A stretch of 64,000 nt of DNA, taken from positions 1,860,001 through 1,924,000 of the forward strand of contig NZ_JAJJMM010000001.1 in the NCBI RefSeq assembly GCF_020905295.1, written 5' to 3'. Origin of the DNA: Flavobacterium piscisymbiosum (GTDB taxonomy: Bacteria; Bacteroidota; Bacteroidia; Flavobacteriales; Flavobacteriaceae). The translations under genes were made by a program, and so were the position numbers. The notes below the pieces were generated by a model. It searched no databases and was not told the origin of the DNA. It saw only the letters and a list, made by a program, of their open reading frames with translations. Shown in pieces: positions 1-64,000 of the stretch; within the stretch, counting starts at the first letter, position 1, and the number at the start of each line of letters is the position of its first letter.

Positions 1-2266
1 CGCCAAATTAATCAAACGATACGGAGCGGCGGCCATTATCATGGCTTTTGACGAAGTGGGTCAGGCCGATAATTTTGACCGAAGAGTCGAAATCTGTCAG
101 CGTTCGTATGATATTTTGGTTGATAAAGTTGGCTTTCCTCCACAGGATATTATTTTCGATTTGAATATTTTTCCCGTTGCAACCGGAATGGAAGAACATC
201 GCTTAAATGCTTTGGACTTTTTTAGAGGTACAAAATGGGTTAGAGATAACTTGCCGCATGCACATATTAGTGGTGGAGTGAGTAACGTTTCATTCTCTTT
301 TAGAGGAAATGATCACGTTCGTGAAGCGATGCACTCGGTATTTTTATACCATGCAATCAAGAACGGAATGACAATGGGAATCGTGAATCCGGAGATGCTT
401 TCGATTTACGATGATATCCCGAAAGATTTATTAGAACACGTTGAAGACGTAATCTTAAACAGACGAGATGATGCCACAGAACGACTTTTAGATTTTGCTG
501 AGAACGTAAAAGGCGAAGTAAAAAGTGATGAAAAAGCGATTCAGGAATGGCGTTTAGGAACGGTTCAGGAACGTATTACCCATTCATTGGTAAAAGGTGT
601 TGACGCATTTATTGAAGAAGATGTTGAAGAAGCGCGTTTGGCAGCTGTAAAACCTATTGAAGTTATCGAAATCAATTTGATGACGGGAATGAATGTCGTA
701 GGAGATTTATTCGGAAGCGGAAAAATGTTCTTGCCTCAGGTAGTAAAATCGGCACGTGTAATGAAAAAAGCCGTGGCGTATTTGTTACCGTACATTGAAG
801 CCAGCAAACAGGCCGGAGACAAACAAGGGAATGGAAAAATTTTGATGGCAACCGTAAAAGGTGACGTTCACGATATTGGTAAAAACATCGTTTCGGTAGT
901 ATTGGCTTGTAACAACTACGAGATTGTAGATCTTGGTGTTATGGTGCCTCCGGAAAAAATTATTGCTGCTGCGATTGAACATAATGTTGATATTATTGGT
1001 CTAAGCGGACTGATTACGCCTTCGCTTGACGAAATGGTGTATTTGGCAAAAGAATTAGACAAACAAGGAATTAAAATTCCGATTATGATTGGTGGAGCAA
1101 CCACTTCGCGCGCGCATACTGCCGTGAAAATCGCTCCTCAATATAGAGAAACTGTAATTCACGTAAACGATGCTTCGCGTGCCGTTACCGTTGCAGGAAA
1201 CTTATTAGATCATAACCGTAAAATATATGCGAGTGATATTCGCGCAGAATACGATGCGTTTAGAGAAACGTTTTTGAATCGTTCGAGAGATAAAAACTTC
1301 CTGACGATCGAGCAAGCGCGTAAAAACAAATTACAATTGGATTGGGACGAATATACTCCGACTAAACCAAAGTTTATTGGTAAAAAAATCATCGAAGTAG
1401 ATCTTGATGTTTTGGTTCCGTATATCGACTGGACTCCGTTTTTTAGAACTTGGGAATTGTTCGGGAAATATCCGGCGATCTTGACTGATGAGGTTGTTGG
1501 AGAACAGGCAACTTCGGTTTTTGCAGATGCTCAGGAAATGTTGAAAGTAATTTTAGCAGAGAAAAAATTAACCGCTAAAGGAATTTACGGAATTTTTCCT
1601 GCGAACCAAATCGACGACGACGATATCGAATTGCGTGATGAAAACGGAAAAGTTTTGGAGAAATTCTTAACGCTTCGTCAGCAATCACAAAAAACAAAAG
1701 GAGCGCCAAACATCGCTTTATCTGATTTTATCTTACCAAAAGACAGTGGAATTACAGATTATATGGGCGCATTTTGTGTAACAACTGGTTTTGGTGTAGA
1801 CGAATGGGCAGCTGAGTTCGAAAAAGATCTTGACGATTACAATTCGATTATGGTTAAAGCATTAGCAGATCGTTTTGCTGAGGCTTTCGCCGAATATCTG
1901 CACGAAAAAGTACGTCAGGATTTCTGGGGTTATGATGCTGAAGAATCGCTTTCGACAGAAGATTTGATCGAAGAAAATTACAAAGGAATTCGTCCTGCGC
2001 CAGGATATCCTGCTTGTCCGGATCACTTAGAGAAACCAACAATTTGGAAGCTCTTAAATGTTGCCGATGAAATTGGAGTAACCCTGACTGAAAGTATGGC
2101 AATGTGGCCGGCATCTTCTGTTTCTGGATATTACTTTGGAAATCCGAAAAGTAAATATTTCGGACTCGGAAAAATAAAAGAAGATCAGGTGGTAGATTAC
2201 GCCAAACGACGTAACGTACCAACAGATTACGCCATGAAATGGTTAAACCCTAATATAGCAGATTAA
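1..2266 (+). CDS. metH: Methionine synthase MetH, C-terminal portion (cut by window edge)
   Basis: Cobalamin-dependent methionine synthase moves a methyl group from methyl-tetrahydrofolate to homocysteine in the cytoplasm. The reading frame is open to the left edge (codons begin at base 2), so the first in-frame ATG at base 41 is internal. Visible in order: the end of the pterin-binding domain ([16 protein letters not shown]), a B12 cap region, the cobalamin-binding motif DVHDIGK near bases 863-883 whose His is the lower axial ligand of cobalt, and the SAM-dependent reactivation domain with the signature [10 protein letters not shown] near base 2000. The homocysteine-binding module is not visible; in many flavobacteria it is a separate upstream gene. 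metF follows 147 bases downstream and supplies the folate substrate, so the two act in one pathway. Confidence 0.97.
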
Positions 2267-2413
2267 ATTAATTTTTGATTTTAGAGTTCAGATTTCAGAT
2301 TTTACTCTAAATCATCATTTAAACAAAAAGATATTTGATTATGTTTTTTGATTTCAGATTTTTTACAGAAACTAAAACTCAAAATTCATAACTCATAACT
2401 CATAACTTAAAAA
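2267..2413. repeat. AT-rich short-word intergenic repeat between metH and metF
   Basis: The spacer is made of repeated short words: TTCAGATTT occurs at about 2287 and is echoed at about 2352, and CATAACTCATAACTCATAAC at 2388-2407 is three copies of a 7-base unit. No hairpin terminator is seen, so read-through from metH into metF is possible. Confidence 0.5.
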
Positions 2414-3370
2414 ATGAAAGTAACACAACATATAGAAAACGCCAAAGGAAATACATTATTCTCATTTGAAATTATTCCGCCTCAAAAGGGGAAAAGCATT
2501 CAGGAATTGTACGATAATATCGATCCGTTGATGGAGTTTAAACCGCCGTTTATTGATGTAACGACTTCTCGCGAAGAGTACATTTATATTGATAAAGGCA
2601 ACGGACTTTTAGATAAAAAACTGACTCGTATGCGTCCGGGAACGCTAGGGATTTGCGCTTCTATAAAACATAAATACAATGTAGATACTGTGCCTCATGT
2701 ACTTTGCGGAGGATTTACGAAGGAAGAAACCGAGTATCTTCTGGTAGATTGTAATTATTTAGGAATCGATAATATCATGGCTTTACGTGGTGACGCCATG
2801 AAAGACGAACAATATTTTATCCCTAAAGCAGGAGGAAATAATTATGCAATCGATTTGGTACAACAAATTAATTTATTGAATCAGGGAAAATACCTTCATG
2901 AGGTAATGGATATCGATAACAAAGCCGATTTTTGTATTGGTGTTGCAGGTTATCCGGAGAAACATTTAGAATCTCCTTCGTTACAATCGGACTTAAAAAG
3001 ACTGAAAGAAAAAGTAGATGCCGGAGCTGATTATGTGGTAACACAAATGTTTTTCGACAACTCAAAATATTTCAAATTTGTAGAAAAAGCCAGAGAAATG
3101 GGCATCACAATTCCTATTATTCCGGGAATTAAACCTATTGCGGTTCAAAGACATTTACAGGTTTTACCTCAAATTTTCCGTATCGATTTGCCGGAAGATT
3201 TAATTCATGCCGTAGATCAATGCAAGAATAATGCAGAAATTAGACAAGTAGGTATCGAATGGGCAATTCAACAGTCATTAGAACTAAAAGCTGCCGGAGT
3301 TCCTGTATTGCATTATTATTCAATGGGAAAATCTGAGAATATTCGTCAGATTGCGAGTCATCTTTTTTAA
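2414..3370 (+). CDS. metF: Methylenetetrahydrofolate reductase MetF
   Basis: Reduces 5,10-methylene-THF to 5-methyl-THF, the methyl donor used by MetH, with FAD as cofactor. The 318-residue product has the family's normal length and fold signatures: the N-terminal FEIIPPQKG strand containing the catalytic Glu, VDTVPHVLCGG with the conserved His, the LRGD segment (ALRGDAM) and the DAGADYVVTQMFFD segment that lines the FAD pocket. The ATG start is the first in frame after the spacer. Its position directly after metH suggests co-expression. No anomaly was seen. Confidence 0.96.
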   Translation: MKVTQHIENAKGNTLFSFEIIPPQKGKSIQELYDNIDPLMEFKPPFIDVTTSREEYIYIDKGNGLLDKKLTRMRPGTLGICASIKHKYNVDTVPHVLCGGFTKEETEYLLVDCNYLGIDNIMALRGDAMKDEQYFIPKAGGNNYAIDLVQQINLLNQGKYLHEVMDIDNKADFCIGVAGYPEKHLESPSLQSDLKRLKEKVDAGADYVVTQMFFDNSKYFKFVEKAREMGITIPIIPGIKPIAVQRHLQVLPQIFRIDLPEDLIHAVDQCKNNAEIRQVGIEWAIQQSLELKAAGVPVLHYYSMGKSENIRQIASHLF

Positions 3371-3403
3371 GTTTTTAATGTTTTAGGCATTACACACAGT
3401 GTT

Positions 3404-3504
3404 GTCATTCCGAGGAACGAGGAATCTCCGCAAGAAGCTCGACAAAGATTGTCCGCTTTACTGTGCGGAGTTACTTGCGGAGATTCCTCGTTCCTCGGAA
3501 TGAC
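3404..3504. repeat. Large palindromic repeat (GAGGAACGAG family)
   Basis: Two exact 31-base arms at 3404-3434 and 3474-3504 are reverse complements. Each arm carries GTCATTCCGAGGAACGAG. The 39-base centre contains GACAAAGATTGTCCGC. On either strand the transcript would form a very long hairpin. A related copy is broken by the IS110 element at 46412-46421 / 47622 onward, so this is a dispersed element and not just the metF terminator. Confidence 0.9.
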
Positions 3505-3531
3505 AAAAAAGATGTGAAAGTTATAGTGTGG

Positions 3532-3563
3532 TTGCTTCGTTCCTCCCAGTATTTTTATCTTTG
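3532..3563 (+). promoter_or_regulatory. Predicted flavobacterial promoter of the methyltransferase gene
   Basis: TTG at 3532-3534 and TATCTTTG at 3556-3563 are separated by 21 bases, matching the Bacteroidota housekeeping pattern (TTG, then TAnnTTTG). The predicted start of transcription is about 3570, some 40 bases before the ATG at 3613. Confidence 0.5.
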
Positions 3564-3612
3564 CGGGTAATTGGAATTTGGAATTTTTTAATTGGAATTT
3601 AATTTTAAAGTT

Positions 3613-4266
3613 ATGAAACAAGAAGAATTACAAGCAATAGCTTCTCAGCTTAAACACCCAACTGGAGAAAAAGGAATCGAAATGGGCAATATGATGAATG
3701 AAACGAACATCAACATGACGCGCCATTCGATTCAGAATCTACAGATAGAAGCAGGAAATAAAATTCTGGAATTAGGTCACGGAAACGCAGGACATGTAGA
3801 GTTCATCTTCGAACAAGCTGAAAATATTAAATATTACGGACTTGAAATGTCTGAATTAATGTTTCAGGAAGCGCGCCAGACTAACAGAAATTATGTTTCT
3901 CAAAAACAAGCTTTCTTCTCGATTTATGACGGAAATACAATTCCGTTTGAAGATAATTCATTCAATAAGGTATTTACGGTAAACACGATTTATTTTTGGC
4001 AGGAACCTGAAAAATTGCTTTCTGAAATTTACAGGGTTTTGCAGTCAAAAGGAATTTTATGCATCACTTTTGCGGAAGAGAGTTTTATGAAGCAACTTCC
4101 TTTTACTCAATTCGAATTCGAACTTTATAGCACTGAAAAAGCCGAAAAACTGATAGAAAAATCATCTTTCAAAATCATAAACAAAGAGACTTTAACAGAA
4201 AAGGTAAAAAGTAAAACAGGCGAATTGGTTGACAGGGCTTTTACTACTTTGGTTTTAGAAAAATAA
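3613..4266 (+). CDS. Class I SAM-dependent methyltransferase
   Basis: The 217-residue protein is a Rossmann-type methyltransferase (Methyltransf_11/25 type). Motif I is ILELGHGNAGHV, which binds the SAM methionine end. An acidic residue follows in YYGLEMSE, motif II-like FNKVFTVNTIYFW follows, and a post-motif strand RVLQSKGILCITF completes the core. The substrate cannot be read from the sequence. The open frame extends upstream to a TTG at 3592, but the ATG at 3613 is preferred because it sits a normal distance from a good promoter. It stands alone, separated from metF by the palindromic repeat. Confidence 0.85.
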   Translation: MKQEELQAIASQLKHPTGEKGIEMGNMMNETNINMTRHSIQNLQIEAGNKILELGHGNAGHVEFIFEQAENIKYYGLEMSELMFQEARQTNRNYVSQKQAFFSIYDGNTIPFEDNSFNKVFTVNTIYFWQEPEKLLSEIYRVLQSKGILCITFAEESFMKQLPFTQFEFELYSTEKAEKLIEKSSFKIINKETLTEKVKSKTGELVDRAFTTLVLEK

Positions 4267-4511
4267 TAATGAATGCGAATCAAGAGATTAAAATGTTGGC
4301 TATTGCGTACCTATTGCACGCTAAATCTATTTTTAATTCCTCATTTTTACTAATATTTAGTGCCTAAAGACACATTTTTCGCATGAATTTAAAATCATTT
4401 GAAATCCTTTTAATCAGTGGCATAAAAAAATAATTTCAGTACTCATTTTTTGAGTAATTTAATTGATTTTTATTTCACGTTTCTATTTCCAAATTCTAAT
4501 ACGGCTTAATT

Positions 4512-5735
4512 ATGGAGGTTAAAAAAATCAATTTTCTAAAAAGTTACAGCAGTGTCTTGCTGCTTCTGGGCGGAATCATAATAGGAAGTATTTTCGGATT
4601 AGTTTTTAAAGAGAAAGTTGCCGTTATAAAACCTGTTGGAGATATATTCTTAAACTTGCTTTTTACAGCGATTATTCCGCTTGTTTTTTTTACAATTACT
4701 TCTTCAATTGCCAATTTAGAAAAAACAGAAAAGTTAGGAAAGTTATTTGTTATCATGATAGCAGTGTTTTTAGGGACACTTTTAATTTCGGCTATTGTTA
4801 TGATTATCGCGGTTTATCTTTTTCCCATTCATGAAAATATTATAATTACTAAAGTTCCGTTAGAGAATATCCAATCCGGGAGTGTTGGCGATCAAATAGC
4901 ACAATTACTGACGACCAATGATTTTTACGAATTGTTGTCAAGGAAAAGTATGTTGGCGCTTATTATATTTTCATTTTTAATAGGTTTCGCAACTTTGCAA
5001 TCAGGAGAAAAAGGAAATGCTTTCAAAAGTTTTCTGGATTCTGGAAACGAAGTCATGAAGCAGCTTTTGACTATGATTATGAAATTGGCTCCAATAGGTT
5101 TAGGTGCTTATTTTGCGTATCAGGTTAGTTATTATGGTCCGCAATTATTTGGAGTTTACGCCAAACCATTAGGTGTTTATTACGTAGCTTGTATCTTTTA
5201 CTTTTTTGTCTTTTTTAGTTTATATGCTTTATTGGCCGGAGGCAAAAGAGCTTTTGTCGTTTTTTGGAGTAACAATATTACACCTTCATTAACGGCAATA
5301 GGAACTTGCAGTAGTATTGCGACCATTCCGGCAAATTTAGACGCTGCCGAAAAAATGGGCATTCCAAAACATGTCAGGAATTTAGTTATTCCGTTAGGTG
5401 CACCTTTGCACAAAGACGGTTCGAGTATGTCATCCATTTTAAAAATAACATTTCTTTTTGCCATGTTTGGTAAAGATTTTACTTCACCATCAACCATACT
5501 TTTGGCATTAGGAATTACGATAATTGTTTCGATTGTAGAAGGCGGAATACCGAACGGTGGTTATATAGGAGAAGTTCTGGCTATAACAGTTTATGGATTA
5601 CCAATGGAACAAGCTTTGCCGGTTGCTATGATCTTAGGAACTCTTGTTGACCCAATCGCAACTTTATTAAATGCCAACGGTGATGTAATTTCGTCTATGA
5701 TGGTCTCGCGGTTCTCGGAAAAGACGAAATGGTAA
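4512..5735 (+). CDS. Dicarboxylate/amino acid:cation symporter (DAACS family)
   Basis: The 407-residue membrane protein has the GltP/DctA fold: repeated hydrophobic segments, the serine-rich loop NNITPSLTAIGTCSSIATIPAN near residue 255, and the conserved GxPxGGY-type segment GGIPNGGYIGE. It imports C4-dicarboxylates or acidic amino acids with Na+ or H+. The usual NMDGT cation-coordinating motif is replaced here by HKDGS (about residue 303), which marks a divergent subgroup; the coupling ion is therefore uncertain. The decarboxylase 108 bases downstream on the same strand may act on the imported amino acid. Confidence 0.88.
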   Translation: MEVKKINFLKSYSSVLLLLGGIIIGSIFGLVFKEKVAVIKPVGDIFLNLLFTAIIPLVFFTITSSIANLEKTEKLGKLFVIMIAVFLGTLLISAIVMIIAVYLFPIHENIIITKVPLENIQSGSVGDQIAQLLTTNDFYELLSRKSMLALIIFSFLIGFATLQSGEKGNAFKSFLDSGNEVMKQLLTMIMKLAPIGLGAYFAYQVSYYGPQLFGVYAKPLGVYYVACIFYFFVFFSLYALLAGGKRAFVVFWSNNITPSLTAIGTCSSIATIPANLDAAEKMGIPKHVRNLVIPLGAPLHKDGSSMSSILKITFLFAMFGKDFTSPSTILLALGITIIVSIVEGGIPNGGYIGEVLAITVYGLPMEQALPVAMILGTLVDPIATLLNANGDVISSMMVSRFSEKTKW

Positions 5736-5843
5736 ACGACTAATTATACCCCAACAATAAAAATCAGTATTAATCCGCTTAATCAGTTTAATCTTTGTGC
5801 TATTCTGTAGTAGCACAATTATATAAGCATATAAAGTTATACA

Positions 5844-7253
5844 ATGAATTCAGTACTTCAACACGATCTAAATGATCTCGAAAACATACTTAATCAAGCT
5901 AAAGAACAAGGAATACATTTTTTGAATAACCTTGAGAATATTCCAACTTCAAATAAAAATACAATCGATCCAACCCGAAATTTAAATGAAGTGGGTTTAG
6001 GATCATTAGCAGCTTTAAAAGAATTTAAAGAAAGATTAGCGCCCTTGATGATTGCTTCGCCCGGACCAAGATATTTAGGTTTTGTAACTGGAGGATCAAC
6101 TCCAGCCTCAATTGTTGGAGATTGGTTAGCATCGGTTTATGATCAAAATACGCAAGCGATAAAAGCTCAAGGTGGAGTTTCGGCCTTGATAGAATTTGAA
6201 ACCATCAATTTGTTATTGCAGTTATTAGATTTGCCAAAATCATTTTTAGGAGGTTTTGTAACGGGGGCAACAATGTCCAATTTTACCTGTTTGGGAGTGG
6301 CAAGACAATGGATTGGAGCGCAATCAGGAAAAGACTTTGCAAAGACGGGAATAACTGAAACTATTCATATTCTGACAGCTACGCCACATTCTTCTTCAAT
6401 AAAAACATTATCGATGTTGGGTATTGGAAGCAATAATTACACGACAATTAAAACTATCGAAGGCAATCGCGAAGCCATTGATGTTGATGATTTAGAAAAG
6501 AATATTCAAAATTTAAACGGACAGCCTTTTATTCTGATTTCGAGTGCAGGAACAGTAAATACAGCCGATTTTGATGATTTTGTAGAAATTGCAAAACTGA
6601 AAGAAAAATACAATTTCTGGTGGCATATTGATGCCGCTTTTGGTGGTTTTGCAGCAGTTTCGGAGAAATTCAAACATCTTACAGAAGGATGGGAAGGAGC
6701 AGATAGTATTACCATCGATTGTCATAAATGGCTGAATGTGCCTTATGAAAGTGCTTTTTATTTAATTAAAGAAAAGCATGTAAATCTTCAAACAGAAACT
6801 TTTCAGAATTCGAATGCACCTTATTTAGGAAATCCGTTAGAAAACTTTAATTACCTGAATGTATTACCTGAAAATTCACGTCGTTTACGAGCCTTGCCGG
6901 TTTGGTTTTCATTAATAGCGTACGGAAAAGAAGGTTTTAAGGATATTATAGAAAATAGTACAGCATTGGCATTGCATTTTGCAAACGAACTTATTGAAGA
7001 TGATAATTTTGAACTTTTGGCTCCCATTCGATTAAATAATGTTTGCTTTACTTTAAAAGGAGATCATAATCAGGAAAAAGTGAGTCAGTTTTTGACGCTT
7101 TTGAATGATAAAGGAAAAGCGTTTATGACACCAACTGTATATCAAAACCGAAAAGGAATCAGAGCTTCTTTTGTAAATTGGAGAACATCCGAAACAGATA
7201 TAAAAATAATAATACAAGAGTTGAAAGAAAGTATTTTAGACTTGGAAATATAA
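5844..7253 (+). CDS. PLP-dependent amino acid decarboxylase (group II)
   Basis: A 469-residue cytoplasmic decarboxylase of the glutamate/aromatic-L-amino-acid decarboxylase superfamily (Pyridoxal_deC). Visible: GGSTPASIVGDWLAS in the N-terminal half, the cofactor-stacking region TATPHSSSIKTL, the Asp that pairs with the PLP pyridine nitrogen in HIDAAFGGF, and the Schiff-base lysine K295 in DCHKWLNVPYES. Substrate choice among glutamate, aspartate, diaminobutyrate and aromatic residues cannot be settled. The acidic-substrate symporter just upstream makes an acidic amino acid plausible, which is inference only. A strong terminator follows at 7272. Confidence 0.88.
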   Translation: MNSVLQHDLNDLENILNQAKEQGIHFLNNLENIPTSNKNTIDPTRNLNEVGLGSLAALKEFKERLAPLMIASPGPRYLGFVTGGSTPASIVGDWLASVYDQNTQAIKAQGGVSALIEFETINLLLQLLDLPKSFLGGFVTGATMSNFTCLGVARQWIGAQSGKDFAKTGITETIHILTATPHSSSIKTLSMLGIGSNNYTTIKTIEGNREAIDVDDLEKNIQNLNGQPFILISSAGTVNTADFDDFVEIAKLKEKYNFWWHIDAAFGGFAAVSEKFKHLTEGWEGADSITIDCHKWLNVPYESAFYLIKEKHVNLQTETFQNSNAPYLGNPLENFNYLNVLPENSRRLRALPVWFSLIAYGKEGFKDIIENSTALALHFANELIEDDNFELLAPIRLNNVCFTLKGDHNQEKVSQFLTLLNDKGKAFMTPTVYQNRKGIRASFVNWRTSETDIKIIIQELKESILDLEI

Positions 7254-7271
7254 AGTTTATCCCGATTCGCA

Positions 7272-7307
7272 AAAGCCCGTTTATATTGTAAGCGGGCTTT
7301 TTTTATG
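7272..7307 (+). terminator. Rho-independent terminator after the decarboxylase
   Basis: AAAGCCCG (7272-7279) pairs with CGGGCTTT (7293-7300), followed by a T run. Confidence 0.85.
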
Positions 7308-7503
7308 GTTTTTTTTAAGAATTTTACTAAATTAAGTTTTGTGTTTTAACTTTTAAAATATAAAAATTTAAGCAAATCTTAAGTCAGTCTTAATTATTTA
7401 TTAAGGAATCAGTTATTTTTTTATTGATTTCTCTATTTGAAAGTTAATCATTGAGTTTATTTAGAATAATTAAAAATAAGTTACAAATACTGTTTTTTGA
7501 TGT

Positions 7504-7511
7504 TAATTTTG
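7504..7511 (+). promoter_or_regulatory. Predicted -7 element of the xus-like operon
   Basis: TAATTTTG fits TAnnTTTG and lies 27 bases before the ATG at 7538. No convincing upstream TTG box at the usual spacing was seen, which would fit an activated or iron-regulated promoter but does not prove it. Confidence 0.4.
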
Positions 7512-7537
7512 TGCCAAATTAATTTCAACCTTTAGTA

Positions 7538-9910
7538 ATGCAAATAAGTAAAATATTTTCCTTAGCCTTGATTCTCTTAACTTCAATTCAGGGTTTCTCA
7601 CAAAGCAAAAAAGTAATTTTAAACGGAATCATTTTAGAAAATACTGGTAAACCTGCCGAAGGTGTTTCTGTAGCATTAAAAGGAACAGCTTATTCTACTT
7701 TAACAAATGAAAACGGAGAATATGAGATAGCTGCAGAACCGGGAAATTATGTGTTATCTGTTAGTTCAGTAGGATTTAAATCTAAACAGACCAAAATTAA
7801 TCTGCAATCAGACCAAACAGTACCAAGCATTAGTATCGAAGAGGATATGGCTGCTTTAAACGAAGTTCAGGTTAAAGGGATATCGAAAGTAACTAAAATA
7901 AAAGAATCTGCTTTTCAGGTTAATGCGGTCGATACGAAAGCAATGGCCAATATTACATCCAATTTGAGTCAGGTATTGAACAAAACTACCGGAGTAAAAG
8001 TTAGGGAGCAAGGAGGTATGGGTTCTGATTTTGAGTTTTCTATCAATGGACTTTCTGGTAGCGCCATAAAGTTTTTTATAGATGGTATTCCTTTGGATAT
8101 TATGGGAAGTTCAATGACGTTAAACAATATCCCGGTTAATTTATCTGAAAGAATTGAAGTATATAAAGGTGTAGTACCAGTAAACTTAGGTTCTGATGCT
8201 CTTGGTGGTGCCGTAAATATTATTACGAATCACCAAATATCAGATTATTTGGATATGTCTTATAGTTTCGGGTCCTTTAATACGCATAGTACTTCATTGA
8301 CAGGGCAGGCACGTGATAAAAAATCAGGACTGATTTTTAAAGCTTCGGGTTTTTTAAATTATTCGGACAACGATTATAAAATGAGAGGAGTAGAGGTAAG
8401 GGAAGTGATTGATGCAGATAATGGTCGTTTTGTTAAGGGAGATTTTAGAAGATTCAATGATCAATTTAAGTCTGTAATGGGACAAGCAGAATTAGGTTTT
8501 GTTGATAAATCCTGGGCAGATGTGTTCTTTATTGGAGGAAGTTATTCGGCAACAGAAAAAGGAATACAAACGGGGACTAACCAGAACGTAGTATACGGTC
8601 AGGTGCATAGAGGAGGAGATGCTTATTCATTTTCGTTACGATATTTAAAAAAGAACTTGTTCACAAAAGACCTTGATTTCAGCTTGTTTTCTTCTTATTC
8701 TGATGATCAAAATACTGTTACAGACCTTGCATATAGAAAATATTACTGGGATGGAAAGTATGTGCCGAATCAATTTTCTGAAACAGGTAAGCAAGCAACT
8801 AAATGGAATATTCAGCGTCCAAAATATTTTATCGCATCGAATCTAAGCTACAAAATAAACGATAATAATTCTTTAAGTCTTAACTATACTTTGGACAAGG
8901 TCGATAACAAGACTTATGACAAATTGATTAATGATAAAGATGATAATCCAGGGAAACTTACAAAAAATATCGTAGGATTATCCTATCAACAGAATTTCTT
9001 TGAAGAAAAATTAACCAACACATTTTTCGGAAAGTATTATGGAATGATTTTAGAACAGCCATTTGCTATTACTGATTCCGGAACTGGAGCCGGCGGAACT
9101 ATTAAAGATAACAATGGTTACACCGGATATGGAATTGCATCACGCTATAAAATAACGCCATCGATAGGTATAAAAGCGTCTTATGAAAAAGCATATCGCT
9201 TACAAAGAGTTGATGAAATGTTTGGTAATGGATATTCTGTTGTAGCTAATCCGGATCTTAAACCAGAAAACAGTAACAATTACAACGTAGGAGGATATTG
9301 GAAGAATGAAGCAGAAAATCATCATTTTTTTGTAGAAACGGGTGGCTATTTAAGAAAAGCAAAAGACTTTATTTCTGCAATTGTTTATCAATCTAATACT
9401 CAAATAAGCAAATTTCAAAATACATCAAATATAATTGTTAAAGGTTTAGAGGCAGATATTAAGTATAATTATCAGAATAAAATAAACGCCGGAATAAATT
9501 TTACTTATCAAAAAACACTTGATGATACAAAATATCCTAATGGATCTAATTCAGGAACAATATCAGCGACATACAGGGATGACTTGCCTAATACGCCTTG
9601 GATGTTTGGTAATGCAAATTTAGGATATAGAAAGTCGGACTTCATCAAAAAAGGAAATAATCTACAATTTAATTGGGATTTACAATACACACACTGGTAT
9701 TACCTAACCTGGGCAAAGTATGGAGTAGATAATAGTAAAATTCCTGACCAATACATACAAAATGTATCTGTTTCTTATTCTATGAATGAAGGAAGGTACA
9801 ATGTTTCTCTGGAATGTAACAATTTAACAAACTACTTAGCTTATGATAATTTTAAGCTGCAAAAACAAGGGCGCTCTTTTTCAATTAAATTTCATTATTT
9901 CCTAAAATAA
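7538..9910 (+). CDS. TonB-dependent outer-membrane receptor, XusA-like
   Basis: A 790-residue receptor with signal peptide ending at FSQ (about residue 22), an N-terminal carboxypeptidase-regulatory-like domain (about 27-105, GIILENTGKPAEGVSVALKG), a plug domain (about 115-225, with IDGIPLDIMG and LGGAVNIIT) and a beta-barrel that ends in an aromatic-rich strand (SIKFHYFLK). It probably imports a ferric siderophore or similar chelate, powered by TonB. The inference rests on gene order: TonB receptor, DUF4374 lipoprotein, PepSY membrane protein is the arrangement of the XusABC xenosiderophore system of Bacteroides thetaiotaomicron. The cargo itself cannot be read. Confidence 0.88.
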   Translation: MQISKIFSLALILLTSIQGFSQSKKVILNGIILENTGKPAEGVSVALKGTAYSTLTNENGEYEIAAEPGNYVLSVSSVGFKSKQTKINLQSDQTVPSISIEEDMAALNEVQVKGISKVTKIKESAFQVNAVDTKAMANITSNLSQVLNKTTGVKVREQGGMGSDFEFSINGLSGSAIKFFIDGIPLDIMGSSMTLNNIPVNLSERIEVYKGVVPVNLGSDALGGAVNIITNHQISDYLDMSYSFGSFNTHSTSLTGQARDKKSGLIFKASGFLNYSDNDYKMRGVEVREVIDADNGRFVKGDFRRFNDQFKSVMGQAELGFVDKSWADVFFIGGSYSATEKGIQTGTNQNVVYGQVHRGGDAYSFSLRYLKKNLFTKDLDFSLFSSYSDDQNTVTDLAYRKYYWDGKYVPNQFSETGKQATKWNIQRPKYFIASNLSYKINDNNSLSLNYTLDKVDNKTYDKLINDKDDNPGKLTKNIVGLSYQQNFFEEKLTNTFFGKYYGMILEQPFAITDSGTGAGGTIKDNNGYTGYGIASRYKITPSIGIKASYEKAYRLQRVDEMFGNGYSVVANPDLKPENSNNYNVGGYWKNEAENHHFFVETGGYLRKAKDFISAIVYQSNTQISKFQNTSNIIVKGLEADIKYNYQNKINAGINFTYQKTLDDTKYPNGSNSGTISATYRDDLPNTPWMFGNANLGYRKSDFIKKGNNLQFNWDLQYTHWYYLTWAKYGVDNSKIPDQYIQNVSVSYSMNEGRYNVSLECNNLTNYLAYDNFKLQKQGRSFSIKFHYFLK

Positions 9911-9957
9911 CATTGAACGAAATTATTTTTTAATAACTATATAAAAAACATTTAAAC

Positions 9958-11190
9958 ATGAAACGATTTATTAAACCCTCTTTTTATTTTCTATTTATTA
10001 GTACGCTAATAATGGGTACAACTATTTCCTGCTCTAGCAATGATGATTCTGGAAGTGATGATTCTGGAAGCGATGGAAAAGCTGATTATGCGCTATGGCT
10101 GCAATTAGGTAGCTGGCCAAATACAACTCAGTACGTTGTAGGGGTTGATGATTTAAGTAAAGGCAGTGTTAGTTTAGTAGGTAATGGTGCCGAAGTGACA
10201 AGCAAGGCAGATTATGGAATTATTGCCAAAAACGGATTTTACTACTATCCAAGTACAAGTTCTAACTTTGGTAAAATGACTAAATTCGAATTTAAGAACA
10301 ATCAATTAGCTGTTGTAAAAGAAGTACCTTTTACATATCAAAAATCTATAAATTGTTATACATGGGTAGATGATAATACGCTACTATTGTTTGGTACGAA
10401 TGGTGATGGAAACAAAGTTTTATATACTGTTGTAAATGCTACAACACTTGAAATTAAAAATGGAGAATTGGCATTGCCAGCGATTCCAACTGGATATTCT
10501 TCGTATAATCAAGGTAATATTGAATACTCAAACGGAAAAATATATGTAGCATTCTCTAATATGGCTATTTGGCCTGCACTTGCTGAATCAGGTATGAATA
10601 TTGCCGTAGTAAACTATCCAAGTTTTGCTGTTGAAAAAGTTATCGAAAGCTCTGATGCTGATGGTAATGGAGGATCTAATATGTGGATGCCTACTTCTTG
10701 TACTGATGAGGCTGGTGATGTTTACATGATGTTTTTTGCTGATTGAATGACTACTAAAGAAAGTCCAACAAAAATATTTAGAATTAAAAAAGGTACAAGT
10801 GCAATAGATGCTACTTATAATTTTAACCTTGGTACTGCCTTAGGAGGAGAAACTGCAAGTGGATTCTGGTATGTTGGTAATGGTAAAGCAATTGTTAAAT
10901 ACTTAGATTCAAAAATAGTAGCAGCAAGTCCTTCGACATTGTTTAATACTAAATTTGCCTTGATTAATATCGCGACAAGCTCGGTAATTAAAAAATTAGA
11001 TTTACCTGCAGATAAAGGAAGCCAGTTACAAAATGTAATTACATCTGATGGTAAAGTATTTATTCAGGTTAATGCTGAAACTACTAAGGATTATGTTTGG
11101 GAAGTGAATACTACAACAGGTGCTGTAACTCCGGGTGTAGAAATTGTTGGAGGTTATGATTATATTTTACGTTTAGATAATTTGAAATAA
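9958..11190 (+). pseudogene. DUF4374 surface lipoprotein (XusB-like) interrupted by an in-frame TGA
   Basis: Two same-frame open segments, 9958-10743 and 10747-11190, are separated by a single TGA at 10744-10746. Together they give about 410 residues, the usual size of DUF4374 beta-propeller lipoproteins such as siderophore-binding XusB. The first half has a lipoprotein signal with Cys25 (TISCSSNDD) followed by an acidic, twice-repeated DDSGS linker that resembles a Bacteroidota surface-export signal. The second half continues the propeller sequence at ATG 10747 with no signal peptide. The simplest explanation is a TGG (Trp) to TGA substitution. A split protein could not reassemble on the cell surface, so the gene is probably inactive unless the stop is a sequencing error or is read through. 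Confidence 0.85.
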
Positions 11191-11228
11191 TCTAAATAAA
11201 AAAATTACAATACTATATTATTTTTTTG

Positions 11229-11262
11229 AACCGCAGGCCATTTAGGTGGCTTGTGGTTTTTT
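11229..11262 (+). terminator. Hairpin with T run between the XusB-like and PepSY genes
   Basis: AACCGCAGGCCA (11229-11240) pairs along its full 12 bases, allowing G-U pairs, with TGGCTTGTGGTT (11247-11258), followed by T residues. It would attenuate transcription into the PepSY gene. Confidence 0.75.
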
Positions 11263-11283
11263 ATCTTTTATATTTCTTTAAAT

Positions 11284-12447
11284 ATGTTTTCTTCATCATC
11301 AGAATCAAAAAATAAAAAAAATAAAAAATCACGGTTTAGTAAAATCAATGCCTGGTTGCATTTATGGCTTGGGTTAGCATCGGGAATAATCGTGTTTATT
11401 ATGGGAATTACCGGTTGTATTTTGGTTTTCGAACAGGAAATCAAAGCGCTAACTTCACCGTATTTAAATGTCGAAGCTGAAGGTCAGGAGAAATTATTAC
11501 CGCCTTCAAAAATATATGCTGCTGTTCATAAAGCATTGCCTAACAAAGAAATTCATGGCGTTTGGTATAATGGTTTAGATAAATCAATTAAGGTCGATAT
11601 CGAATCGGATTCGTTGATTTATGTAAATCCGTATAACGGTAAAATTACTGGAATGGTACATCATGAAGATTTCTTTCATTTTATGGATGAAGGGCATCGT
11701 AATCTTTGGTTAGAGCGTGAAATTGGTTCGCAAATAACTGCATGGGCAACGGTGGTCTTCTTCTTTTTGCTCATAAGCGGACTGATACTTTGGTTCCCAA
11801 AAAAATGGAATAAAACAACCCGAAACGCTAGTTTTAAAATAAAATGGGATGCAAAATTCAAACGCCTTAATTATGATTTGCATAATGTTATGGGATTTTA
11901 TACGTTGATTTTGGCCGTACTTATCGCTTTTACAGGACTGTTGATGAGTTTTCACTGGTTACGAGAAAGTACCTATTGGATAGCCGGAGGATGGGCTGAT
12001 GAAAAAGACAAGAAAGAACAAGTTGTTGCAGTCAAAAAAGATACTTTATCGCAACAGCAATTAGATAAATTGGCTGGAGCCGATATTATCTGGAAAAAAG
12101 TAAGAACAGAAATTGCGAAGGAAAATAAAGAAGCCGTTATTATTCATTTTCCGGATGAACCAAAAGACGATTTCTATGCCTGTACAGATATGAATAAAGG
12201 AGTCTGGAGAGATTTATACTTTAATTCCCAAACGTTAGAATTACTTCCAAGTTCGCAGGACTACATTGGTGATGCCCGTTTTTCAAAATGGTTAATGCGC
12301 TCCAATTATAGTCTTCATGTTGGTGCAATTGGAGGTATACCAACCAAAATTGTCTATTTTTTAGGCAGTTTAATATGTGCCAGTTTGCCTGTTACCGGAT
12401 TTTATATCTGGTGGGGAAGAAAGAAAAAACAAAAAACCAAAGCATAA
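11284..12447 (+). CDS. PepSY-domain inner-membrane protein, XusC-like
   Basis: A 387-residue membrane protein of the PepSY_TM family with a first membrane segment at LASGIIVFIMGITGCILVF, a PepSY-type periplasmic domain, two further central segments (TVVFFFLLISGLILWF, TLILAVLIAFTGLLMSF) and a C-terminal one (FLGSLICASLPVTGFYIWW). Conserved histidines beside the membrane segments (for example HDFF-like HHEDFFHF, YDLHNVMG, SLHVGAIGG) fit a haem- or iron-handling reductase. In the Xus model the homologue reduces or moves iron at the inner membrane. The ATG at 11284 is chosen over a TTG at 11251 because that codon lies inside the preceding hairpin. Confidence 0.85.
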   Translation: MFSSSSESKNKKNKKSRFSKINAWLHLWLGLASGIIVFIMGITGCILVFEQEIKALTSPYLNVEAEGQEKLLPPSKIYAAVHKALPNKEIHGVWYNGLDKSIKVDIESDSLIYVNPYNGKITGMVHHEDFFHFMDEGHRNLWLEREIGSQITAWATVVFFFLLISGLILWFPKKWNKTTRNASFKIKWDAKFKRLNYDLHNVMGFYTLILAVLIAFTGLLMSFHWLRESTYWIAGGWADEKDKKEQVVAVKKDTLSQQQLDKLAGADIIWKKVRTEIAKENKEAVIIHFPDEPKDDFYACTDMNKGVWRDLYFNSQTLELLPSSQDYIGDARFSKWLMRSNYSLHVGAIGGIPTKIVYFLGSLICASLPVTGFYIWWGRKKKQKTKA

Positions 12448-12488
12448 TTCGGCTTTAATTTTATTTACTTTTTTGTTGGTTAGTACTT

Positions 12489-12532
12489 AAAAGTCTTTTG
12501 GTAGAAGTAACATTCTTCAAAAGACTTTTTTA
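12489..12532 (+). terminator. Terminator after the PepSY gene
   Basis: AAAAGTCTTTTG (12489-12500) and CAAAAGACTTTT (12518-12529) are exact reverse complements, followed by T residues. Confidence 0.8.
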
Positions 12533-12574
12533 TGCGTTTTTAGATATAATAGAAATCTCAAAATCTATCTCATT

Positions 12575-12645
12575 GTCAGACTGAGCGAAGTCGAAGTCCC
12601 GTACGCTGAGTCACTTTGTGGGACTTCGACTTCGCTCAGTCTGAC
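12575..12645. repeat. Palindromic repeat (CTTCGACTTCGCTCAG family)
   Basis: Exact 26-base arms at 12575-12600 and 12620-12645 flank a 19-base centre. The arm core GACTTCGACTTCGCTCAG recurs at about 47766-47785 and, decayed, at 62940-62959, so this is a second dispersed palindrome family. Confidence 0.88.
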
Positions 12646-12755
12646 ATTCGTGTAGTATAAAACAGTAAAAATAAACCAGCGTAAATCTGTTTAAACCTGT
12701 GTCATCCGTGTGCCATTTTCGCCAACATTCGCAAGTGATTTATCAACTAAAAACA

Positions 12756-12787
12756 GAAAGAGCCCGCTAACTACAACAGGCTCTTTC
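12756..12787 (-). terminator. Terminator of the downstream (minus-strand) receptor gene
   Basis: GAAAGAGCC (12756-12764) pairs with GGCTCTTTC (12779-12787); on the minus strand the hairpin is followed by TGTTTTTAG. Confidence 0.65.
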
Positions 12788-12833
12788 CATCAAAAAAAAA
12801 CAAAAACAAGGGGGAAACTAAAGACTCAAAATA

Positions 12834-14957
12834 TTAGATTCTATATGTAAAAGCTATTGTGGCAATACGATTATCAAGATCATATCTTTTATTAATACTC
12901 GTTTGCGCTATAACCGAATTGATGTGGAAATTATTGGTATTGAAAATGTCTGTAACATTCAGTTTGATATTGCCTTTTTTGGACAATACTTGTTTTGAGA
13001 TACCAATGCTGAAATCAAAGAAAGCATCTCGTTCATATATACCAAGATTCGATTTTGACTGATACTGGGCGTTAGCTTCAGCTTTCCAGCTTTCTGTAAT
13101 GGTAAAGGAGTTTTGAACGCTTAAATTCAAGGTAACAATTGGGTCAATTTTGTCTGTATTGACCACATTCCCCATAAATTTATTTTCGAAAATATTAAAA
13201 AGCGTATTTACAGACCACCATTTATAAATTTCGGCCGTATTGGTAATATTGGCTCCGTAATTATAAGACTTGTCTACATTAATCTGAGAAGTTACCGTGG
13301 TATTATTGGCCGGATCATAAACATATACTTCGGTAAAAACATCTTTTGTTTTGCTGAAATATAATGAAGCCATAAAAGCACTTTTCCAGGCATAACCTAT
13401 TTCTGCAGAATGTGTGATTTCAGGAACCAGATTCGGATTTCCCTGAGAATAGTTGAAGGAATCATCATAAAAACGAAACGGATTCAAATCGAACTGACTT
13501 GGTCTGTTGATTCTTTTACTATATGAAGCATGTATCGAATGATTGCTGGTCAGTTCATATTTCATAGAAACACTCGGAAACCATTTTAAATAATCGTCTT
13601 TATGCTCTTCATTCAGCGTTTTTTGTAAAATGTTTATCGCAGTATATTCAGTACGTAAACCACCCTGAATATTCAATTTTTCCATTTGATATTTAAAGTT
13701 GGCATAAGCCGCATAAATTTGTTCTTTATATTCAAAATGATTCGTCGAATTAAGATCTACAATCCATTGATTATTGTCATTGTATTCGTAAACCGATGGA
13801 TTATCGTTGTTTTTTATACTGGCTTTAAATCCCCATTCGATAGACTGTTTTTCCTTCAGCGGATTTGTAAAATCTACTTTTCCGGTAAAAACCTTCAATT
13901 GCGACGGAATAAAACCTCTTCTGTCATTTATGTTAGCAGTACTTAAAGGATCTATATTCCTGGCACTCTGAAACTGATTCGATCTAAATTTTGAAGTTTC
14001 ATATTCAAAATCAAAAGACATATTTTTTCCTTCGGTATTAAATTTATGAACCCCGGAGAATGCATACGTATAATCATTCCATTTCTCTTTGCTGTCATTG
14101 TAGGTCGAAGCATCAAATTGCACCTGATCTGTAGCGTTAAGCAAGGTGTTTCTACCATTAGCGATGTTTTCGTAGCGGCCCAATTTAGCATCAACATAGA
14201 GTTCCAAATTCGTTTTAGGAGAAACTTCGTAAGTTGTTCCTATTTTAAAATTGTTCGAAGTCAATGGTTCATCAGTCGTTGAGGTTTGATGGTTTTTTGT
14301 CGAAATGGTCTGGCGGGTTGCATCAGTATATTGATTTTGGTCAAATTCTTTACGTTCTTCTTCCCCTCTAAAAGTGTAGCTGTAGTTTCCATAAACACCA
14401 AATTTTTCTTTATTGTAACTTAAGTTGGCACCAGAATTGGTTCTGTTTTTTCGGCCTCGTCCATAATTGGTAAAAACAGTTCCTTTAAGTCCGCCCGCAT
14501 TTGGTTTCTTTAAAATGATATTAATAATTCCGGCTTTTCCGGTAGCGTCATATTTAGAGGAAGGATTGGTAATCACCTCTATTTGTTTGATATTTGATGA
14601 AGTGGTCGATTTTAAATAATTGGCCAGTTCTTTTTGCGAAAGCTGGGTCAATTTGCCATTGATCATTACGCCAACACCTTGTTGTCCGCGAATCGATAAT
14701 TCGCCATCCTGAGACACGACAACACCCGGAGCACGCGATAAAACATCTAATGCTGTTCCGCCTTCAGAAACAATACTGTTTTCGACATTAAAAACTAATC
14801 TGTCTGATTTTTGGGTATATAAAACTTTCTTTTTTGTAATTACAATTTCATCTAATGCATTGATAGAAGTTTCGACAATACTGTCTGTTTCTTTTTCTGT
14901 CTGCGAATAACCGTAGACCGAAAATGCAAGCATAAGAGATGTTATAATATTCTTCAT
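12834..14957 (-). CDS. TonB-dependent receptor / outer-membrane beta-barrel family protein
   Basis: A 707-residue outer-membrane protein with signal peptide MKNIITSLMLAFSVYGYSQ, then directly a plug domain (LDEIVITKK through VITNPSSKYDATGKAGIINIIL) and a long beta-barrel (OMP_b-brl_3 type). Unlike the 7538-9910 receptor it has no N-terminal carboxypeptidase-like domain. This type is often tied to metal or peptide uptake, but nothing here defines the ligand. It faces the xus-like operon and ends in its own terminator. No partner SusD-like lipoprotein is present, so a SUS-type glycan locus is not supported. Confidence 0.85.
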   Translation of the reverse strand: MKNIITSLMLAFSVYGYSQTEKETDSIVETSINALDEIVITKKKVLYTQKSDRLVFNVENSIVSEGGTALDVLSRAPGVVVSQDGELSIRGQQGVGVMINGKLTQLSQKELANYLKSTTSSNIKQIEVITNPSSKYDATGKAGIINIILKKPNAGGLKGTVFTNYGRGRKNRTNSGANLSYNKEKFGVYGNYSYTFRGEEERKEFDQNQYTDATRQTISTKNHQTSTTDEPLTSNNFKIGTTYEVSPKTNLELYVDAKLGRYENIANGRNTLLNATDQVQFDASTYNDSKEKWNDYTYAFSGVHKFNTEGKNMSFDFEYETSKFRSNQFQSARNIDPLSTANINDRRGFIPSQLKVFTGKVDFTNPLKEKQSIEWGFKASIKNNDNPSVYEYNDNNQWIVDLNSTNHFEYKEQIYAAYANFKYQMEKLNIQGGLRTEYTAINILQKTLNEEHKDDYLKWFPSVSMKYELTSNHSIHASYSKRINRPSQFDLNPFRFYDDSFNYSQGNPNLVPEITHSAEIGYAWKSAFMASLYFSKTKDVFTEVYVYDPANNTTVTSQINVDKSYNYGANITNTAEIYKWWSVNTLFNIFENKFMGNVVNTDKIDPIVTLNLSVQNSFTITESWKAEANAQYQSKSNLGIYERDAFFDFSIGISKQVLSKKGNIKLNVTDIFNTNNFHINSVIAQTSINKRYDLDNRIATIAFTYRI

Positions 14958-15654
14958 GATATTTGGATTTGATTTTTTTTGGGAGTAAGGCTTTTATTGT
15001 GATGCCAGATTTGTGAGGAGAAGACTTAATCATTCAAGAAGAAATGCTCAGTCTAAAACGATTTGTTCTAATTTATCAGAAAGTAGTTTTAAAAGAAATA
15101 AAAAATACTTAGATAGTTTCGAAAAATAAGGTGAAATAAGGCTGAATACAGAGAACATTTGAGTGGTATTTTGAAGTTTCAATGTTCAAATATAACACTA
15201 TTTATAACAAGTCTAAATAAAAATAGTTAAAATTTGCCTGTGATATCATAACAAATTGATAATTAGCCTTTCGCGATTTATTAAAAAGGAATAAAATGTA
15301 CTCTAAAATCAATATTTTGACAATAAAGCCAATAAAAGCAAGCCTGCGTTTAAAAAAGTAATAGATCAATCCCAAACCTGTAAAGTGGAAAAAAAATTAC
15401 CCCAAAGCTCGCTAAGTTTTACTATTAGCTTTTAAAAGTAAAGTTCGCAATCCCGATAGCTATCGGGATTGGATTAACTTAGCTTTGCGAACTCTGTGCT
15501 TTCTAAAGGCATTCTTATATAAAAAGCTTTGTGTTCTCTGCGGTAAAAAATAATTAGTGAAAGTAACATCAGAAAGTATTACAAAAAAAAGCCAATCCTT
15601 AATAATGAAAGAATTGACTTTTATCTGTAAACCGAGACTGTAAACTGAAAAACG
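14958..15654. other. 697-base non-coding gap upstream of the receptor
   Basis: No convincing gene on either strand. It holds the receptor's 5' region (right of 14957), AT-rich sequence, and near 15400-15545 a repeat-like block with nested inverted repeats: GTTCGCAA (15443-15450) with TTGCGAAC (15485-15492), enclosing the perfect 22-base palindrome AATCCCGATAGC... at 15449-15470. The end (about 15628-15650) has words (CGAGACTGTAAACTG) shared with other gaps in the window. Confidence 0.6.
15449..15470. repeat. Perfect 22-base palindrome
   Basis: AATCCCGATAG followed by its reverse complement CTATCGGGATT, inside the wider inverted repeat 15443-15492. Confidence 0.8.
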
Positions 15655-16551
15655 CTATTTAGTAATTTCTCTAAAAACAGCTTCCAGGTTTTTATTTTTC
15701 TGGTTGAGTTGTAATGTTTTTAAACCATTTTCGTTGGCAAAATCAAAAATAGCCGGACGCATATCTTTTTCGGCAACAAAAGTAAGTTCCCAAGTCATAT
15801 CGTGAATATTTTTGTATGAAGTAATGTTTTCAAGTTTTGCCAGAAGTTGTTCCTGTATCTGATAATCAAATTCTACTTCGATAACTTGTTCTTTATCTTC
15901 AGATACTAAATGATCTAATTTTTTATCGGCAACAATTTGTCCTTTGTCAATAATAATGACACGATCACAAATGGCTTCGACTTCCTGCATAATGTGAGTT
16001 GATAAAAAAACGGTTTTATCTTTTCCGACATTTTTAATTACGTTACGAATTTCCATTAACTGATTCGGGTCCAAACCAGTAGTAGGTTCATCCAGAATCA
16101 AAACATCCGGATTGTGCAATAAAGCATTCGCAAGTCCCACACGCTGGCGGTATCCTTTAGACAATTGTCCTATTTTTTTATGGCTTTCCGGTGTCAGTCC
16201 TGTCAGTTGAATGACTTCTTCGATTCTTGATTTTGGAACCTGATAAACATCGGCATTAAAAGCCAAATACTCACGAACATACAAATCCAGATACAACGGA
16301 TTATGTTCCGGTAAATAGCCAATAGAACGTTGAACTGACTTTGCGCTCGTCATGACATCATGACCATTTACAAGGGCTGAACCGCCATCGGCAAGTAAAT
16401 AAGTAGTCAAAATTTTCATTAAAGTAGATTTTCCTGCTCCATTTGGACCAAGAAATCCAACGATTTCTCCTTTTTGAATAGAAAATGAAATTGAATTTAA
16501 TGCTTTTTGAGTTCCGTAACTTTTTGATATGTTGTTTACTTCTATCGACAT
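15655..16551 (-). CDS. gldA: Gliding motility ABC transporter ATPase GldA
   Basis: The 298-residue ATPase subunit works with the membrane proteins GldF and GldG in an ABC transporter needed for flavobacterial gliding. Visible: Walker A GPNGAGKST near residue 36, Q-loop region YLPEHNPLY, ABC signature LSKGYRQRVGLA, Walker B DVLILDEPTTGLD and the switch His in STHIMQEV. The C-terminal third (from about residue 215) is the extra domain typical of GldA-like proteins. gldF and gldG are not adjacent, which is known for GldA in this group. The start ATG lies 17 bases from a good -7 element on the minus strand. Confidence 0.92.
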   Translation of the reverse strand: MSIEVNNISKSYGTQKALNSISFSIQKGEIVGFLGPNGAGKSTLMKILTTYLLADGGSALVNGHDVMTSAKSVQRSIGYLPEHNPLYLDLYVREYLAFNADVYQVPKSRIEEVIQLTGLTPESHKKIGQLSKGYRQRVGLANALLHNPDVLILDEPTTGLDPNQLMEIRNVIKNVGKDKTVFLSTHIMQEVEAICDRVIIIDKGQIVADKKLDHLVSEDKEQVIEVEFDYQIQEQLLAKLENITSYKNIHDMTWELTFVAEKDMRPAIFDFANENGLKTLQLNQKNKNLEAVFREITK

Positions 16552-16567
16552 GACTTTTTATTTGCTA

Positions 16568-16575
16568 CAAAAGTA
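16568..16575 (-). promoter_or_regulatory. Predicted -7 element of gldA
   Basis: On the minus strand the sequence reads TACTTTTG (TAnnTTTG), 17 bases upstream of the gldA ATG. Confidence 0.5.
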
Positions 16576-16696
16576 AACAGAAATACGATCGATTGCTACG
16601 ATTTTGTCTTTTAAAGAAATCATAAAAAAAACTTAAAGGCCAACAGCAACGGCATCGTTATTGCTAAAGCAGTAGTAATTAAAAAAAATATTTACA

Positions 16697-17278
16697 ATGA
16701 AAAAAATTTTACTTATTCTGGCTTTAGCTATGTTTAGCTTTGCAAATGCACAAAAAGGAACAATCTTAGTTGGTGGAAACATCGGATTCACTTCTGAAAA
16801 ATCAGAATTTCAATTTGGTGAAACAACAAAAAATTCATTTAGCTTTTCTCCTAAAGTTGGTTACCAATTTAATGACAACTGGACTGTTGGAGGTGAATTT
16901 ACAGTAGCTTCTGCTAAAAACGAAACTGCAACTACAGAAATTAAAAATAATAATTTCAAAATAGGAGCATTTGTTCGTTATTCAGTGCCTTTGAGCCAAA
17001 CTTTCTCTATTTTTGCTGATATGGGTGCTGGTTTTCAAAATGAAAAATCTAAAGTATATGGTCCTGCAAATGCTTATTCAAAATCTAAAGCAGATGGTAT
17101 GTATGTAGGTGTAACTCCAGCTCTTTTCATTAACATGAAAAAAGGTTTTGGTCTTAACTTCAGTATTGGTGGTTTAGGATATGAAACATTGAGTTATGAT
17201 AATAACGGACCAGATGTTAGTAAATTCTACTTCAACTTTGGACAAACATTTAATATTGGAGTTTCTAAAAACTTCTAA
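16697..17278 (+). CDS. Outer-membrane beta-barrel protein (porin-like family)
   Basis: A 193-residue protein with signal peptide MKKILLILALAMFSFANAQ and an alternating pattern of about eight beta strands (GTILVGGNIGFTSEKS, FSPKVGYQFNDNWTVGGEF, FKIGAFVRYS and so on), ending in IGVSKNF with a terminal Phe, the classic outer-membrane insertion signal. Its size fits an eight-stranded barrel (OMP_b-brl). It is probably structural or adhesion-related; no specific role can be read. It is divergent from gldA and followed by its own terminator. Confidence 0.82.
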   Translation: MKKILLILALAMFSFANAQKGTILVGGNIGFTSEKSEFQFGETTKNSFSFSPKVGYQFNDNWTVGGEFTVASAKNETATTEIKNNNFKIGAFVRYSVPLSQTFSIFADMGAGFQNEKSKVYGPANAYSKSKADGMYVGVTPALFINMKKGFGLNFSIGGLGYETLSYDNNGPDVSKFYFNFGQTFNIGVSKNF

Positions 17279-17303
17279 TCTTAAATTATATATTCAATTT
17301 CAG

Positions 17304-17337
17304 AAAAAGCACTCCAATTGGGGTGCTTTTTTTGTGT
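17304..17337 (+). terminator. Terminator after the beta-barrel gene
   Basis: AAAAAGCACTCC (17304-17315) pairs with GGGGTGCTTTTT (17320-17331, one G-U pair), followed by T residues. Confidence 0.85.
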
Positions 17338-17569
17338 TTTAGAGGTTCAGGATACGACTAGTTATCAGGATTTTGTAATGAATAAATTATCAACAATAGA
17401 AAACATAGGAAACACCAACAGTATTTTTGTGATGGCAGAAATAAAACATAGTACTGGATTAGAGTTTTATTTTTTTTACAACGTTTTCGTGAATTTTTCT
17501 TGGTATTTTAATAGAAACAAGATAAAAATCACGTTTTCTGTAAATTTCGACTTCTAAATTTGTAAGACG

Positions 17570-17582
17570 CATATTAAATATG
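17570..17582. promoter_or_regulatory. Small perfect dyad upstream of the OFA transporter
   Basis: CATATTAAATATG is a 13-base dyad eight bases before the ATG at 17590. It could be an operator or only AT-rich chance symmetry. Confidence 0.25.
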
Positions 17583-17589
17583 TCGCCTT

Positions 17590-18744
17590 ATGATAAAAAT
17601 AAATAAATGGATAGTTGCATCAGCAGGAATGTTATTGCAATTGTCAATAGGTTCGATTTATGCTTACAGTGTCTGGATTAATCCTATTCATGAATTGAAT
17701 GGCTGGGATGCGCATCAATTAAAACTTTCCTTTAGTTTAGCCATTTGTTTTTTGGGTCTTACTGCTGCTTTCATGCAAAAATTTGTTCGAAGAATTGGTC
17801 CTAAAAAAGCCGGATTACTTGCTGCATTGTTTTTTAGCGCAGGATTAATAGGCAGCGGATTTGCTATTGCAGAAAAGTCATTGCTATTGTTTTATTTATT
17901 TTATGGCGTAATAAGTGGCATAGGTTTAGGATTTGGGTACATTACGCCTATTTCGGTTGTTGTAAAATGGTTTCCTGAAAAACCAGGATTTGCAGGCGGA
18001 TTGGTTATTATGTCTTTTGCCGTGGGTTCTATATTGGCATCAAGACTTATTTTGCCTCTAACGGCATCACTCGGTGTTCCGGGAGCTTTTTATTTATTAG
18101 GCAGTGCTTATTTTTTAATAATGGTATTGGCGTCATTATTTCTTTTGCTTCCTGTTTCCAGTATTCAGATCGAAAATGCGGTACAGGATAATGCTACTAT
18201 TCCTTTAAAAGTATTATTAAAAGACGTTCGTTTTTATGGTCTTTGGCTGATGCTTTTTTTTAATACAATTTGTGGTATTGCCTTAATTTCTATTGCAGCA
18301 CCAATGGCAAAACAATTAATTCATATTACGGATAGCCAGGCAATTAATTTTGTTGCTTTTATTGGTTTTTTTAACGGATTTGGAAGATTGTTCTGGTCCA
18401 GTATCTCTGATAAAATTGGCAGATGGTCAACTTTCTTTTTGTTTTATACGATAGGAGCTTGTTGCTTTTTGGTTTTAAGTCATACCAATTCTCCCATTTT
18501 ATTTCAAATCATGATATTTATTATTATAAGTTGTTATGGTGGGGCATTTGCAACGATTCCAGCCTTTGTTAAGGATATTTATGGACCAAATAAAATGAGC
18601 TCACCCTTTGGTTTTATATTGATAGCCTGGTCGGTAGCTGCTTTTGTTGGACCAGGATTAATTGGGCTGACTAAAGATTATACAACGATTTTTTATTTGT
18701 TCGCCGGAATTTTAATGTTTACTGCCATTATGTGCTTAATATAA
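17590..18744 (+). CDS. MFS transporter of the OFA (oxalate/formate antiporter) family
   Basis: A 384-residue permease with about twelve membrane segments. The N-terminus WIVASAGMLLQLSIGSIYAYSVW is characteristic of the OFA family, followed by the GxGxGxGY-type loop SGIGLGFGYITPISVVVKWFP. The family exchanges or exports small monocarboxylates such as formate, oxalate or lactate. Position directly before pflB and pflA makes export of formate, the product of pyruvate formate-lyase, the best guess. A 136-base gap separates it from pflB, enough for a separate promoter. Confidence 0.85.
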   Translation: MIKINKWIVASAGMLLQLSIGSIYAYSVWINPIHELNGWDAHQLKLSFSLAICFLGLTAAFMQKFVRRIGPKKAGLLAALFFSAGLIGSGFAIAEKSLLLFYLFYGVISGIGLGFGYITPISVVVKWFPEKPGFAGGLVIMSFAVGSILASRLILPLTASLGVPGAFYLLGSAYFLIMVLASLFLLLPVSSIQIENAVQDNATIPLKVLLKDVRFYGLWLMLFFNTICGIALISIAAPMAKQLIHITDSQAINFVAFIGFFNGFGRLFWSSISDKIGRWSTFFLFYTIGACCFLVLSHTNSPILFQIMIFIIISCYGGAFATIPAFVKDIYGPNKMSSPFGFILIAWSVAAFVGPGLIGLTKDYTTIFYLFAGILMFTAIMCLI

Positions 18745-18800
18745 AAACAAAAACTTACTTATAGTAAATAATTGTGAATTTTGCAAAAATAAGTTCCTTT

Positions 18801-18816
18801 TATGATTATTGTCATA
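18801..18816. promoter_or_regulatory. Candidate Crp/Fnr-type operator upstream of pflB
   Basis: TATGATTATTGTCATA is a TATGA-N6-TCATA dyad 65 bases before the pflB ATG, the symmetry and spacing bound by Crp/Fnr-family dimers. A second half-site-like TTGAT lies at about 18843. The assignment is inference from motif shape and from the oxygen-sensitive enzyme it precedes. Confidence 0.35.
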
Positions 18817-18880
18817 GTTTTCGGCCTAAAAAGTGTCGAAATTTGATCATATAATAAACGCAATTAAATTATTTTGAGTT

Positions 18881-21115
18881 ATGAAAGCAAGTGTCGAAAA
18901 AATGGTATTTACACCCGGAAAATGGGGGGCATCAGTGAACGTTCAGGATTTTGTAGTAAAAAACATTACTCCTTATGAAGGGGATTCTTCTTTTTTATCG
19001 GGACCATCAGCAAAAACTACAAAATTGTGGGATATCTGTAAAGAAGCTTTATTAAAAGAGCGAGCAAATAACGGATGTTCGGCAATTGATGTAGAAACAA
19101 TATCAACTATTAATGCATTTAAACCAGGCTACATTAATAAAGAAGATGAAGTGGTGGTTGGTTTGCAAACAGATGAATTGTTAAAACGAGCAATGAAACC
19201 TTTTGGAGGGATTAAATTGGTTGAATCTGCGGTAAAAGAAAGAGGATTACAAGTTTCTGATCGTGTAATAGATATTTTTAACTATGCTAAAAATCATAAC
19301 GAAAAAGTTTTTGATGCTTATGATAAAGAGATCAGGGATTATCGTTCTAAACATATATTAACAGGTTTGCCTGATAATTATGCCCGCGGACGTATCATTG
19401 GTGACTTCCGTCGTATGGCTTTGTATGGAGTTAATCAGCTTATTGCTTTTAAAAGAGAAGATCATAATAGAGTTGGCGGCGAAATGACCGAACATAAAGT
19501 TCGTTTGCGTGAAGAGATTTCGGCGCAAATTAGTGCCTTGCAGGATATGCTGATTATGGCTGCTGATTATGGTTTTGATATTTCACTTCCTGCGCAAAAT
19601 GCAAAAGAAGCGGTACAATGGGTTTATTTTGCTTATTTGGCTGCGGTAAAAGAGCAGGATGGAGCAGCAATGTCTTTAGGAAACGTATCTTCATTCCTTG
19701 ATATTTATATAGAAAGAGATCTGAAAGAAGGATTAATTTCAGAATTTGAAGCACAGGAATTGGTAGATCAGTTTGTAATGAAATTGAGAATGGTACGCCA
19801 TTTAAGACCTGGAGCTTATGATGAAATATTTGGTGGAGACCCAACATGGGTAACAGAATGTATTGGAGGTATGTTTAATGACGGAAGAACGAAAGTAACC
19901 AAATCTTCATTCAGATTCCTTCAGACATTATATAATTTAGGAGCATCTCCAGAACCAAACTTAACAGTTTTATGGTCAGAAGATCTTCCACAAGGATTTA
20001 AAGATTTCTGTGCGCAAGTGTCAATTGATACATCATCAATTCAATACGAAAATGATGATTTGATGAGACCAAACAGAGGTTCTGATGATTATGGAATTGC
20101 TTGTTGTGTATCGCATCAGGAAATTGGTAAATCTATTCAGCACTTTGGGGCACGTGCCAATTTACCTAAAGCTTTATTGATTGCTTTAAACGGAGGTAGA
20201 GAAGAACGTGGCGGAGCATTAATCATGAAAGATATTCCGTTTATTCACGACGAAGTATTAGATTATAATGTAGTAAGCAATGTGTTTAAACGTACGCTGA
20301 AAGAAGTAGCCAGAGTATATGCCAAATCAATGTATATTATTCATTATATGCATGATAAGTATTATTATGAAAGAGCGCAAATGGCTATGATTGACTCTGA
20401 TCCGCATGTTGATATCGCTTATGGAGCTGCAGGGATTTCTATTATTGCAGATTCGTTATCAGCAATAAAATATGCGAAAGTAAAACCTATCAGAAATGAA
20501 AACGGAATTACAGTAGATTTTAATATTGAAGGTGATTATCCTAAGTTTGGTAATGATGACGACAGAGTCGACTCTATTGCTCAGGAAATTACAGCTTTCT
20601 TTATCAAAGAGCTTAGAAAACATACTGCATATAAAAATGCAACACCAACTCTTTCGTTATTGACGATTACATCGAATGTAATGTACGGAACCAATACAGG
20701 AGCAACTCCTGACGGACGTAAAGATGGTGAGTCTTTTGCACCGGGAGCAAACCCAATGCACGGACGTGATTCTAGTGGAGCAATTGCTTCGTTAAATTCT
20801 GTTGCAAAACTAGATTACAATGATGCACAAGATGGTATTTCTAACACGTTTTCTATGATCCCGAAATCATTAGGAGATACCAGAGAAGAGCAAGTAAGTA
20901 ATCTGGTAAACACCATAGATGGTTATTTTGCACAAATGGCGCATCACTTAAATGTGAACGTATTAAATCGCGAAACCCTTCAAGATGCTTATAATCATCC
21001 TGAAAATCATCCACAATTGACCATAAGAGTTTCGGGTTATGCTGTTAATTTTGTGAGATTATCAAGAGCGCATCAGTTAGAAGTTATAGCGCGTACTTTT
21101 CATGAAGCAATGTAA
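18881..21115 (+). CDS. pflB: Formate C-acetyltransferase (pyruvate formate-lyase)
   Basis: Converts pyruvate plus CoA to acetyl-CoA plus formate under low oxygen. The 744-residue product carries the adjacent catalytic cysteines C408-C409 in [12 protein letters not shown] and the glycyl-radical loop RVSGYAVNF with Gly719, 25 residues from the C-terminus, at the canonical place. The radical is installed by PflA, encoded 283 bases downstream. Because the glycyl radical is cut by oxygen, the gene implies a microaerobic or anaerobic phase in an organism group usually treated as aerobic. A terminator directly follows, so pflA may be made in smaller amounts. Confidence 0.96.
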
Positions 21116-21136
21116 ATCGAGCGAATTGTAAAGTTA

Positions 21137-21173
21137 AAATAGGTTGGCTGGAATGTAGTCAGCCTATTTTTTT
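21137..21173 (+). terminator. Terminator between pflB and pflA
   Basis: AAATAGGTTG (21137-21146) pairs with CAGCCTATTT (21160-21169, one G-U pair), followed by T residues. Confidence 0.75.
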
Positions 21174-21210
21174 ATTATTAACTTGTTGGGTGTAATTAAT
21201 AAAAAAATTA

Positions 21211-21347
21211 AACACATAGAAACATAGATTTTATAGACAAAAGAAGGATACAAAAAGAAACTCATTTCTTTCGCATAGATAGCTTATGTGTATTTCAAAT
21301 AAGTGAAGCGCCTTTTTAAGTATAGAAAAGCTATGTTTCTATGTGTT
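21211..21347. repeat. Inverted repeat with 17-base arms between pflB and pflA
   Basis: AACACATAGAAACATAG (21211-21227) has its exact reverse complement at 21331-21347. The 103-base centre contains a further partial inversion (GAAACTCATTTCTTTCGC). It looks like a dispersed intergenic element and not a gene. Confidence 0.8.
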
Positions 21348-21398
21348 AAAATAATTACCCCAATTCGTTATTATTGTTTTAATTTCATTTAAGAAACT

Positions 21399-22181
21399 AT
21401 GTATTTTCAATTACAAGATATTGAAGCCGCTAAATTAAACATTGATGATCCCGATCATTTAAGAATACATTCTCTCGAAACCTTTGGTACCCATGATGGT
21501 CCCGGTATTCGAATGGTGGTATTTGCACAGGGATGTCAGTTTAGGTGTTTGTATTGCCAGAACCCTGATACACTCGATGTAAAAGGAGGCTCTTTGGTCG
21601 AAATAGAAGAACTGGTAAAAAGAGCTGTTCGTCAGAAAAGCTATTTTGGTAAAACCGGAGGAGTTACAGTTTCCGGAGGAGAACCTTTACTTCAAAGAAA
21701 CAAGTTACTGCACTTTTTTAAATTATTGCACGAACAGGGAATCAATACTTGTCTTGATACCAACGGAAGACTAAATAATCACCAGGCACAGGAACTTTTT
21801 GATAATACTGATCTTTTGTTATTGGATGTAAAACATATTAATGACGAGATACATCATAAATTAACCGGTTTGACGAATAAAAATACACTGGAGGTTGCTG
21901 CTTATAGAGAATCTACCGGAAAACCAATGTGGTTAAGATATGTTTTAGTTCCCGGCTGGACAGACCAACCAGAATACATGGAAAAATGGGGACAACATTT
22001 TACCAATTATAAAACGGTCGAGCGCGTAGAGATTATTCCGTTTCACCAGCTCGGATCTCAAAAATGGGAATTGCTTAATATGCCGTATGCACTTAAAGAT
22101 ACTGCAGCACCAACACCGGAAAGTAAAGCAGAAGCATTTGCTATTTTTAGTAAATATTTCAAAAATGTCATACTTAAGTAG
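21399..22181 (+). CDS. pflA: Pyruvate formate-lyase activating enzyme (radical SAM)
   Basis: This 260-residue radical-SAM enzyme installs the glycyl radical on PflB. The CxxxCxxC cluster ligands are C46, C50 and C53 (GCQFRCLYCQN), with the family's preceding ETFGTHDGPGIR segment and the SAM-contact GGVTVSGGEPLLQ. Length is normal for PflA. The 15-residue N-terminal extension before the family core is modest. Pairing with pflB is firm; the terminator and repeat between them point to separate transcription or attenuation. Confidence 0.95.
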   Translation: MYFQLQDIEAAKLNIDDPDHLRIHSLETFGTHDGPGIRMVVFAQGCQFRCLYCQNPDTLDVKGGSLVEIEELVKRAVRQKSYFGKTGGVTVSGGEPLLQRNKLLHFFKLLHEQGINTCLDTNGRLNNHQAQELFDNTDLLLLDVKHINDEIHHKLTGLTNKNTLEVAAYRESTGKPMWLRYVLVPGWTDQPEYMEKWGQHFTNYKTVERVEIIPFHQLGSQKWELLNMPYALKDTAAPTPESKAEAFAIFSKYFKNVILK

Positions 22182-22237
22182 CAAGTTGCGTTTGGCCTGA
22201 ATATACAGGAGGTTTATCTTTTAAATAGTATATTTTG

Positions 22238-22269
22238 TTGAATGAAATCCTAAATAAAACGTATTTTTG
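22238..22269 (+). promoter_or_regulatory. Predicted promoter of dgt
   Basis: TTG (22238-22240) and TATTTTTG (22262-22269) with a 21-base spacer, then a leader containing CTACAATCTACAATCTG short repeats before the ATG at 22321. Confidence 0.5.
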
Positions 22270-22320
22270 ACGCTTAGATGAGAAATCTACAATCTACAAT
22301 CTGAATTCTAAAATACAAAA

Positions 22321-23667
22321 ATGAACTGGGAACAACTTTTATCACTCAAACGCCAAGGCGATACTAGCAAGAGATTACGTGTAGAACAAGACGATACCCG
22401 ACTGGGTTTTGAGGTTGATTATGATAGAATTATCTTTTCGGCTGCATTTCGATCACTGCAGGATAAAACACAAGTTATTCCGCTTTCTAAAATAGATTTT
22501 GTGCACACGAGACTTACGCATAGTTTAGAAGTTTCAGTGGTAGGACGTTCCTTGGGGCGTTTGGTGGGAAAAAAAATCATTGAAAAATATCCTCACTTAA
22601 AAGAAATTCACGGTTATCATATGAATGATTTTGGTGCTATTGTAGCTGCGGCTTCTTTGGCACACGATATTGGTAATCCGCCTTTTGGACATTCTGGTGA
22701 GAAAGCCATTGGAGAATATTTTTCGATAGGAAACGGTTTAAAATACAAAGATCAGTTAACCGCCAAAGAATGGCAGGATTTAATTGATTTTGAAGGAAAT
22801 GCAAACGGATTTTCGGTTCTTACGGCAAGTCGTCCGGGAATCGAGGGTGGACTTAGAATTTCCTATGCTACTTTAGGTGCTTTTATGAAATATCCAAAAG
22901 AAAGCTTACCTAAAAAACCAACAAATGATATCGCCGATAAAAAATACGGTTTCTTCCAGACGGATAAAGCATTCTTCGAAGAAGTAGCCAAAGATATGGG
23001 CATGATTGCCAATAAATCAGGAGATGATATTGGTTTTGAAAGACATCCTTTAGCGTATTTGGTTGAAGCAGCAGATGATATTTGTTACACCATCATTGAC
23101 TTTGAAGACGGAATAAACTTAGGATTGGTATCTGAAGATTATGCTTTAGAATATTTAATAAAACTGGTAAAAGACAATATTGGAGTTGCGAAGTACAAGA
23201 CTTTAACCACCAAAGAAGATAGAATTAGTTATTTACGTGCGCTTGCAATAGGAACATTAATCAACGATGCCGTAAATGTTTTTATTGAAAATGAAGAAGC
23301 AATTCTGGCCGGAAAATTTCCTTTTGCTTTAACCGATAAAAGCAAATACAAAGCGCAAATGAATGATATCATTAATTTAAGCGTTGATAAAATCTATCAG
23401 AGCCGTGAGGTTATAGAGAAAGAAATTGTGGGTTATCAAATCATCCAGACTTTATTGGATAAATTTATTACTGCTTTTAATAATAAATACGAAGGAACTG
23501 CTTCCAACTACGATAAATTAATTTTGAAAATGTTGCCGGAAAAGCATCAATTAGAGAAAGAGAATTTATACGAACGTTTGCTTCATATTTGTCATTACGT
23601 TTCGCTTTTAACCGATGGAAATGCGTTAGAATTATTTGAAACGATTAACGGAAGAAAGAAGAATTAA
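22321..23667 (+). CDS. dgt: dGTP triphosphohydrolase
   Basis: Hydrolyses dGTP to deoxyguanosine and tripolyphosphate, shaping the dNTP pool. The 448-residue protein has the HD-superfamily metal ligands: His in HTRLTHSLEVS and the His-Asp pair in AHDIGNPPFGHSGE, with the later Asp in EAADDICYTIIDFEDG. Length fits the non-enterobacterial dGTPase group. It is transcribed alone and ends in a strong bidirectional terminator shared with the converging DUF3078 gene. Confidence 0.93.
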   Translation: MNWEQLLSLKRQGDTSKRLRVEQDDTRLGFEVDYDRIIFSAAFRSLQDKTQVIPLSKIDFVHTRLTHSLEVSVVGRSLGRLVGKKIIEKYPHLKEIHGYHMNDFGAIVAAASLAHDIGNPPFGHSGEKAIGEYFSIGNGLKYKDQLTAKEWQDLIDFEGNANGFSVLTASRPGIEGGLRISYATLGAFMKYPKESLPKKPTNDIADKKYGFFQTDKAFFEEVAKDMGMIANKSGDDIGFERHPLAYLVEAADDICYTIIDFEDGINLGLVSEDYALEYLIKLVKDNIGVAKYKTLTTKEDRISYLRALAIGTLINDAVNVFIENEEAILAGKFPFALTDKSKYKAQMNDIINLSVDKIYQSREVIEKEIVGYQIIQTLLDKFITAFNNKYEGTASNYDKLILKMLPEKHQLEKENLYERLLHICHYVSLLTDGNALELFETINGRKKN

Positions 23668-23690
23668 ATCATTTTTTTCCTTTTTGATAT

Positions 23691-23733
23691 AAAAAAACAC
23701 CCGATAGAAATTGTTTCTATCGGGTGTTTTTTT
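23691..23733. terminator. Bidirectional terminator between dgt and the DUF3078 gene
   Basis: A 20-base arm at 23691-23710 is the exact reverse complement of 23714-23733 (core ACACCCGATAGAAA), with A and T runs on both flanks. Confidence 0.92.
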
Positions 23734-23758
23734 GTTTAATAGCGATACTGTTTATTTT

Positions 23759-24760
23759 TTATTGAAAAGCGTATACTAAACCTACGCCCAAAACTTGTCT
23801 TAACTGCGCTCTTGGCCCATCGTTTACCTGAGAAGTCGATCCTGTAGTTGGGTCAACAACATCTTTCTTGGTTTTAATATCATCATCATAAACCAGATGA
23901 ATACCAATATTTGCTTTTACATAAGCGTTTACAACAAGATCCAGACGAGTATCATAATCTACGTCGACATTTCCGAATTTGTTCAAATAATCGGTGTATA
24001 AGCTTAATCTGTTCTCGTAGAAAATGTTTTTGAAAATTTCGTTTTTCATATATGCAGTTAGTAAAATACCAAATTCCGCTTTTACTTTTTGTCCGTTTTC
24101 AACTATAATTTGAGAATTAGGATCCATAGGATCCGGAGCATAAATTGCTTTTTTAACACCAAAAGATCCTTGGTTGGCCAAATCCTGATCTAACACCAAA
24201 GTAGTTTTTAACGTAATAGGAGAGAAGTAAAACGTTCTGTTTTTCTTTTTATTTGAGTTTTCAGCTCCAGCTCCCAAAAATACATAGGCTGGTGCGAAAG
24301 GTTTCGAAATAGCAATATCTCTGTTTGGGTAATTATATCCGTTTGTAAACTGCGTATTGAAATTAAATTTAGCCGAATAATACCAATTCGAAATCGTATC
24401 TTTTCTGAATCCGTAAGTAGAATTCAGCATAACAGCATCGTCAGTCTTTCTTAATTCGGTACCGTCTTGTTTGTTTAAACCATATTTTACAATAAGTTCG
24501 TTCGCCCATTTATGATTTCCTTTGATATAAGTTCTTCCAAATTCACCCTTAAACAAACCTGAGATCGAACTTGTTCCCCCCGCGCTCCAGTTCACAAAAG
24601 CAATTTCGGAAATATCAAATCCCAGTTGATTTTTCTTAGTCCAGTTAGAAGGTGGCGGCGGCAGCTGATTAGGCGCTAAAGTCGTTTGTATAATTTGAGC
24701 AAAGTTATGTGAGGTACACAAAAGCAATAGAAGCAAAAGGGTAGAACGCAATAATTTCAT
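23759..24760 (-). CDS. DUF3078 outer-membrane-like protein
   Basis: A 333-residue secreted protein: signal peptide MKLLRSTLLLLLLLCTSHNFAQ, a Pro-rich start (NQLPPPPSNW), then the DUF3078 core with ISEIAFVNWSAGGTSSISG, and alternating strands that end in LRQVLGVGLVYAFQ with a terminal aromatic pair, fitting an outer-membrane barrel. The function is not known. It lies 33 bases after dxs on the same strand and is probably co-transcribed with it. Confidence 0.82.
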   Translation of the reverse strand: MKLLRSTLLLLLLLCTSHNFAQIIQTTLAPNQLPPPPSNWTKKNQLGFDISEIAFVNWSAGGTSSISGLFKGEFGRTYIKGNHKWANELIVKYGLNKQDGTELRKTDDAVMLNSTYGFRKDTISNWYYSAKFNFNTQFTNGYNYPNRDIAISKPFAPAYVFLGAGAENSNKKKNRTFYFSPITLKTTLVLDQDLANQGSFGVKKAIYAPDPMDPNSQIIVENGQKVKAEFGILLTAYMKNEIFKNIFYENRLSLYTDYLNKFGNVDVDYDTRLDLVVNAYVKANIGIHLVYDDDIKTKKDVVDPTTGSTSQVNDGPRAQLRQVLGVGLVYAFQ

Positions 24761-24793
24761 TATGATTTTAGTTTTTTTGGTAGTGCAAAATAA

Positions 24794-26581
24794 TTATTTT
24801 GTATCGGTTGAAAAAAGATTTATCAAACTTTTAACGTCTATTTTGCATAATTGTTGTAATTGATTTGCAGTTCCATGTTCAATAAACACATCAGGAACGC
24901 CTAAAATTTCTATTTTATTTTTGAAATTATAAGATGCGGCAAACTCTAAAATGGCGCTTCCAAAGCCTCCGTTTATAGTCCCTTCTTCAATAGTTATAAT
25001 CCTTTCGAAAGTATTGAAAATACTAATCAATGATTTGATATCTAATGGTTTGATAAATGGAAAGTCATAGTGTGCAATTGACTCGGAATTGTCACATTCG
25101 TTAATCGCTAAAGTGACATTATTTCCAATTGTTCCGGTAGATAAAACGGCCGTTTTTGTTCCGGGTTTTAATTGACTAGCCTGTCCTATAATAATTTTTT
25201 CATAATGTCCGAAATTTTCTACTTCCCAATTTGGTAAGACGCCTCTACCCCTCGGATATCGAATCGCAATGGGATGATTTAGTCCTAATTGGGCCGTATA
25301 TAAAATGTTTTGCAGTGCAATTTCGTTAATCGGAGCATAGATAATCATATTGGGAACTGCCCGTAAATAAGCAATATCAAAAACACCATGATGTGTTGCT
25401 CCATCTTCGCCAACCAAACCTGCACGATCGATACAAAAAATAACCGGTAAGTTTTGTAACGCCACATCGTGAATAACCTGATCGTAAGCGCGTTGTAAAA
25501 AAGTAGAATAAATGGTGCAATACACAATCATGCCTTGCGTGGTCATTCCGGCAGCAAGCGTCACGGCATGTTGTTCAGCAATTCCTACATCAAAAGCACG
25601 TTCGGGAATTTCATCCATCATGAACTTTAAAGAACTACCAGATGGCATTGCAGGTGTAATTCCGATGATTTTATCGTTCTTTTTGGCTAAATCCAAAATG
25701 GTCAATCCAAAAACATCCTGATATTTAGGAGGTAAATTTTCTTCAGATTTTAAAATAATCTCTCCTGTTGAAGCATCAAATTTCCCGGGCGCATGATATT
25801 TTACCTGATTTTCTTCAGCTTGTTGCAGGCCTTTTCCTTTAGTGGTAACAATATGAAGGAATTTAGGGCCTTTTATCTTTTTTAATCGTTTTAATTCTTT
25901 TATTAAAGTCGGAATATCATGCCCGTCAATTGGTCCCGAATAATCGAAGTTAAGAGACTTGATCATGTTGTTCTTCTTCGGGTTCTTTCCTTCTTTTACA
26001 GCAGTAAGATATTGTTTAAGAGCACCAACGCTAGGGTCAATTCCAATAGCATTATCATTTAAAATCACCAGTAAATTGGCATCTGTAACTCCGGCGTGAT
26101 TTAAACCTTCAAAAGCCATTCCGGATGCGATAGAAGCATCACCAATAACTGCAATATGTTGTTTATCGAAGTCTCCTTTTAGCTGAGAAGCAATCGCCAT
26201 CCCAAGTGCAGCAGAAATAGAAGTAGAGGAATGTCCAACGCCAAAAGTATCGTATATACTTTCACTTCTTTTAGGGAAACCAGAAATTCCGTCTATTTGC
26301 CTGTTGGTATGAAAGATTTCCCTTCTTTCGGTCAAAATTTTATGTCCGTAAGCCTGATGTCCAACATCCCAAACCAATAAATCTTCAGGAGTATTAAAAA
26401 CATAATGCAAAGCAATCGTAAGTTCAATAACACCAAGACTAGCGCCCAAATGCCCTTCTTTTACCGAAACAACATCAATAATAAATTGACGTAATTCCTG
26501 TGCAATTTGAGGAAGTTGCGCTTCGGTTAATAACCGTAAATCAGTTGGATTGTATATATTGGAAAGTAAGTTGCTTTTCAT
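24794..26581 (-). CDS. dxs: 1-deoxy-D-xylulose-5-phosphate synthase
   Basis: First enzyme of the MEP isoprenoid pathway; condenses pyruvate and glyceraldehyde 3-phosphate using thiamine diphosphate. The 595-residue protein has the TPP/Mg motif GDASIASGMAFEGLNHAG ... NDN, the substrate-site VGHSSTSISAALGMA, the transketolase-pyrimidine segment DVGIAEQHAVTLAAGM with the catalytic Glu, and a C-terminal transketolase domain. It is slightly shorter than the usual 620 or so residues. A -7 element TAAATTTG (minus strand, 26596-26603) sits just upstream of the ATG. Confidence 0.95.
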   Translation of the reverse strand: MKSNLLSNIYNPTDLRLLTEAQLPQIAQELRQFIIDVVSVKEGHLGASLGVIELTIALHYVFNTPEDLLVWDVGHQAYGHKILTERREIFHTNRQIDGISGFPKRSESIYDTFGVGHSSTSISAALGMAIASQLKGDFDKQHIAVIGDASIASGMAFEGLNHAGVTDANLLVILNDNAIGIDPSVGALKQYLTAVKEGKNPKKNNMIKSLNFDYSGPIDGHDIPTLIKELKRLKKIKGPKFLHIVTTKGKGLQQAEENQVKYHAPGKFDASTGEIILKSEENLPPKYQDVFGLTILDLAKKNDKIIGITPAMPSGSSLKFMMDEIPERAFDVGIAEQHAVTLAAGMTTQGMIVYCTIYSTFLQRAYDQVIHDVALQNLPVIFCIDRAGLVGEDGATHHGVFDIAYLRAVPNMIIYAPINEIALQNILYTAQLGLNHPIAIRYPRGRGVLPNWEVENFGHYEKIIIGQASQLKPGTKTAVLSTGTIGNNVTLAINECDNSESIAHYDFPFIKPLDIKSLISIFNTFERIITIEEGTINGGFGSAILEFAASYNFKNKIEILGVPDVFIEHGTANQLQQLCKIDVKSLINLFSTDTK

Positions 26582-26595
26582 TGTAAGGTAAAAAG

Positions 26596-26603
26596 CAAAT
26601 TTA
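26596..26603 (-). promoter_or_regulatory. Predicted -7 element of dxs
   Basis: Reads TAAATTTG on the minus strand, 14 bases before the dxs ATG. Confidence 0.45.
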
Positions 26604-26620
26604 CGGTTTTAAATTTAAAC

Positions 26621-27571
26621 TTATTGCTTTGAATTTTCAGAAGAGTCTTTTTCAAATGCTATTGGCATACTATATTTTGTTCTTGTTTTTTTGCCATTTT
26701 GTGTACCTGCGACCCAATTAGGTAATGTTTTTAAAGCACGAGTTATTTCGGTTTTTATTTTTGAGTCTGTATTTTCTGAAAAATCAAAAGTTGAAAGTGA
26801 GCCATCTTTTTCTATCACAAACGAAACTATAATTCGATTTCTTAAATTTTCAGTTTCTTCCGGTCGTTTAAATTCTTTTATAAATAATTCATAAAAATTA
26901 TCAATTCCACTGGGGTAGCTGGGCTTTGTTTCTACTACTGCTCCCGTGTAGTAAACTTCATTTTCTACAATAGAATCTTTAGCAACTTTATTCTTATCGC
27001 TTCTTTTTGATGGCGATTTGTCATGAGTAATCTCCGTGCAATTTGTACGTACTGGTTTTACAAGTTTTGCATTTTTAATTCTGCCTTTTCCCTTCACAAA
27101 TTTAACCTGATCTATTTTTGGTGGAGGTGGAGGCGATAAAAGAGCATTGTTTAAATTACTAATTTTTGTATCACCAATAGAAATATGTTCTGTTGTAGGA
27201 TCATTTTGAATAATCTCTACTTTGTCTATCTTTTTCTTATTTCCATCTTTATCAGCACAGCTAAATAAAGTCGTTCCCATAGCGATAAACAATGCTAATA
27301 AAAATATTTTGTGATAATGCGTTTGTGTATAAAGAATACGGCTTGGAATTTGAATTGTTATCGTATCTAATTGAGATTTTTTAAATCTTCCGCAGATGTT
27401 AGTACTTTGGTTTTGGGTGAAGTAATGTTGAACTTCATCAGGCAGCATAGTTGTAAAGTCTACAACTGTTTTAGAACAACTTAAACAAAAGCGACCATTA
27501 TCTTTAGGCTGCATTTTATCCCAGTCTTCATGACAAGGCTCTGGAATCGTTAATTTGTGTTTATTGTTCAT
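26621..27571 (-). CDS. TonB-like protein with N-terminal Cys-rich domain (copy 2 of a tandem pair)
   Basis: A 316-residue protein. Residues 1-80 form a small Cys domain (IPEPCHEDWDKM, RFCLSCSKTVVDF, NICGRF) common in flavobacterial proteins and possibly metal-binding. One hydrophobic segment follows (KIFLLALFIAMGTTLFSC), then a charged, Pro-rich periplasmic linker (LLSPPPPPKIDQV) and a C-terminal TonB-like domain (RNRIIVSFVIEKDGSLSTF ... LPNWVAGTQNGKKTRTKYSMPI). It looks like an energy-transducer TonB variant without ExbB/ExbD nearby. Its ATG overlaps the stop of the preceding paralogue by 4 bases (ATGA), so the two are translationally coupled. Confidence 0.8.
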   Translation of the reverse strand: MNNKHKLTIPEPCHEDWDKMQPKDNGRFCLSCSKTVVDFTTMLPDEVQHYFTQNQSTNICGRFKKSQLDTITIQIPSRILYTQTHYHKIFLLALFIAMGTTLFSCADKDGNKKKIDKVEIIQNDPTTEHISIGDTKISNLNNALLSPPPPPKIDQVKFVKGKGRIKNAKLVKPVRTNCTEITHDKSPSKRSDKNKVAKDSIVENEVYYTGAVVETKPSYPSGIDNFYELFIKEFKRPEETENLRNRIIVSFVIEKDGSLSTFDFSENTDSKIKTEITRALKTLPNWVAGTQNGKKTRTKYSMPIAFEKDSSENSKQ

Positions 27572-28341
27572 TGTTTAATTGTAATCGGTAAAACATAAGT
27601 TGATCGAACAATTTTGTTTTTTCGTTTACCCGGAACCCACTTTGGAGTTTTTTCTAAAATTCCGATAATATCTTTTTCACTTGCTGACGTTGTATTTTCA
27701 AGTATTTTAAAATTGCTAAGACTTCCGTCACCTTCAATTACAAATAAAACGGATATTTCTCCTTGTTTTGCTGTGATAAGATTTTTTGAAAAATTAGAAT
27801 TGAATTTTTTTATTCCATTTTTTGGAACAGCTGCAATGTCTAAATCATTTGAATTATAAATAACTCCGTAATGTCCAGATTGAGGTACGTCTTGTTCAGA
27901 TTGAGAATGTTCTTCGGCGTTAAGTTTGTCTACAGGCATCAAAATAATTCCAGTAGTAGCATGTTGTTGCGGTTTGATATCTTTTACAACTTCAATTGTA
28001 TCTATTTTTTTCTTATTTCCGTCTTTGTCCTGACAACTAAATAATGTAGTGCCCATAGCTATAAAAAGTGCCAATAAAAACATTTTTCGATAATGGATTT
28101 GGCTGTGTAATATTTGAGATGGAATCTGAATATTTATTTCACTTAGCTGTTCACTTTTAAGTCTTCCACAGACATTTTTATTTGAAATAAAATATTGCTG
28201 AATTTCCTCGGGAAGCATTGATGTAAAATCAACAACGGTTTTAGAACAACTCAAACAAAATCTTCCATTGTCTTTTGGTGTCATCTTATCCCAGTTTTCG
28301 TGGCAAGGTTCTGGAATCGTTATTTTAAAATTTCTTTCCAT
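27568..28341 (-). CDS. TonB-like protein with N-terminal Cys-rich domain (copy 1 of a tandem pair)
   Basis: A 257-residue paralogue of the next gene. The Cys domain (IPEPCHENWDKM, RFCLSCSKTVVDF, NVCGRL), the membrane segment (MFLLALFIAMGTTLFSCQ) and the DKDGNKKKID stretch after it are nearly identical, whereas the linker and the C-terminal TonB-like domain (EISVLFVIEGDGSLSNFKI ... PKWVPGKRKNKIVRSTYVLPI) have diverged. This suggests a tandem duplication with conservation concentrated in the membrane-proximal part. Role: possibly signal or energy transfer to outer-membrane receptors; not established. Confidence 0.8.
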   Translation of the reverse strand: MERNFKITIPEPCHENWDKMTPKDNGRFCLSCSKTVVDFTSMLPEEIQQYFISNKNVCGRLKSEQLSEINIQIPSQILHSQIHYRKMFLLALFIAMGTTLFSCQDKDGNKKKIDTIEVVKDIKPQQHATTGIILMPVDKLNAEEHSQSEQDVPQSGHYGVIYNSNDLDIAAVPKNGIKKFNSNFSKNLITAKQGEISVLFVIEGDGSLSNFKILENTTSASEKDIIGILEKTPKWVPGKRKNKIVRSTYVLPITIKQ

Positions 28342-28389
28342 GTTTTGAATTTCAATATTTAAATGTAATAAAAAATAATACTAAAACCT

Positions 28390-28397
28390 TATTTTTG
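28390..28397 (+). promoter_or_regulatory. Predicted -7 element of tadA (near-leaderless)
   Basis: TATTTTTG ends only five bases before the ATG at 28403, so the mRNA would start at or very near the start codon. Confidence 0.45.
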
Positions 28398-28402
28398 CAA
28401 TT

Positions 28403-28846
28403 ATGATAAATCCCTTCACCGACGAATACTTTATGAAAAAAGCTTTGCAGGAAGCTGAAATGGCTTTTGAGAAAGGCGAAATTCCTGTTGGAGCCATAAT
28501 TGTCGTTGCAGACAGAGTAATTGCAAGCAGTCATAATTTAACCGAATTGCTAAATGATGTTACAGCTCATGCCGAAATGCAATCGATAACTGCCGCCGCA
28601 AACTTTTTGGGCGGAAAATATCTTAAAGATTGTACACTTTATGTTACTCTTGAACCTTGCCAAATGTGTGCCGGTGCTTTATATTGGAGTCAGATTTCTA
28701 AAATTGTTTTTGGCGCCAGTGATGAACAGCGTGGTTTTATTGCAATGGGAACAAAACTACATCCTAAAACTACTGTAGTCTCAGGTATTATGGCAAATGA
28801 AGCGGCCGATTTAATGAAGCGTTTTTTCATTGAAAAACGGAAGTAA
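28403..28846 (+). CDS. tadA: tRNA-specific adenosine deaminase TadA
   Basis: Converts adenosine-34 of tRNA-Arg(ACG) to inosine. The 147-residue zinc deaminase has the HAE catalytic motif (AHAEMQSI) and the PCxxC zinc ligands (EPCQMCAGAL), the usual family length and the C-terminal RFFIEKRK basic tail. The first ATG (28403) is used; an in-frame ATG at 28433 is also possible. It is divergent from the TonB-like pair. Confidence 0.93.
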   Translation: MINPFTDEYFMKKALQEAEMAFEKGEIPVGAIIVVADRVIASSHNLTELLNDVTAHAEMQSITAAANFLGGKYLKDCTLYVTLEPCQMCAGALYWSQISKIVFGASDEQRGFIAMGTKLHPKTTVVSGIMANEAADLMKRFFIEKRK

Positions 28847-28879
28847 GAGATGCTGAATTATTTTTTATAAATTAATGAC

Positions 28880-29512
28880 ATGACCGATTTCTCCACAATT
28901 AAAAAACTATTTCATATTACCGAATCTTGTGGGTTTACTACTGATGAAATTCAGGTTGTAAAGGATATATTTGGAGATCTTCCAAAAGTATTTACGGATT
29001 ATTATACTGAATTAGGTAAAATTCAAAATTTGAATCACACTCAGGATTTATTAATTACACCAGAGCGTTTTCAATATTACAAACATGACGATTATTTGAT
29101 ATTTTATTCTGAAAATCAAAGAGCTTGTGTTTGGGGAATTCACAAAGACGATTTGTCGAAATCTGATCCGCCGGTTTACATGAGCGAGGATCAAAAAATA
29201 TGGAAACCGGAAACGCAAACCTTAACCGATTTTTTTACAGCAATGGCTTTTCTTCAGGCTGGTTTTGCATTAGAGTTTCCCTGTAATACATTTTACGAAT
29301 TAGAACCTCATGAACTCGATTTTATAACTGAAAACTTCGTTAGCAAGGATGTTTCATTTAAACAATGGCTTGATGGAATAAATTTCTATGGTAATTACGA
29401 TGATGATGTGATTGTAATTATGGCTGGTAACCAATTGTTTTATGCTTCAAATTCAGAAACTCATTTTCTTGAGATGGATAAGGTTTTATCGAAGCTGGGA
29501 ACAGAGCTTTAA
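28880..29512 (+). CDS. SMI1/KNR4-like protein
   Basis: A 210-residue soluble protein resembling the SMI1/KNR4 (SUKH) superfamily: an N-terminal helix followed by LPKVFTDYYTELG, then LITPERFQYY and YLIFYSENQRACVWGIHKDD, the alternating beta core of the fold. Bacterial members are often immunity proteins against polymorphic toxins, but many are orphans. No toxin gene is adjacent; a short coding remnant on the opposite strand (29574-29690) lies right after it. The assignment to the family is by overall pattern, not a strict motif. Confidence 0.55.
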   Translation: MTDFSTIKKLFHITESCGFTTDEIQVVKDIFGDLPKVFTDYYTELGKIQNLNHTQDLLITPERFQYYKHDDYLIFYSENQRACVWGIHKDDLSKSDPPVYMSEDQKIWKPETQTLTDFFTAMAFLQAGFALEFPCNTFYELEPHELDFITENFVSKDVSFKQWLDGINFYGNYDDDVIVIMAGNQLFYASNSETHFLEMDKVLSKLGTEL

Positions 29513-29820
29513 ATCATCTTACGAAAACAAATGCCCTCGCCCAGATAGGAGAGGCATACTTTTTATTGCTTCTTTAGTAAGGAAAAGATATAGCGGATCC
29601 TGAACCTTCGGGCATAATAGCTCCTTCTAAAGCTAAATTACCTTTTTCTATTTCAGAATTTAAATAATTAGCTTCCGCGGAATTTTCCTCTTAAATTATA
29701 TAGAAAAATAATCTATATTTACTACAACATAATTGGCAAACCAATAGTTATGCTTTTAATTGTAAAAAGTTAAAACGTACTGCCAATTTTGAATTTATAA
29801 CCTTATAATTCTATAGAAAA
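29513..29820. other. Gap between the SMI1-like gene and the alpha-2-macroglobulin gene
   Basis: It holds an imperfect hairpin with T run (ATGCCCTC ... GAGAGGCAT, 29531-29563), the minus-strand coding remnant described separately, and AT-rich sequence leading to a GTG start at 29821. No clear TAnnTTTG promoter was found. Confidence 0.6.
29574..29690 (-). pseudogene. 39-codon coding remnant, C-terminal fragment
   Basis: On the minus strand 39 codons are open between a TAA just upstream (29691-29693) and a TAA stop at 29574-29576. The product reads like real protein (begins EENSAEANYLNSEIEKGN, contains ALEGAIMPEGSGS and ends AISFPY), but only an internal ATG (29615) exists. A terminator-like hairpin follows on the same strand. 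It is probably the surviving 3' end of a deleted gene; the family is not recognised. Confidence 0.4.
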
Positions 29821-32800
29821 GTGAAAGTAAAAGGATTAGTTCTCGCGTTTTGTGTTTTTTTTATTTTTCAATCTTGTGGCAGAAAATCGGCGGCAGATTT
29901 CAATTCCGATTTTTCACTATTTAAGGATTATATCGTCAGCTTTACAGGGGGGATTGTTTCCTCGGAATCTGATATTCGGGTGGTTTTGGCTTTCGATAAA
30001 AAAGACTGGAAAGTCAATCAGGAATTAGATGATGATTTATTTGATATTTCGCCAAATGTTCGTGGAAAAGTAGTTGCGCTTTCGAGCAATACGCTTGCTT
30101 TTATTCCGGAAAAAAAGTTAAGCCCGGGAACAGAATATCAGGTGACTTTAAACTTAGATAAACTGATCACACTCCCAAAAGAGAAAGAGGCAACGCTTTC
30201 TAAATTCAACTTCACGGTAAAAACAATCAAACAGGATTTTACAATTAATACGATAGATATTCAGTCGTATAGTAAACAATATCAATATTTGAATTGTGTG
30301 CTTAAAACGGCAGATAATATTGATATTGAAACGGCTATAAAATTAGTTTCGGCCAGTCAGAAAGGGAATAATCTTAAAATTAAGTTCGAAAAAAAATCAG
30401 GAACTGCTAAAGAATTCAATTTTATAATTGATAGTATTCAGCGTTATGATGAAGCGACAAACTTGGAAATTGCCTACGACGGAAATGATTTTGATATTGA
30501 CCAAAAAGGACAATTAGATTATGCAATTACGAGTATTAATGAATTCAAAATTGTAAAAGTTGATGTTCCGGACGGAAGTAATCAGTCGGTTTTAATTAAT
30601 TTTTCAGAACCATTAGAAAAAGGACAGGATTTTAAAGGTTTAGTTTCGATTCAGAATACCAATAATTTAAAATTTTCTACTCAGGGAAATGTCCTGAAAG
30701 TTTATTTTACGAATGAAGCTGCAGCTAAAAAAGAAGTTCCTGCTCCGGTTGTGGTACAAGAAACAGATTATGCCTCTGCTGATTCTACTTCGGTTACTGT
30801 TGATTCTGCCGCTGTTGCAGTAGATTCGGTTGCTGAAGAAGTAGTTGAGGTTGTTCCTGACGAAACGCCAGAGCCAGTTATAACAGGAGAATTACTGCTG
30901 GAAGTTTTTGAGGGAATCGAAAGCCAGTACGGTAAAAAGATGGACTCGAATTACACGGAGAAAATTACTTTTGACCAAATAAAACCAAGTGTTCGCTTTA
31001 TTAAAAACGGAACAATTTTACCAAGTTCAAATAATTTAAAATTGAATTTCGAAGCTGTAAATTTAAGTGCTGTTGATGTAAAGGTTTATAAAATCTACAA
31101 AAACAATATTCTTCAGTTTCTTCAATATAATCAATTAAACGGAAGTCAGAATCTTAAAAAAGTAGCGCAGCCAATTGCAAAAACAACACTAAAATTAAAT
31201 GAGAGCGGTTTAATAAATCCTACCAGATGGAACACTTTTGCATTAGATTTATCTAAAATAATTACGCCGGAACCTGGAGCAATTTATAGAGTAGAATTTG
31301 TGTATAAAAAGAAATATTCGCTCTATAAATGCGAAACTTCTGAAACAGATGAGGGTAATGAAGACGAAGAAGAGATTGATGAAAATGATGTAAATTATAG
31401 TGGAAACTCGTATGATGATTACGAGTACGATTACGGAGATTATGATTGGAGAGAAAGTGAAAATCCGTGTACAAACTCGTATTATTATAATGCAAAAATT
31501 GCTACCAATATTTTAGCCACGGATTTAGGTGTTATTGCGAAAAGAGGGGAGAATAAATCGTATTTGTTTGCCGTAAACAACATTGTTACTACAGAACCTG
31601 TATCGAATGCAAGAGTTGATTTGTATACCTATCAACAGCAAAAAATAACAACTGGTGCTACAAGCAGCGAAGGAATTGCATCTTTTCAACTGGATAAATT
31701 CGCTTATTTTGCAATCGTTACTTTGGGCGATCAGTCGACTTATGTAAAACTCGATGACGGACTTTCTTTATCACTAAGTAATTTTGATGTTGCAGGTGAG
31801 ACTTTGCAAAAAGGATTAAAAGGATTTATTTATGGAGAGCGTGGCGTTTGGCGTCCGGGAGATAATGTGTATTTGTCTTTTATTTTGAATGATGCAGCGA
31901 ATAAACTTCCGAAATCTCATCCAATTAAATTTAGATTGAATGATCCTAACGGAAAAACGACCTATCAAACGATTCAGAGAACGAACGAATTAAATCATTA
32001 TTCGTTTGTGGTTCCAACAAGTTCAGAAGCGCCAACAGGGAATTGGGAAGCCATGATAAGCGTAGGTGGAGCTAAGTTTTATAAGAGCATTAAAATCGAG
32101 ACAATCAAACCAAATCGATTGAAAATAAAGAATAATTTCTCCAGAAAAACGCTTTCTTCTTCATATCCAAATACAAGTAATCTTGAAGTTACGTGGCTTC
32201 ACGGCGCAATTGCGAAAAACCTGAATGTAGAAATGCAGGCTAAATTTTCGCAACAAACAACCACTTTTAAAGGATATGAGAAATTTACTTTTGATGATTT
32301 GGTACGCAAATTTAGTACAGAAGAAATCAATGTTTTCTCAGGGAAATTAAACGAAAACGGAAAAACATCGGTAAATATTGAACCTAAATTACAAGGTCAG
32401 GCGCCGGGAATGCTTCGCGCTTCATTCATTACAAAAGTATATGAAGAAGGAGGAGATTTTAGTACAGATGTTATTTCGACAACATATTCTCCGTATAAAA
32501 CTTATGTGGGAATTAAATCTCCGGAACCTAATAAATACGGAATGCTGGAAACCAGAGCAAACAATCGTTTTGACGTGGTTACTGTTGATGAAAATGGAAG
32601 ACCAAAAGCAGTTAGAAATCTTGAAGTAAGAATTTATAAAGTAGACTGGAGATGGTGGTGGGATTCTTCAAGCGATAATTTATCAAATTATAATTCATCG
32701 AACTCAACAACAGCTTATAAATCTGTTACAATTGATACCGATTCCAGCGGAAAAGGAAGTTTCCAATTTGCATTATCTGATGAAGAATGGGGACGTTATT

Positions 32801-35502
32801 TAATTCGTGTTTCTGATGATACAAATGGTCATGCAACTGCCTTGACTGTAAATATAGACTGGCCAATATGGTCCGGAAAAACGCGTAACAGAGATGCTTC
32901 GACGGCAAATATGTTAGTGTTCTCAACAGATAAACATAATTATGCAGTAGGAGAAAAAGCACAGATCTCTTTCCCGTCAAGTGAAGGCGGACGTGCTTTA
33001 ATTTCGATCGAAAACGGATCAAGAGTAGTACAAACCATTTGGGCGAAAACACAAAAGGGAGAAACTAAAGTAGAGATTCCGATAACGTCGGCGATGGCTC
33101 CAAACGTGTATTTTAATATTACACTTTTACAGCCACACGCTTCGACTAAAAATGATTCGCCTATTCGTATGTACGGTATTGTACCAATAGAAGTCGTAGA
33201 TAAAAACACCATTTTAGCACCAACACTTTCGATGCCGGATGTTTTAAAACCTGAACAAAAATTTACTGTGAAAGTAGGAGAGAAAACAGGCAAAGAAATG
33301 ACGTATACGATTGCCGTTGTTGATGAAGGTTTATTGGATTTAACCCGTTTTAAAACGCCAAATGCATGGGATAGTTTTTACGTTCGTGAAGCCTTAGGAG
33401 TAAAAACATGGGATGTTTATGATGATGTAATAGGTGCTTATGGCGGAAAAATAAATCAGATTTTCAGTATTGGTGGAGATCAGGATTTAGGCGGTGGAAA
33501 AGCTAAAAAAGCAAACCGTTTTAAACCTGTCGTGTTGTACTACGGGCCATTTAAATTAGAAAAAGGACAAACGAAATCACATGAACTAAAATTGCCAAAA
33601 TACATTGGTTCAGTTCGAACTATGGTGGTTGCGGGTGATGCCAGTACAAGTGCATACGGAAGTGTCGAAAAAGCAACTCCGGTTCGTAGTCCGTTGATGG
33701 TATTGGCTTCGTTGCCAAGAAAGATTTCACCTTCAGAAAAAGTAACAATTCCGGTTACGGTTTTTGCTACAGAAAGTAAGATTAAAAACGTTTCAATTCA
33801 GATTAAAACAAGCCCTGGACTTAAAGTAATGGGAAGCGCAACTCAAAGATTGACTTTTGCACAACCTGACGAAAAAATGGCTTATTTTAATCTTGTTGTA
33901 GGTTCGGCAACCGGAATTGCAAAAGTTCAGGTTATTGCGACTTCAGGAAGCGAAAAATCGGTTTATGATGTTGAAATCGATATGACAAATCCTAATCCGG
34001 TTACAAGTACGTATACAGATGTTATTTTACCTCCAAATAGTACTAAAACTATTTCATGGCAGACCTTTGGTGTGTCAGGAAGTAATAAGGCAAGATTAGA
34101 GGTTTCGTCAATGCCAACAATTAATTTGAATGGAAGATTACAGTTTTTAATTCAATATCCACACGGATGTGTTGAGCAAACCACTTCATCTGTTTTCCCG
34201 CAATTATTTCTGAATGATGTTGTCGATTTAGATGCGACCAGAAAAGAACTTATTCAAAAAAATATCACAGCGGGAATTGCGAGATTAGGCAGTTTTCAAT
34301 TATCGAATGGAGGATTACCGTATTGGCAGGGAAATACAATTGCCGATGACTGGGGAACTTCATACGCCGGACATTTCCTGATTGAAGCAGAGAAAAAAGG
34401 TTATGTATTGCCAATAAACTTTAAATCAAAATGGACTTCGTACCAACAAAAAGAAGCGAAACAATGGCGTTTTGAACAAAAATATGGGAATGATTTAGCT
34501 CAGGCCTATCGTTTATATACACTGGCTTTAGCCGGAAATGCCGATTTATCTTCAATGAACAGATTGAGAGAAACAAAAGGGATTTCGAACGAAAGTAAGC
34601 TTCGTTTGGCTGCAGCGTATGTTTTGGCAGGACAAAAATCAGCAGGACAAAATCTATTATTACGCACAAGTATTGATAGTGAATCAAGTGATTATAATTA
34701 TTATTACTATGGTTCAAGCGAAAGAAATCGAGCAATGGCTTTAGAAACCATGTTGCTTTTAGACCAAAAACAAAAAGCATTCTCGATGGCTTCAAAATTA
34801 GCCAAAGAAATGTCTAATAATCAATGGATGAGTACGCAAACAACAGCGTATTGTTTGTATGCGATGTCGAAATTTGCAGCTAGTAATGGCTCGAAAGGAA
34901 TTAATATTCAGTTTAGTAAAAACGGAAAAGGAGAAACGATAAGTACTCAAAAAACCATTGCAGACAGAAGTCTGGTGGTGCAAACGGGTTCTAATAGTAT
35001 TACTTTAAAAAATAATAAAAGTAATACGATCTATGTTCGTGTTCTGAATACAGGGATATTGCCAATTGGACAAGAAAATGTAGTTCAAAGTGATGTTTCT
35101 GCTGCTATCGTTTTCAAAAACAGAAAAGGTGGCGTAATAAATGTTTCGAAAATAAATCAGGGAACTGAATTTGTTGCGGAGGTTACGGTTAAAAACCAAA
35201 GAAACGAAAGTGTTCAAAATGTAGCTTTGTCGCAAATTTTACCTTCAGGTTTCGAAATTGTAAATACTCGCTTTACAGATTATGGAGACGCCACAAATAA
35301 TGTTGCAGACTATATCGATATTCGAGATGACAGAACTAATTTCTATTTTGGATTAAAATCCAGAGAAACAAAAGTATTCAGGATTCTGCTAAACGCATCT
35401 TATTTAGGAAATTATTATTTGCCTGGATTACAATGCGAAGCAATGTACGATAATACATTCCTGGCCAGAACAAAAGGATTCTGGGTTGAGGTGGTGAAAT
35501 AG
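29821..35502 (+). CDS. Alpha-2-macroglobulin family lipoprotein with thioester motif
   Basis: A 1893-residue envelope protein, a protease trap thought to guard the periplasm. Translation starts at GTG 29821, giving a lipoprotein signal with Cys19 (FIFQSCGRKS). Many MG-type beta-sandwich domains follow; an MG2-like segment KGFIYGERGVWRPGDNVYLSF lies near residue 675. The thioester motif is intact as C1450-V-E-Q1453 in PHGCVEQTTS, followed by the all-alpha thioester domain (GRLQFLIQYP before it, QLSNGGLPYW after). Residues around 515-550 are a strongly acidic Asp/Glu/Tyr stretch. pbpC follows, the classic bacterial pairing in which PBP1C repairs the wall where an attacker is caught. Confidence 0.93.
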   Translation: MKVKGLVLAFCVFFIFQSCGRKSAADFNSDFSLFKDYIVSFTGGIVSSESDIRVVLAFDKKDWKVNQELDDDLFDISPNVRGKVVALSSNTLAFIPEKKLSPGTEYQVTLNLDKLITLPKEKEATLSKFNFTVKTIKQDFTINTIDIQSYSKQYQYLNCVLKTADNIDIETAIKLVSASQKGNNLKIKFEKKSGTAKEFNFIIDSIQRYDEATNLEIAYDGNDFDIDQKGQLDYAITSINEFKIVKVDVPDGSNQSVLINFSEPLEKGQDFKGLVSIQNTNNLKFSTQGNVLKVYFTNEAAAKKEVPAPVVVQETDYASADSTSVTVDSAAVAVDSVAEEVVEVVPDETPEPVITGELLLEVFEGIESQYGKKMDSNYTEKITFDQIKPSVRFIKNGTILPSSNNLKLNFEAVNLSAVDVKVYKIYKNNILQFLQYNQLNGSQNLKKVAQPIAKTTLKLNESGLINPTRWNTFALDLSKIITPEPGAIYRVEFVYKKKYSLYKCETSETDEGNEDEEEIDENDVNYSGNSYDDYEYDYGDYDWRESENPCTNSYYYNAKIATNILATDLGVIAKRGENKSYLFAVNNIVTTEPVSNARVDLYTYQQQKITTGATSSEGIASFQLDKFAYFAIVTLGDQSTYVKLDDGLSLSLSNFDVAGETLQKGLKGFIYGERGVWRPGDNVYLSFILNDAANKLPKSHPIKFRLNDPNGKTTYQTIQRTNELNHYSFVVPTSSEAPTGNWEAMISVGGAKFYKSIKIETIKPNRLKIKNNFSRKTLSSSYPNTSNLEVTWLHGAIAKNLNVEMQAKFSQQTTTFKGYEKFTFDDLVRKFSTEEINVFSGKLNENGKTSVNIEPKLQGQAPGMLRASFITKVYEEGGDFSTDVISTTYSPYKTYVGIKSPEPNKYGMLETRANNRFDVVTVDENGRPKAVRNLEVRIYKVDWRWWWDSSSDNLSNYNSSNSTTAYKSVTIDTDSSGKGSFQFALSDEEWGRYLIRVSDDTNGHATALTVNIDWPIWSGKTRNRDASTANMLVFSTDKHNYAVGEKAQISFPSSEGGRALISIENGSRVVQTIWAKTQKGETKVEIPITSAMAPNVYFNITLLQPHASTKNDSPIRMYGIVPIEVVDKNTILAPTLSMPDVLKPEQKFTVKVGEKTGKEMTYTIAVVDEGLLDLTRFKTPNAWDSFYVREALGVKTWDVYDDVIGAYGGKINQIFSIGGDQDLGGGKAKKANRFKPVVLYYGPFKLEKGQTKSHELKLPKYIGSVRTMVVAGDASTSAYGSVEKATPVRSPLMVLASLPRKISPSEKVTIPVTVFATESKIKNVSIQIKTSPGLKVMGSATQRLTFAQPDEKMAYFNLVVGSATGIAKVQVIATSGSEKSVYDVEIDMTNPNPVTSTYTDVILPPNSTKTISWQTFGVSGSNKARLEVSSMPTINLNGRLQFLIQYPHGCVEQTTSSVFPQLFLNDVVDLDATRKELIQKNITAGIARLGSFQLSNGGLPYWQGNTIADDWGTSYAGHFLIEAEKKGYVLPINFKSKWTSYQQKEAKQWRFEQKYGNDLAQAYRLYTLALAGNADLSSMNRLRETKGISNESKLRLAAAYVLAGQKSAGQNLLLRTSIDSESSDYNYYYYGSSERNRAMALETMLLLDQKQKAFSMASKLAKEMSNNQWMSTQTTAYCLYAMSKFAASNGSKGINIQFSKNGKGETISTQKTIADRSLVVQTGSNSITLKNNKSNTIYVRVLNTGILPIGQENVVQSDVSAAIVFKNRKGGVINVSKINQGTEFVAEVTVKNQRNESVQNVALSQILPSGFEIVNTRFTDYGDATNNVADYIDIRDDRTNFYFGLKSRETKVFRILLNASYLGNYYLPGLQCEAMYDNTFLARTKGFWVEVVK

Positions 35503-35511
35503 GAAATAAAA

Positions 35512-35622
35512 TGGCCCACGGGTTTTATGGATTAAACAGGTTCGCACGGATTTTTTTATGGATTGAATAAGATTTAAATTTAATCTGCGAAAACCCGTTC
35601 GATCCGTAAAACCCGTGGGCCA
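35512..35622. repeat. Inverted repeat between the alpha-2-macroglobulin gene and pbpC
   Basis: TGGCCCACGGGTTTTA (35512-35527) and its exact reverse complement (35607-35622) flank about 79 bases with further weak symmetry (ATGGATT / GATCCG). The right arm ends 12 bases before the pbpC start codon, so the hairpin may tune expression of the second gene. Confidence 0.85.
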
Positions 35623-35634
35623 AAATTAAAAGCT

Positions 35635-38010
35635 TTGAAAAATAAACTTATAGCGTTCTCAAAACGCATTATAAATTGGATAAAAAAGAATAAAATAAAA
35701 TCAGCAATTGCATTTCTGCTCTTGCTGATTTATTATTTCTCTATACCCCGAACGTTGTTTCAGGAACCTTATTCTACCGTTATAGAAAGTAAAGAAGGAG
35801 AATTATTAGGGGCTAAAATTGCTGGTGACGGACAATGGCGTTTTCCGGCTCAGGATAGCGTTCCTGATAAATTCAAAAAATGTATCGTTTACTTTGAAGA
35901 CGAATATTTTTATAAACATCCCGGGTTTAATCCGATTGCGATGGTAAATGCAATCAAACAAAATAGAAAAGCGGGGAAAGTAGTAAGAGGAGGAAGTACA
36001 CTGACACAACAAGTGATCCGATTATCCCGAAAGGGAAAAGGAAGAACTTACTTTGAAAAGTTTATCGAAATTATCAAAGCAACGAGATTAGAATTGGGAT
36101 ATTCTAAGAATGAAATTCTCGAATTATATGCTGCTCATGCGCCTTTTGGCGGAAATGTTGTGGGACTTGAAATGGCTGCCTGGCGTTATTTTGGCGTACA
36201 ATCGAATCAGTTGTCCTGGGCTGAGAACGCTACTTTGGCCGTTTTACCGAACGCACCAAGTTTGATTTATCCGGGTAAAAATCAGATAAAATTATTGAGC
36301 AAACGTAACCGACTTTTACTAAAGCTGCATCAGGAAGGAATAATTGATCAGCAAACGTACGAACTTGCAATAGAAGAACCATTGCCTCAAAAACCGTATG
36401 ATTTGCCTCAAATAGCGCCTCATTTATTGCAACGAGTGGCGAAAGAAGATGAAGGAACACGCGTAAAAACAACAATTGATTATGCTTTGCAGAATAGAGT
36501 CAATCAAATTGCGCGTTATTATTACAATCAATACAAACAGAATGAGGTAAATAATTTGGCGATTTTGGTAATTGATGTTTCGAATCGAAATGTGATGAGT
36601 TATGTTGGAAATGCGCCAACAGATAAAGATCATCAAAAAGATGTTGATATTATTGATGCCCCCAGAAGTACGGGCAGTATCCTGAAACCTCTCTTATATG
36701 CTGCGATGCTTGATGATGGCGAACTATTACCGAATACTTTAGTGGCTGATATTCCAACACAAATTTCAGGATATACACCACAAAATTTTAATTTAACTTT
36801 TGATGGCGCTGTGCCTGCACATCGTGCTTTGTCAAGATCTTTGAATATTCCGGCAGTTTTGATGCTGCAGGATTTTGGAGTAAATAAATTTTATGAAGAA
36901 TTGCAAAAATTCAAATTAAGAGATATCAATAAAACGCCCGATCATTATGGGTTATCGCTTATTTTGGGCGGTGCAGAAAGTAATTTATGGGATTTGTGCC
37001 GAACGTATGCGAATCTTTCTTCAACAGTTAATTATTACACTAAAAACCAGGCAAAATACCGAAGAAAAGAATTTACGGAACTCAATTACAGAAACGATTT
37101 TGAACCTGATTTTGGATCAGAAACAGATCAGAAGAATACATTAGGCGCGGGATCGATTTGGCTTACCTATAATGCAATGGAAGAAGTAAACCGACCGGAA
37201 GGTGACGAAGCCTGGAAGTTTTATGACAGCTCATTGAAAATTGCCTGGAAAACAGGAACCAGTTTTGGAAATCGTGACGCTTGGGCAATTGGTACAAATT
37301 CGAAATATGTAGTGGGAATTTGGGTCGGAAATGCAACAGGCGAGGGTAGACCAACGCTAACCGGAGTTACAAGTGCAGCACCTATTTTATTTGATGTATT
37401 TAATTTATTGCCGAGACAAAGATGGTTTCAAACGCCTTATAAAGATCTCGATGAAGTTGAGGTTTGTCGCTTAAGCGGTTATTTGGCTAAAGAAGAATGT
37501 CCGAAAATCAAGCAATGGGTTTCTAAAAAAGGAAAATCTACGGCTGTTTGTCCTTATCATAAAAAAGTTCATTTAGATAAAACCGAAAAATTTCAGGTCA
37601 ATAGCAGTTGTGAAAGTATTGATAATATAGTTACCAAAAATTGGTTTGTTTTGCCGCCTGTAATGGCTTGGTATTATAAAGGCCAGCATATAGAGTATTT
37701 ACCTTTGCCGCCTTTTAAAGAAGATTGTCAGGGAACGCAAACAACCACTATGGATTTTATTTATCCCAAAGCAAATAGTAAAATATATCTAACAAAGAAT
37801 TTTAATAGCGAAGTTCAGCCTGTAATTTTAAAAGTCGCTTATTCTGAAAGGGATAAAGAATTGTTTTGGTATGTTGATGATGTTTATAAAGCAACCACAA
37901 AAACGTTTCATGAATTGCCTATTTCTCCAACGACAGGAATACACTATATTACAGTTGTAGATGCTTTTGGGAATGAAATTAGAAGGAAAATAGAGATTGT
38001 GAGGGAATAA
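35635..38010 (+). CDS. pbpC: Penicillin-binding protein 1C
   Basis: A 791-residue bifunctional peptidoglycan synthase anchored by one membrane helix (IKSAIAFLLLLIYYFS, residues 22-37). The glycosyltransferase domain (GT51) shows the catalytic Glu in FEDEYFYKHPGFN and GGSTLTQQVIRL. The transpeptidase domain has SxxK in GSILKP, SLN in SRSLNIP and KTGTS (near residue 540), all intact. A C-terminal BiPBP_C-type domain follows. The start is TTG at 35635, because no ATG lies before the membrane helix. It pairs functionally with the upstream alpha-2-macroglobulin. Confidence 0.93.
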   Translation: MKNKLIAFSKRIINWIKKNKIKSAIAFLLLLIYYFSIPRTLFQEPYSTVIESKEGELLGAKIAGDGQWRFPAQDSVPDKFKKCIVYFEDEYFYKHPGFNPIAMVNAIKQNRKAGKVVRGGSTLTQQVIRLSRKGKGRTYFEKFIEIIKATRLELGYSKNEILELYAAHAPFGGNVVGLEMAAWRYFGVQSNQLSWAENATLAVLPNAPSLIYPGKNQIKLLSKRNRLLLKLHQEGIIDQQTYELAIEEPLPQKPYDLPQIAPHLLQRVAKEDEGTRVKTTIDYALQNRVNQIARYYYNQYKQNEVNNLAILVIDVSNRNVMSYVGNAPTDKDHQKDVDIIDAPRSTGSILKPLLYAAMLDDGELLPNTLVADIPTQISGYTPQNFNLTFDGAVPAHRALSRSLNIPAVLMLQDFGVNKFYEELQKFKLRDINKTPDHYGLSLILGGAESNLWDLCRTYANLSSTVNYYTKNQAKYRRKEFTELNYRNDFEPDFGSETDQKNTLGAGSIWLTYNAMEEVNRPEGDEAWKFYDSSLKIAWKTGTSFGNRDAWAIGTNSKYVVGIWVGNATGEGRPTLTGVTSAAPILFDVFNLLPRQRWFQTPYKDLDEVEVCRLSGYLAKEECPKIKQWVSKKGKSTAVCPYHKKVHLDKTEKFQVNSSCESIDNIVTKNWFVLPPVMAWYYKGQHIEYLPLPPFKEDCQGTQTTTMDFIYPKANSKIYLTKNFNSEVQPVILKVAYSERDKELFWYVDDVYKATTKTFHELPISPTTGIHYITVVDAFGNEIRRKIEIVRE

Positions 38011-38028
38011 CGGTGAAATATTTAAATT

Positions 38029-38454
38029 ATGAAAATAATATATACCTACTTAATAGTTCTTTTTATATCAACAATATTTAATTGTTATACGGATTTTGGA
38101 TTTTTAGTTGAAATAAATTCAAACAGAATACAAGGTTTTTGGCTTTTGTTTTATGCAATTATTTTACCAGTAAAGTCGATGACATTAGTTTTTAATAAAT
38201 ACAAAGCGTTCTCAAATTTTCATAAGTATAATTTGTTCGTTTTTTTTACGTATTTTTTTAGTACTCTTATTTCAGGAATAGGTTTTTTTGACTTCAAAAA
38301 CTTTGTGATATTAGGAGATGGGGCTACAAAATATATAATGGGAGTAATCTATTTTACTTGTTTCATTTCTGCTTTTAGTTCATTAGTGATTTTTCAATGG
38401 AAAAGTAGAAGTTTTAAAAGAAAGTTTTTTATGAAAACGGATAGCTGGAAATAG
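38029..38454 (+). CDS. Small four-helix membrane protein, unknown
   Basis: A 141-residue hydrophobic protein with about four membrane segments (IYTYLIVLFISTIFNCY, FWLLFYAIILPVKSMTLVF, LFVFFTYFFSTLISGIGFF, YIMGVIYFTCFISAFSSLVIF) and a basic C-terminal tail (WKSRSFKRKFFMKTDSWK) that should face the cytoplasm. No family is recognised. It starts 18 bases after pbpC and may be a late member of that operon. It is AT-richer than its neighbours. Confidence 0.65.
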   Translation: MKIIYTYLIVLFISTIFNCYTDFGFLVEINSNRIQGFWLLFYAIILPVKSMTLVFNKYKAFSNFHKYNLFVFFTYFFSTLISGIGFFDFKNFVILGDGATKYIMGVIYFTCFISAFSSLVIFQWKSRSFKRKFFMKTDSWK

Positions 38455-38538
38455 CTCCTTAAAAAGAAATTTTAATTTTTAAAACTCCAAAATTGAAAAT
38501 CGAAATGAGATAGCTTCGTTCCTCGCAATGAGCCACAA

Positions 38539-38572
38539 AAAAACCGCCAGTCTTTCGAGAGGCGGTTTTTGT
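38539..38572. terminator. Bidirectional terminator with UUCG loop
   Basis: AAAAACCGCC (38539-38548) pairs with GGCGGTTTTT (38561-38570); the inner TCT-TTCG-AGA forms a UUCG tetraloop with an AG bulge. It serves the membrane-protein gene (+) and rng (-), whose stop begins at 38576. Just upstream, about 38513-38527, the words GCTTCGTTCCTCGCAATGA are a decayed copy of the GAGGAACGAG repeat arm. Confidence 0.88.
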
Positions 38573-38573
38573 T

Positions 38574-40118
38574 TTATTCTGAAATAACATTTCCTTTTTT
38601 ATCGTAGAAATGATATTCTAAGTACGTGTAAGCGTCACGAGGTATGATTTTCACCCATTTCTTATGTTCAAAAAACCATTTTGAACGTAATGATGGAAAA
38701 CCTTTACTGAGGTATGCAGCCACAAACGGATGTACATTAAGTACGACACCCTTGTGGGTTTTTAAAATTCTGTCCAGATCAGATGCGATTCTGTCAATGA
38801 TCAAAATTGGCGCTTCAATTTCGCCATGTTCATTGTTTGGATCTTCTTCTCTGGTTTTAATATTTACTTCTGGTCTTACGCGTTGTCTGGTAATTTGAAC
38901 TAAACCAAATTTACTAGGCGGTAAGATTTTATGCTTTGCTTTATCGTCGCTCATTTCTTCTCGCAAGAAGTCGAACAAGACTTTCCTGTTTTCAGGATTA
39001 GACATATCGATAAAATCAACTACGATTATTCCGCCCATATCACGCAAACGAAGTTGTCTGGCAATTTCAGCGGCTGCAATCATATTTACTTCCATGGCGG
39101 TGTCTTCCTGGTTGGTCGCCTTATTCGAACGGTTTCCGCTATTTACGTCTATAACGTGAAGAGCTTCAGTGTGTTCGATGATAAGATACGCGCCTTTACT
39201 CATGGAAACGGTACGTCCAAATGAAGTTTTGATTTGTCTCTCTATATTGTATTTCTCGAAAATTGGAGTGTCATTTGATTGATAAAACTTAACAATCGAT
39301 TGTTTTGAAGGTGCAATTTCTTGCAGATATTCCTTCGTTTGATGGTACAACTCTTCGTCATCTATCTGAATACCACTAAAGGTATCATTGAATACATCTC
39401 TTAATATCGAAGAAGCTCTATTGAGCTCTCCTAATACTTTTGAAGGATGATGAGCAGTTGGTAATTTTTTACACATTGCAGTCCATCTGCCAAGCAGGTT
39501 CTGCAAATCTTTTTCTAATTCGGCTACGTTTTTGCCTTCGGCTACTGTGCGAACAATAACACCAAATCCTTTAGGTTTGATCGATAGAACAAGTTTTTTT
39601 AGTCGGTCCTTTTCTTTTTTGTCTTCTATTTTTTGAGAAATAGAAACACGGTCAGAAAACGGAACGAGAACAATAAATCTTCCTGCCAATGAAAGCTCAG
39701 CGCTTATTCTTGGACCTTTGGTCGATATAGGTTCTTTTACAACTTGAACTAAAACAGATTGATTGGCACTTAAAATATCAGTAATGATGCCATCTTTGTC
39801 AATCTCTTTTTCAAACTGAAAGGTTTTTAGGGAGAAATCTTTTATTTTACCTGCGCTTACAAGTTTTATGAATTTCAGTTGAGAAGCTAAGTTAGGTCCT
39901 AAATCGTGATAATGTAAAAAAGCATCTTTTTCGAAGCCTACATTTACAAAAGCAGCATTAAGTCCGGCAACGGGTTTTCGTATTTTGGCAATAAAAATAT
40001 CACCAACCTGAAAGTTGCTTTTCTCTTCTTCCTTGTGTAATTCAATTAGTTTTCCATCTTTTAATAAGGCAAAATCTACGGCTTCAGAACTAGATCTAAT
40101 GATTAATTCTTTATTCAC
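38574..40118 (-). CDS. rng: Ribonuclease G (Rne/Rng family)
   Basis: Endoribonuclease acting in rRNA maturation and mRNA decay. The 514-residue protein has an N-terminal S1 domain (VGDIFIAKIRKPVAGLNAAFVNVG, split around 20 residues each side), the RNase H-like DVNSGNRS segment and the Mg-binding catalytic region VVDFIDMSNPENRKV. The frame is open up to 40178 (TTG), but the conserved N-terminus NKELIIRSSSEAVDF begins at a GTG at 40118, chosen here. It lies downstream of HU and a 30-residue basic protein on the same strand. Confidence 0.92.
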   Translation of the reverse strand: MNKELIIRSSSEAVDFALLKDGKLIELHKEEEKSNFQVGDIFIAKIRKPVAGLNAAFVNVGFEKDAFLHYHDLGPNLASQLKFIKLVSAGKIKDFSLKTFQFEKEIDKDGIITDILSANQSVLVQVVKEPISTKGPRISAELSLAGRFIVLVPFSDRVSISQKIEDKKEKDRLKKLVLSIKPKGFGVIVRTVAEGKNVAELEKDLQNLLGRWTAMCKKLPTAHHPSKVLGELNRASSILRDVFNDTFSGIQIDDEELYHQTKEYLQEIAPSKQSIVKFYQSNDTPIFEKYNIERQIKTSFGRTVSMSKGAYLIIEHTEALHVIDVNSGNRSNKATNQEDTAMEVNMIAAAEIARQLRLRDMGGIIVVDFIDMSNPENRKVLFDFLREEMSDDKAKHKILPPSKFGLVQITRQRVRPEVNIKTREEDPNNEHGEIEAPILIIDRIASDLDRILKTHKGVVLNVHPFVAAYLSKGFPSLRSKWFFEHKKWVKIIPRDAYTYLEYHFYDKKGNVISE

Positions 40119-40369
40119 ACTGTAAATTTTTATCTGTGTTTCAGAAAATAGAGTATAGAGAGAAGAGCATAGATTCAAAAAAAAATCTAAAATCTAATGT
40201 CTAAGATCTAAAATCTTATCTACAGATGGATTAAACAATATTTTTTAACAGGTATTGAACCCGGGGGATTTTAGTTAGCAGTTTTTCAGTATCAATTGGC
40301 AGTTTTTACGCTGCAGACTGTGACTGGGCACTGAGACTAAATTCCAATTTCAATGAACGTTTAAAAAGA
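40119..40369. other. Non-coding spacer upstream of rng with short-word repeats
   Basis: About 40184-40215 consists of AAATCTAAAATCTAATG / CTAAGATCTAAAATC words, and about 40310-40345 of CTGCAGACTGTGACTG / CACTGAGACTAAATTCC words. Similar ACTG-type words occur at 15630 and 60920. No gene was seen. Confidence 0.5.
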
Positions 40370-40395
40370 AAAAAGTAGTTTAAAACTACTTTTTC
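40370..40395 (-). terminator. Terminator of the 30-residue basic protein gene
   Basis: AAAAAGTAGTTT and AAACTACTTTTT pair; the stop codon TAG lies in the stem and a T run follows on the minus strand. Confidence 0.75.
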
Positions 40396-40478
40396 TTTTT
40401 GTGACGGTTAGCTCTCGCTCTTTTTTTTCTTTTGTGCGTAGCTACCTTATGTCTCTTTCTTTTTTTACCACTTGGCAT
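40386..40478 (-). CDS. 30-residue highly basic protein, probably ribosome-associated
   Basis: ATG at 40478 opens a 30-codon frame ending TAG at 40386. The product begins MPSGKKRKRHKVATHKRKKR and ends ANRHKKKK: over half the residues are Lys, Arg or His and there is no acidic residue. It is flanked by a promoter-bearing HU gene upstream and has its own terminator overlapping the stop, so it is clearly a transcribed unit. Small Lys/Arg-rich proteins of this kind are typically ribosomal; a Bacteroidota-specific ribosomal protein is the best guess, although I cannot confirm which one. Chance is unlikely given the coherent gene signals. Confidence 0.75.
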   Translation of the reverse strand: MPSGKKRKRHKVATHKRKKRARANRHKKKK

Positions 40479-40509
40479 ATCGTGTCGATTTTATGATTAA
40501 TTAATAGTA

Positions 40510-40800
40510 TTATTTTGCTTCGTTATTTGTTTTTACTCCTTCTACAAAAACTTTTGCAGGTTTAAACGCAGGAATGTTGTGTGCTGGAATTTTGATAGTG
40601 GTGTTTTTAGAAATGTTTCTACCTGTTTTTTCAGCTCTGGTTTTTACGATAAAACTACCAAATCCTCTTAGGTAAACATTGTCTCCAGTTTCTAATGAAG
40701 TTTTAACTTCTTCCATAAAAGTTTCTACTGTTGCTTGAACATCTCCTTTTTCAAGACCTAGTTTCTCTGAAATTTTCGCTACGATATCTGCTTTCGTCAT
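40510..40800 (-). CDS. hup: HU family DNA-binding protein
   Basis: A 96-residue nucleoid protein with the full HU/IHF fold: MTKADIVAKISEKLGLEKGD helices, LRGFGSFIVKTRAEKTGRN (GFGSF plus the start of the DNA-binding arm) and PAHNIPAFKPAKVF after the arm. It has a strong promoter (TTG, 21 bases, TATATTTG) and probably drives the 30-residue protein behind it. Confidence 0.95.
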   Translation of the reverse strand: MTKADIVAKISEKLGLEKGDVQATVETFMEEVKTSLETGDNVYLRGFGSFIVKTRAEKTGRNISKNTTIKIPAHNIPAFKPAKVFVEGVKTNNEAK

Positions 40801-40849
40801 TTTCTTTCCTATTTTATTTTATAAATGGTGTACTATTTTTTTGAGTTTG

Positions 40850-40881
40850 CAAATATAGGAATTAAAAAAATAATTAATCAA
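40850..40881 (-). promoter_or_regulatory. Predicted promoter of the HU gene
   Basis: On the minus strand: TTG at 40881-40879, a 21-base spacer, TATATTTG at 40857-40850, about 50 bases before the ATG. Confidence 0.65.
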
Positions 40882-40914
40882 GCTAATTCGTTAAATTTTA
40901 ATTACATAAACATT

Positions 40915-40922
40915 TACTTTTG
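40915..40922 (+). promoter_or_regulatory. Predicted -7 element of mutY
   Basis: TACTTTTG (TAnnTTTG) 18 bases upstream of the ATG at 40941. Confidence 0.45.
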
Positions 40923-40940
40923 TATTCTAAGTATTTTGCA

Positions 40941-41987
40941 ATGAATTTTTCTAACATATTGATAAAATGGTATTTACAAAACAAACGTGATTTGCCATGG
41001 CGAAAAACGGCCAATCCATACCATATTTGGCTCTCAGAAATTATGTTGCAACAGACTAGAGTTGCGCAAGGAACGCCGTATTTTTTTGCTTTTACGGAGG
41101 AATTTCCTACTGTATTTGATTTGGCAAATGCCTCAGAAGAGCAGGTTTTGAAACTTTGGCAGGGATTAGGGTACTATTCCCGAGCCAGAAATCTGCATAA
41201 AACGTCTCAATATGTCGCAAATGAGCTTAATGGAGTTTTTCCCGCTAACTATAAAGAGTTGTTAAAATTAAAAGGAGTTGGAGAATATACAGCTGCGGCA
41301 ATTGCTTCTTTTTCTTATAATGAAGCGGTTCCTGTAGTCGACGGAAATGTGTTTCGTGTACTTTCTCGTTATTTTGATGTTGAATCTGATATTTCTCTTC
41401 CTGCAACAAAAAAAGAATTTACTGAGCTCGCTTACGAATTAATGCCAAAAGATAATCCTGCAATTTTTAATCAGGCGATTATGGAGTTTGGAGCTTTGCA
41501 ATGCGTACCTAAAAGTCCGGATTGTTCTGTGTGTGTTTTTAATGATAGTTGTGCGGCTCTTCAAAAAAAGAAAGTTTCGGTTTTGCCCGTAAAATCAAAA
41601 AAACTTAAAGTGACCAATCGCTTCTTTAATTATTTAATATTAGAAGATGTTTTAGGGAATACTTTAATTCAAAAAAGAACCGCTAAAGGAATCTGGCATA
41701 ATTTATATGAGTTTCCTCTTTTAGAAACCACTGAAATTGTTGGTTTTGATACTGTTTCAAAAGCGGTCAGAAACGATATTTTTCCGTCTTATACTATATT
41801 AGGTATACAAGAATGTAATGAAACGACTGTAGTTCATAAACTTTCGCACCAACATCTTCATATTCAGTTTTGGAAGGTTAAAATTGCGCAAAAAATAGAA
41901 AATGGATTGAATTCCAGTCAATTAAAAGCTTTTCCTTTTCCTATAGTGATATATAATTTTATAGAAAAACAAGAAATAGAAATATAA
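40941..41987 (+). CDS. mutY: A/G-specific adenine glycosylase MutY
   Basis: Removes adenine mispaired with 8-oxoguanine. The 348-residue protein has the HhH-GPD core (LPWRKTANPYHIWLSEIML, LKGVGEYTAAAIASF, catalytic Asp in VVDGNVFRVLSR), the 4Fe-4S ligands in CVPKSPDCSVCVFNDSC (Cx6Cx2Cx5C) and a C-terminal NUDIX-like recognition domain. The ATG at 40941 is preferred to an upstream TTG at 40920 that overlaps the promoter. Its last 34 or so codons are duplicated at 42336-42437. Confidence 0.95.
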   Translation: MNFSNILIKWYLQNKRDLPWRKTANPYHIWLSEIMLQQTRVAQGTPYFFAFTEEFPTVFDLANASEEQVLKLWQGLGYYSRARNLHKTSQYVANELNGVFPANYKELLKLKGVGEYTAAAIASFSYNEAVPVVDGNVFRVLSRYFDVESDISLPATKKEFTELAYELMPKDNPAIFNQAIMEFGALQCVPKSPDCSVCVFNDSCAALQKKKVSVLPVKSKKLKVTNRFFNYLILEDVLGNTLIQKRTAKGIWHNLYEFPLLETTEIVGFDTVSKAVRNDIFPSYTILGIQECNETTVVHKLSHQHLHIQFWKVKIAQKIENGLNSSQLKAFPFPIVIYNFIEKQEIEI

Positions 41988-41997
41988 TTTTTTATTT

Positions 41998-42219
41998 CTA
42001 ACGAATACTGTAGGCGTATAAAAATAATTTTAAAGATATACCGAGGAAAATTCCGGCTATTGCCATTTCGCAAGCTGATATTGCTGCTTGTGGATTTGAT
42101 TTCTTTTTTGCTGCGTAAATAAGAAAACCTATTATAGGAACTAAAAGAGATAATATTTTTAGAATAATATTTAAATCGCTTTTTGAGGATCGATTATATC
42201 TTGATTTTTTTTCGAACAT
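41998..42219 (-). CDS. Small two-helix membrane protein, unknown
   Basis: A 73-residue protein: a basic N-terminus (MFEKKSRYNRSSKSD) then two membrane segments (ILKILSLLVPIIGFLIYAA and AISACEMAIAGIFLGISLKLFLYAY) separated by KKKSNPQA. The pattern resembles short flavobacterial membrane proteins of unknown role. It converges on mutY with a 10-base gap and sits between the real mutY 3' end and a second copy of it, which suggests the gene arrived by insertion or recombination. Confidence 0.65.
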   Translation of the reverse strand: MFEKKSRYNRSSKSDLNIILKILSLLVPIIGFLIYAAKKKSNPQAAISACEMAIAGIFLGISLKLFLYAYSIR

Positions 42220-42335
42220 ATTTTTATAAAATGAAGATTAAATATAAGTTTTTTATTACAAAAATATCATAATTTTTTAACAGGACAATTTGATCTTAAA
42301 TTTTCTATCGACATTTTTCTATCAAGATTAAGAAA

Positions 42336-42437
42336 GTTAAAATTGCAGAAAAAATAGAAAACGGATTGAATTACAGTCAATTAAAAATTTTTCCTTTTCC
42401 TGTAGTGATATATAATTTTATAGAAAAGCAAGAAATA
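42336..42437 (+). pseudogene. Duplicated 3' end of mutY
   Basis: These 102 bases match 41877-41978 (the mutY C-terminus) with about eight substitutions and no indels. The reading frame is still open and conservative: KVKIAEKIENGLNYSQL... ending NFIEKQEINC and a TAA, compared with KVKIAQKIENGLNSSQL in the intact gene. There is no start codon. It lies between the 73-residue gene and ssb. Confidence 0.88.
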
Positions 42438-42454
42438 AATTGCTAAAAAAAATG

Positions 42455-42462
42455 TATCTTTG
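42455..42462 (+). promoter_or_regulatory. Predicted -7 element of the ssb-gldE-gldD operon
   Basis: TATCTTTG, 22 bases before the ssb ATG at 42485; it also shows that the upstream TTG at 42440 is not the start. Confidence 0.5.
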
Positions 42463-42484
42463 GGATAAATACCACTGTAAAACT

Positions 42485-42925
42485 ATGAATGGAACATTAA
42501 ATAAAGTGATGCTAATTGGCCATTTAGGCGATGATGTGAAAATGCATTATTTTGATGGCGGAAACTGTATAGGTCGTTTTCAATTGGCTACAAATGAGGT
42601 TTATATCAATAAAACGACCAATGAAAAAATAACTTCAACAGAATGGCATAATCTGGTTGTGCGCAATAAAGCTGCCGAAATTTGCGAAAAATACCTTTCT
42701 AAAGGAGATAAAATCTATATAGAAGGGCGTATAAAATCACGCCAGTGGCAAGCTGAGGATGGTACTACAAAATATACCACCGAAATTCAGGTTACTGAGT
42801 TTACTTTCTTGACTACCAAAAAAGAAACAGGAAATCATAAACCACATCAGGAACCAGAACCAGCAAAAAACACTAACTTTGATGCGACAAATGAAGGTTT
42901 GCCTATAAACGACTTACCTTTTTGA
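42485..42925 (+). CDS. ssb: Single-stranded DNA-binding protein
   Basis: A 146-residue SSB: an OB-fold beginning MNGTLNKVMLIGHLGDDVK, with WHNLVVRNKAAEICEKYL and IYIEGRIKSRQWQ, followed by a short disordered linker and the acidic tip NDLPF, the partner-docking tail of SSBs. Start ATG 42485 fits both the family N-terminus and the promoter. It lies upstream of gldE with a 23-base gap, so the gliding genes are likely expressed with it. Confidence 0.95.
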   Translation: MNGTLNKVMLIGHLGDDVKMHYFDGGNCIGRFQLATNEVYINKTTNEKITSTEWHNLVVRNKAAEICEKYLSKGDKIYIEGRIKSRQWQAEDGTTKYTTEIQVTEFTFLTTKKETGNHKPHQEPEPAKNTNFDATNEGLPINDLPF

Positions 42926-42948
42926 TTGTTTAACTAATCTTTTTAAGT

Positions 42949-44244
42949 TTGGACCCGGAGCCCAGTTTATTTTTTAATACCACATTAGACATCAATTTAA
43001 TAATTGGTTTTGTCGGAATATTTATTTTGCTGTTTCTTTCGGCAATTGTTTCAGGTGCCGAAGTAGCGCTTTTTTCTCTTTCCCAAAAAGATATTGATGA
43101 AACTATAAATGAAAATAATCCGAAAGGAAAAATTATTTCCAATCTTTTAGATAAACCAAAAAAACTTTTAGCCACCTTATTAGTAGCCAATAACTTCTTT
43201 AATATTGGAGTGGTTATTTTGTTCTCCTTTGTGGGGCAAAATATTTTTGCTAATGTAAGTTCTCCTGTAGTTAAGTTTATTTTGGAGATTATTGTAGTTA
43301 CATTCTTTATTTTGTTATTTGGAGAGGTCTTGCCAAAAGTGTATGCAAGTAGAAATAATGTAAAATTTGCCAAACACATTGCGTATCCAATTGCTGTTTT
43401 AGATACATTGCTGTCGCCAATAAGTTTGCCTATGCGTAGTGTTACGTTATATTTGCACAACAAATTGGGTAAGCAAAAGAATAGTTTTTCGATAAATCAG
43501 CTTTCGCAGGCTTTAGAACTTACAGATTCTGAAGGAACATCAAGCGAAGAACAGAAAATATTAGAAGGAATAGTTTCTTTTGGAAACACAGATACAAAAC
43601 AGGTGATGAGCCCAAGGATTGATATTTTTGCATTAGAAATATCAGAATCATTTTCGACAATTTGCCCTAAGATAATCGAAAAAGGATTTTCTAGAATTCC
43701 GGTTTATCGAGATAATATCGATCAGATCGAAGGAGTTTTGTTTGTTAAAGATTTATTGCCACATATTGATAATGATGAGTTCGACTGGACTTCGTTGGTA
43801 AGAGAAGCTTTTTTTGTTCCTGAGAATAAAAAACTGGATAATTTACTGAAGGATTTTCAGAGTCTTAAAAGTCATTTGGCAATTGTGGTTGATGAATATG
43901 GCGGAACTTCGGGATTAGTGTCTCTGGAGGATGTTATTGAAGAGATAGTAGGGGATATTAGTGATGAGTTCGATGATGAAAACCTAAATTACTCTCAAAT
44001 CGATGAAAAGAATTTTCTTTTTGAAGGAAAAATAAACATGAAAGATTTTTATAGAATCGTTGATGTTAATGAAGATATTTTTGAGTCGCATAAAGGAGAA
44101 GCTGAAACATTAGCGGGATTTATTTTAGAAGTTTTAGGTAATTTTCCTAAAAAAGATCAAAAAGTAGCTTTTGAGAATTGCATCTTTACTATAGAGGCAG
44201 TTGATAAAAAGCGTGTTAAACAAATAAAAGTAACAATAGATTAA
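42949..44244 (+). CDS. gldE: Gliding motility-associated protein GldE (CNNM/CorC-like)
   Basis: A 431-residue inner-membrane protein: a DUF21 (CNNM) transmembrane domain in the first 190 residues (LIIGFVGIFILLFLSAIVSG, LEIIVVTFFILLFGEVLPK), two CBS domains (VMSPRIDIFALE; FVKDLLPHIDN, then VDEYGGTSGLVSLEDVIEE) and a CorC_HlyC C-terminal domain. GldE supports GldD function in gliding. The start is TTG 42949; the frame offers no ATG before the first membrane segment. Its stop is directly followed by the gldD ATG. Confidence 0.9.
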   Translation: MDPEPSLFFNTTLDINLIIGFVGIFILLFLSAIVSGAEVALFSLSQKDIDETINENNPKGKIISNLLDKPKKLLATLLVANNFFNIGVVILFSFVGQNIFANVSSPVVKFILEIIVVTFFILLFGEVLPKVYASRNNVKFAKHIAYPIAVLDTLLSPISLPMRSVTLYLHNKLGKQKNSFSINQLSQALELTDSEGTSSEEQKILEGIVSFGNTDTKQVMSPRIDIFALEISESFSTICPKIIEKGFSRIPVYRDNIDQIEGVLFVKDLLPHIDNDEFDWTSLVREAFFVPENKKLDNLLKDFQSLKSHLAIVVDEYGGTSGLVSLEDVIEEIVGDISDEFDDENLNYSQIDEKNFLFEGKINMKDFYRIVDVNEDIFESHKGEAETLAGFILEVLGNFPKKDQKVAFENCIFTIEAVDKKRVKQIKVTID

Positions 44245-44805
44245 ATGTTAAAAAAAACAATTTCAATAGCAACAATTTTACTGGCATTGACTGTTTTAAG
44301 TTGTAAAGATGATGTGGTGCCTAAGCCATCAGGTTTTCTTCGTTTAGATTATCCCGAAGCAAAATATGTTAGTTTTGAAAACAATTGCCCGTTTGCCTTT
44401 GATATGAACGAAGGAGCGGTAATAAAAGGAGAAAAAGATTGCGGATTTGCAATTACATATCCTAAAATGAAAGCAACAATTTACCTTACGTATAAACCTG
44501 TAAATGGTAATATCGAGAAATTGCTTAAAGATGCTCAGAAACTTACTTACGAACACGTAATTAAAGCTGATGATATATTAGAACAGCCTTATTTAAACCC
44601 TCAAAAAAAGGTTTACGGAATGTTTTATCAAGTTGACGGAAATGCAGCTACAAACTCTCAGTTTTACGTGACAGACAGTACAAAGCATTTTATAACAGGA
44701 TCAGTTTATTTTTATGCTAAACCAAATTTTGATTCGATTATGCCGGCGGCGAGTTATATCAAAAATGATATGCAAAGGCTTATGGAAACCCTGAAGTGGA
44801 AATAA
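44245..44805 (+). CDS. gldD: Gliding motility lipoprotein GldD
   Basis: A 186-residue lipoprotein (MLKKTISIATILLALTVLSC, Cys20) with the GldD signature PSGFLRLDYPEAKY, a periplasmic or outer-membrane component required for gliding and type IX secretion-linked motility. It starts on the base after the gldE stop (TAA-ATG), so translation is coupled. The order ssb-gldE-gldD after mutY matches what is known for flavobacteria. Confidence 0.95.
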   Translation: MLKKTISIATILLALTVLSCKDDVVPKPSGFLRLDYPEAKYVSFENNCPFAFDMNEGAVIKGEKDCGFAITYPKMKATIYLTYKPVNGNIEKLLKDAQKLTYEHVIKADDILEQPYLNPQKKVYGMFYQVDGNAATNSQFYVTDSTKHFITGSVYFYAKPNFDSIMPAASYIKNDMQRLMETLKWK

Positions 44806-44818
44806 AAAAGAAGATATA

Positions 44819-44856
44819 AAAAAAGGGCGTTTAATTTATAAACGCCCTTTTTTTTA
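44819..44856 (+). terminator. Terminator after gldD
   Basis: AAAGGGCGTTTA (44822-44833) pairs with TAAACGCCCTTT (44839-44850), then a T run. A second small hairpin, TCCCAAC / GTTGGGA (44872-44889), may end the opposing HMA gene. Confidence 0.9.
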
Positions 44857-44920
44857 TGTCGTAAAATTAAGTCCCAACTGTTGTTGGGATTTGGAATTTA
44901 AATTTTTTGGAATTTAAATT

Positions 44921-45298
44921 TTAAGATTTAGTATTTAAAACTTTATAAGTTTTTCCGTCTCCGGTTGCTTCAACTACTTTTGTGAAGCTGTTCTGGTTTT
45001 GAACTGTTTTGTCGAATACAACAGTAGCTGTTTTTTTATCGAAATCTACTGTAGCTTTTTCAACGCCGTCTAAATTAGATAATTCTTTTTCGATTGTTTT
45101 GGCACATCCCATAGCACAAGTCATTCCTTCGATTTCGAAACTTGCTGTTTGTACGTTTTCAGCAGCAATCGCCTTGTGTTCTTTTACGGCTGTGTTTACG
45201 GGTTTTATATTGGCCAGGTTTTTATCTTCTTCTTTTTTGCAGCTTACTAATACTAAACTCGCGATGGCGAAAGCGGCTATGATCTTTGTAAATTTCAT
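44921..45298 (-). CDS. Heavy-metal-associated (HMA) domain lipoprotein
   Basis: A 125-residue protein with a lipoprotein signal (IASLVLVSCKKEED, Cys20) and a C-terminal HMA ferredoxin-like domain (about 50-118: FEIEGMTCAMGCAKTIEK, then LDGVEKATVDFDKKTATV). The metal-binding Cys pair is spaced C-AMG-C, three residues between instead of the usual two. This variant is common in Bacteroidota. It may buffer copper or another soft metal in the envelope. A -7 element TAATTTTG (minus strand, 45336-45343) precedes it. Confidence 0.85.
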   Translation of the reverse strand: MKFTKIIAAFAIASLVLVSCKKEEDKNLANIKPVNTAVKEHKAIAAENVQTASFEIEGMTCAMGCAKTIEKELSNLDGVEKATVDFDKKTATVVFDKTVQNQNSFTKVVEATGDGKTYKVLNTKS

Positions 45299-45335
45299 TA
45301 TATATGATTTTTAAATTGATAAGTTGTATTCTTCG

Positions 45336-45343
45336 CAAAATTA
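45336..45343 (-). promoter_or_regulatory. Predicted -7 element of the HMA gene
   Basis: Reads TAATTTTG on the minus strand, 37 bases before the ATG. Confidence 0.4.
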
Positions 45344-45392
45344 ATAAAAAGGAAGAGGTCAGTTCATAAAATTATTACAAATTTGCATCAAA

Positions 45393-46268
45393 ATGGTATT
45401 TATGGATGCAAAGCAATTAAAGTGGGCTTATTTATTTGTTCTTTCGCTTATTTGGGGGAGTTCTTTTATTTTAATAAAAAGAGGTCTCGTTGGTTTAACG
45501 GCGATTCAGGTAGGTTCATTCCGAATTATTTTCGCAGCTTTGTTTCTGTTGATTTTTGGCTTTAATAGTCTAAAGAAAATTTCACGCCGCCAATGGAAAT
45601 TTGTTGCCATAACCTCTGTTTTCGGAACCTTTACTCCGGCTTTTCTTTTTGCAATTGCCGAAACTCAGGTCGATAGTTCGATTGTTGCGATTTTAAATTC
45701 GCTTACACCTTTAAATACTTTGGTTCTGGGAATAATCATTTTCGGGATTCAATTTCAAAAACGACAAGTTTTGGGTGTTTTTGTTGGTTTGGTAGGTTGC
45801 TTACTTTTGATCCTAAGTGGCGCATCCGCGCATCCGGGACAAGATTATTACTATGTGATTTTGGTTGTGATTGCAACGCTTTGTTATGCTATCAATGTCA
45901 ATCTAATCAAGAAATATTTATCCGATCTGAATTCGGTAAGTATTACAACCGGAAACTTTGCGGTTTTGCTTTTACCGGCTCTGATTATTTTAAGCTTTAC
46001 AGATATTACACAAAGAATAAGTTTTGATGTTACCCAGCATTCTATTCTTTTTGTAATGATTCTGGGAGTTTTAGGAACCGGAATTGCGAATGTTTTGTTT
46101 TTTAAATTGATACAAATGTCGTCTCCGGTCTTCGCAACATCTGTAACCTATTTAATCCCAATAGTAGCTTTCTTCTGGGGATTGTTAGATAACGAAATGC
46201 TAACGCCAATTCAATTTTTTGGAGCGTTTATTATTTTAATCGGGGTTTATTTGTCGGCCAAAAAGTAA
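45393..46268 (+). CDS. DMT-family transporter (EamA domains)
   Basis: A 291-residue exporter with ten predicted membrane segments as two EamA repeats (WAYLFVLSLIWGSSFILIKR at the start of the first; VILVVIATLCYAINVNLIKK at the start of the second), ending GVYLSAKK. Family members export amino acids or other metabolites; the substrate is unknown. The start may be ATG 45393 or 45402. It diverges from the HMA gene. Confidence 0.88.
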   Translation: MVFMDAKQLKWAYLFVLSLIWGSSFILIKRGLVGLTAIQVGSFRIIFAALFLLIFGFNSLKKISRRQWKFVAITSVFGTFTPAFLFAIAETQVDSSIVAILNSLTPLNTLVLGIIIFGIQFQKRQVLGVFVGLVGCLLLILSGASAHPGQDYYYVILVVIATLCYAINVNLIKKYLSDLNSVSITTGNFAVLLLPALIILSFTDITQRISFDVTQHSILFVMILGVLGTGIANVLFFKLIQMSSPVFATSVTYLIPIVAFFWGLLDNEMLTPIQFFGAFIILIGVYLSAKK

Positions 46269-46296
46269 ATTTTTCTTTAAAAGGTTGTTTTTCAGG

Positions 46297-46374
46297 AGCT
46301 AATCCCGCTATCCGTTCCAATCTTTTGTGTCCGCCGCGGCGGACACAAAAGGATTTCCACTTCTATCGGGGCTA
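46297..46374. repeat. Imperfect hairpin element with a perfect 28-base centre
   Basis: The centre at 46323-46350 is TTTTGTGTCCGCCG followed by its exact reverse complement. The outer arms (CTAATCCCGCTATCC / TCTATCGGGGCTAG) pair imperfectly. This is a third palindrome family in the window and lies 47 bases from the IS110 end. Confidence 0.8.
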
Positions 46375-46424
46375 GGATATTCATTTTTATGACAACATTT
46401 TCGTATAGTTTGTCATCCCGATTT

Positions 46425-47399
46425 CTATGATAAAACCAAATCTTTTTGATAAGGGATTTGGTTTTTTATTACCGCAAAAACTCGATGGATTATTTTATTT
46501 CTCACAGCGTTTAAAACGCTCATTTTATTCTTTCCTTCATCAACTTTTCTAATGTAGTATGTTTTTAAATCATTATCTGATCGGACCGCACTCATCGCTG
46601 CCAGATGCAGAATAGTTTTTAGATTTTTATCAGCAAGCATTGATACTCCAGGCCTTCTTTTTAATGATGTTCCAGATTGAAAATCAAAAGGAACTACTCC
46701 GCTGTAACATGCCATTTTCCTAGGATCAGTTATAGTTGTAAATCCTTCTGTTTTTGACAACAATGTCCATGATAAAACCTGACCTACTCCAGGAACAGAT
46801 TTAATCAATTTCTGTTTCTGATTAAGGCTCTCTTGGTTTTGGATTATATTTTCAATATCATTTTCTATTATCTTAATTTGGACGTCAATATCTCTAAGAA
46901 GCTTAATATTTAAGTCTTTTAGGTGTTTATCTAAGCCAATACTTTTCATGAGTTTGTAATCATGCTGCTGTACTATTAGCTGCTTTTTAATCTTTATTCT
47001 TGAAGCTCTTTCGGTTAATAGTATTTTTATCTTTTTAATCGAACAAGAACATGGCTTCCATTCTCTGCTTTCCTGATGATTTTTTTCGATGAAATTACAA
47101 ATGCGAAGAGCATCAATTTTATCATTTTTACCTCTAACAAGTCCTATACTTTTTTTGATATGTAAAGCTGATATTACATAAACTTTAAAATCAAATTTTT
47201 CAAGCACTTCAAACAGATTCCAATTATATCTGCCTGTATTTTCCATAGCTATAATTACCTTTTCTTCCGAGTAGCTTTTGAAGAAACGTTTAATAACAGG
47301 TACTTTATTTTCAATGGAAAAGTAGCTTACTGTCTCATTTTTAATACAGATATCCAAAGTCTTACTGCTGATATCAATGCCGATAATAATGTTTTTCAT
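46425..47399 (-). CDS. IS110-family transposase (DEDD recombinase)
   Basis: A 324-residue recombinase that moves the element through a circular intermediate, guided by a bridge RNA. The RuvC-like N-terminal domain has the DEDD set: D9 (GIDISSK), E53 (MENTGRYN), D93 and D96 (KNDKIDALR). The C-terminal Transposase_20 domain (from about 200, SVPGVGQVLSWTLLSKTEGF) includes QSGTS with the probable catalytic Ser242, then RRPGVSMLADKNLKTIL. The length is typical of IS110 recombinases (about 325). The ATG at 47399 (MKNIIIGIDIS) is preferred; the frame also has ATGs at 47444 and 47441 directly after the RNA candidate. Confidence 0.93.
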   Translation of the reverse strand: MKNIIIGIDISSKTLDICIKNETVSYFSIENKVPVIKRFFKSYSEEKVIIAMENTGRYNWNLFEVLEKFDFKVYVISALHIKKSIGLVRGKNDKIDALRICNFIEKNHQESREWKPCSCSIKKIKILLTERASRIKIKKQLIVQQHDYKLMKSIGLDKHLKDLNIKLLRDIDVQIKIIENDIENIIQNQESLNQKQKLIKSVPGVGQVLSWTLLSKTEGFTTITDPRKMACYSGVVPFDFQSGTSLKRRPGVSMLADKNLKTILHLAAMSAVRSDNDLKTYYIRKVDEGKNKMSVLNAVRNKIIHRVFAVIKNQIPYQKDLVLS

Positions 47400-47444
47400 A
47401 ACTTTGCTTTTACGATTCAACAAATGATTTGAGAAATTCATCAT

Positions 47445-47580
47445 AAGCTCAACTCCTTGATAACGGGTCTCTAGCCCAAATTTCTATCTGAGTCTTTGAT
47501 GAAAGGGAAGCGAAAGTCTTAATCAAGATATGAGTCACAAACTCAGAGGAACGAATAGTTTACTTTTGCTTCCTTTCTCA
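47445..47580 (-). ncRNA. Candidate IS110 bridge RNA
   Basis: Read on the minus strand, the region folds into two loops. Loop 1 is closed by GAAAGGAAGCAAAAGT (47577-47562) with ACTTTCGCTTCCCTTTC (47517-47501). Inside, TCGTTCCTC (47554-47546) equals the left target plus core, a TGAGT/ACTCA hairpin follows, and ATCTTGA (47529-47523) pairs with target TCGGGAT using two G-U pairs. Loop 2 is closed by CTCA/TGAG. Inside, ATAGAAAT (47487-47480) equals the element's far end, a GGG/CCC hairpin follows, and AAGGA (47458-47454) pairs with the element's near end TCCTT. The order, target loop before donor loop, matches IS621. Confidence 0.75.
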
Positions 47581-47621
47581 ATCATAAATTTAATTAAATT
47601 TCAAAAAGCAAATCTAAAGGA

Positions 47622-47790
47622 GGAACGAGGGATCTCTGCAAGTAACTCCGCAAAGAAAATCCAATCTTTGTCAAGTTACTTGCGAAGATTTACTTTGTCT
47701 GTTCGCTATCGCTGGAGTCTCCTTTCGGCGAAATTGACAATTGTGGTTGTGATGGAGGGAAAAGGGCTTCGACTTCGCTCAGCCTGACAA
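47622..47790. repeat. Remnants of two palindromic repeat families right of the IS
   Basis: 47622-47690 continues the interrupted GAGGAACGAG element (GGGATCTCTGCAAGTAACTC, then CAAGTTACTTGCGAAGATTT). 47766-47789 is half of the CTTCGACTTCGCTCAG family. Both have decayed relative to the intact copies at 3404 and 12575. Confidence 0.7.
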
Positions 47791-47814
47791 AGCAATGAAT
47801 GGAAATAGTGCGCA

Positions 47815-47855
47815 TAAAAAAAAGCTTTGTCAAAGTTTTTAAACTTTGACAAAGC
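47815..47855 (-). terminator. Terminator of the M16 peptidase operon
   Basis: GCTTTGTCAAAGTTT (47824-47838) and AAACTTTGACAAAGC (47841-47855) pair exactly; on the minus strand a T run follows. A near-identical hairpin ends the AsmA gene at 54365-54395. Confidence 0.88.
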
Positions 47856-47910
47856 CTCTAGAAATCTTAGTCCCGAAGCCTCGGGATAGCAACTTAGTAC
47901 CTCAGAACCT

Positions 47911-49959
47911 TTAAAGAAAATCTTTCTCAGATACTCCTTCGTTTATCTTAATCTCAGACATTTTAATATCCAATTCAAAACCAACATTCTGAACTAGGTT
48001 AAAAGGAACTTTAATACCTTTTACTTCTCTGTAATCGTTGAAATTGGTTATTTGAGAAGATGATTTTCCGTCTTGTTCGCGGACTTTGCCTTTTGCTGTT
48101 TTTAAGCCTGATTTTACATCGTAGTAATACGTTGTTTTGCCATCTTTTATTACATAAGCATCGCTGCCGTTTATAGGTTCGATTCCTTCTACTTTTAAGT
48201 CTGTTCTTTTTTGTAATTGTAATTCTTCAAAAGGAGCTGCGCTGGCTTTCATGTCGGCAAGATCTGCACCTTCAAGATTTTTGCGTTGGCCTTGTTGTTC
48301 GATGTAAGCGCCTTTTTCGTTTACAACCTGTTTCATTAAATTCATAGTTCCCATAGCAAGCGAAACCATCATTTTTCCTTTCGAATCTAATTTAGAAGTA
48401 AAAGTTAAAGGGCCCGGCGCCTGAGGAACAGTTGTAGTTCCCGTCATAGCTAAAGTTTTTACAGCAGAAACTGTTTTTTCACCACCAATCGCTTTTAGGT
48501 AATTTTCGAAAACAGTTTTTGCGGTAATTCCGGCTGGGGCCTCTTTTTTAGTTACAGGTTTTTCAACAGGATTTCCGTATTTATCGAAGTAGAAAATCGG
48601 AATTTGAAGTTTTTCTAAACCAGTAATTACATCAGAACCCTTTCCTGCAATTACAATTCTCATATTGTCTAATAGAAAATATTTGTTGGCTACACGGTAA
48701 ATATCGTCAGCCGTAACATTGTTGATAGTCTGAATGTATTTTTCGTAAAAATCAGCCGGAAGGTTTTCTGTTTCAATGTTTAAAGCATAACGGGCAACAG
48801 TTTGTGGTTTTTCAACCTGCATTACAAATCGGCCAATATATCCTGCTTTTACATTTCTCAAAACTTCCTGAGGAACTCTTTCGGTTCTGATTCTTTTAAT
48901 TTCTTTTATAAACTGAACAACAGCACTATCTGTAACAGTGTTTCTAACGGCAGATGAAGCTTTAAATTTGGTTACATATTTCCCGCTTCCAATGCTTGAG
49001 CTTGCGCCATACGTCCAGGCGTGTTGCTCGCGTAAGTTCATATTCAAATAGCTATTGAAATCTCCACCTAAAATTTGATTGGCAATTACAGCAGGGAAAA
49101 AATCAGGATCGCTCATTTTTAAATTCACGGTATTTACCAATGAAATTTCAGATTGTACTGCATTTGGAACATCTACAAAATCTATTTGAAGCTGAGAAAC
49201 ATTCTCCGGATTAGGATAAGTGCTTTTTGGTGCGATTTGTTTTTTCCATCCGCCAAAAAGTTTTTCAACTGCTGCTTTTGTTTCTTTAAATTTAACGTCA
49301 CCAATTACTACTAAATAAGCATTTTCTGGAACAAAATAAGTCGAATAATTTGCCTGAACATCTTCAAGTGTCACGTTTTTTACTGTTTCTTCTGAGAGGA
49401 ATTCTCCTGAAGGATGATTTTTTCCAAAGGCCAAAACATCGACAACGCGACTTGCAATTGCAGGAACGCTTTTTTCATCGGCTTTAAGCCCTTCGATTAA
49501 TTTTGCTTTTTCTTTATCAAATTCAGTTGTAGTAAAATTAGGTTGTAAAGCACCTTCGGCTAATAGCTCTAAAACACGTCCTGAATACTTAGAAAGTGAA
49601 CTCGCATAAGCGCCTGTTGATGAAAAGTTGATGCTTGCTCCGTAAAAATCAATTTCTTCGTTAAAAGCTTCTTTGGTTGTTTTTTTTGTTCCGTTACCAA
49701 TTAAGCTGCTGGTGAGTTCATCAACACCTTTTTTGTTTCCTTCGGTAAAAGGGGCGTTGTCCAGAGTTAAGTTAAAGCTTACTCTTGGTAATTTATGGTT
49801 TTCAACCACCAAAACTTTCATGCCGTTTGCCAAAACAAAAGTTTGTGGTTTTTTGATGTTGACTACTGGCGAAGGGCCTGGTTTTGGTTGTGGACGATCT
49901 TGTGCTTGCATAATTCCAGTCAGGAATAAAAGGATTAAAAATGTATGTATTTTTTTCAT
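47911..49959 (-). CDS. M16-family peptidase subunit lacking the zinc motif
   Basis: A 682-residue secreted protein (signal peptide MKKIHTFLILLFLTGIMQAQ). Two M16 (insulinase-like) lobes are visible: residues 35-250 begin KPQTFVLANGMKVLVVENH, and the second starts about 250. The HxxEH site is replaced (KKGVDELTSSLIGNG), so it is the non-catalytic partner. A C-terminal outer-membrane lipoprotein-sorting-like domain (about 500-682; TAMTGTTTVPQAPGPLTFTS) is an addition. It lies 12 bases after the catalytic subunit gene; together they should form a heterodimeric protease like mitochondrial processing peptidase. Confidence 0.88.
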   Translation of the reverse strand: MKKIHTFLILLFLTGIMQAQDRPQPKPGPSPVVNIKKPQTFVLANGMKVLVVENHKLPRVSFNLTLDNAPFTEGNKKGVDELTSSLIGNGTKKTTKEAFNEEIDFYGASINFSSTGAYASSLSKYSGRVLELLAEGALQPNFTTTEFDKEKAKLIEGLKADEKSVPAIASRVVDVLAFGKNHPSGEFLSEETVKNVTLEDVQANYSTYFVPENAYLVVIGDVKFKETKAAVEKLFGGWKKQIAPKSTYPNPENVSQLQIDFVDVPNAVQSEISLVNTVNLKMSDPDFFPAVIANQILGGDFNSYLNMNLREQHAWTYGASSSIGSGKYVTKFKASSAVRNTVTDSAVVQFIKEIKRIRTERVPQEVLRNVKAGYIGRFVMQVEKPQTVARYALNIETENLPADFYEKYIQTINNVTADDIYRVANKYFLLDNMRIVIAGKGSDVITGLEKLQIPIFYFDKYGNPVEKPVTKKEAPAGITAKTVFENYLKAIGGEKTVSAVKTLAMTGTTTVPQAPGPLTFTSKLDSKGKMMVSLAMGTMNLMKQVVNEKGAYIEQQGQRKNLEGADLADMKASAAPFEELQLQKRTDLKVEGIEPINGSDAYVIKDGKTTYYYDVKSGLKTAKGKVREQDGKSSSQITNFNDYREVKGIKVPFNLVQNVGFELDIKMSEIKINEGVSEKDFL

Positions 49960-49971
49960 GATTCGATAAGC

Positions 49972-51294
49972 TTAGTTTTGAACTTTAGTTGAAGGAACGT
50001 AGTCTAAAATTAAACGCTGGTTAGGGTTTAAGTACTTTTTAGCCACTTCTCTGATTTCTTCTCTTGTAATAGAGTGGTAAATATCAATTTCGGTATTGAT
50101 TAAATTTACATCTCCATAAAGTAAATAATAAGAAGCCAGATTTTCTGCAATTCCTTCTACGCTTGCATTGGCGTTCACAAAATTATTATCGAATTTATTC
50201 TGTAATTTTTCATAGTCTTTTTCAGAAATCAGGTCGGTTTGAATTTTTACAATTTCCTCGTCCATTTCTTTTAAGATATCGGCTGTAGTATTTGGTGCCA
50301 TTGGTAAGCCGTATAATATGTACATTCCGTAATCTTCCTGACTAAAACCAACAGCACCAATTTGAAGCGCCATTTTTTTATCGTCAACTATTTTTTTGTA
50401 CAATTTAGAGCTTTTTCCGTCACTTAAATAAGAAGAGATTAAATCTAAAACTCTTGCATCTCTGGTTTTCATCGAAGGCGTTCTGTAAGAAGCAACAATC
50501 ATCGGAATCTGAATATTCGGATCTTCATAAGTTGCTTTTATAGTCTGATTGATTGGTTCTTCGACAAAAGTTTGTTTTTTTACTTCTTCACCTCTTGGGA
50601 TTGGAGCAAAATATTTCTGAATCCATTCTTTGGTTTTTGCTTTGTCAAAATCTCCGGCAACAACTAAAACGGCATTGTTTGGCGTATAGAATTTTTTATT
50701 AAAAGCTTGAAATTCTTCCAGCGTTGCTGCATCAAGATCTTTCATTGAGCCAATAGTTGTCCAGCGATACGGATGATTTTTGAACATGTTTTTCTTAACC
50801 TCCGGAAGTATGTTTCCGTAAGGCTGATTGTCGTAACGCATTCTTTTTTCTTCTTTTACGACTTCGTTTTGTGTTTCAACACCAATCTTGTTGATTATCG
50901 GGTGCATCAATCTTTCTGATTCCATCCATAAACCAAGTTCTAAACTGTTTGAAGGGAAAACTTCGTAGTAATATGTTCTGTCATCAGAAGTGTTGGCGTT
51001 GTTTACTCCGCCATTCGCAGTCACGATTTTCATCCACTCGCCGCGCTTTATATTTTGTGTTCCTTCAAATAATAAATGCTCAAAGAAATGCGCAAAACCG
51101 GTTCGGTCCGGACGCTCGTCTTTTGATCCTACGTGGTACATTACCGAGGTGATTACAACGGGAGCCGACGGATCGTTGTGCAAAATAACATGCATGCCGT
51201 TATCTAAATTGTATTCTTCAAAAGCTACCTTTTGAGCATGAGCCACTCCGCCGAGCATTAGTGCTGCACTTAACATCATTATTGATTTTTTCAT
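49972..51294 (-). CDS. M16-family zinc peptidase (catalytic subunit)
   Basis: A 440-residue secreted zinc protease (signal peptide MKKSIMMLSAALMLGGVAHAQ). The inverted zinc motif HxxEH is present as HFFEHLLFEGT near residue 67, with the downstream Glu in the ETQNEVVKEEKRMRYDN region. Two M16 lobes complete the clam-shell. It is first in a two-gene operon with the inactive subunit. The upstream region carries a near-perfect dyad ACCTATATATGTAGGT at 51316-51331 that may be an operator. Confidence 0.92.
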   Translation of the reverse strand: MKKSIMMLSAALMLGGVAHAQKVAFEEYNLDNGMHVILHNDPSAPVVITSVMYHVGSKDERPDRTGFAHFFEHLLFEGTQNIKRGEWMKIVTANGGVNNANTSDDRTYYYEVFPSNSLELGLWMESERLMHPIINKIGVETQNEVVKEEKRMRYDNQPYGNILPEVKKNMFKNHPYRWTTIGSMKDLDAATLEEFQAFNKKFYTPNNAVLVVAGDFDKAKTKEWIQKYFAPIPRGEEVKKQTFVEEPINQTIKATYEDPNIQIPMIVASYRTPSMKTRDARVLDLISSYLSDGKSSKLYKKIVDDKKMALQIGAVGFSQEDYGMYILYGLPMAPNTTADILKEMDEEIVKIQTDLISEKDYEKLQNKFDNNFVNANASVEGIAENLASYYLLYGDVNLINTEIDIYHSITREEIREVAKKYLNPNQRLILDYVPSTKVQN

Positions 51295-51315
51295 AAAGAT
51301 TAATAATTTTTATTT

Positions 51316-51331
51316 ACCTATATATGTAGGT
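51316..51331. promoter_or_regulatory. 16-base dyad upstream of the M16 operon
   Basis: ACCTATATATGTAGGT matches its own reverse complement at 14 of 16 positions, 22 bases before the ATG. Possible operator; no regulator is identified. Confidence 0.3.
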
Positions 51332-51507
51332 AGCCAAGAGTTGATTATCGTTACATCAAAATTAACTTTTTTTAATTATGAATAAAGGGTTAGGGTTGGT
51401 TTTGGTGATACTTTAACAGTATTTTACGGCTAAATGTTTCTTTTTTAGCTGTGAAACACCTTGAAAAACAGACTTTAAAATGAAATAAATATTTTTAGAA
51501 TAAGAGA

Positions 51508-51537
51508 TTGCACAGTAAATTATTAATTGTATATTTG
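51508..51537 (+). promoter_or_regulatory. Strong predicted promoter of rplU-rpmA
   Basis: TTG (51508-51510), a 19-base spacer and TATATTTG (51530-51537): the full Bacteroidota consensus at ideal spacing, about 30 bases before the rplU ATG. Confidence 0.75.
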
Positions 51538-51567
51538 CAACCTTAAAAATCAATAAATCAATTTGGT

Positions 51568-52011
51568 ATGTATGCAATCGTAGAGATAGCAGGGCAACAA
51601 TTTAAAGTAAGCAAAGACTTAAAGGTTTATGTTAACCGTTTGTCTAACGAAGAAGGTTCAAGTGTTTCATTTGACAAAGTTCTTTTATTAGACGATAACG
51701 GAAACGTAACTTTAGGCGCCCCAGCTATAGAAGGTGCTTCAGTAGAAGCTAAAGTGTTACAACACTTAAAAGGAGATAAAGTAATCGTTTTCAAAAAGAA
51801 AAGAAGAAAAGGTTACAAAAAGAGAAATGGTCACAGACAATATCTTACTCAAATTGTAATTGAAGGTATTACTGCAGCAGGTGGAACTAAAAAAGCAGCG
51901 GCTAAAAAAGCGGTTGTAGCAGAAGATGCTCCGGCAACTGAAGTTGAAGCAGCTCCAAAAGCAAAAAAAGCAGCAGCTCCAAAAGCAAAAAAAGAAGCTA
52001 CTAAAGAATAA
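51568..52011 (+). CDS. rplU: 50S ribosomal protein L21
   Basis: A 147-residue bL21 with the standard core MYAIVEIAGQQFKVSKD ... KGDKVIVFKKKRRKGYKKRN and GHRQYLTQIVIEGI, ending near residue 105, followed by an Ala/Lys/Glu-rich tail of about 40 residues (KKAAAKKAVVAEDAP and repeats of APKAKKA). The tail is common in flavobacteria. First gene of the rplU-rpmA operon, 24 bases before rpmA. Confidence 0.97.
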   Translation: MYAIVEIAGQQFKVSKDLKVYVNRLSNEEGSSVSFDKVLLLDDNGNVTLGAPAIEGASVEAKVLQHLKGDKVIVFKKKRRKGYKKRNGHRQYLTQIVIEGITAAGGTKKAAAKKAVVAEDAPATEVEAAPKAKKAAAPKAKKEATKE

Positions 52012-52035
52012 TAACAATATTTAAACTCATACGTC

Positions 52036-52296
52036 ATGGCTCACAAGAAAGGTGTCGGTAGTTCGAAGAATGGTAGAGAATCAGAATCAAAACGTTTAGG
52101 CGTAAAGATTTTTGGTGGACAAGCTGCTATTGCTGGGAACATCATCGTTAGACAAAGAGGTTCAAAACATAATCCAGGTGAAAACGTTTACATTAGTAAA
52201 GATCACACACTACACGCAAGAGTAGCTGGAGTTGTTAAGTTCCAAAAGAAAAAAGATAACAAATCTTATGTATCTATCCTTCCATTCGAAGCATAA
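52036..52296 (+). CDS. rpmA: 50S ribosomal protein L27
   Basis: An 86-residue bL27: [40 protein letters not shown] and [20 protein letters not shown] are all canonical. The N-terminus begins directly with MAHKK, with no cleavable extension. Followed by a clear terminator. Confidence 0.98.
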
Positions 52297-52315
52297 TCAT
52301 TAGGTTACTTATTAC

Positions 52316-52346
52316 AAAACCCGTTCTGAAAAGAGCGGGTTTTTTG
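52316..52346 (+). terminator. Terminator after rpmA
   Basis: AAAACCCGTTCT (52316-52327) pairs with AGAGCGGGTTTT (52332-52343, one G-U pair), then T residues. Confidence 0.85.
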
Positions 52347-52516
52347 TTTTTATGACTTCGCCATATAAGTTATATAAGAAAATTTAAGTTTACTTTGTTT
52401 TGTCTAAAGCTGTTAGTCTTTGTTGAAATAGTAGATATAATTTATTATCTGAATTAGAATTTTAATTTTTTCGACTGTATTATTTGTATTTTTGATTGTA
52501 CTAATCTATATAAGCC

Positions 52517-53803
52517 TTGAAAAAAATACTTTTCCTTTTATTTCTTTTTTGTACAAGTCTGTTTGCAAAAGAAATTCATGCTAGTGAAGAAATTGTTTCT
52601 TTAAATGATTCTCAAAAAAAGATTTTATATGAATTTGAGGTTATTAAAAAGAATGGTTTTAATACGGATCAGTTTTGGTTAAAAAATAAAAATCAATTTC
52701 CGGAATTAGATGATGCTGCAAGAGATAAATTAGCGGTGCAGATTTTTGCGAATTCTCATGTAGTTTATTCTCCGCCCAAAGATTCTGCAGTTCAGTTTTG
52801 GATGAAAACAAAATTCCTGACCAACTGGATGTTTTATTTATCTGCATTTATAGCCATTTGCGCTCTCGTTGCCTTGTTTAAAAAGTATTGGGGATTGCTT
52901 ATTGATTTATTAATTAGAGGTTTTGCGCCTCTATTAAGGTTTTTGTTTTCGCCTGTTTTGTTAACTTACGAATTGTTTTTAACAGGAGTCGTTTGTATAA
53001 TTTGCGGATGTCTTATTGATGAGTTTGTAGTAAGAACCGTAATTATTCATTTAGGTTTGTTTTTGCTGTGGAGTCAGTCTACGGCTTTATTTACGAAAGA
53101 ATATTGGGTTAAAAAATATGTTTCTGAAATAGAAAATAAATTTTGGGGAACAAACCCCTGGGAAACCATAAAAACGATATGTCTTCCGGCGGTTATAATT
53201 ACATTGGCTCTTATATATGTGTTGTATAAAGTTCCTGCAGATGTTTTTTACAATTATGAAATTGTTGTCTCGGGAATTGCTGCATTTTATGCATTGCCAT
53301 TCTGGCGTTCATTAGAAAAATATTTATACCCCGTTTTGCTTCCTTATAAAAATGATTATAGACCCAGAAGTATAAATTCTCTTGCAGCTTGTACGGTTAT
53401 AGCGCTTGTTATTACCTGCATACTTATATTGCAATGGAATTCTGTTTTTTATAATATAATAGCGGCACTAATAAGTTTATTGTTATTGTCATTCCTGATA
53501 CTGTCTTCAAAAATGAACTATCGATACAGTTATAAAAACTATTATTATTTGCAGTTTGTAACCGTTCTTTTTCTTGTATTGATTTTTTTATATAGTTTTC
53601 ATATTCATTTAAATGAAATCATCTGGTTTGCATTAATAGCAACAAGTATATTTATTATAATAAAATATATGGAAATTATTTCGTTTTTCTCAGACTGGAA
53701 AAAAGGAAGAGCCTGGGCCTGGAAATTGTTAGGTTTAGCTGCATTACTTTGGCTTTTAGGTAAAGGGTTTTTATATGTTTCTGAATTTGTTTTTGTTGGT
53801 TAA
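52517..53803 (+). CDS. Polytopic membrane protein, unknown
   Basis: A 428-residue protein starting at TTG 52517 with a signal sequence (LKK/MKKILFLLFLFCTSLFAKE), an extracytoplasmic segment of about 75 residues and then about nine or ten membrane helices (first WMFYLSAFIAICALVALF, last LLGLAALLWLLGKGF). A putative family could not be recognised. It stands alone, and its stop is only 2 bases from the end of the converging ClbS/DfsB gene, leaving no room for a terminator between them. Confidence 0.7.
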   Translation: MKKILFLLFLFCTSLFAKEIHASEEIVSLNDSQKKILYEFEVIKKNGFNTDQFWLKNKNQFPELDDAARDKLAVQIFANSHVVYSPPKDSAVQFWMKTKFLTNWMFYLSAFIAICALVALFKKYWGLLIDLLIRGFAPLLRFLFSPVLLTYELFLTGVVCIICGCLIDEFVVRTVIIHLGLFLLWSQSTALFTKEYWVKKYVSEIENKFWGTNPWETIKTICLPAVIITLALIYVLYKVPADVFYNYEIVVSGIAAFYALPFWRSLEKYLYPVLLPYKNDYRPRSINSLAACTVIALVITCILILQWNSVFYNIIAALISLLLLSFLILSSKMNYRYSYKNYYYLQFVTVLFLVLIFLYSFHIHLNEIIWFALIATSIFIIIKYMEIISFFSDWKKGRAWAWKLLGLAALLWLLGKGFLYVSEFVFVG

Positions 53804-53805
53804 AA

Positions 53806-54318
53806 TTATAGAAGATTGTTTTCTTTTTTCCATTTGCGGATTCTTGCTCTGGCATTATTGTAGGGAGAAGCGGTATTGAACTGTATCATTCTGCCCAATG
53901 TCCATTTTTCATACCAGGGAATTTCATAAAGTTCAGCGTTGGTTTTTTGTTCAATCAAAGAGAGGATTTTATGCACTATACTATGTAATTTATTGCATAA
54001 AGTTATAAAATCATCTTTTTCATAATCTTTATAAAACTTTTGTGCCAGTTTTCCAAGTTCATTCCATTTATAGTCTGTCTCAGGAAAATCTACTGTTTCT
54101 TTGTTGTCTTTTTTGATGTTCCACTTGAGTACTAATTCTCCCCAGCCTGTCAAATAAGAAATAAGGTTGTTAATGCTCATTACAGTATCTTTTGCATGTC
54201 CGTCTAAATTTCGAATAGTAGTTAACTCAGCAGGAATGTCTGATAATTCTTTTTTGAGCTTGTTGTAATTGGTTTTGATTGCGATTTGCAATTCTTCTTT
54301 GTTTGCGGGAACAGCCAT
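53806..54318 (-). CDS. ClbS/DfsB family four-helix protein
   Basis: A 170-residue soluble protein of the DinB-like ClbS/DfsB family (formerly DUF1706). The N-terminus AVPANKEELQIAIKTNYNKL and the helix HAKDTVMSINNLISYLTGWG are characteristic, as is the WYEKWTLGRMIQFNTASPYN region. ClbS itself protects against colibactin by hydrolysing its cyclopropane; the role of other members is unknown. ATG 54318 (MAVPANKEE) is chosen over a longer frame from 54393 that would run through the neighbour's terminator. Confidence 0.85.
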   Translation of the reverse strand: MAVPANKEELQIAIKTNYNKLKKELSDIPAELTTIRNLDGHAKDTVMSINNLISYLTGWGELVLKWNIKKDNKETVDFPETDYKWNELGKLAQKFYKDYEKDDFITLCNKLHSIVHKILSLIEQKTNAELYEIPWYEKWTLGRMIQFNTASPYNNARARIRKWKKENNLL

Positions 54319-54354
54319 AATGTAATAGAATATAACTTTATCAAATATAGCTAA

Positions 54355-54395
54355 AAAGTAAAAAACCTTTGTCAAAGTTTGAAATTTTGACAAAG
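54355..54395 (-). terminator. Terminator of the miaE-AsmA unit
   Basis: CCTTTGTCAAA (54365-54375) and TTTGACAAAGG (54385-54395) pair exactly; on the minus strand a T run follows. Confidence 0.85.
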
Positions 54396-54444
54396 GTCTA
54401 TGCTGTTTTGGTTAAGAAGATTATAGTCTGGAATTTAAATTCTA

Positions 54445-57207
54445 TTACTCAGTATCTTTTGTTTCTTCCAGATCCTCAGTTTTTCTTCCTAGTTTTACTT
54501 TAGGACTATTCTGAGTTCCGGTAACCGTCAATGGAATTCCGAATATACCAAGAGGAGGTAAGCCTAAACGCATTTTTAAGTTCAGTTTTCCGTCGAGACT
54601 TGTTGTGCCTTCGATTCTTGGTCTAAAGCCTGCAAACTTAAATTTAAAGCGCTCTACGGTCATGATATTGTTCTTGATTGTGGTTTTAATGTCAACCTTA
54701 GAAAGATCAGGATTTTGCATGGATTCAGAACTTGTTGCTTTGCTTACCGCATTAAACATTTTCAGTCCTCGCACCTTTACATCTTTTACAGAAAGCGTTC
54801 CGCCACCCACAAGTGATGGATAAACAGGATCCATATTACCGTTTAAACGGCCTTTTAATTGATAATCAACCGAAACAATTCCCTGTGCTTTTTCGGCAGC
54901 GCTGGCCATTTTTCTGAAAACTTCAATTTCGTTGTATGCTTTTTTGATATCAAAATCAGACGCTTTAATAGTAAAATCAAAATTTGCTTTTTGAGGAGTA
55001 ACAGCCTGGTAATTGGCATTCATAGCAACATTGCAGCCAATTAAGTTAAAACCTGTATTCTGCATGCTTAGTTTACCTTTGTTCATGCTTAAGTTTCCAG
55101 TAGCATTTTGAAGGTTTAATTTATCAAAATTCACTTTTTGAGCCTGAGCAGTAAAAATCAGATTCAAATTCGTCGGAATTATGATAACACCCGTTTGTTT
55201 TGCTTCAGTCTGAGCAGGAGCCGGGGTTTCAGTTTTTGTTTGGGTTACAGAAGTATTTGCCTGAGTACTCGACATAAATTCGTCAACATTGATGTATCGT
55301 GACGTGGACTTAAAAGAACCTCTTAAAACGCCTGTATTGGTGGTTGCGTAATTAAAAACGTTCTGCAAATATCCATTCATCTTAAAATCTGACTGACCGT
55401 AAGCAGCCAGAAAATTATTAAAATACATTTTATCCTGATTGATTTTAAAAACACCTTCTTTGATGATGAATTTTTTTGGCAAATATTCTGATGTAATGCC
55501 AATATTTCTAAGTTCAAGCGTTCCTTTGTTGTGAAGCTTGCTGTAGTTTCCTTTTTCGGCATCACTTTGTTTGCCTTTCAAAACTAAATCAGCTTTTACA
55601 AAGCCATCTAAATCAAGTCCTTTTTGAGAGAAAACTTTATAGATTTTATTTACATCAAGTTCTCCTTTGGCTTTAATATCATAAGTCAAATCGTTGAAAT
55701 TACTCAAATCTGCTTCTACAAAAACAGGTTTTCCTTCAAAGGTAAACTGTGTAGGTTTTAAGCTCACTTTCAAATCATCAAAAGTTCCTTTTTGATTGTT
55801 GATTTTAGATTTTATAGTAATATTGGTAATAGGATTTGGATAATAAGGAGTTTTTAAATAACCATTTTCCAAATCAATAACACCATTTGTAACGGGGAAA
55901 AGTTTGTTTTTCTGATCAAATTTTCCATTTGCTTTTACGTCTCCGGCTAAGCTTCCTTTTAAAACAATATCAGGAATTCCCAGGGCTGTTATTAATTTTT
56001 CAAGATCTATTTTGGCTTTAAAATCAGCATTGATATTGGGAGTATTTATCCCTTCGATATAAAATTTAGATTTTAAGTAATCTTGATTTATATTTAAAGA
56101 TAAGTTTTTAGCATCAACAATAGCAAGATCCGGATTTAATGACGGAAGCTTTGTTTTTATTTCTAAATTTAAATTAGAAACCGGAAAAGCACTTTTGTTA
56201 TAATTTACAAATCCGCTGTCTATTTTTACATCTAAATTAAGGTCTGGAGCAATTTTTTGCGATGCAATATAATTTCCTTTTAAGGTAAAAAGTAAGTTTG
56301 TTTTTCCTTTTAATTCGGTTTTAGAAAGCCATGTAATATATTTTGGAGGAAAAGCTGTAAATACATCGTATAAGTCGCTATTGTCGGATTTAATTACAAA
56401 ATCCATATTGTAGCCATCTTTCAAAAAATCAAATTTCCCTTTAAAATCGACCAAAAGCTGATTGATTTTTAAGTTGTTTTGTTGAAAAAAGAAAGACAAA
56501 GAGTTTACATTTACTTTGGTAATCAGATCCGCATCAATTTTTTTATTCATTAAATACGGTTCGCCTTCATAAACAATATTTAATTTCTCGATTTTAGCTT
56601 TCGAATACAAATCAAAAATATCTTGGGCTAAATCTCCTTTTCCTAAATAATCAAATCCAAAAGCATCAAAATGAACTTTAGTCGATAAGTCATCGTAAAT
56701 TATTTTACTGTTGAGGATCTCGATTTTTTCTAGTTTTAGCGATGCATCTGCGTCAGCGCTGTCTTTTGGGTCTGATGGACTTGATGATTTGTAAACATTG
56801 TAATTTGCTTCTCCTTTTGCGTTTACTTTTACATTAATAAACGAATCAGATAAATAAATCTGATCAATTTTTACTTCTTTACTAAAAACTAAACTGGCTA
56901 CATTTATTCCAAAAGAAACCTCTTTTGCGGTGATGAATTTTTCACTTTTATACGGAGCTGACCCGTTAAGGCTTAGGTCATTTAAAGTTAAAGTTAACGA
57001 AGGAAAATGATGAAAAAACGAAACTGAAACATCCGAATAGTTCAATTCGGCACTTAGTTTTTCATTTGCCGTTTTCTTGATTTGCTCTTTGATTTTATCG
57101 GCAAAAATAATTGGGGTTAAGAATAATAGCCCAATAATAACAACAAAAGTAATTCCCAGATATTTAGCCGTTTTTAATAAAATAGACTTCGTTTTATTTT
57201 TTGACAT
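54445..57207 (-). CDS. AsmA-like envelope protein
   Basis: A 920-residue protein anchored by one N-terminal helix (YLGITFVVIIGLLFLTPIIF), with a long periplasmic part rich in beta strands. The N-terminal AsmA domain (ADKIKEQIKKTANEKL, then VSVSFFHHFPSLTLTLNDLS) and the C-terminal AsmA-like domain (GRLNGNMDPVYPSLVGGGTL) are clear. Such proteins are lipid-transfer bridges of the AsmA/TamB/VPS13-like group between the membranes. A Thr/Gln/Pro linker (QTKTETPAPAQTEAKQTG) lies near residue 655. ATG 57207 (MSKNKTK) is chosen over a TTG six bases upstream. It lies 54 bases after the hydroxylase gene on the same strand. Confidence 0.88.
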   Translation of the reverse strand: MSKNKTKSILLKTAKYLGITFVVIIGLLFLTPIIFADKIKEQIKKTANEKLSAELNYSDVSVSFFHHFPSLTLTLNDLSLNGSAPYKSEKFITAKEVSFGINVASLVFSKEVKIDQIYLSDSFINVKVNAKGEANYNVYKSSSPSDPKDSADADASLKLEKIEILNSKIIYDDLSTKVHFDAFGFDYLGKGDLAQDIFDLYSKAKIEKLNIVYEGEPYLMNKKIDADLITKVNVNSLSFFFQQNNLKINQLLVDFKGKFDFLKDGYNMDFVIKSDNSDLYDVFTAFPPKYITWLSKTELKGKTNLLFTLKGNYIASQKIAPDLNLDVKIDSGFVNYNKSAFPVSNLNLEIKTKLPSLNPDLAIVDAKNLSLNINQDYLKSKFYIEGINTPNINADFKAKIDLEKLITALGIPDIVLKGSLAGDVKANGKFDQKNKLFPVTNGVIDLENGYLKTPYYPNPITNITIKSKINNQKGTFDDLKVSLKPTQFTFEGKPVFVEADLSNFNDLTYDIKAKGELDVNKIYKVFSQKGLDLDGFVKADLVLKGKQSDAEKGNYSKLHNKGTLELRNIGITSEYLPKKFIIKEGVFKINQDKMYFNNFLAAYGQSDFKMNGYLQNVFNYATTNTGVLRGSFKSTSRYINVDEFMSSTQANTSVTQTKTETPAPAQTEAKQTGVIIIPTNLNLIFTAQAQKVNFDKLNLQNATGNLSMNKGKLSMQNTGFNLIGCNVAMNANYQAVTPQKANFDFTIKASDFDIKKAYNEIEVFRKMASAAEKAQGIVSVDYQLKGRLNGNMDPVYPSLVGGGTLSVKDVKVRGLKMFNAVSKATSSESMQNPDLSKVDIKTTIKNNIMTVERFKFKFAGFRPRIEGTTSLDGKLNLKMRLGLPPLGIFGIPLTVTGTQNSPKVKLGRKTEDLEETKDTE

Positions 57208-57261
57208 GACCAATTGTGGTATTTATTAGGTAAGAAATGAATAGAAATTAAAAAGGATAAA

Positions 57262-57843
57262 TTATCCATGAACGGTTTCGCTTTTTCCGTAATTGGTAAT
57301 AATAGAACCTTCGTATTCAATCCATTCTTTCCAGCGTTTATCGATATCTATATTGTCAGTATATTTTCTGGCAAATCCTAGAAAAGTGGTGTAATGTCCG
57401 GCTTCAGAAATCATTAAATCGCGATAAAATTTAGCTAATTCTTCGTCTTTAATATTTTCTGATAATACTTTAAAACGTTCACAGCTTCTGGCTTCGATCA
57501 TGGCCGAAAATAATAAGCGATCACAAAGTGCATCTTTTCGGCTTCCGTCTTTTTTCATGAATTTAAAAAGTTCATTCACATAATGATCTTTTCTTTCGCG
57601 GCCCAAAGTCAAACCTCTTTTTTTGATGATATCGTGTACCATTTGCAAATGCTCTAATTCTTCTCTCGCAATTATAAGCATCTCGGTAACTAATTCTTCT
57701 AATTCAGAATTGTAAGTAACTAAGCTAATGGCATTTGAAGCTGCTTTTTGTTCGCACCAAGCGTGATCTGTTAATATTTCTTCGATATTCGATTCTACAA
57801 TATTTACCCAACGAGGGTCTGTGGCTAATTTTAATCCTAACAT
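57262..57843 (-). CDS. miaE: tRNA-(ms2io6A)-hydroxylase-like diiron protein (MiaE family)
   Basis: A 193-residue ferritin-like diiron enzyme that hydroxylates the isopentenyl side chain at tRNA position 37. Iron ligands are visible in DHAWCEQKAA, REELEHLQMVH (ExxH), MIEARSCERF and SEAGHYTTF (ExxH). ATG 57843 (MLGLKLATDPRW) is preferred to a TTG at 57870 that lies inside the predicted -7 element. It is first in a unit with the AsmA-like gene; the functional link is unclear. Confidence 0.88.
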   Translation of the reverse strand: MLGLKLATDPRWVNIVESNIEEILTDHAWCEQKAASNAISLVTYNSELEELVTEMLIIAREELEHLQMVHDIIKKRGLTLGRERKDHYVNELFKFMKKDGSRKDALCDRLLFSAMIEARSCERFKVLSENIKDEELAKFYRDLMISEAGHYTTFLGFARKYTDNIDIDKRWKEWIEYEGSIITNYGKSETVHG

Positions 57844-57867
57844 AATTTCCCGACATTTTAGTTCTTG

Positions 57868-57875
57868 CAAAATTA
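57868..57875 (-). promoter_or_regulatory. Predicted -7 element of miaE
   Basis: Reads TAATTTTG on the minus strand, 24 bases upstream of the ATG. Confidence 0.5.
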
Positions 57876-57958
57876 GTGTTTTTTATTACTAAAAATCAGG
57901 AAATATCGTATGATTGCGCTCAAAAAAAGCATTATTTTGTAGCTTGAAATATTTTGAA

Positions 57959-59203
57959 ATGAATCAGATAAAAAAACTTTTAATCATTGGCTTTGTTTGG
58001 CCTGAACCAAATTCGTCTGCAGCGGGTGGTAGAATGATGCAATTGATTTCTATTTTTAAGCAAAACGGATTTGAGATTACATTTGCAAGCCCGGCTTTAG
58101 ACAGCGATTTTATGGTCGATTTATCTGAATCTGGCGTAAAAAAAGTGTCAATTGAACTGAATAATTCCAGTTTTGATGATTTCATTATCGAATTAAATCC
58201 TGATGTTGTTTTGTTTGATCGTTTTATGATCGAAGAACAATTTGGATGGCGGGTATCTGAAAATTGCCCAAAAGCGATTCGTTTATTAGATACCGAAGAT
58301 TTGCATTGTTTAAGAACGGCAAGGCAAAAAGCGTTTAAAGAAAATAGAGTTTTTGAACTTCATGATTTATTGTCTGAAGAAGTGGCAAAGCGAGAAATTG
58401 CCAGTATTTTAAGATGTGATTTATCTTTTATTATTTCTGAATTTGAAATGAAAATCTTAAAAGATGTTTTTAAAATCGATTCAGGTTTATTGTATTATTT
58501 ACCGTTTTTGGTTTATGAAATGTCTGAATTTGATTTGTTGAAATTGCCTTTGTTTGAAGAACGTAGAAATTTTGTTTTCATTGGAAATTTTCTGCATGAG
58601 CCCAATTGGAATACCGTTCAGTATTTAAAAGAAACCATTTGGCCTTTAATCAAAAAACAATTTCCAGAAGCTGTTTTAGAGGTTTATGGTGCGTATCCTT
58701 CGCAAAAAGTGTTGCAATTGCATCAGCCTAAAAATGGTTTTTTTATTATGGGAAGAGCTGCGGATGCTAATGAAATCGTTAAAAATGCGAAAGTTGTTCT
58801 GGCGCCAATTCGATTTGGAGCCGGATTAAAAGGGAAATTATTGGAAGCTATGCAATGCGGAACGCCAAGTGTAACTACAACAATTGGTTCTGAAGCGATG
58901 CATGCCAATTTATCATGGAATGGCTTTGTTACAGATGATACTGAATTGTTCGCAAAAAAGGCGATTGAATTGTATCACGACGAAAAACTTTGGAAACAAG
59001 CTCAAAAAAATGGAGTTGCTATCGTCAACGAATGCTATCAATTGAGTAAATATTCTACGGCATTAATAGCAGCGATCAATTCATTGCTGAATGATTCTGA
59101 AAGTCATCGCCTGCAAAATTTTATGGGAAGTTTGTTGCAGCATCACACCTTAAAAAGTACCAAATATATGGCAAAATGGATCGAGGCCAAGAATAAAAAT
59201 TAG
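57959..59203 (+). CDS. Glycosyltransferase (GT4-like)
   Basis: A 414-residue cytoplasmic glycosyltransferase of GT-B fold. The N-terminal acceptor domain begins LLIIGFVWPEPNSSAAGGRM; the C-terminal donor domain (PF13692-like) has FVFIGNFLHEPNWN, then FGAGLKGKLLEAMQCGTPSVT with the conserved Glu that contacts the nucleotide sugar. Donor and acceptor are unknown. ATG 57959 is used; the longer frame from TTG 57914 overlaps the divergent promoter. Its 3' end overlaps the converging AraC gene by 4 bases. Confidence 0.88.
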   Translation: MNQIKKLLIIGFVWPEPNSSAAGGRMMQLISIFKQNGFEITFASPALDSDFMVDLSESGVKKVSIELNNSSFDDFIIELNPDVVLFDRFMIEEQFGWRVSENCPKAIRLLDTEDLHCLRTARQKAFKENRVFELHDLLSEEVAKREIASILRCDLSFIISEFEMKILKDVFKIDSGLLYYLPFLVYEMSEFDLLKLPLFEERRNFVFIGNFLHEPNWNTVQYLKETIWPLIKKQFPEAVLEVYGAYPSQKVLQLHQPKNGFFIMGRAADANEIVKNAKVVLAPIRFGAGLKGKLLEAMQCGTPSVTTTIGSEAMHANLSWNGFVTDDTELFAKKAIELYHDEKLWKQAQKNGVAIVNECYQLSKYSTALIAAINSLLNDSESHRLQNFMGSLLQHHTLKSTKYMAKWIEAKNKN

Positions 59204-60078
59204 TCTGCCATTTTTCCAAAACCTACAGTTTCGCGGTACAATTGTGGCGAAACATCGGCATTGGTTTTAAAGAATCGGCTAAAATAATGTTCGTCGTCAT
59301 AACCCAATTCATAAGCGATTTCTTTTACCGTTTTGTTGGTCATGTACAATTCTCTTTTCGCTTCGATTATAATTCTTTCGGCAATTAGATCGGTCAGAGT
59401 TTTATTGAAATAATTTTTAGATAATTTGGCTAAGGCTTTCGCCGAAATATTCAGCATTTCTGCATAATGTCCTGCAGAATGTTTGATCTTGAAATTCAGT
59501 TCAATAGCATCTTTCAAATTTTGGAGAATAAAAGGTTCTTTAGAATCCGGAACCGATTTCATCTCTTCGAGTTGTATGTTTTTGAGTCTCGAAGCCGTAA
59601 TCAAAAATATCTTTAAATACGAAATGAGTAGTTCATATTGTGCCAGTTCTGAATTTTGCATTTCAATTTTCATCTGATTCAAAACCATTTTAAAAGTCGA
59701 AGCCGCTTCTTCTGTAATTATGGTAAAAGGGGGCTGATAGACATTGTTGAATAAAACACCATTGCACGAAACTTCTTTCTGATGGTAATGAATGCAGTAA
59801 AAATCAGGATGAAAATGAATTGCAATTCCTTCGATAGGTTCGCTTACGCAAAGCATAAAAGGCTGATACGGTGAAAAGGCGAGGAGTGAGTTTTCTTCAA
59901 ACTGATGCTCGGCAAAATCAGCTTTTACTTTGCCTTTTCCTTTGGTAACCCAAATCAAGGAGAAATAATTATTGCGCTGCAAATGATCAAAATGGCTATT
60001 GTCATCAAACGGAAGCAGTTTAAAAGCAAGGTTCCCGGTTTGCGGATTGATTAAAGTAAAAACATTTTGATTGCTCAT
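59200..60078 (-). CDS. AraC-family transcriptional regulator
   Basis: A 292-residue regulator: an N-terminal cupin-like effector domain (about 1-165; FEENSLLAFSPYQPFMLC) and a C-terminal double helix-turn-helix (about 190-285; SAGHYAEMLNISAKALAKL and VKEIAYELGYDDEHYFSRFF). It probably controls the AhpD-like gene 81 bases upstream on the same strand, or itself, in response to a small molecule; this is inference from proximity. Confidence 0.92.
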   Translation of the reverse strand: MSNQNVFTLINPQTGNLAFKLLPFDDNSHFDHLQRNNYFSLIWVTKGKGKVKADFAEHQFEENSLLAFSPYQPFMLCVSEPIEGIAIHFHPDFYCIHYHQKEVSCNGVLFNNVYQPPFTIITEEAASTFKMVLNQMKIEMQNSELAQYELLISYLKIFLITASRLKNIQLEEMKSVPDSKEPFILQNLKDAIELNFKIKHSAGHYAEMLNISAKALAKLSKNYFNKTLTDLIAERIIIEAKRELYMTNKTVKEIAYELGYDDEHYFSRFFKTNADVSPQLYRETVGFGKMAD

Positions 60079-60159
60079 GATTTTATGTTTTTTAAAATAT
60101 AAAGATAGTCATGAAATAAATTCACAACTATCTTTATAAATTGTTTTTTGTTTGAAAAA

Positions 60160-60711
60160 TTAGTTTTGTAATGCTAAGTCCGGAACTGCCGGAAAATCAA
60201 TTTCTGTGTTTGCAGTATTGTTAAAATAGTTGGTTAAAACATTCAGTGCAACATGTGCTACAGTTTCTGCAAGTTCAGCGTCTGAAACTCCTGCGTTTTT
60301 AATTGCATTTACATCCTGATCGTTTACTAAACCATTTTTACTAATTAATGTTTTAGCAAATTGTAGTATCGCTTCCGTTTTTGCATCAGCAGAATTTCCT
60401 GTTCTTGCATCGTGTAAAACTTGTGCGTCGGTTTTTAATAATTTTTCGCCAATAAAAGTGTGGGCAGCTACACAATACTCACATGAATTGCTTTCTGAAA
60501 CTGTTAGAGCAATTAGTTCTCCGGTTTTTGAGCTTAGTTTTCCGTGGCTCAATGCACCGCTTAAATTTAAATATCCTTCAAGAACTGCCGGAGAATTTCC
60601 CATTGTTCTCATCATGTTAGGAACAACTCCTAATTTAGCTTGTACAGCGTTGAATAAATCTTTAGTTTTTCCTGTTACTTCTTCTGGGCTTAATGCTGTT
60701 AATCGTGTCAT
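60160..60711 (-). CDS. Carboxymuconolactone decarboxylase/AhpD-like protein
   Basis: A 183-residue alpha-helical protein of the peroxidase-related CMD family. The active-site motif CEYCVAAHTF (CxxC plus His) shows the AhpD-type peroxiredoxin-reducing or peroxidase chemistry, not lactone decarboxylation. The second lobe contains NAGVSDAELAETVAHVALNV. Length fits the two-domain group. It is first in a probable unit with the AraC regulator. Confidence 0.9.
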   Translation of the reverse strand: MTRLTALSPEEVTGKTKDLFNAVQAKLGVVPNMMRTMGNSPAVLEGYLNLSGALSHGKLSSKTGELIALTVSESNSCEYCVAAHTFIGEKLLKTDAQVLHDARTGNSADAKTEAILQFAKTLISKNGLVNDQDVNAIKNAGVSDAELAETVAHVALNVLTNYFNNTANTEIDFPAVPDLALQN

Positions 60712-60875
60712 TTTATTTAATTTTTTATGTTAATTATTAGTTGTTGTCTTTTGACATTACAAAGGTGCGACGATTACAGATTGTAGAACATGGAGGATTT
60801 ACGCTATGTGATGGACAATTTTCCCGGGGTTATTTTTTGAATTGAAGAGTCTCCGGATTGTAATACCAACGGGAT

Positions 60876-60913
60876 AAAAAAATCCCCGAATTATCTATTT
60901 GATAATCGGGGAT
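60876..60913 (-). terminator. Terminator of the M1 peptidase gene
   Basis: ATCCCCGAATTATC pairs with GATAATCGGGGAT (one bulged base); on the minus strand a T run follows. Beyond it, 60916-60985 is made of ACTG words (CTGTCAACTGAGACTGAAAA). Confidence 0.85.
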
Positions 60914-60986
60914 GTTAACTGTAAAATCACAAACTGTCAACTGCAACTGTCAACTGAGACTGAAAACTGCGACTGAAAATTGAAAA

Positions 60987-62834
60987 CTATTTCAAAACGC
61001 CTTCAATAGCCTGAATCGTTGTAGCGTGATAACCAGATTTTGCTTTGTCAAAAACTTGTTTTGCCCAAGCTTTTCCTTCAGGGGTTTTAACCATTTCTTT
61101 ATAAAGCATCATTACAGATCCTGTTCTGCTTATTGAAACTAGAAATTGCTCAATCGCAGGATTCGCTGCTTTGTATTGGTGAATTATTGCCTGAACAAAC
61201 CATTGACGCTTGATGATGAAATTACCACCTTTTGTAAAATTGAATTCCGCATCGATCGCTTCCATTTCTTTTGGTGTAATATCCGTTGGAAGATGGTCTA
61301 TAAAATACTGTTTTTCGCTGGTTGTTGTAATTTTTTGACTTAATCCTTTAAGTCCGGTTTCTCTCCAGCTTTTTTGAATTTTATCTATAGCATCGAAATC
61401 AGCAGAGCTTACCGGAGTAATATTGGATGGAATTCCAGGTTTGTAAATCCAATCTTCTGCTTTTATTTTATCTGCCAGTGTTTTGTCTCCCTTTATAAGA
61501 TTTTCATTGTAGTATTTAATAAAATCTTCTGTTGTAATCGATTTGAAAGCGTGTGCGTCGAAATAATTTTTAATAAATACGTCAAATTTCTCACGTCCAA
61601 CAGTGTTTTCGATTACTCTTAAAAAAGCATAACCTTTTACATAAGGAATCATACTGATTCCGTCGTCAGGATTTCTTCCTGTAAGACTTACTTTTAATCT
61701 TGTATCAGGGCTTGTCTCCCCATATTCTGCTACATTATCAACTAATTCTTTGCGGGTAATAACATTTTGCATTTCAAATTCTTTCTTTCCAAAAATGGCT
61801 TCGCCAATACGGTGTTCTACATAAGTAGTGAAACCTTCGTTTAACCAAATATCATCCCACGTAGCGTTTGTAACCAGATTTCCGCTCCAGCTGTGCCCTA
61901 ATTCGTGGGCTAATAAACTAGTTAAAGAACGATCTCCTGCGATTACTCCCGGAGTTAAAAAGGTTAGGTTTGGATTTTCCATTCCTCCGTAAGGAAAACT
62001 TGGAGGTAAAACCAAGACATCGTAACGTCCCCAACGGTAAGGTCCGTAAAGTTTTTCGGCAGCTACAACCATTTTTCCAAGTTCGGCAAATTCCCAAGCC
62101 GATTTTTTTAGCATCGATGGTTCTGCATAAACTCCGGTTCTGTTGTCGATAGATTGAAATTCGATATCTCCAACAGCAATCGCCATTAAATAAGAAGGAA
62201 TTGCTTTGTCTTGTTTAAAGGTATAAACTCCGGTATCATTTTTCTTCTGAGGATTTACGGCGCTCATTACGGCTAGTAAATCTTTAGGAACGGTAACTTT
62301 TGCATTATAAGTAAAACGAACTCCAGGTGAATCCTGACAAGGAATCCAGGTACGTGACCATACGCTTTCTCCCTGAGAAAAAAGGAAAGGTTTCTTTTTG
62401 TCTGCTGTTTGTTCTGGTTTAAGCCATTGTAAGGCAACAGCTTCTTTAGTTGTGCTGTAGTAAATATTTACTTTAGTTGTATTGGGTTCAATCGTAACAT
62501 GAAGAGGTTTTCCGTGAAATTCCACGTCTTTTCCTAATTCGAATTTAGTTTCTTTTTCGTCATCGCCTAAAGTTACTTTTCTAATGTTAAGTGTGTTTTC
62601 GTCAAAGATAATTTCATTTCCTTTGCTTATATTATCAATTAACCATGATGCTTTTCCTGAGATGGTCTGAGTGTCAAAATCAACTTTTATGTCGAGATCT
62701 AAATGTTTTACAACAGCAAGTTCTGGTTTAGCATAACTGTGTTCATCTGTAACAACAGTTGCTTTTTCTGTTTGTTCCTTTTTCTGACACGCAATTACGG
62801 TCAGGAATAAAGTGGCAAGGATTAGTTTTTTCAT
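60987..62834 (-). CDS. M1-family aminopeptidase (lipoprotein)
   Basis: A 615-residue zinc metallopeptidase, close to the leukotriene-A4-hydrolase/aminopeptidase B group. Lipoprotein signal MKKLILATLFLTVIAC (Cys16), substrate-binding GGMENP, zinc site HELGHSWSGN with the third ligand Glu in WLNEGFTTYVEH, and a C-terminal armadillo-like helical domain. All catalytic residues are intact. It would trim peptides in the envelope. It is transcribed alone between two terminators. Confidence 0.94.
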   Translation of the reverse strand: MKKLILATLFLTVIACQKKEQTEKATVVTDEHSYAKPELAVVKHLDLDIKVDFDTQTISGKASWLIDNISKGNEIIFDENTLNIRKVTLGDDEKETKFELGKDVEFHGKPLHVTIEPNTTKVNIYYSTTKEAVALQWLKPEQTADKKKPFLFSQGESVWSRTWIPCQDSPGVRFTYNAKVTVPKDLLAVMSAVNPQKKNDTGVYTFKQDKAIPSYLMAIAVGDIEFQSIDNRTGVYAEPSMLKKSAWEFAELGKMVVAAEKLYGPYRWGRYDVLVLPPSFPYGGMENPNLTFLTPGVIAGDRSLTSLLAHELGHSWSGNLVTNATWDDIWLNEGFTTYVEHRIGEAIFGKKEFEMQNVITRKELVDNVAEYGETSPDTRLKVSLTGRNPDDGISMIPYVKGYAFLRVIENTVGREKFDVFIKNYFDAHAFKSITTEDFIKYYNENLIKGDKTLADKIKAEDWIYKPGIPSNITPVSSADFDAIDKIQKSWRETGLKGLSQKITTTSEKQYFIDHLPTDITPKEMEAIDAEFNFTKGGNFIIKRQWFVQAIIHQYKAANPAIEQFLVSISRTGSVMMLYKEMVKTPEGKAWAKQVFDKAKSGYHATTIQAIEGVLK

Positions 62835-62872
62835 TTTATGAAGAATTGAATTAGTGGAGGAAAATTAAACAA

Positions 62873-62908
62873 AAAATCCCGTTTTGAATAAACAAAACGG
62901 GATTTTAT
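62873..62908 (-). terminator. Terminator after the E2 gene
   Basis: AAAATCCCGTTTTG (62873-62886) and CAAAACGGGATTTT (62893-62906) are exact reverse complements with A/T flanks; lies downstream of the minus-strand E2 gene. A decayed CTTCGACTTCGCTTAG repeat lies at about 62940-62959. Confidence 0.85.
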
Positions 62909-62971
62909 TATAAATAACCTTAAGCTTGGTTCAGGATGATCCTTCGACTTCGCTTAGGATAAACATCGAAA

Positions 62972-64000
62972 TTATGCCAACATTGTAACCGGGCTTTCGA
63001 TGTATTGTTTTAATGTTTGTAAGAACTGAGCGCCAGTTGCACCGTCAATTGTTCTGTGGTCACACGCTAATGATAACATCATTGTGTTTCCTACTACAAT
63101 CTGACCGTTTTTAACTACTGGTTTCTCAACAATTGCACCTACAGAAAGGATAGCAGAGTTTGGCTGGTTGATAATTGAATTGAATTCAGTAATACCAAAC
63201 ATTCCAAGGTTAGATACTGTAAAAGTACTTCCTTCCATTTCTTGTGGTCCAAGTTTTTTGTTTTTAGCTCTTCCTGCAAGATCTCTTACTGAAGCTCCAA
63301 TTTGAGATAAACTCATAGCATCTGTAAATTTCAATACAGGAACTACTAATCCGTCTTCAACAGCTACGGCAACACCAATATTAACGTGGTGGTTGATGAT
63401 GATAGCATCTTCTTTCCATTGAGAGTTAATTTTTGGATGTTTTTTCAATGCTAAAGCACAAGCTTTAATTACCATATCGTTGAAAGATACTTTTGTATCC
63501 GGAACAGTATTGATTGTCGCTCTTGAAGCCATTGCGTCATCCATGCTTACTTCGATCACTAAGTTGTAGTGAGGTGCGGTAAATAATGATTCAGCAAGAC
63601 GTTTTGCGATAATTTTACGCATTTGAGAGTTTTTGATCTCTTCGGTGAAAACTTCTCCGGCAGGAACAAATACTTTTGGTGCAGCAGGAGCAGCGTCAGC
63701 TTTTGGTGCAGCAGTAGTTGCTGTTGCAGCTGGTTGTGCTTGTGCAGCTGGAGTAAAGTTTTCGATATCGCTTTTTACGATACGTCCGTTTTCTCCTGAA
63801 CCTTTAACCTGAGTTAGTTGGATTCCTTTGTCAGAAGCGATTTTCTTCGCTAATGGCGAAGCTAAAATTCTTCCTCCGTTTGAAGTTTCAGCTACAGCTT
63901 CAGTTGCTTTTTCAGCAGCAGGAGCAGCTTTTTCTTCAGTTGCAGGAGCACTTGCAGTTGCAGCGCCTCCGGCAGTATAATTGTCAGCAATTCCAGAAAT
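62972..64000 (-). CDS. pdhC: Pyruvate dehydrogenase E2 (dihydrolipoamide acetyltransferase), C-terminal part
   Basis: Transfers acetyl groups to CoA in the pyruvate dehydrogenase complex. The frame is open to the right edge, so the ATG at 63622 is internal. Visible from the edge inward: an Ala/Pro/Thr/Glu linker, the peripheral subunit-binding domain (ILASPLAKKIASDKGIQL, VKGSGENGRIVKSDIENF), a second Ala/Pro linker, and the catalytic domain (MRKIIAKRLAESLFTAPHYN) with the active-site His/Asp in DHRTIDGATGAQFL. The lipoyl domains lie outside the window. pdhC and aceF are used for the same enzyme. Confidence 0.93.
   Translation of the reverse strand: MSGIADNYTAGGAATASAPATEEKAAPAAEKATEAVAETSNGGRILASPLAKKIASDKGIQLTQVKGSGENGRIVKSDIENFTPAAQAQPAATATTAAPKADAAPAAPKVFVPAGEVFTEEIKNSQMRKIIAKRLAESLFTAPHYNLVIEVSMDDAMASRATINTVPDTKVSFNDMVIKACALALKKHPKINSQWKEDAIIINHHVNIGVAVAVEDGLVVPVLKFTDAMSLSQIGASVRDLAGRAKNKKLGPQEMEGSTFTVSNLGMFGITEFNSIINQPNSAILSVGAIVEKPVVKNGQIVVGNTMMLSLACDHRTIDGATGAQFLQTLKQYIESPVTMLA

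Follow-up and report, generated by a model that had tools for sequence, protein, structure and literature searches.

The IS110 element and its recombinase

The window (the whole stretch of 64,000 nucleotides that was analysed) contains an IS110 element of ordinary size on the minus strand, extending from position 47621 to position 46420 with the TC core at both ends included. These limits were determined by comparing four copies at different places in the host genome with intact repeats. The left end of the element is 177 bp in length and precedes the recombinase ORF (46425..47444, minus strand, 339 aa), and the right end is located three bases past the stop codon of this ORF. A long left end of this kind, with the predicted guide RNA upstream of the recombinase, places the element in the IS110 group and not in IS1111. 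The core is TC (47621-47620 on the left and 46421-46420 on the right), which occurs at both junctions and once in intact sites. The right end (46421..46440, minus strand) contains a -33-like TTTG (46440-46437) and the left donor ATAGAAA-T, both assigned from the sequence.

The recombinase scored over the cut-off for PF01548 (59.3 bits, cut-off 29) and PF02371 (64.2 bits, cut-off 21.3), and phmmer matched it to the solved chains of ISCro4 (E 7e-18) and IS621 (E 1e-15). In an alignment that was read by eye, D24, E68, D108, D111, and S257 align with residues of the IS621 and ISCro4 chains, which suggests that the catalytic positions are conserved. The assignment of these five positions is based on what we take to be the catalytic residues of IS621, S241 alone being named in the literature consulted. 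The true start of the protein is probably Met16 (MKNIIIG, position 47399), the start at 47444 being too early, because several relatives align only from residue ~12-13. With a start at Met16 the region encoding the putative RNA discussed below would be wholly non-coding.

The four copies of the element in the host genome are 99-100% identical and every one lies inside the same palindromic repeat. Their sites are slightly different versions of this repeat: CCCTCGTTCC-TC-GGGATGACA (two copies), CCTTCGTACC-TC-AGGATGACA, and TCCTCGTTCC-TC-GGAATGACA. Insertion occurs without duplication beyond the core, as the four own copies and 33 relatives have the same ends with TC at both junctions where the flank is present.

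The target repeat

In the window the left target arm of the repeat, ending in CCTCGTTCC followed by the core TC, occupies 47620..47691 (minus strand) and was recognized from repeat matches elsewhere in the genome and from intact sites. The right target, GGGATGACA, is found at 46411..46419 (minus strand) and was assigned by comparison of flanks and intact sites. There are 41 intact sites of the form CGTTCCTCRRRATGACA in the genome and none for a reversed control pattern. Eight inverted pairs of neighbouring sites account for sixteen of the 41, and one such pair is in the window itself (3403..3505, plus strand), where an intact, unoccupied palindrome presents two inverted arms, each a potential site. 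Resident Y1 transposases were considered as owners of the repeat and rejected: PF01797 has 12 matches in the genome, and none of the six loci examined (L111-L116) was flanked by the repeat.

Two further observations concern the surroundings and the core of the repeat. A hairpin, TTTGTCAAAGTTTAAAAACTTTGACAAAG, lies upstream of the repeat at 47812-47860, and at another locus (L173) a similar hairpin separates a target repeat from an orphan IS110 right end. In a sister clade (L096-L105) the left junction has an AC core and the right junction a TC core in 10 of 10 insertions; the first core base thus seems to be unexchanged and need not match. The AC core is also present in an intact repeat of another species (flank of L091).

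Guide sequences in the left end

Four short stretches of the left end, all read on the minus strand, match either the target or the ends of the element, and the coordinates given for them in the first-pass annotation were found to be correct to the base. The left target guide with the core (47546..47554, TCGTTCC TC) is TCGTTCCTC at 47554-47546, a repeat of the left target and core at 47628-47620. The right target guide, ATCTTGA (47523..47529), is composed of five nucleotides and a core-pairing GA, and pairs with TCGGGAT (46421-46415) by means of two G-U pairs. The left donor guide, ATAGAAAT (47480..47487), repeats the right end at 46428-46421. The right donor guide (47454..47463) was assigned by analogy with IS621 and can pair discontiguously with the left end TCCTTTAG: AAGGA (47458-47454) pairs with TCCTT (47621-47617), and after a 2-nt bulge (TC) a second half, TTA (47463-47461), which was absent from the earlier annotation, can pair with the TAG of the left end.

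The likelihood that such matches arise by chance was evaluated with 20,000 dinucleotide shuffles of the left end. A match to the left target was obtained in 3 of these and a match to the right end in 234, while a match to the right target with at most two G-U pairs occurred in 3,943 (20%) and AAGGA in 6,594 (33%); a second AAGGA is present in the real sequence. All four matches in the proper order were found in 0 of 20,000. The earlier statement that four independent matches make chance unlikely therefore holds for the set as a whole, but two of the matches are weak when taken alone and the word independent is somewhat overstated. It follows from these counts that the left target guide and the left donor guide carry most of the case for a bridge RNA in this sequence. 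The right target guide and AAGGA are convincing only via the relatives of the element.

Guides and insertion sites among relatives

Group A was defined as 37 insertions with a recombinase identity of at least 45%, four being the window element's own, and contains 21 distinct left ends. Fourteen loci were excluded (10 second records of the same places and four loci, L064, L066, L068, and L069, that are additional copies of the L059 element within one genome), as were all loci below 45% identity. The hosts include Flavobacterium genomes, Lutibacter, Tamlana, Pedobacter, Salegentibacter, Gillisia, Mucilaginibacter, and further genomes. The assignment of the element to a flavobacterial branch was too narrow, as Pedobacter and Mucilaginibacter also have relatives (62% identity) whose ends are the same. 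All 37 insertions have the ends TC-CTTTAGA and CATAGAAA-TC. The target flanks vary and comprise several forms of the repeat, a CTTCGACNGGCTCAG...TGACA type, and other sites such as AATCAC-TC-GAAGTGA.

In group A the position of the left guide was set manually, at the TC preceding the apical hairpin. The last seven non-core bases of the left guide match the left target at a mean of 5.07 positions, compared with 2.47 when guides are shuffled among elements, and the five bases of the right guide match the right target at a mean of 4.0 positions, compared with 2.42. For the left and right target guides each, 0 of 20,000 permutations reached the observed value, both with all 21 distinct left ends and with a less redundant set of 16. 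These permutations treat related elements as exchangeable; a partial Mantel test with protein distance controlled, which lessens the effect of kinship and does not remove it, gave r values of 0.76 (left) and 0.62 (right), with 0 of 5,000 permutations reaching them. When the whole left end was allowed to compete with no position assumed, the guide site was best or joint best for the left target in 30 of 36 insertions and for the right target in 31 of 36, one insertion per side having been dropped for a missing flank. Relatives at different insertion sites thus have correspondingly different target guides, as the bridge-RNA reading in the first-pass annotation demanded.

The misfits on the left side are L011, L012, L057, L071, L087, and L089, and those on the right side are L004 (a copy of the window element in its own genome, one mismatch), L010-L012, and L083 (two mismatches). 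For six loci outside the counts, the left target fits at the guide in L025 (9 of 9 positions), is joint best in L064 (7 of 9), and is a misfit in L066; the right target fits in L068 (7 of 7), L069 (6 of 7), and L026 (7 of 7 when the guide is taken from L013, which belongs to the same MAG), L025 and L026 being fragments. It was also noticed by eye that in L010, L014, L015, and L071 the guide and the left target share GAC, the RNA having one extra nucleotide. In L015 the spacing is shorter in both guide and target, which suggests a 1-nt bulge in the guide-target pairing. One genome (G363) has five copies, L083-L087, of which L084-L087 have one common left end and L083 differs from them in both guides; the left guide of L083 fits its own site and the right guide does not, as if altered after insertion.

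The two G-U pairs of the right guide in the window could be read as an addition to the bridge-RNA interpretation, namely as an adaptation and not drift: U would be used where the repeat family has A or G, so that one RNA fits many variants of the repeat. At positions 3-7 of the right target the non-Watson-Crick oppositions are 24 wobbles versus 13 mismatches, compared with 7 versus 43 for the left guide, which is in the direction expected of such an adaptation. However, the insertions cannot be counted as independent, wobbles are favoured by purine variation in the right target on its own, and the C at position 5 of the window guide mismatches the A variants that make up 23 of the 41 sites. 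We therefore consider this adaptation unlikely.

The donor ends are invariant in group A, so the donor guides can be checked only against the more distant group B. This group comprises 48 loci of ~33-40% identity, most of them from other Flavobacterium genomes and isolated ones from elsewhere in the phylum (L022 and L073), and has a core of GC or one in which the first base is unmatched. Thirty-seven of the 48 loci were counted; the other 11 were dropped because their ends were missed by the rule or the flank was short. In 35 of 37 insertions the best or joint best windows for the left target, the right target, and the right end lie in loop 1, loop 1, and loop 2, respectively, in the proper order and spacing. 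The same fit is seen in 20 of 22 distinct elements, whereas 300 rounds with shuffled targets averaged 4.0 and reached at most 10 of 22. The misfits are L036 and L052, and L043 was counted as fitting although ten windows tie as best for its left target. Between clades the left-donor match varies in step with the right end, being ATAGAAA in group A, ATAGAAT in GC-core elements, and ATAGTAA in the others. One pair of elements, L039 and L108, is separated by a single right-guide base in the printed RNA stretches, and a corresponding difference is present at the partner base of their right targets (T facing A, A facing U); L108 is mismatched at the next base, fits 6 of 7, and is outside the group B count because its left flank is missing.

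Structure of the predicted RNA

A fold of the single sequence shows two stems with apical hairpins. The target-binding loop is closed by a stem with a 5' arm at 47562..47573 and a 3' arm at 47506..47517 (minus strand, alignment fold and covariation) and carries an apical hairpin, TGAGT...ACTCA, at 47531..47545 (minus strand, single fold and covariation). The donor-binding loop is closed by arms at 47490..47495 and 47446..47450 (minus strand, covariation) with an apical hairpin, GGG...CCC, at 47465..47477 (minus strand, alignment fold and covariation). The region before the target loop, in which a 5' stem-loop would be expected from IS621, is poorly alignable and shows only an AT-rich hairpin in the fold. 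No Rfam match overlapping the predicted RNA was found at E values up to 1.

Folding energy was discarded as evidence for the RNA, as the z score is -0.91 and an equal or better fold is obtained in 37 of 200 shuffles. The proposed structure rests on covariation instead. In a plain alignment of 21 sequences, the 23 pairs of the four helices are formed in 91.8% of cells compared with 78.3% in shuffles, and 15 of the 23 pairs have changes on both sides. Sliding one column drops the pairing to 48-54%, a comparison in which the unslid version is favoured because RNAalifold, run on this same alignment, was the source of most of the counted pairs. Further pair types are no more frequent than in shuffles (444 of 500). 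The stem of the target loop alone has changes on both sides in 10 of its 12 pairs, and the apical stem of the donor loop hardly varies and thus provides little information. Covariation of the stems agrees with the bridge-RNA reading in the first-pass annotation, which its absence would have counted against.

Sequences formed by the joined ends

Promoters with a -7 box of the type discussed here have a TTG partner at a usual spacing from the box. The left end contains the box TAGATTTG (TAnnTTTG; 47609..47616, minus strand), which is placed 20 nt after the right-end TTTG (46440-46437) only when the ends are joined. In all 21 elements a TTG would then lie 19-20 nt before TAGA(T/C)T, and exact TAnnTTTG is found in 13 of the 21. 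TAnnTTTG is the sigma-A -7 box of flavobacteria as described in PMC9723704, and the joined ends would therefore form a Bacteroidota-type promoter. The TTTG is kept in L013 despite a different codon, which may reflect selection on the DNA.

Handshake guides, as defined in PMC11208158, can be proposed by analogy for both loops. The putative handshake guide of the target loop is TT (47521..47522, minus strand), facing the donor AA before the core, and that of the donor loop is GT (47452..47453, minus strand), the first base of which would face target base 7. At the latter position an A is opposite a target T in all 3 elements that have it, and a G is opposite C in 14 of 18. Shuffles reached the observed value in 151 of 20,000 (16 elements) and 78 of 20,000 (21 elements), and among 10 GC-core elements of group B only one shows the match. 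Neither the handshake positions nor the joined-end promoter were included in the earlier annotation.

A predicted bridge RNA directing insertion into the repeat

The anatomy of the element, the identity of its target, the covariation of guides with targets, and the covariation of the stems are directly established. They support the earlier proposal of an IS110 bridge RNA, and the 177-bp left end almost certainly encodes such an RNA, which would guide the recombinase to the repeat. Loop 1 of the RNA would pair with both strands of the palindromic repeat (left target TCGTTCC, core TC, right target GGGAT) and loop 2 with the element's own two ends once joined (ATAGAAA of the right end, core TC, CTTTAG of the left end). 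By homology with known elements, the IS110 element would be excised as a circle, and joining of the ends would create the promoter TTTG-N20-TAGATTTG that drives transcription of the RNA. After binding the RNA, the DEDD/serine recombinase would use it to carry out strand exchange between circle and target at the TC core, with no duplication beyond the core.

A different possibility is that only the target part of the RNA matters, as first described for the seekRNA of ISEc21, and that the donor loop is incidental. In its favour, ISEc21 works with an RNA of 58 nt, the abundant form being 74 nt (PMC11187229). Against it, loop 2 repeats the right end, the match moves between clades together with that end (ATAGAAA, ATAGAAT, or ATAGTAA), and most invariant columns of the alignment are in the donor loop; we consider this reading very improbable. 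Least probable of all is that the recombinase itself recognises the repeat and that the left-end matches are by-products, such as target pieces captured at insertion, since, despite a conserved recombinase and closest relatives that target one repeat family, differing guides occur at matching sites in a fixed register and beyond what protein distance accounts for, also in group B with its other cores, and the guides lie within covarying stem-loops.

Flavo-1 and other units with IS110-like right ends

Flavo-1 was listed as a motif in 2010 (PMC2864571), and its matches are described in PMC9723704 as lying both sense and antisense, with no real clue to function in that description. A match to the Flavo-1 RNA family (RF01705) adjoins the element in the window at 46297-46377. 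The host genome has at least 139 matches, 131 of them over the family cut-off, among the 150 of 1,828 first-look candidates that were scored; Flavo-1 is thus a repeat family. Some copies consist of a hairpin, an A-run, and then 16-35 bases identical or nearly identical to the IS110 right end, followed by TC and RRRATGACA. This composite form was found in 8 of 28 parsed copies in the host genome under a lax rule (up to 6 mismatches in 25 for the right-end match, without a shuffled control), the 28 being those parsed from 52 fetched loci of the 139 listed, and 12 of the 52 having been picked for likeness to the flanks in the window. The exact composite pattern occurs in 10 of 398 Flavobacterium genomes, with 23 copies, eight of them in one genome, and a reversed control pattern gave none. 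RRRATGACA is also present to the left of the unit in 21 of 28 composites, with TC before it in 18.

These composites may have arisen by fusion of a right-end remnant to Flavo-1 at the A-run and later amplification, or the unit may be a passenger of a bridge recombinase. No IS110 left end or ORF was found near the Flavo-1 composites, which are a subset of the copies considered (46297-46377 in the window and loci L117-L122, L169-L172, L176, and L206-L224). Nine of the 10 genomes with the exact composite lack a group A recombinase among the best five candidates scored per genome, which argues against current mobilisation by a resident element, and Flavo-1 as a passenger of the present element is not established. 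In a search for precise empty sites at two loci, the cluster of repeat, IS, and Flavo-1 was absent from the relatives examined. It is more unlikely still than the G-U adaptation that composites of the form LT-TC-[RRRATGACA - Flavo-1 - TTTGGTTTTATCATAGAAA]-TC-RRRATGACA are, or formerly were, non-autonomous passengers inserted into the same repeats by bridge-RNA recombinases acting in trans, with a left end that imitates the right target half. If they were, the donor of the composite would read ATAGAAA-TC-GAAATGACA, the motif listed without function in 2010 would be explained, and a new kind of bridge-RNA cargo would be at hand. A separate type of unit is present at L178 (G052:C64:36060-37700), where seven tandem units of ~173 bp each end in TTTTATCATAGAAAAC, an IS110-like right end, followed in most cases by GCAATGACA or GGGATGACA.

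Comparison with known systems

The elements compared constitute a natural reprogramming series in which related recombinases have target guides that differ in step with the insertion sites, the printed RNA stretches of L039 and L108 being one right-guide base apart. These elements also provide material for choosing bridge recombinases for Bacteroidota, with a junction promoter of the local type and a core that is TC or GC, not CT. Palindromic repeats (REP) had been reported as insertion sites of IS110 elements by 2006 (PMC1525189). Such colonisation, reported in proteobacteria, occurs in Bacteroidota as well, by what is apparently the same RNA logic. Bridge RNAs have been predicted in 85.7% of catalogued IS110 elements (PMC11208160). 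A search of titles and abstract openings, with most subscription journals and the 2024 supplementary lists outside its scope, found no literature on a bridge RNA in Bacteroidota or on guide RNAs for Flavobacterium IS110 elements.

ISPa11, ISPpu9, ISPpu10, and ISRm19 resemble the present element in their specific insertion into palindromic repeats of the host, but their hosts and repeats are different, and the passages of the 2006 account that describe them are without a guide RNA (PMC1525189). ISEc21, a member of the IS110 family that uses a seekRNA (PMC11187229), also has an upstream non-coding region, an RNA that matches both target strands, and a circle with a promoter at the joined ends. 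As far as can be compared by description, it differs in that its target is in IS3-family transposase genes and a donor loop is not part of the description.

The closest likeness is to IS621 of E. coli (IS110 group), for which the bridge-RNA mechanism was published in 2024 (PMC11208160). As described in PMC11208160 and PMC11208158, IS621 has a DEDD and serine recombinase, a REP-type target, and a bridge RNA of 177 nt in its left end, which is 177 bp here. It also shares the succession of target loop and donor loop, the left guide in the same sense as the top strand and the right guide as its complement, the right donor guide that pairs discontiguously around a 2-nt bulge, and the promoter formed when the ends are joined. 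The differences are a core of TC (GC or an unmatched first base in group B) in place of CT, an AT-rich hairpin in place of a clear 5' stem-loop, a junction promoter of the Bacteroidota type, and a left guide with apparently one extra nucleotide in four relatives (L010, L014, L015, and L071). The mechanism is that of IS621, already known, with variations in the core type, in the promoter type, and possibly in the left guide, which may be bulged.
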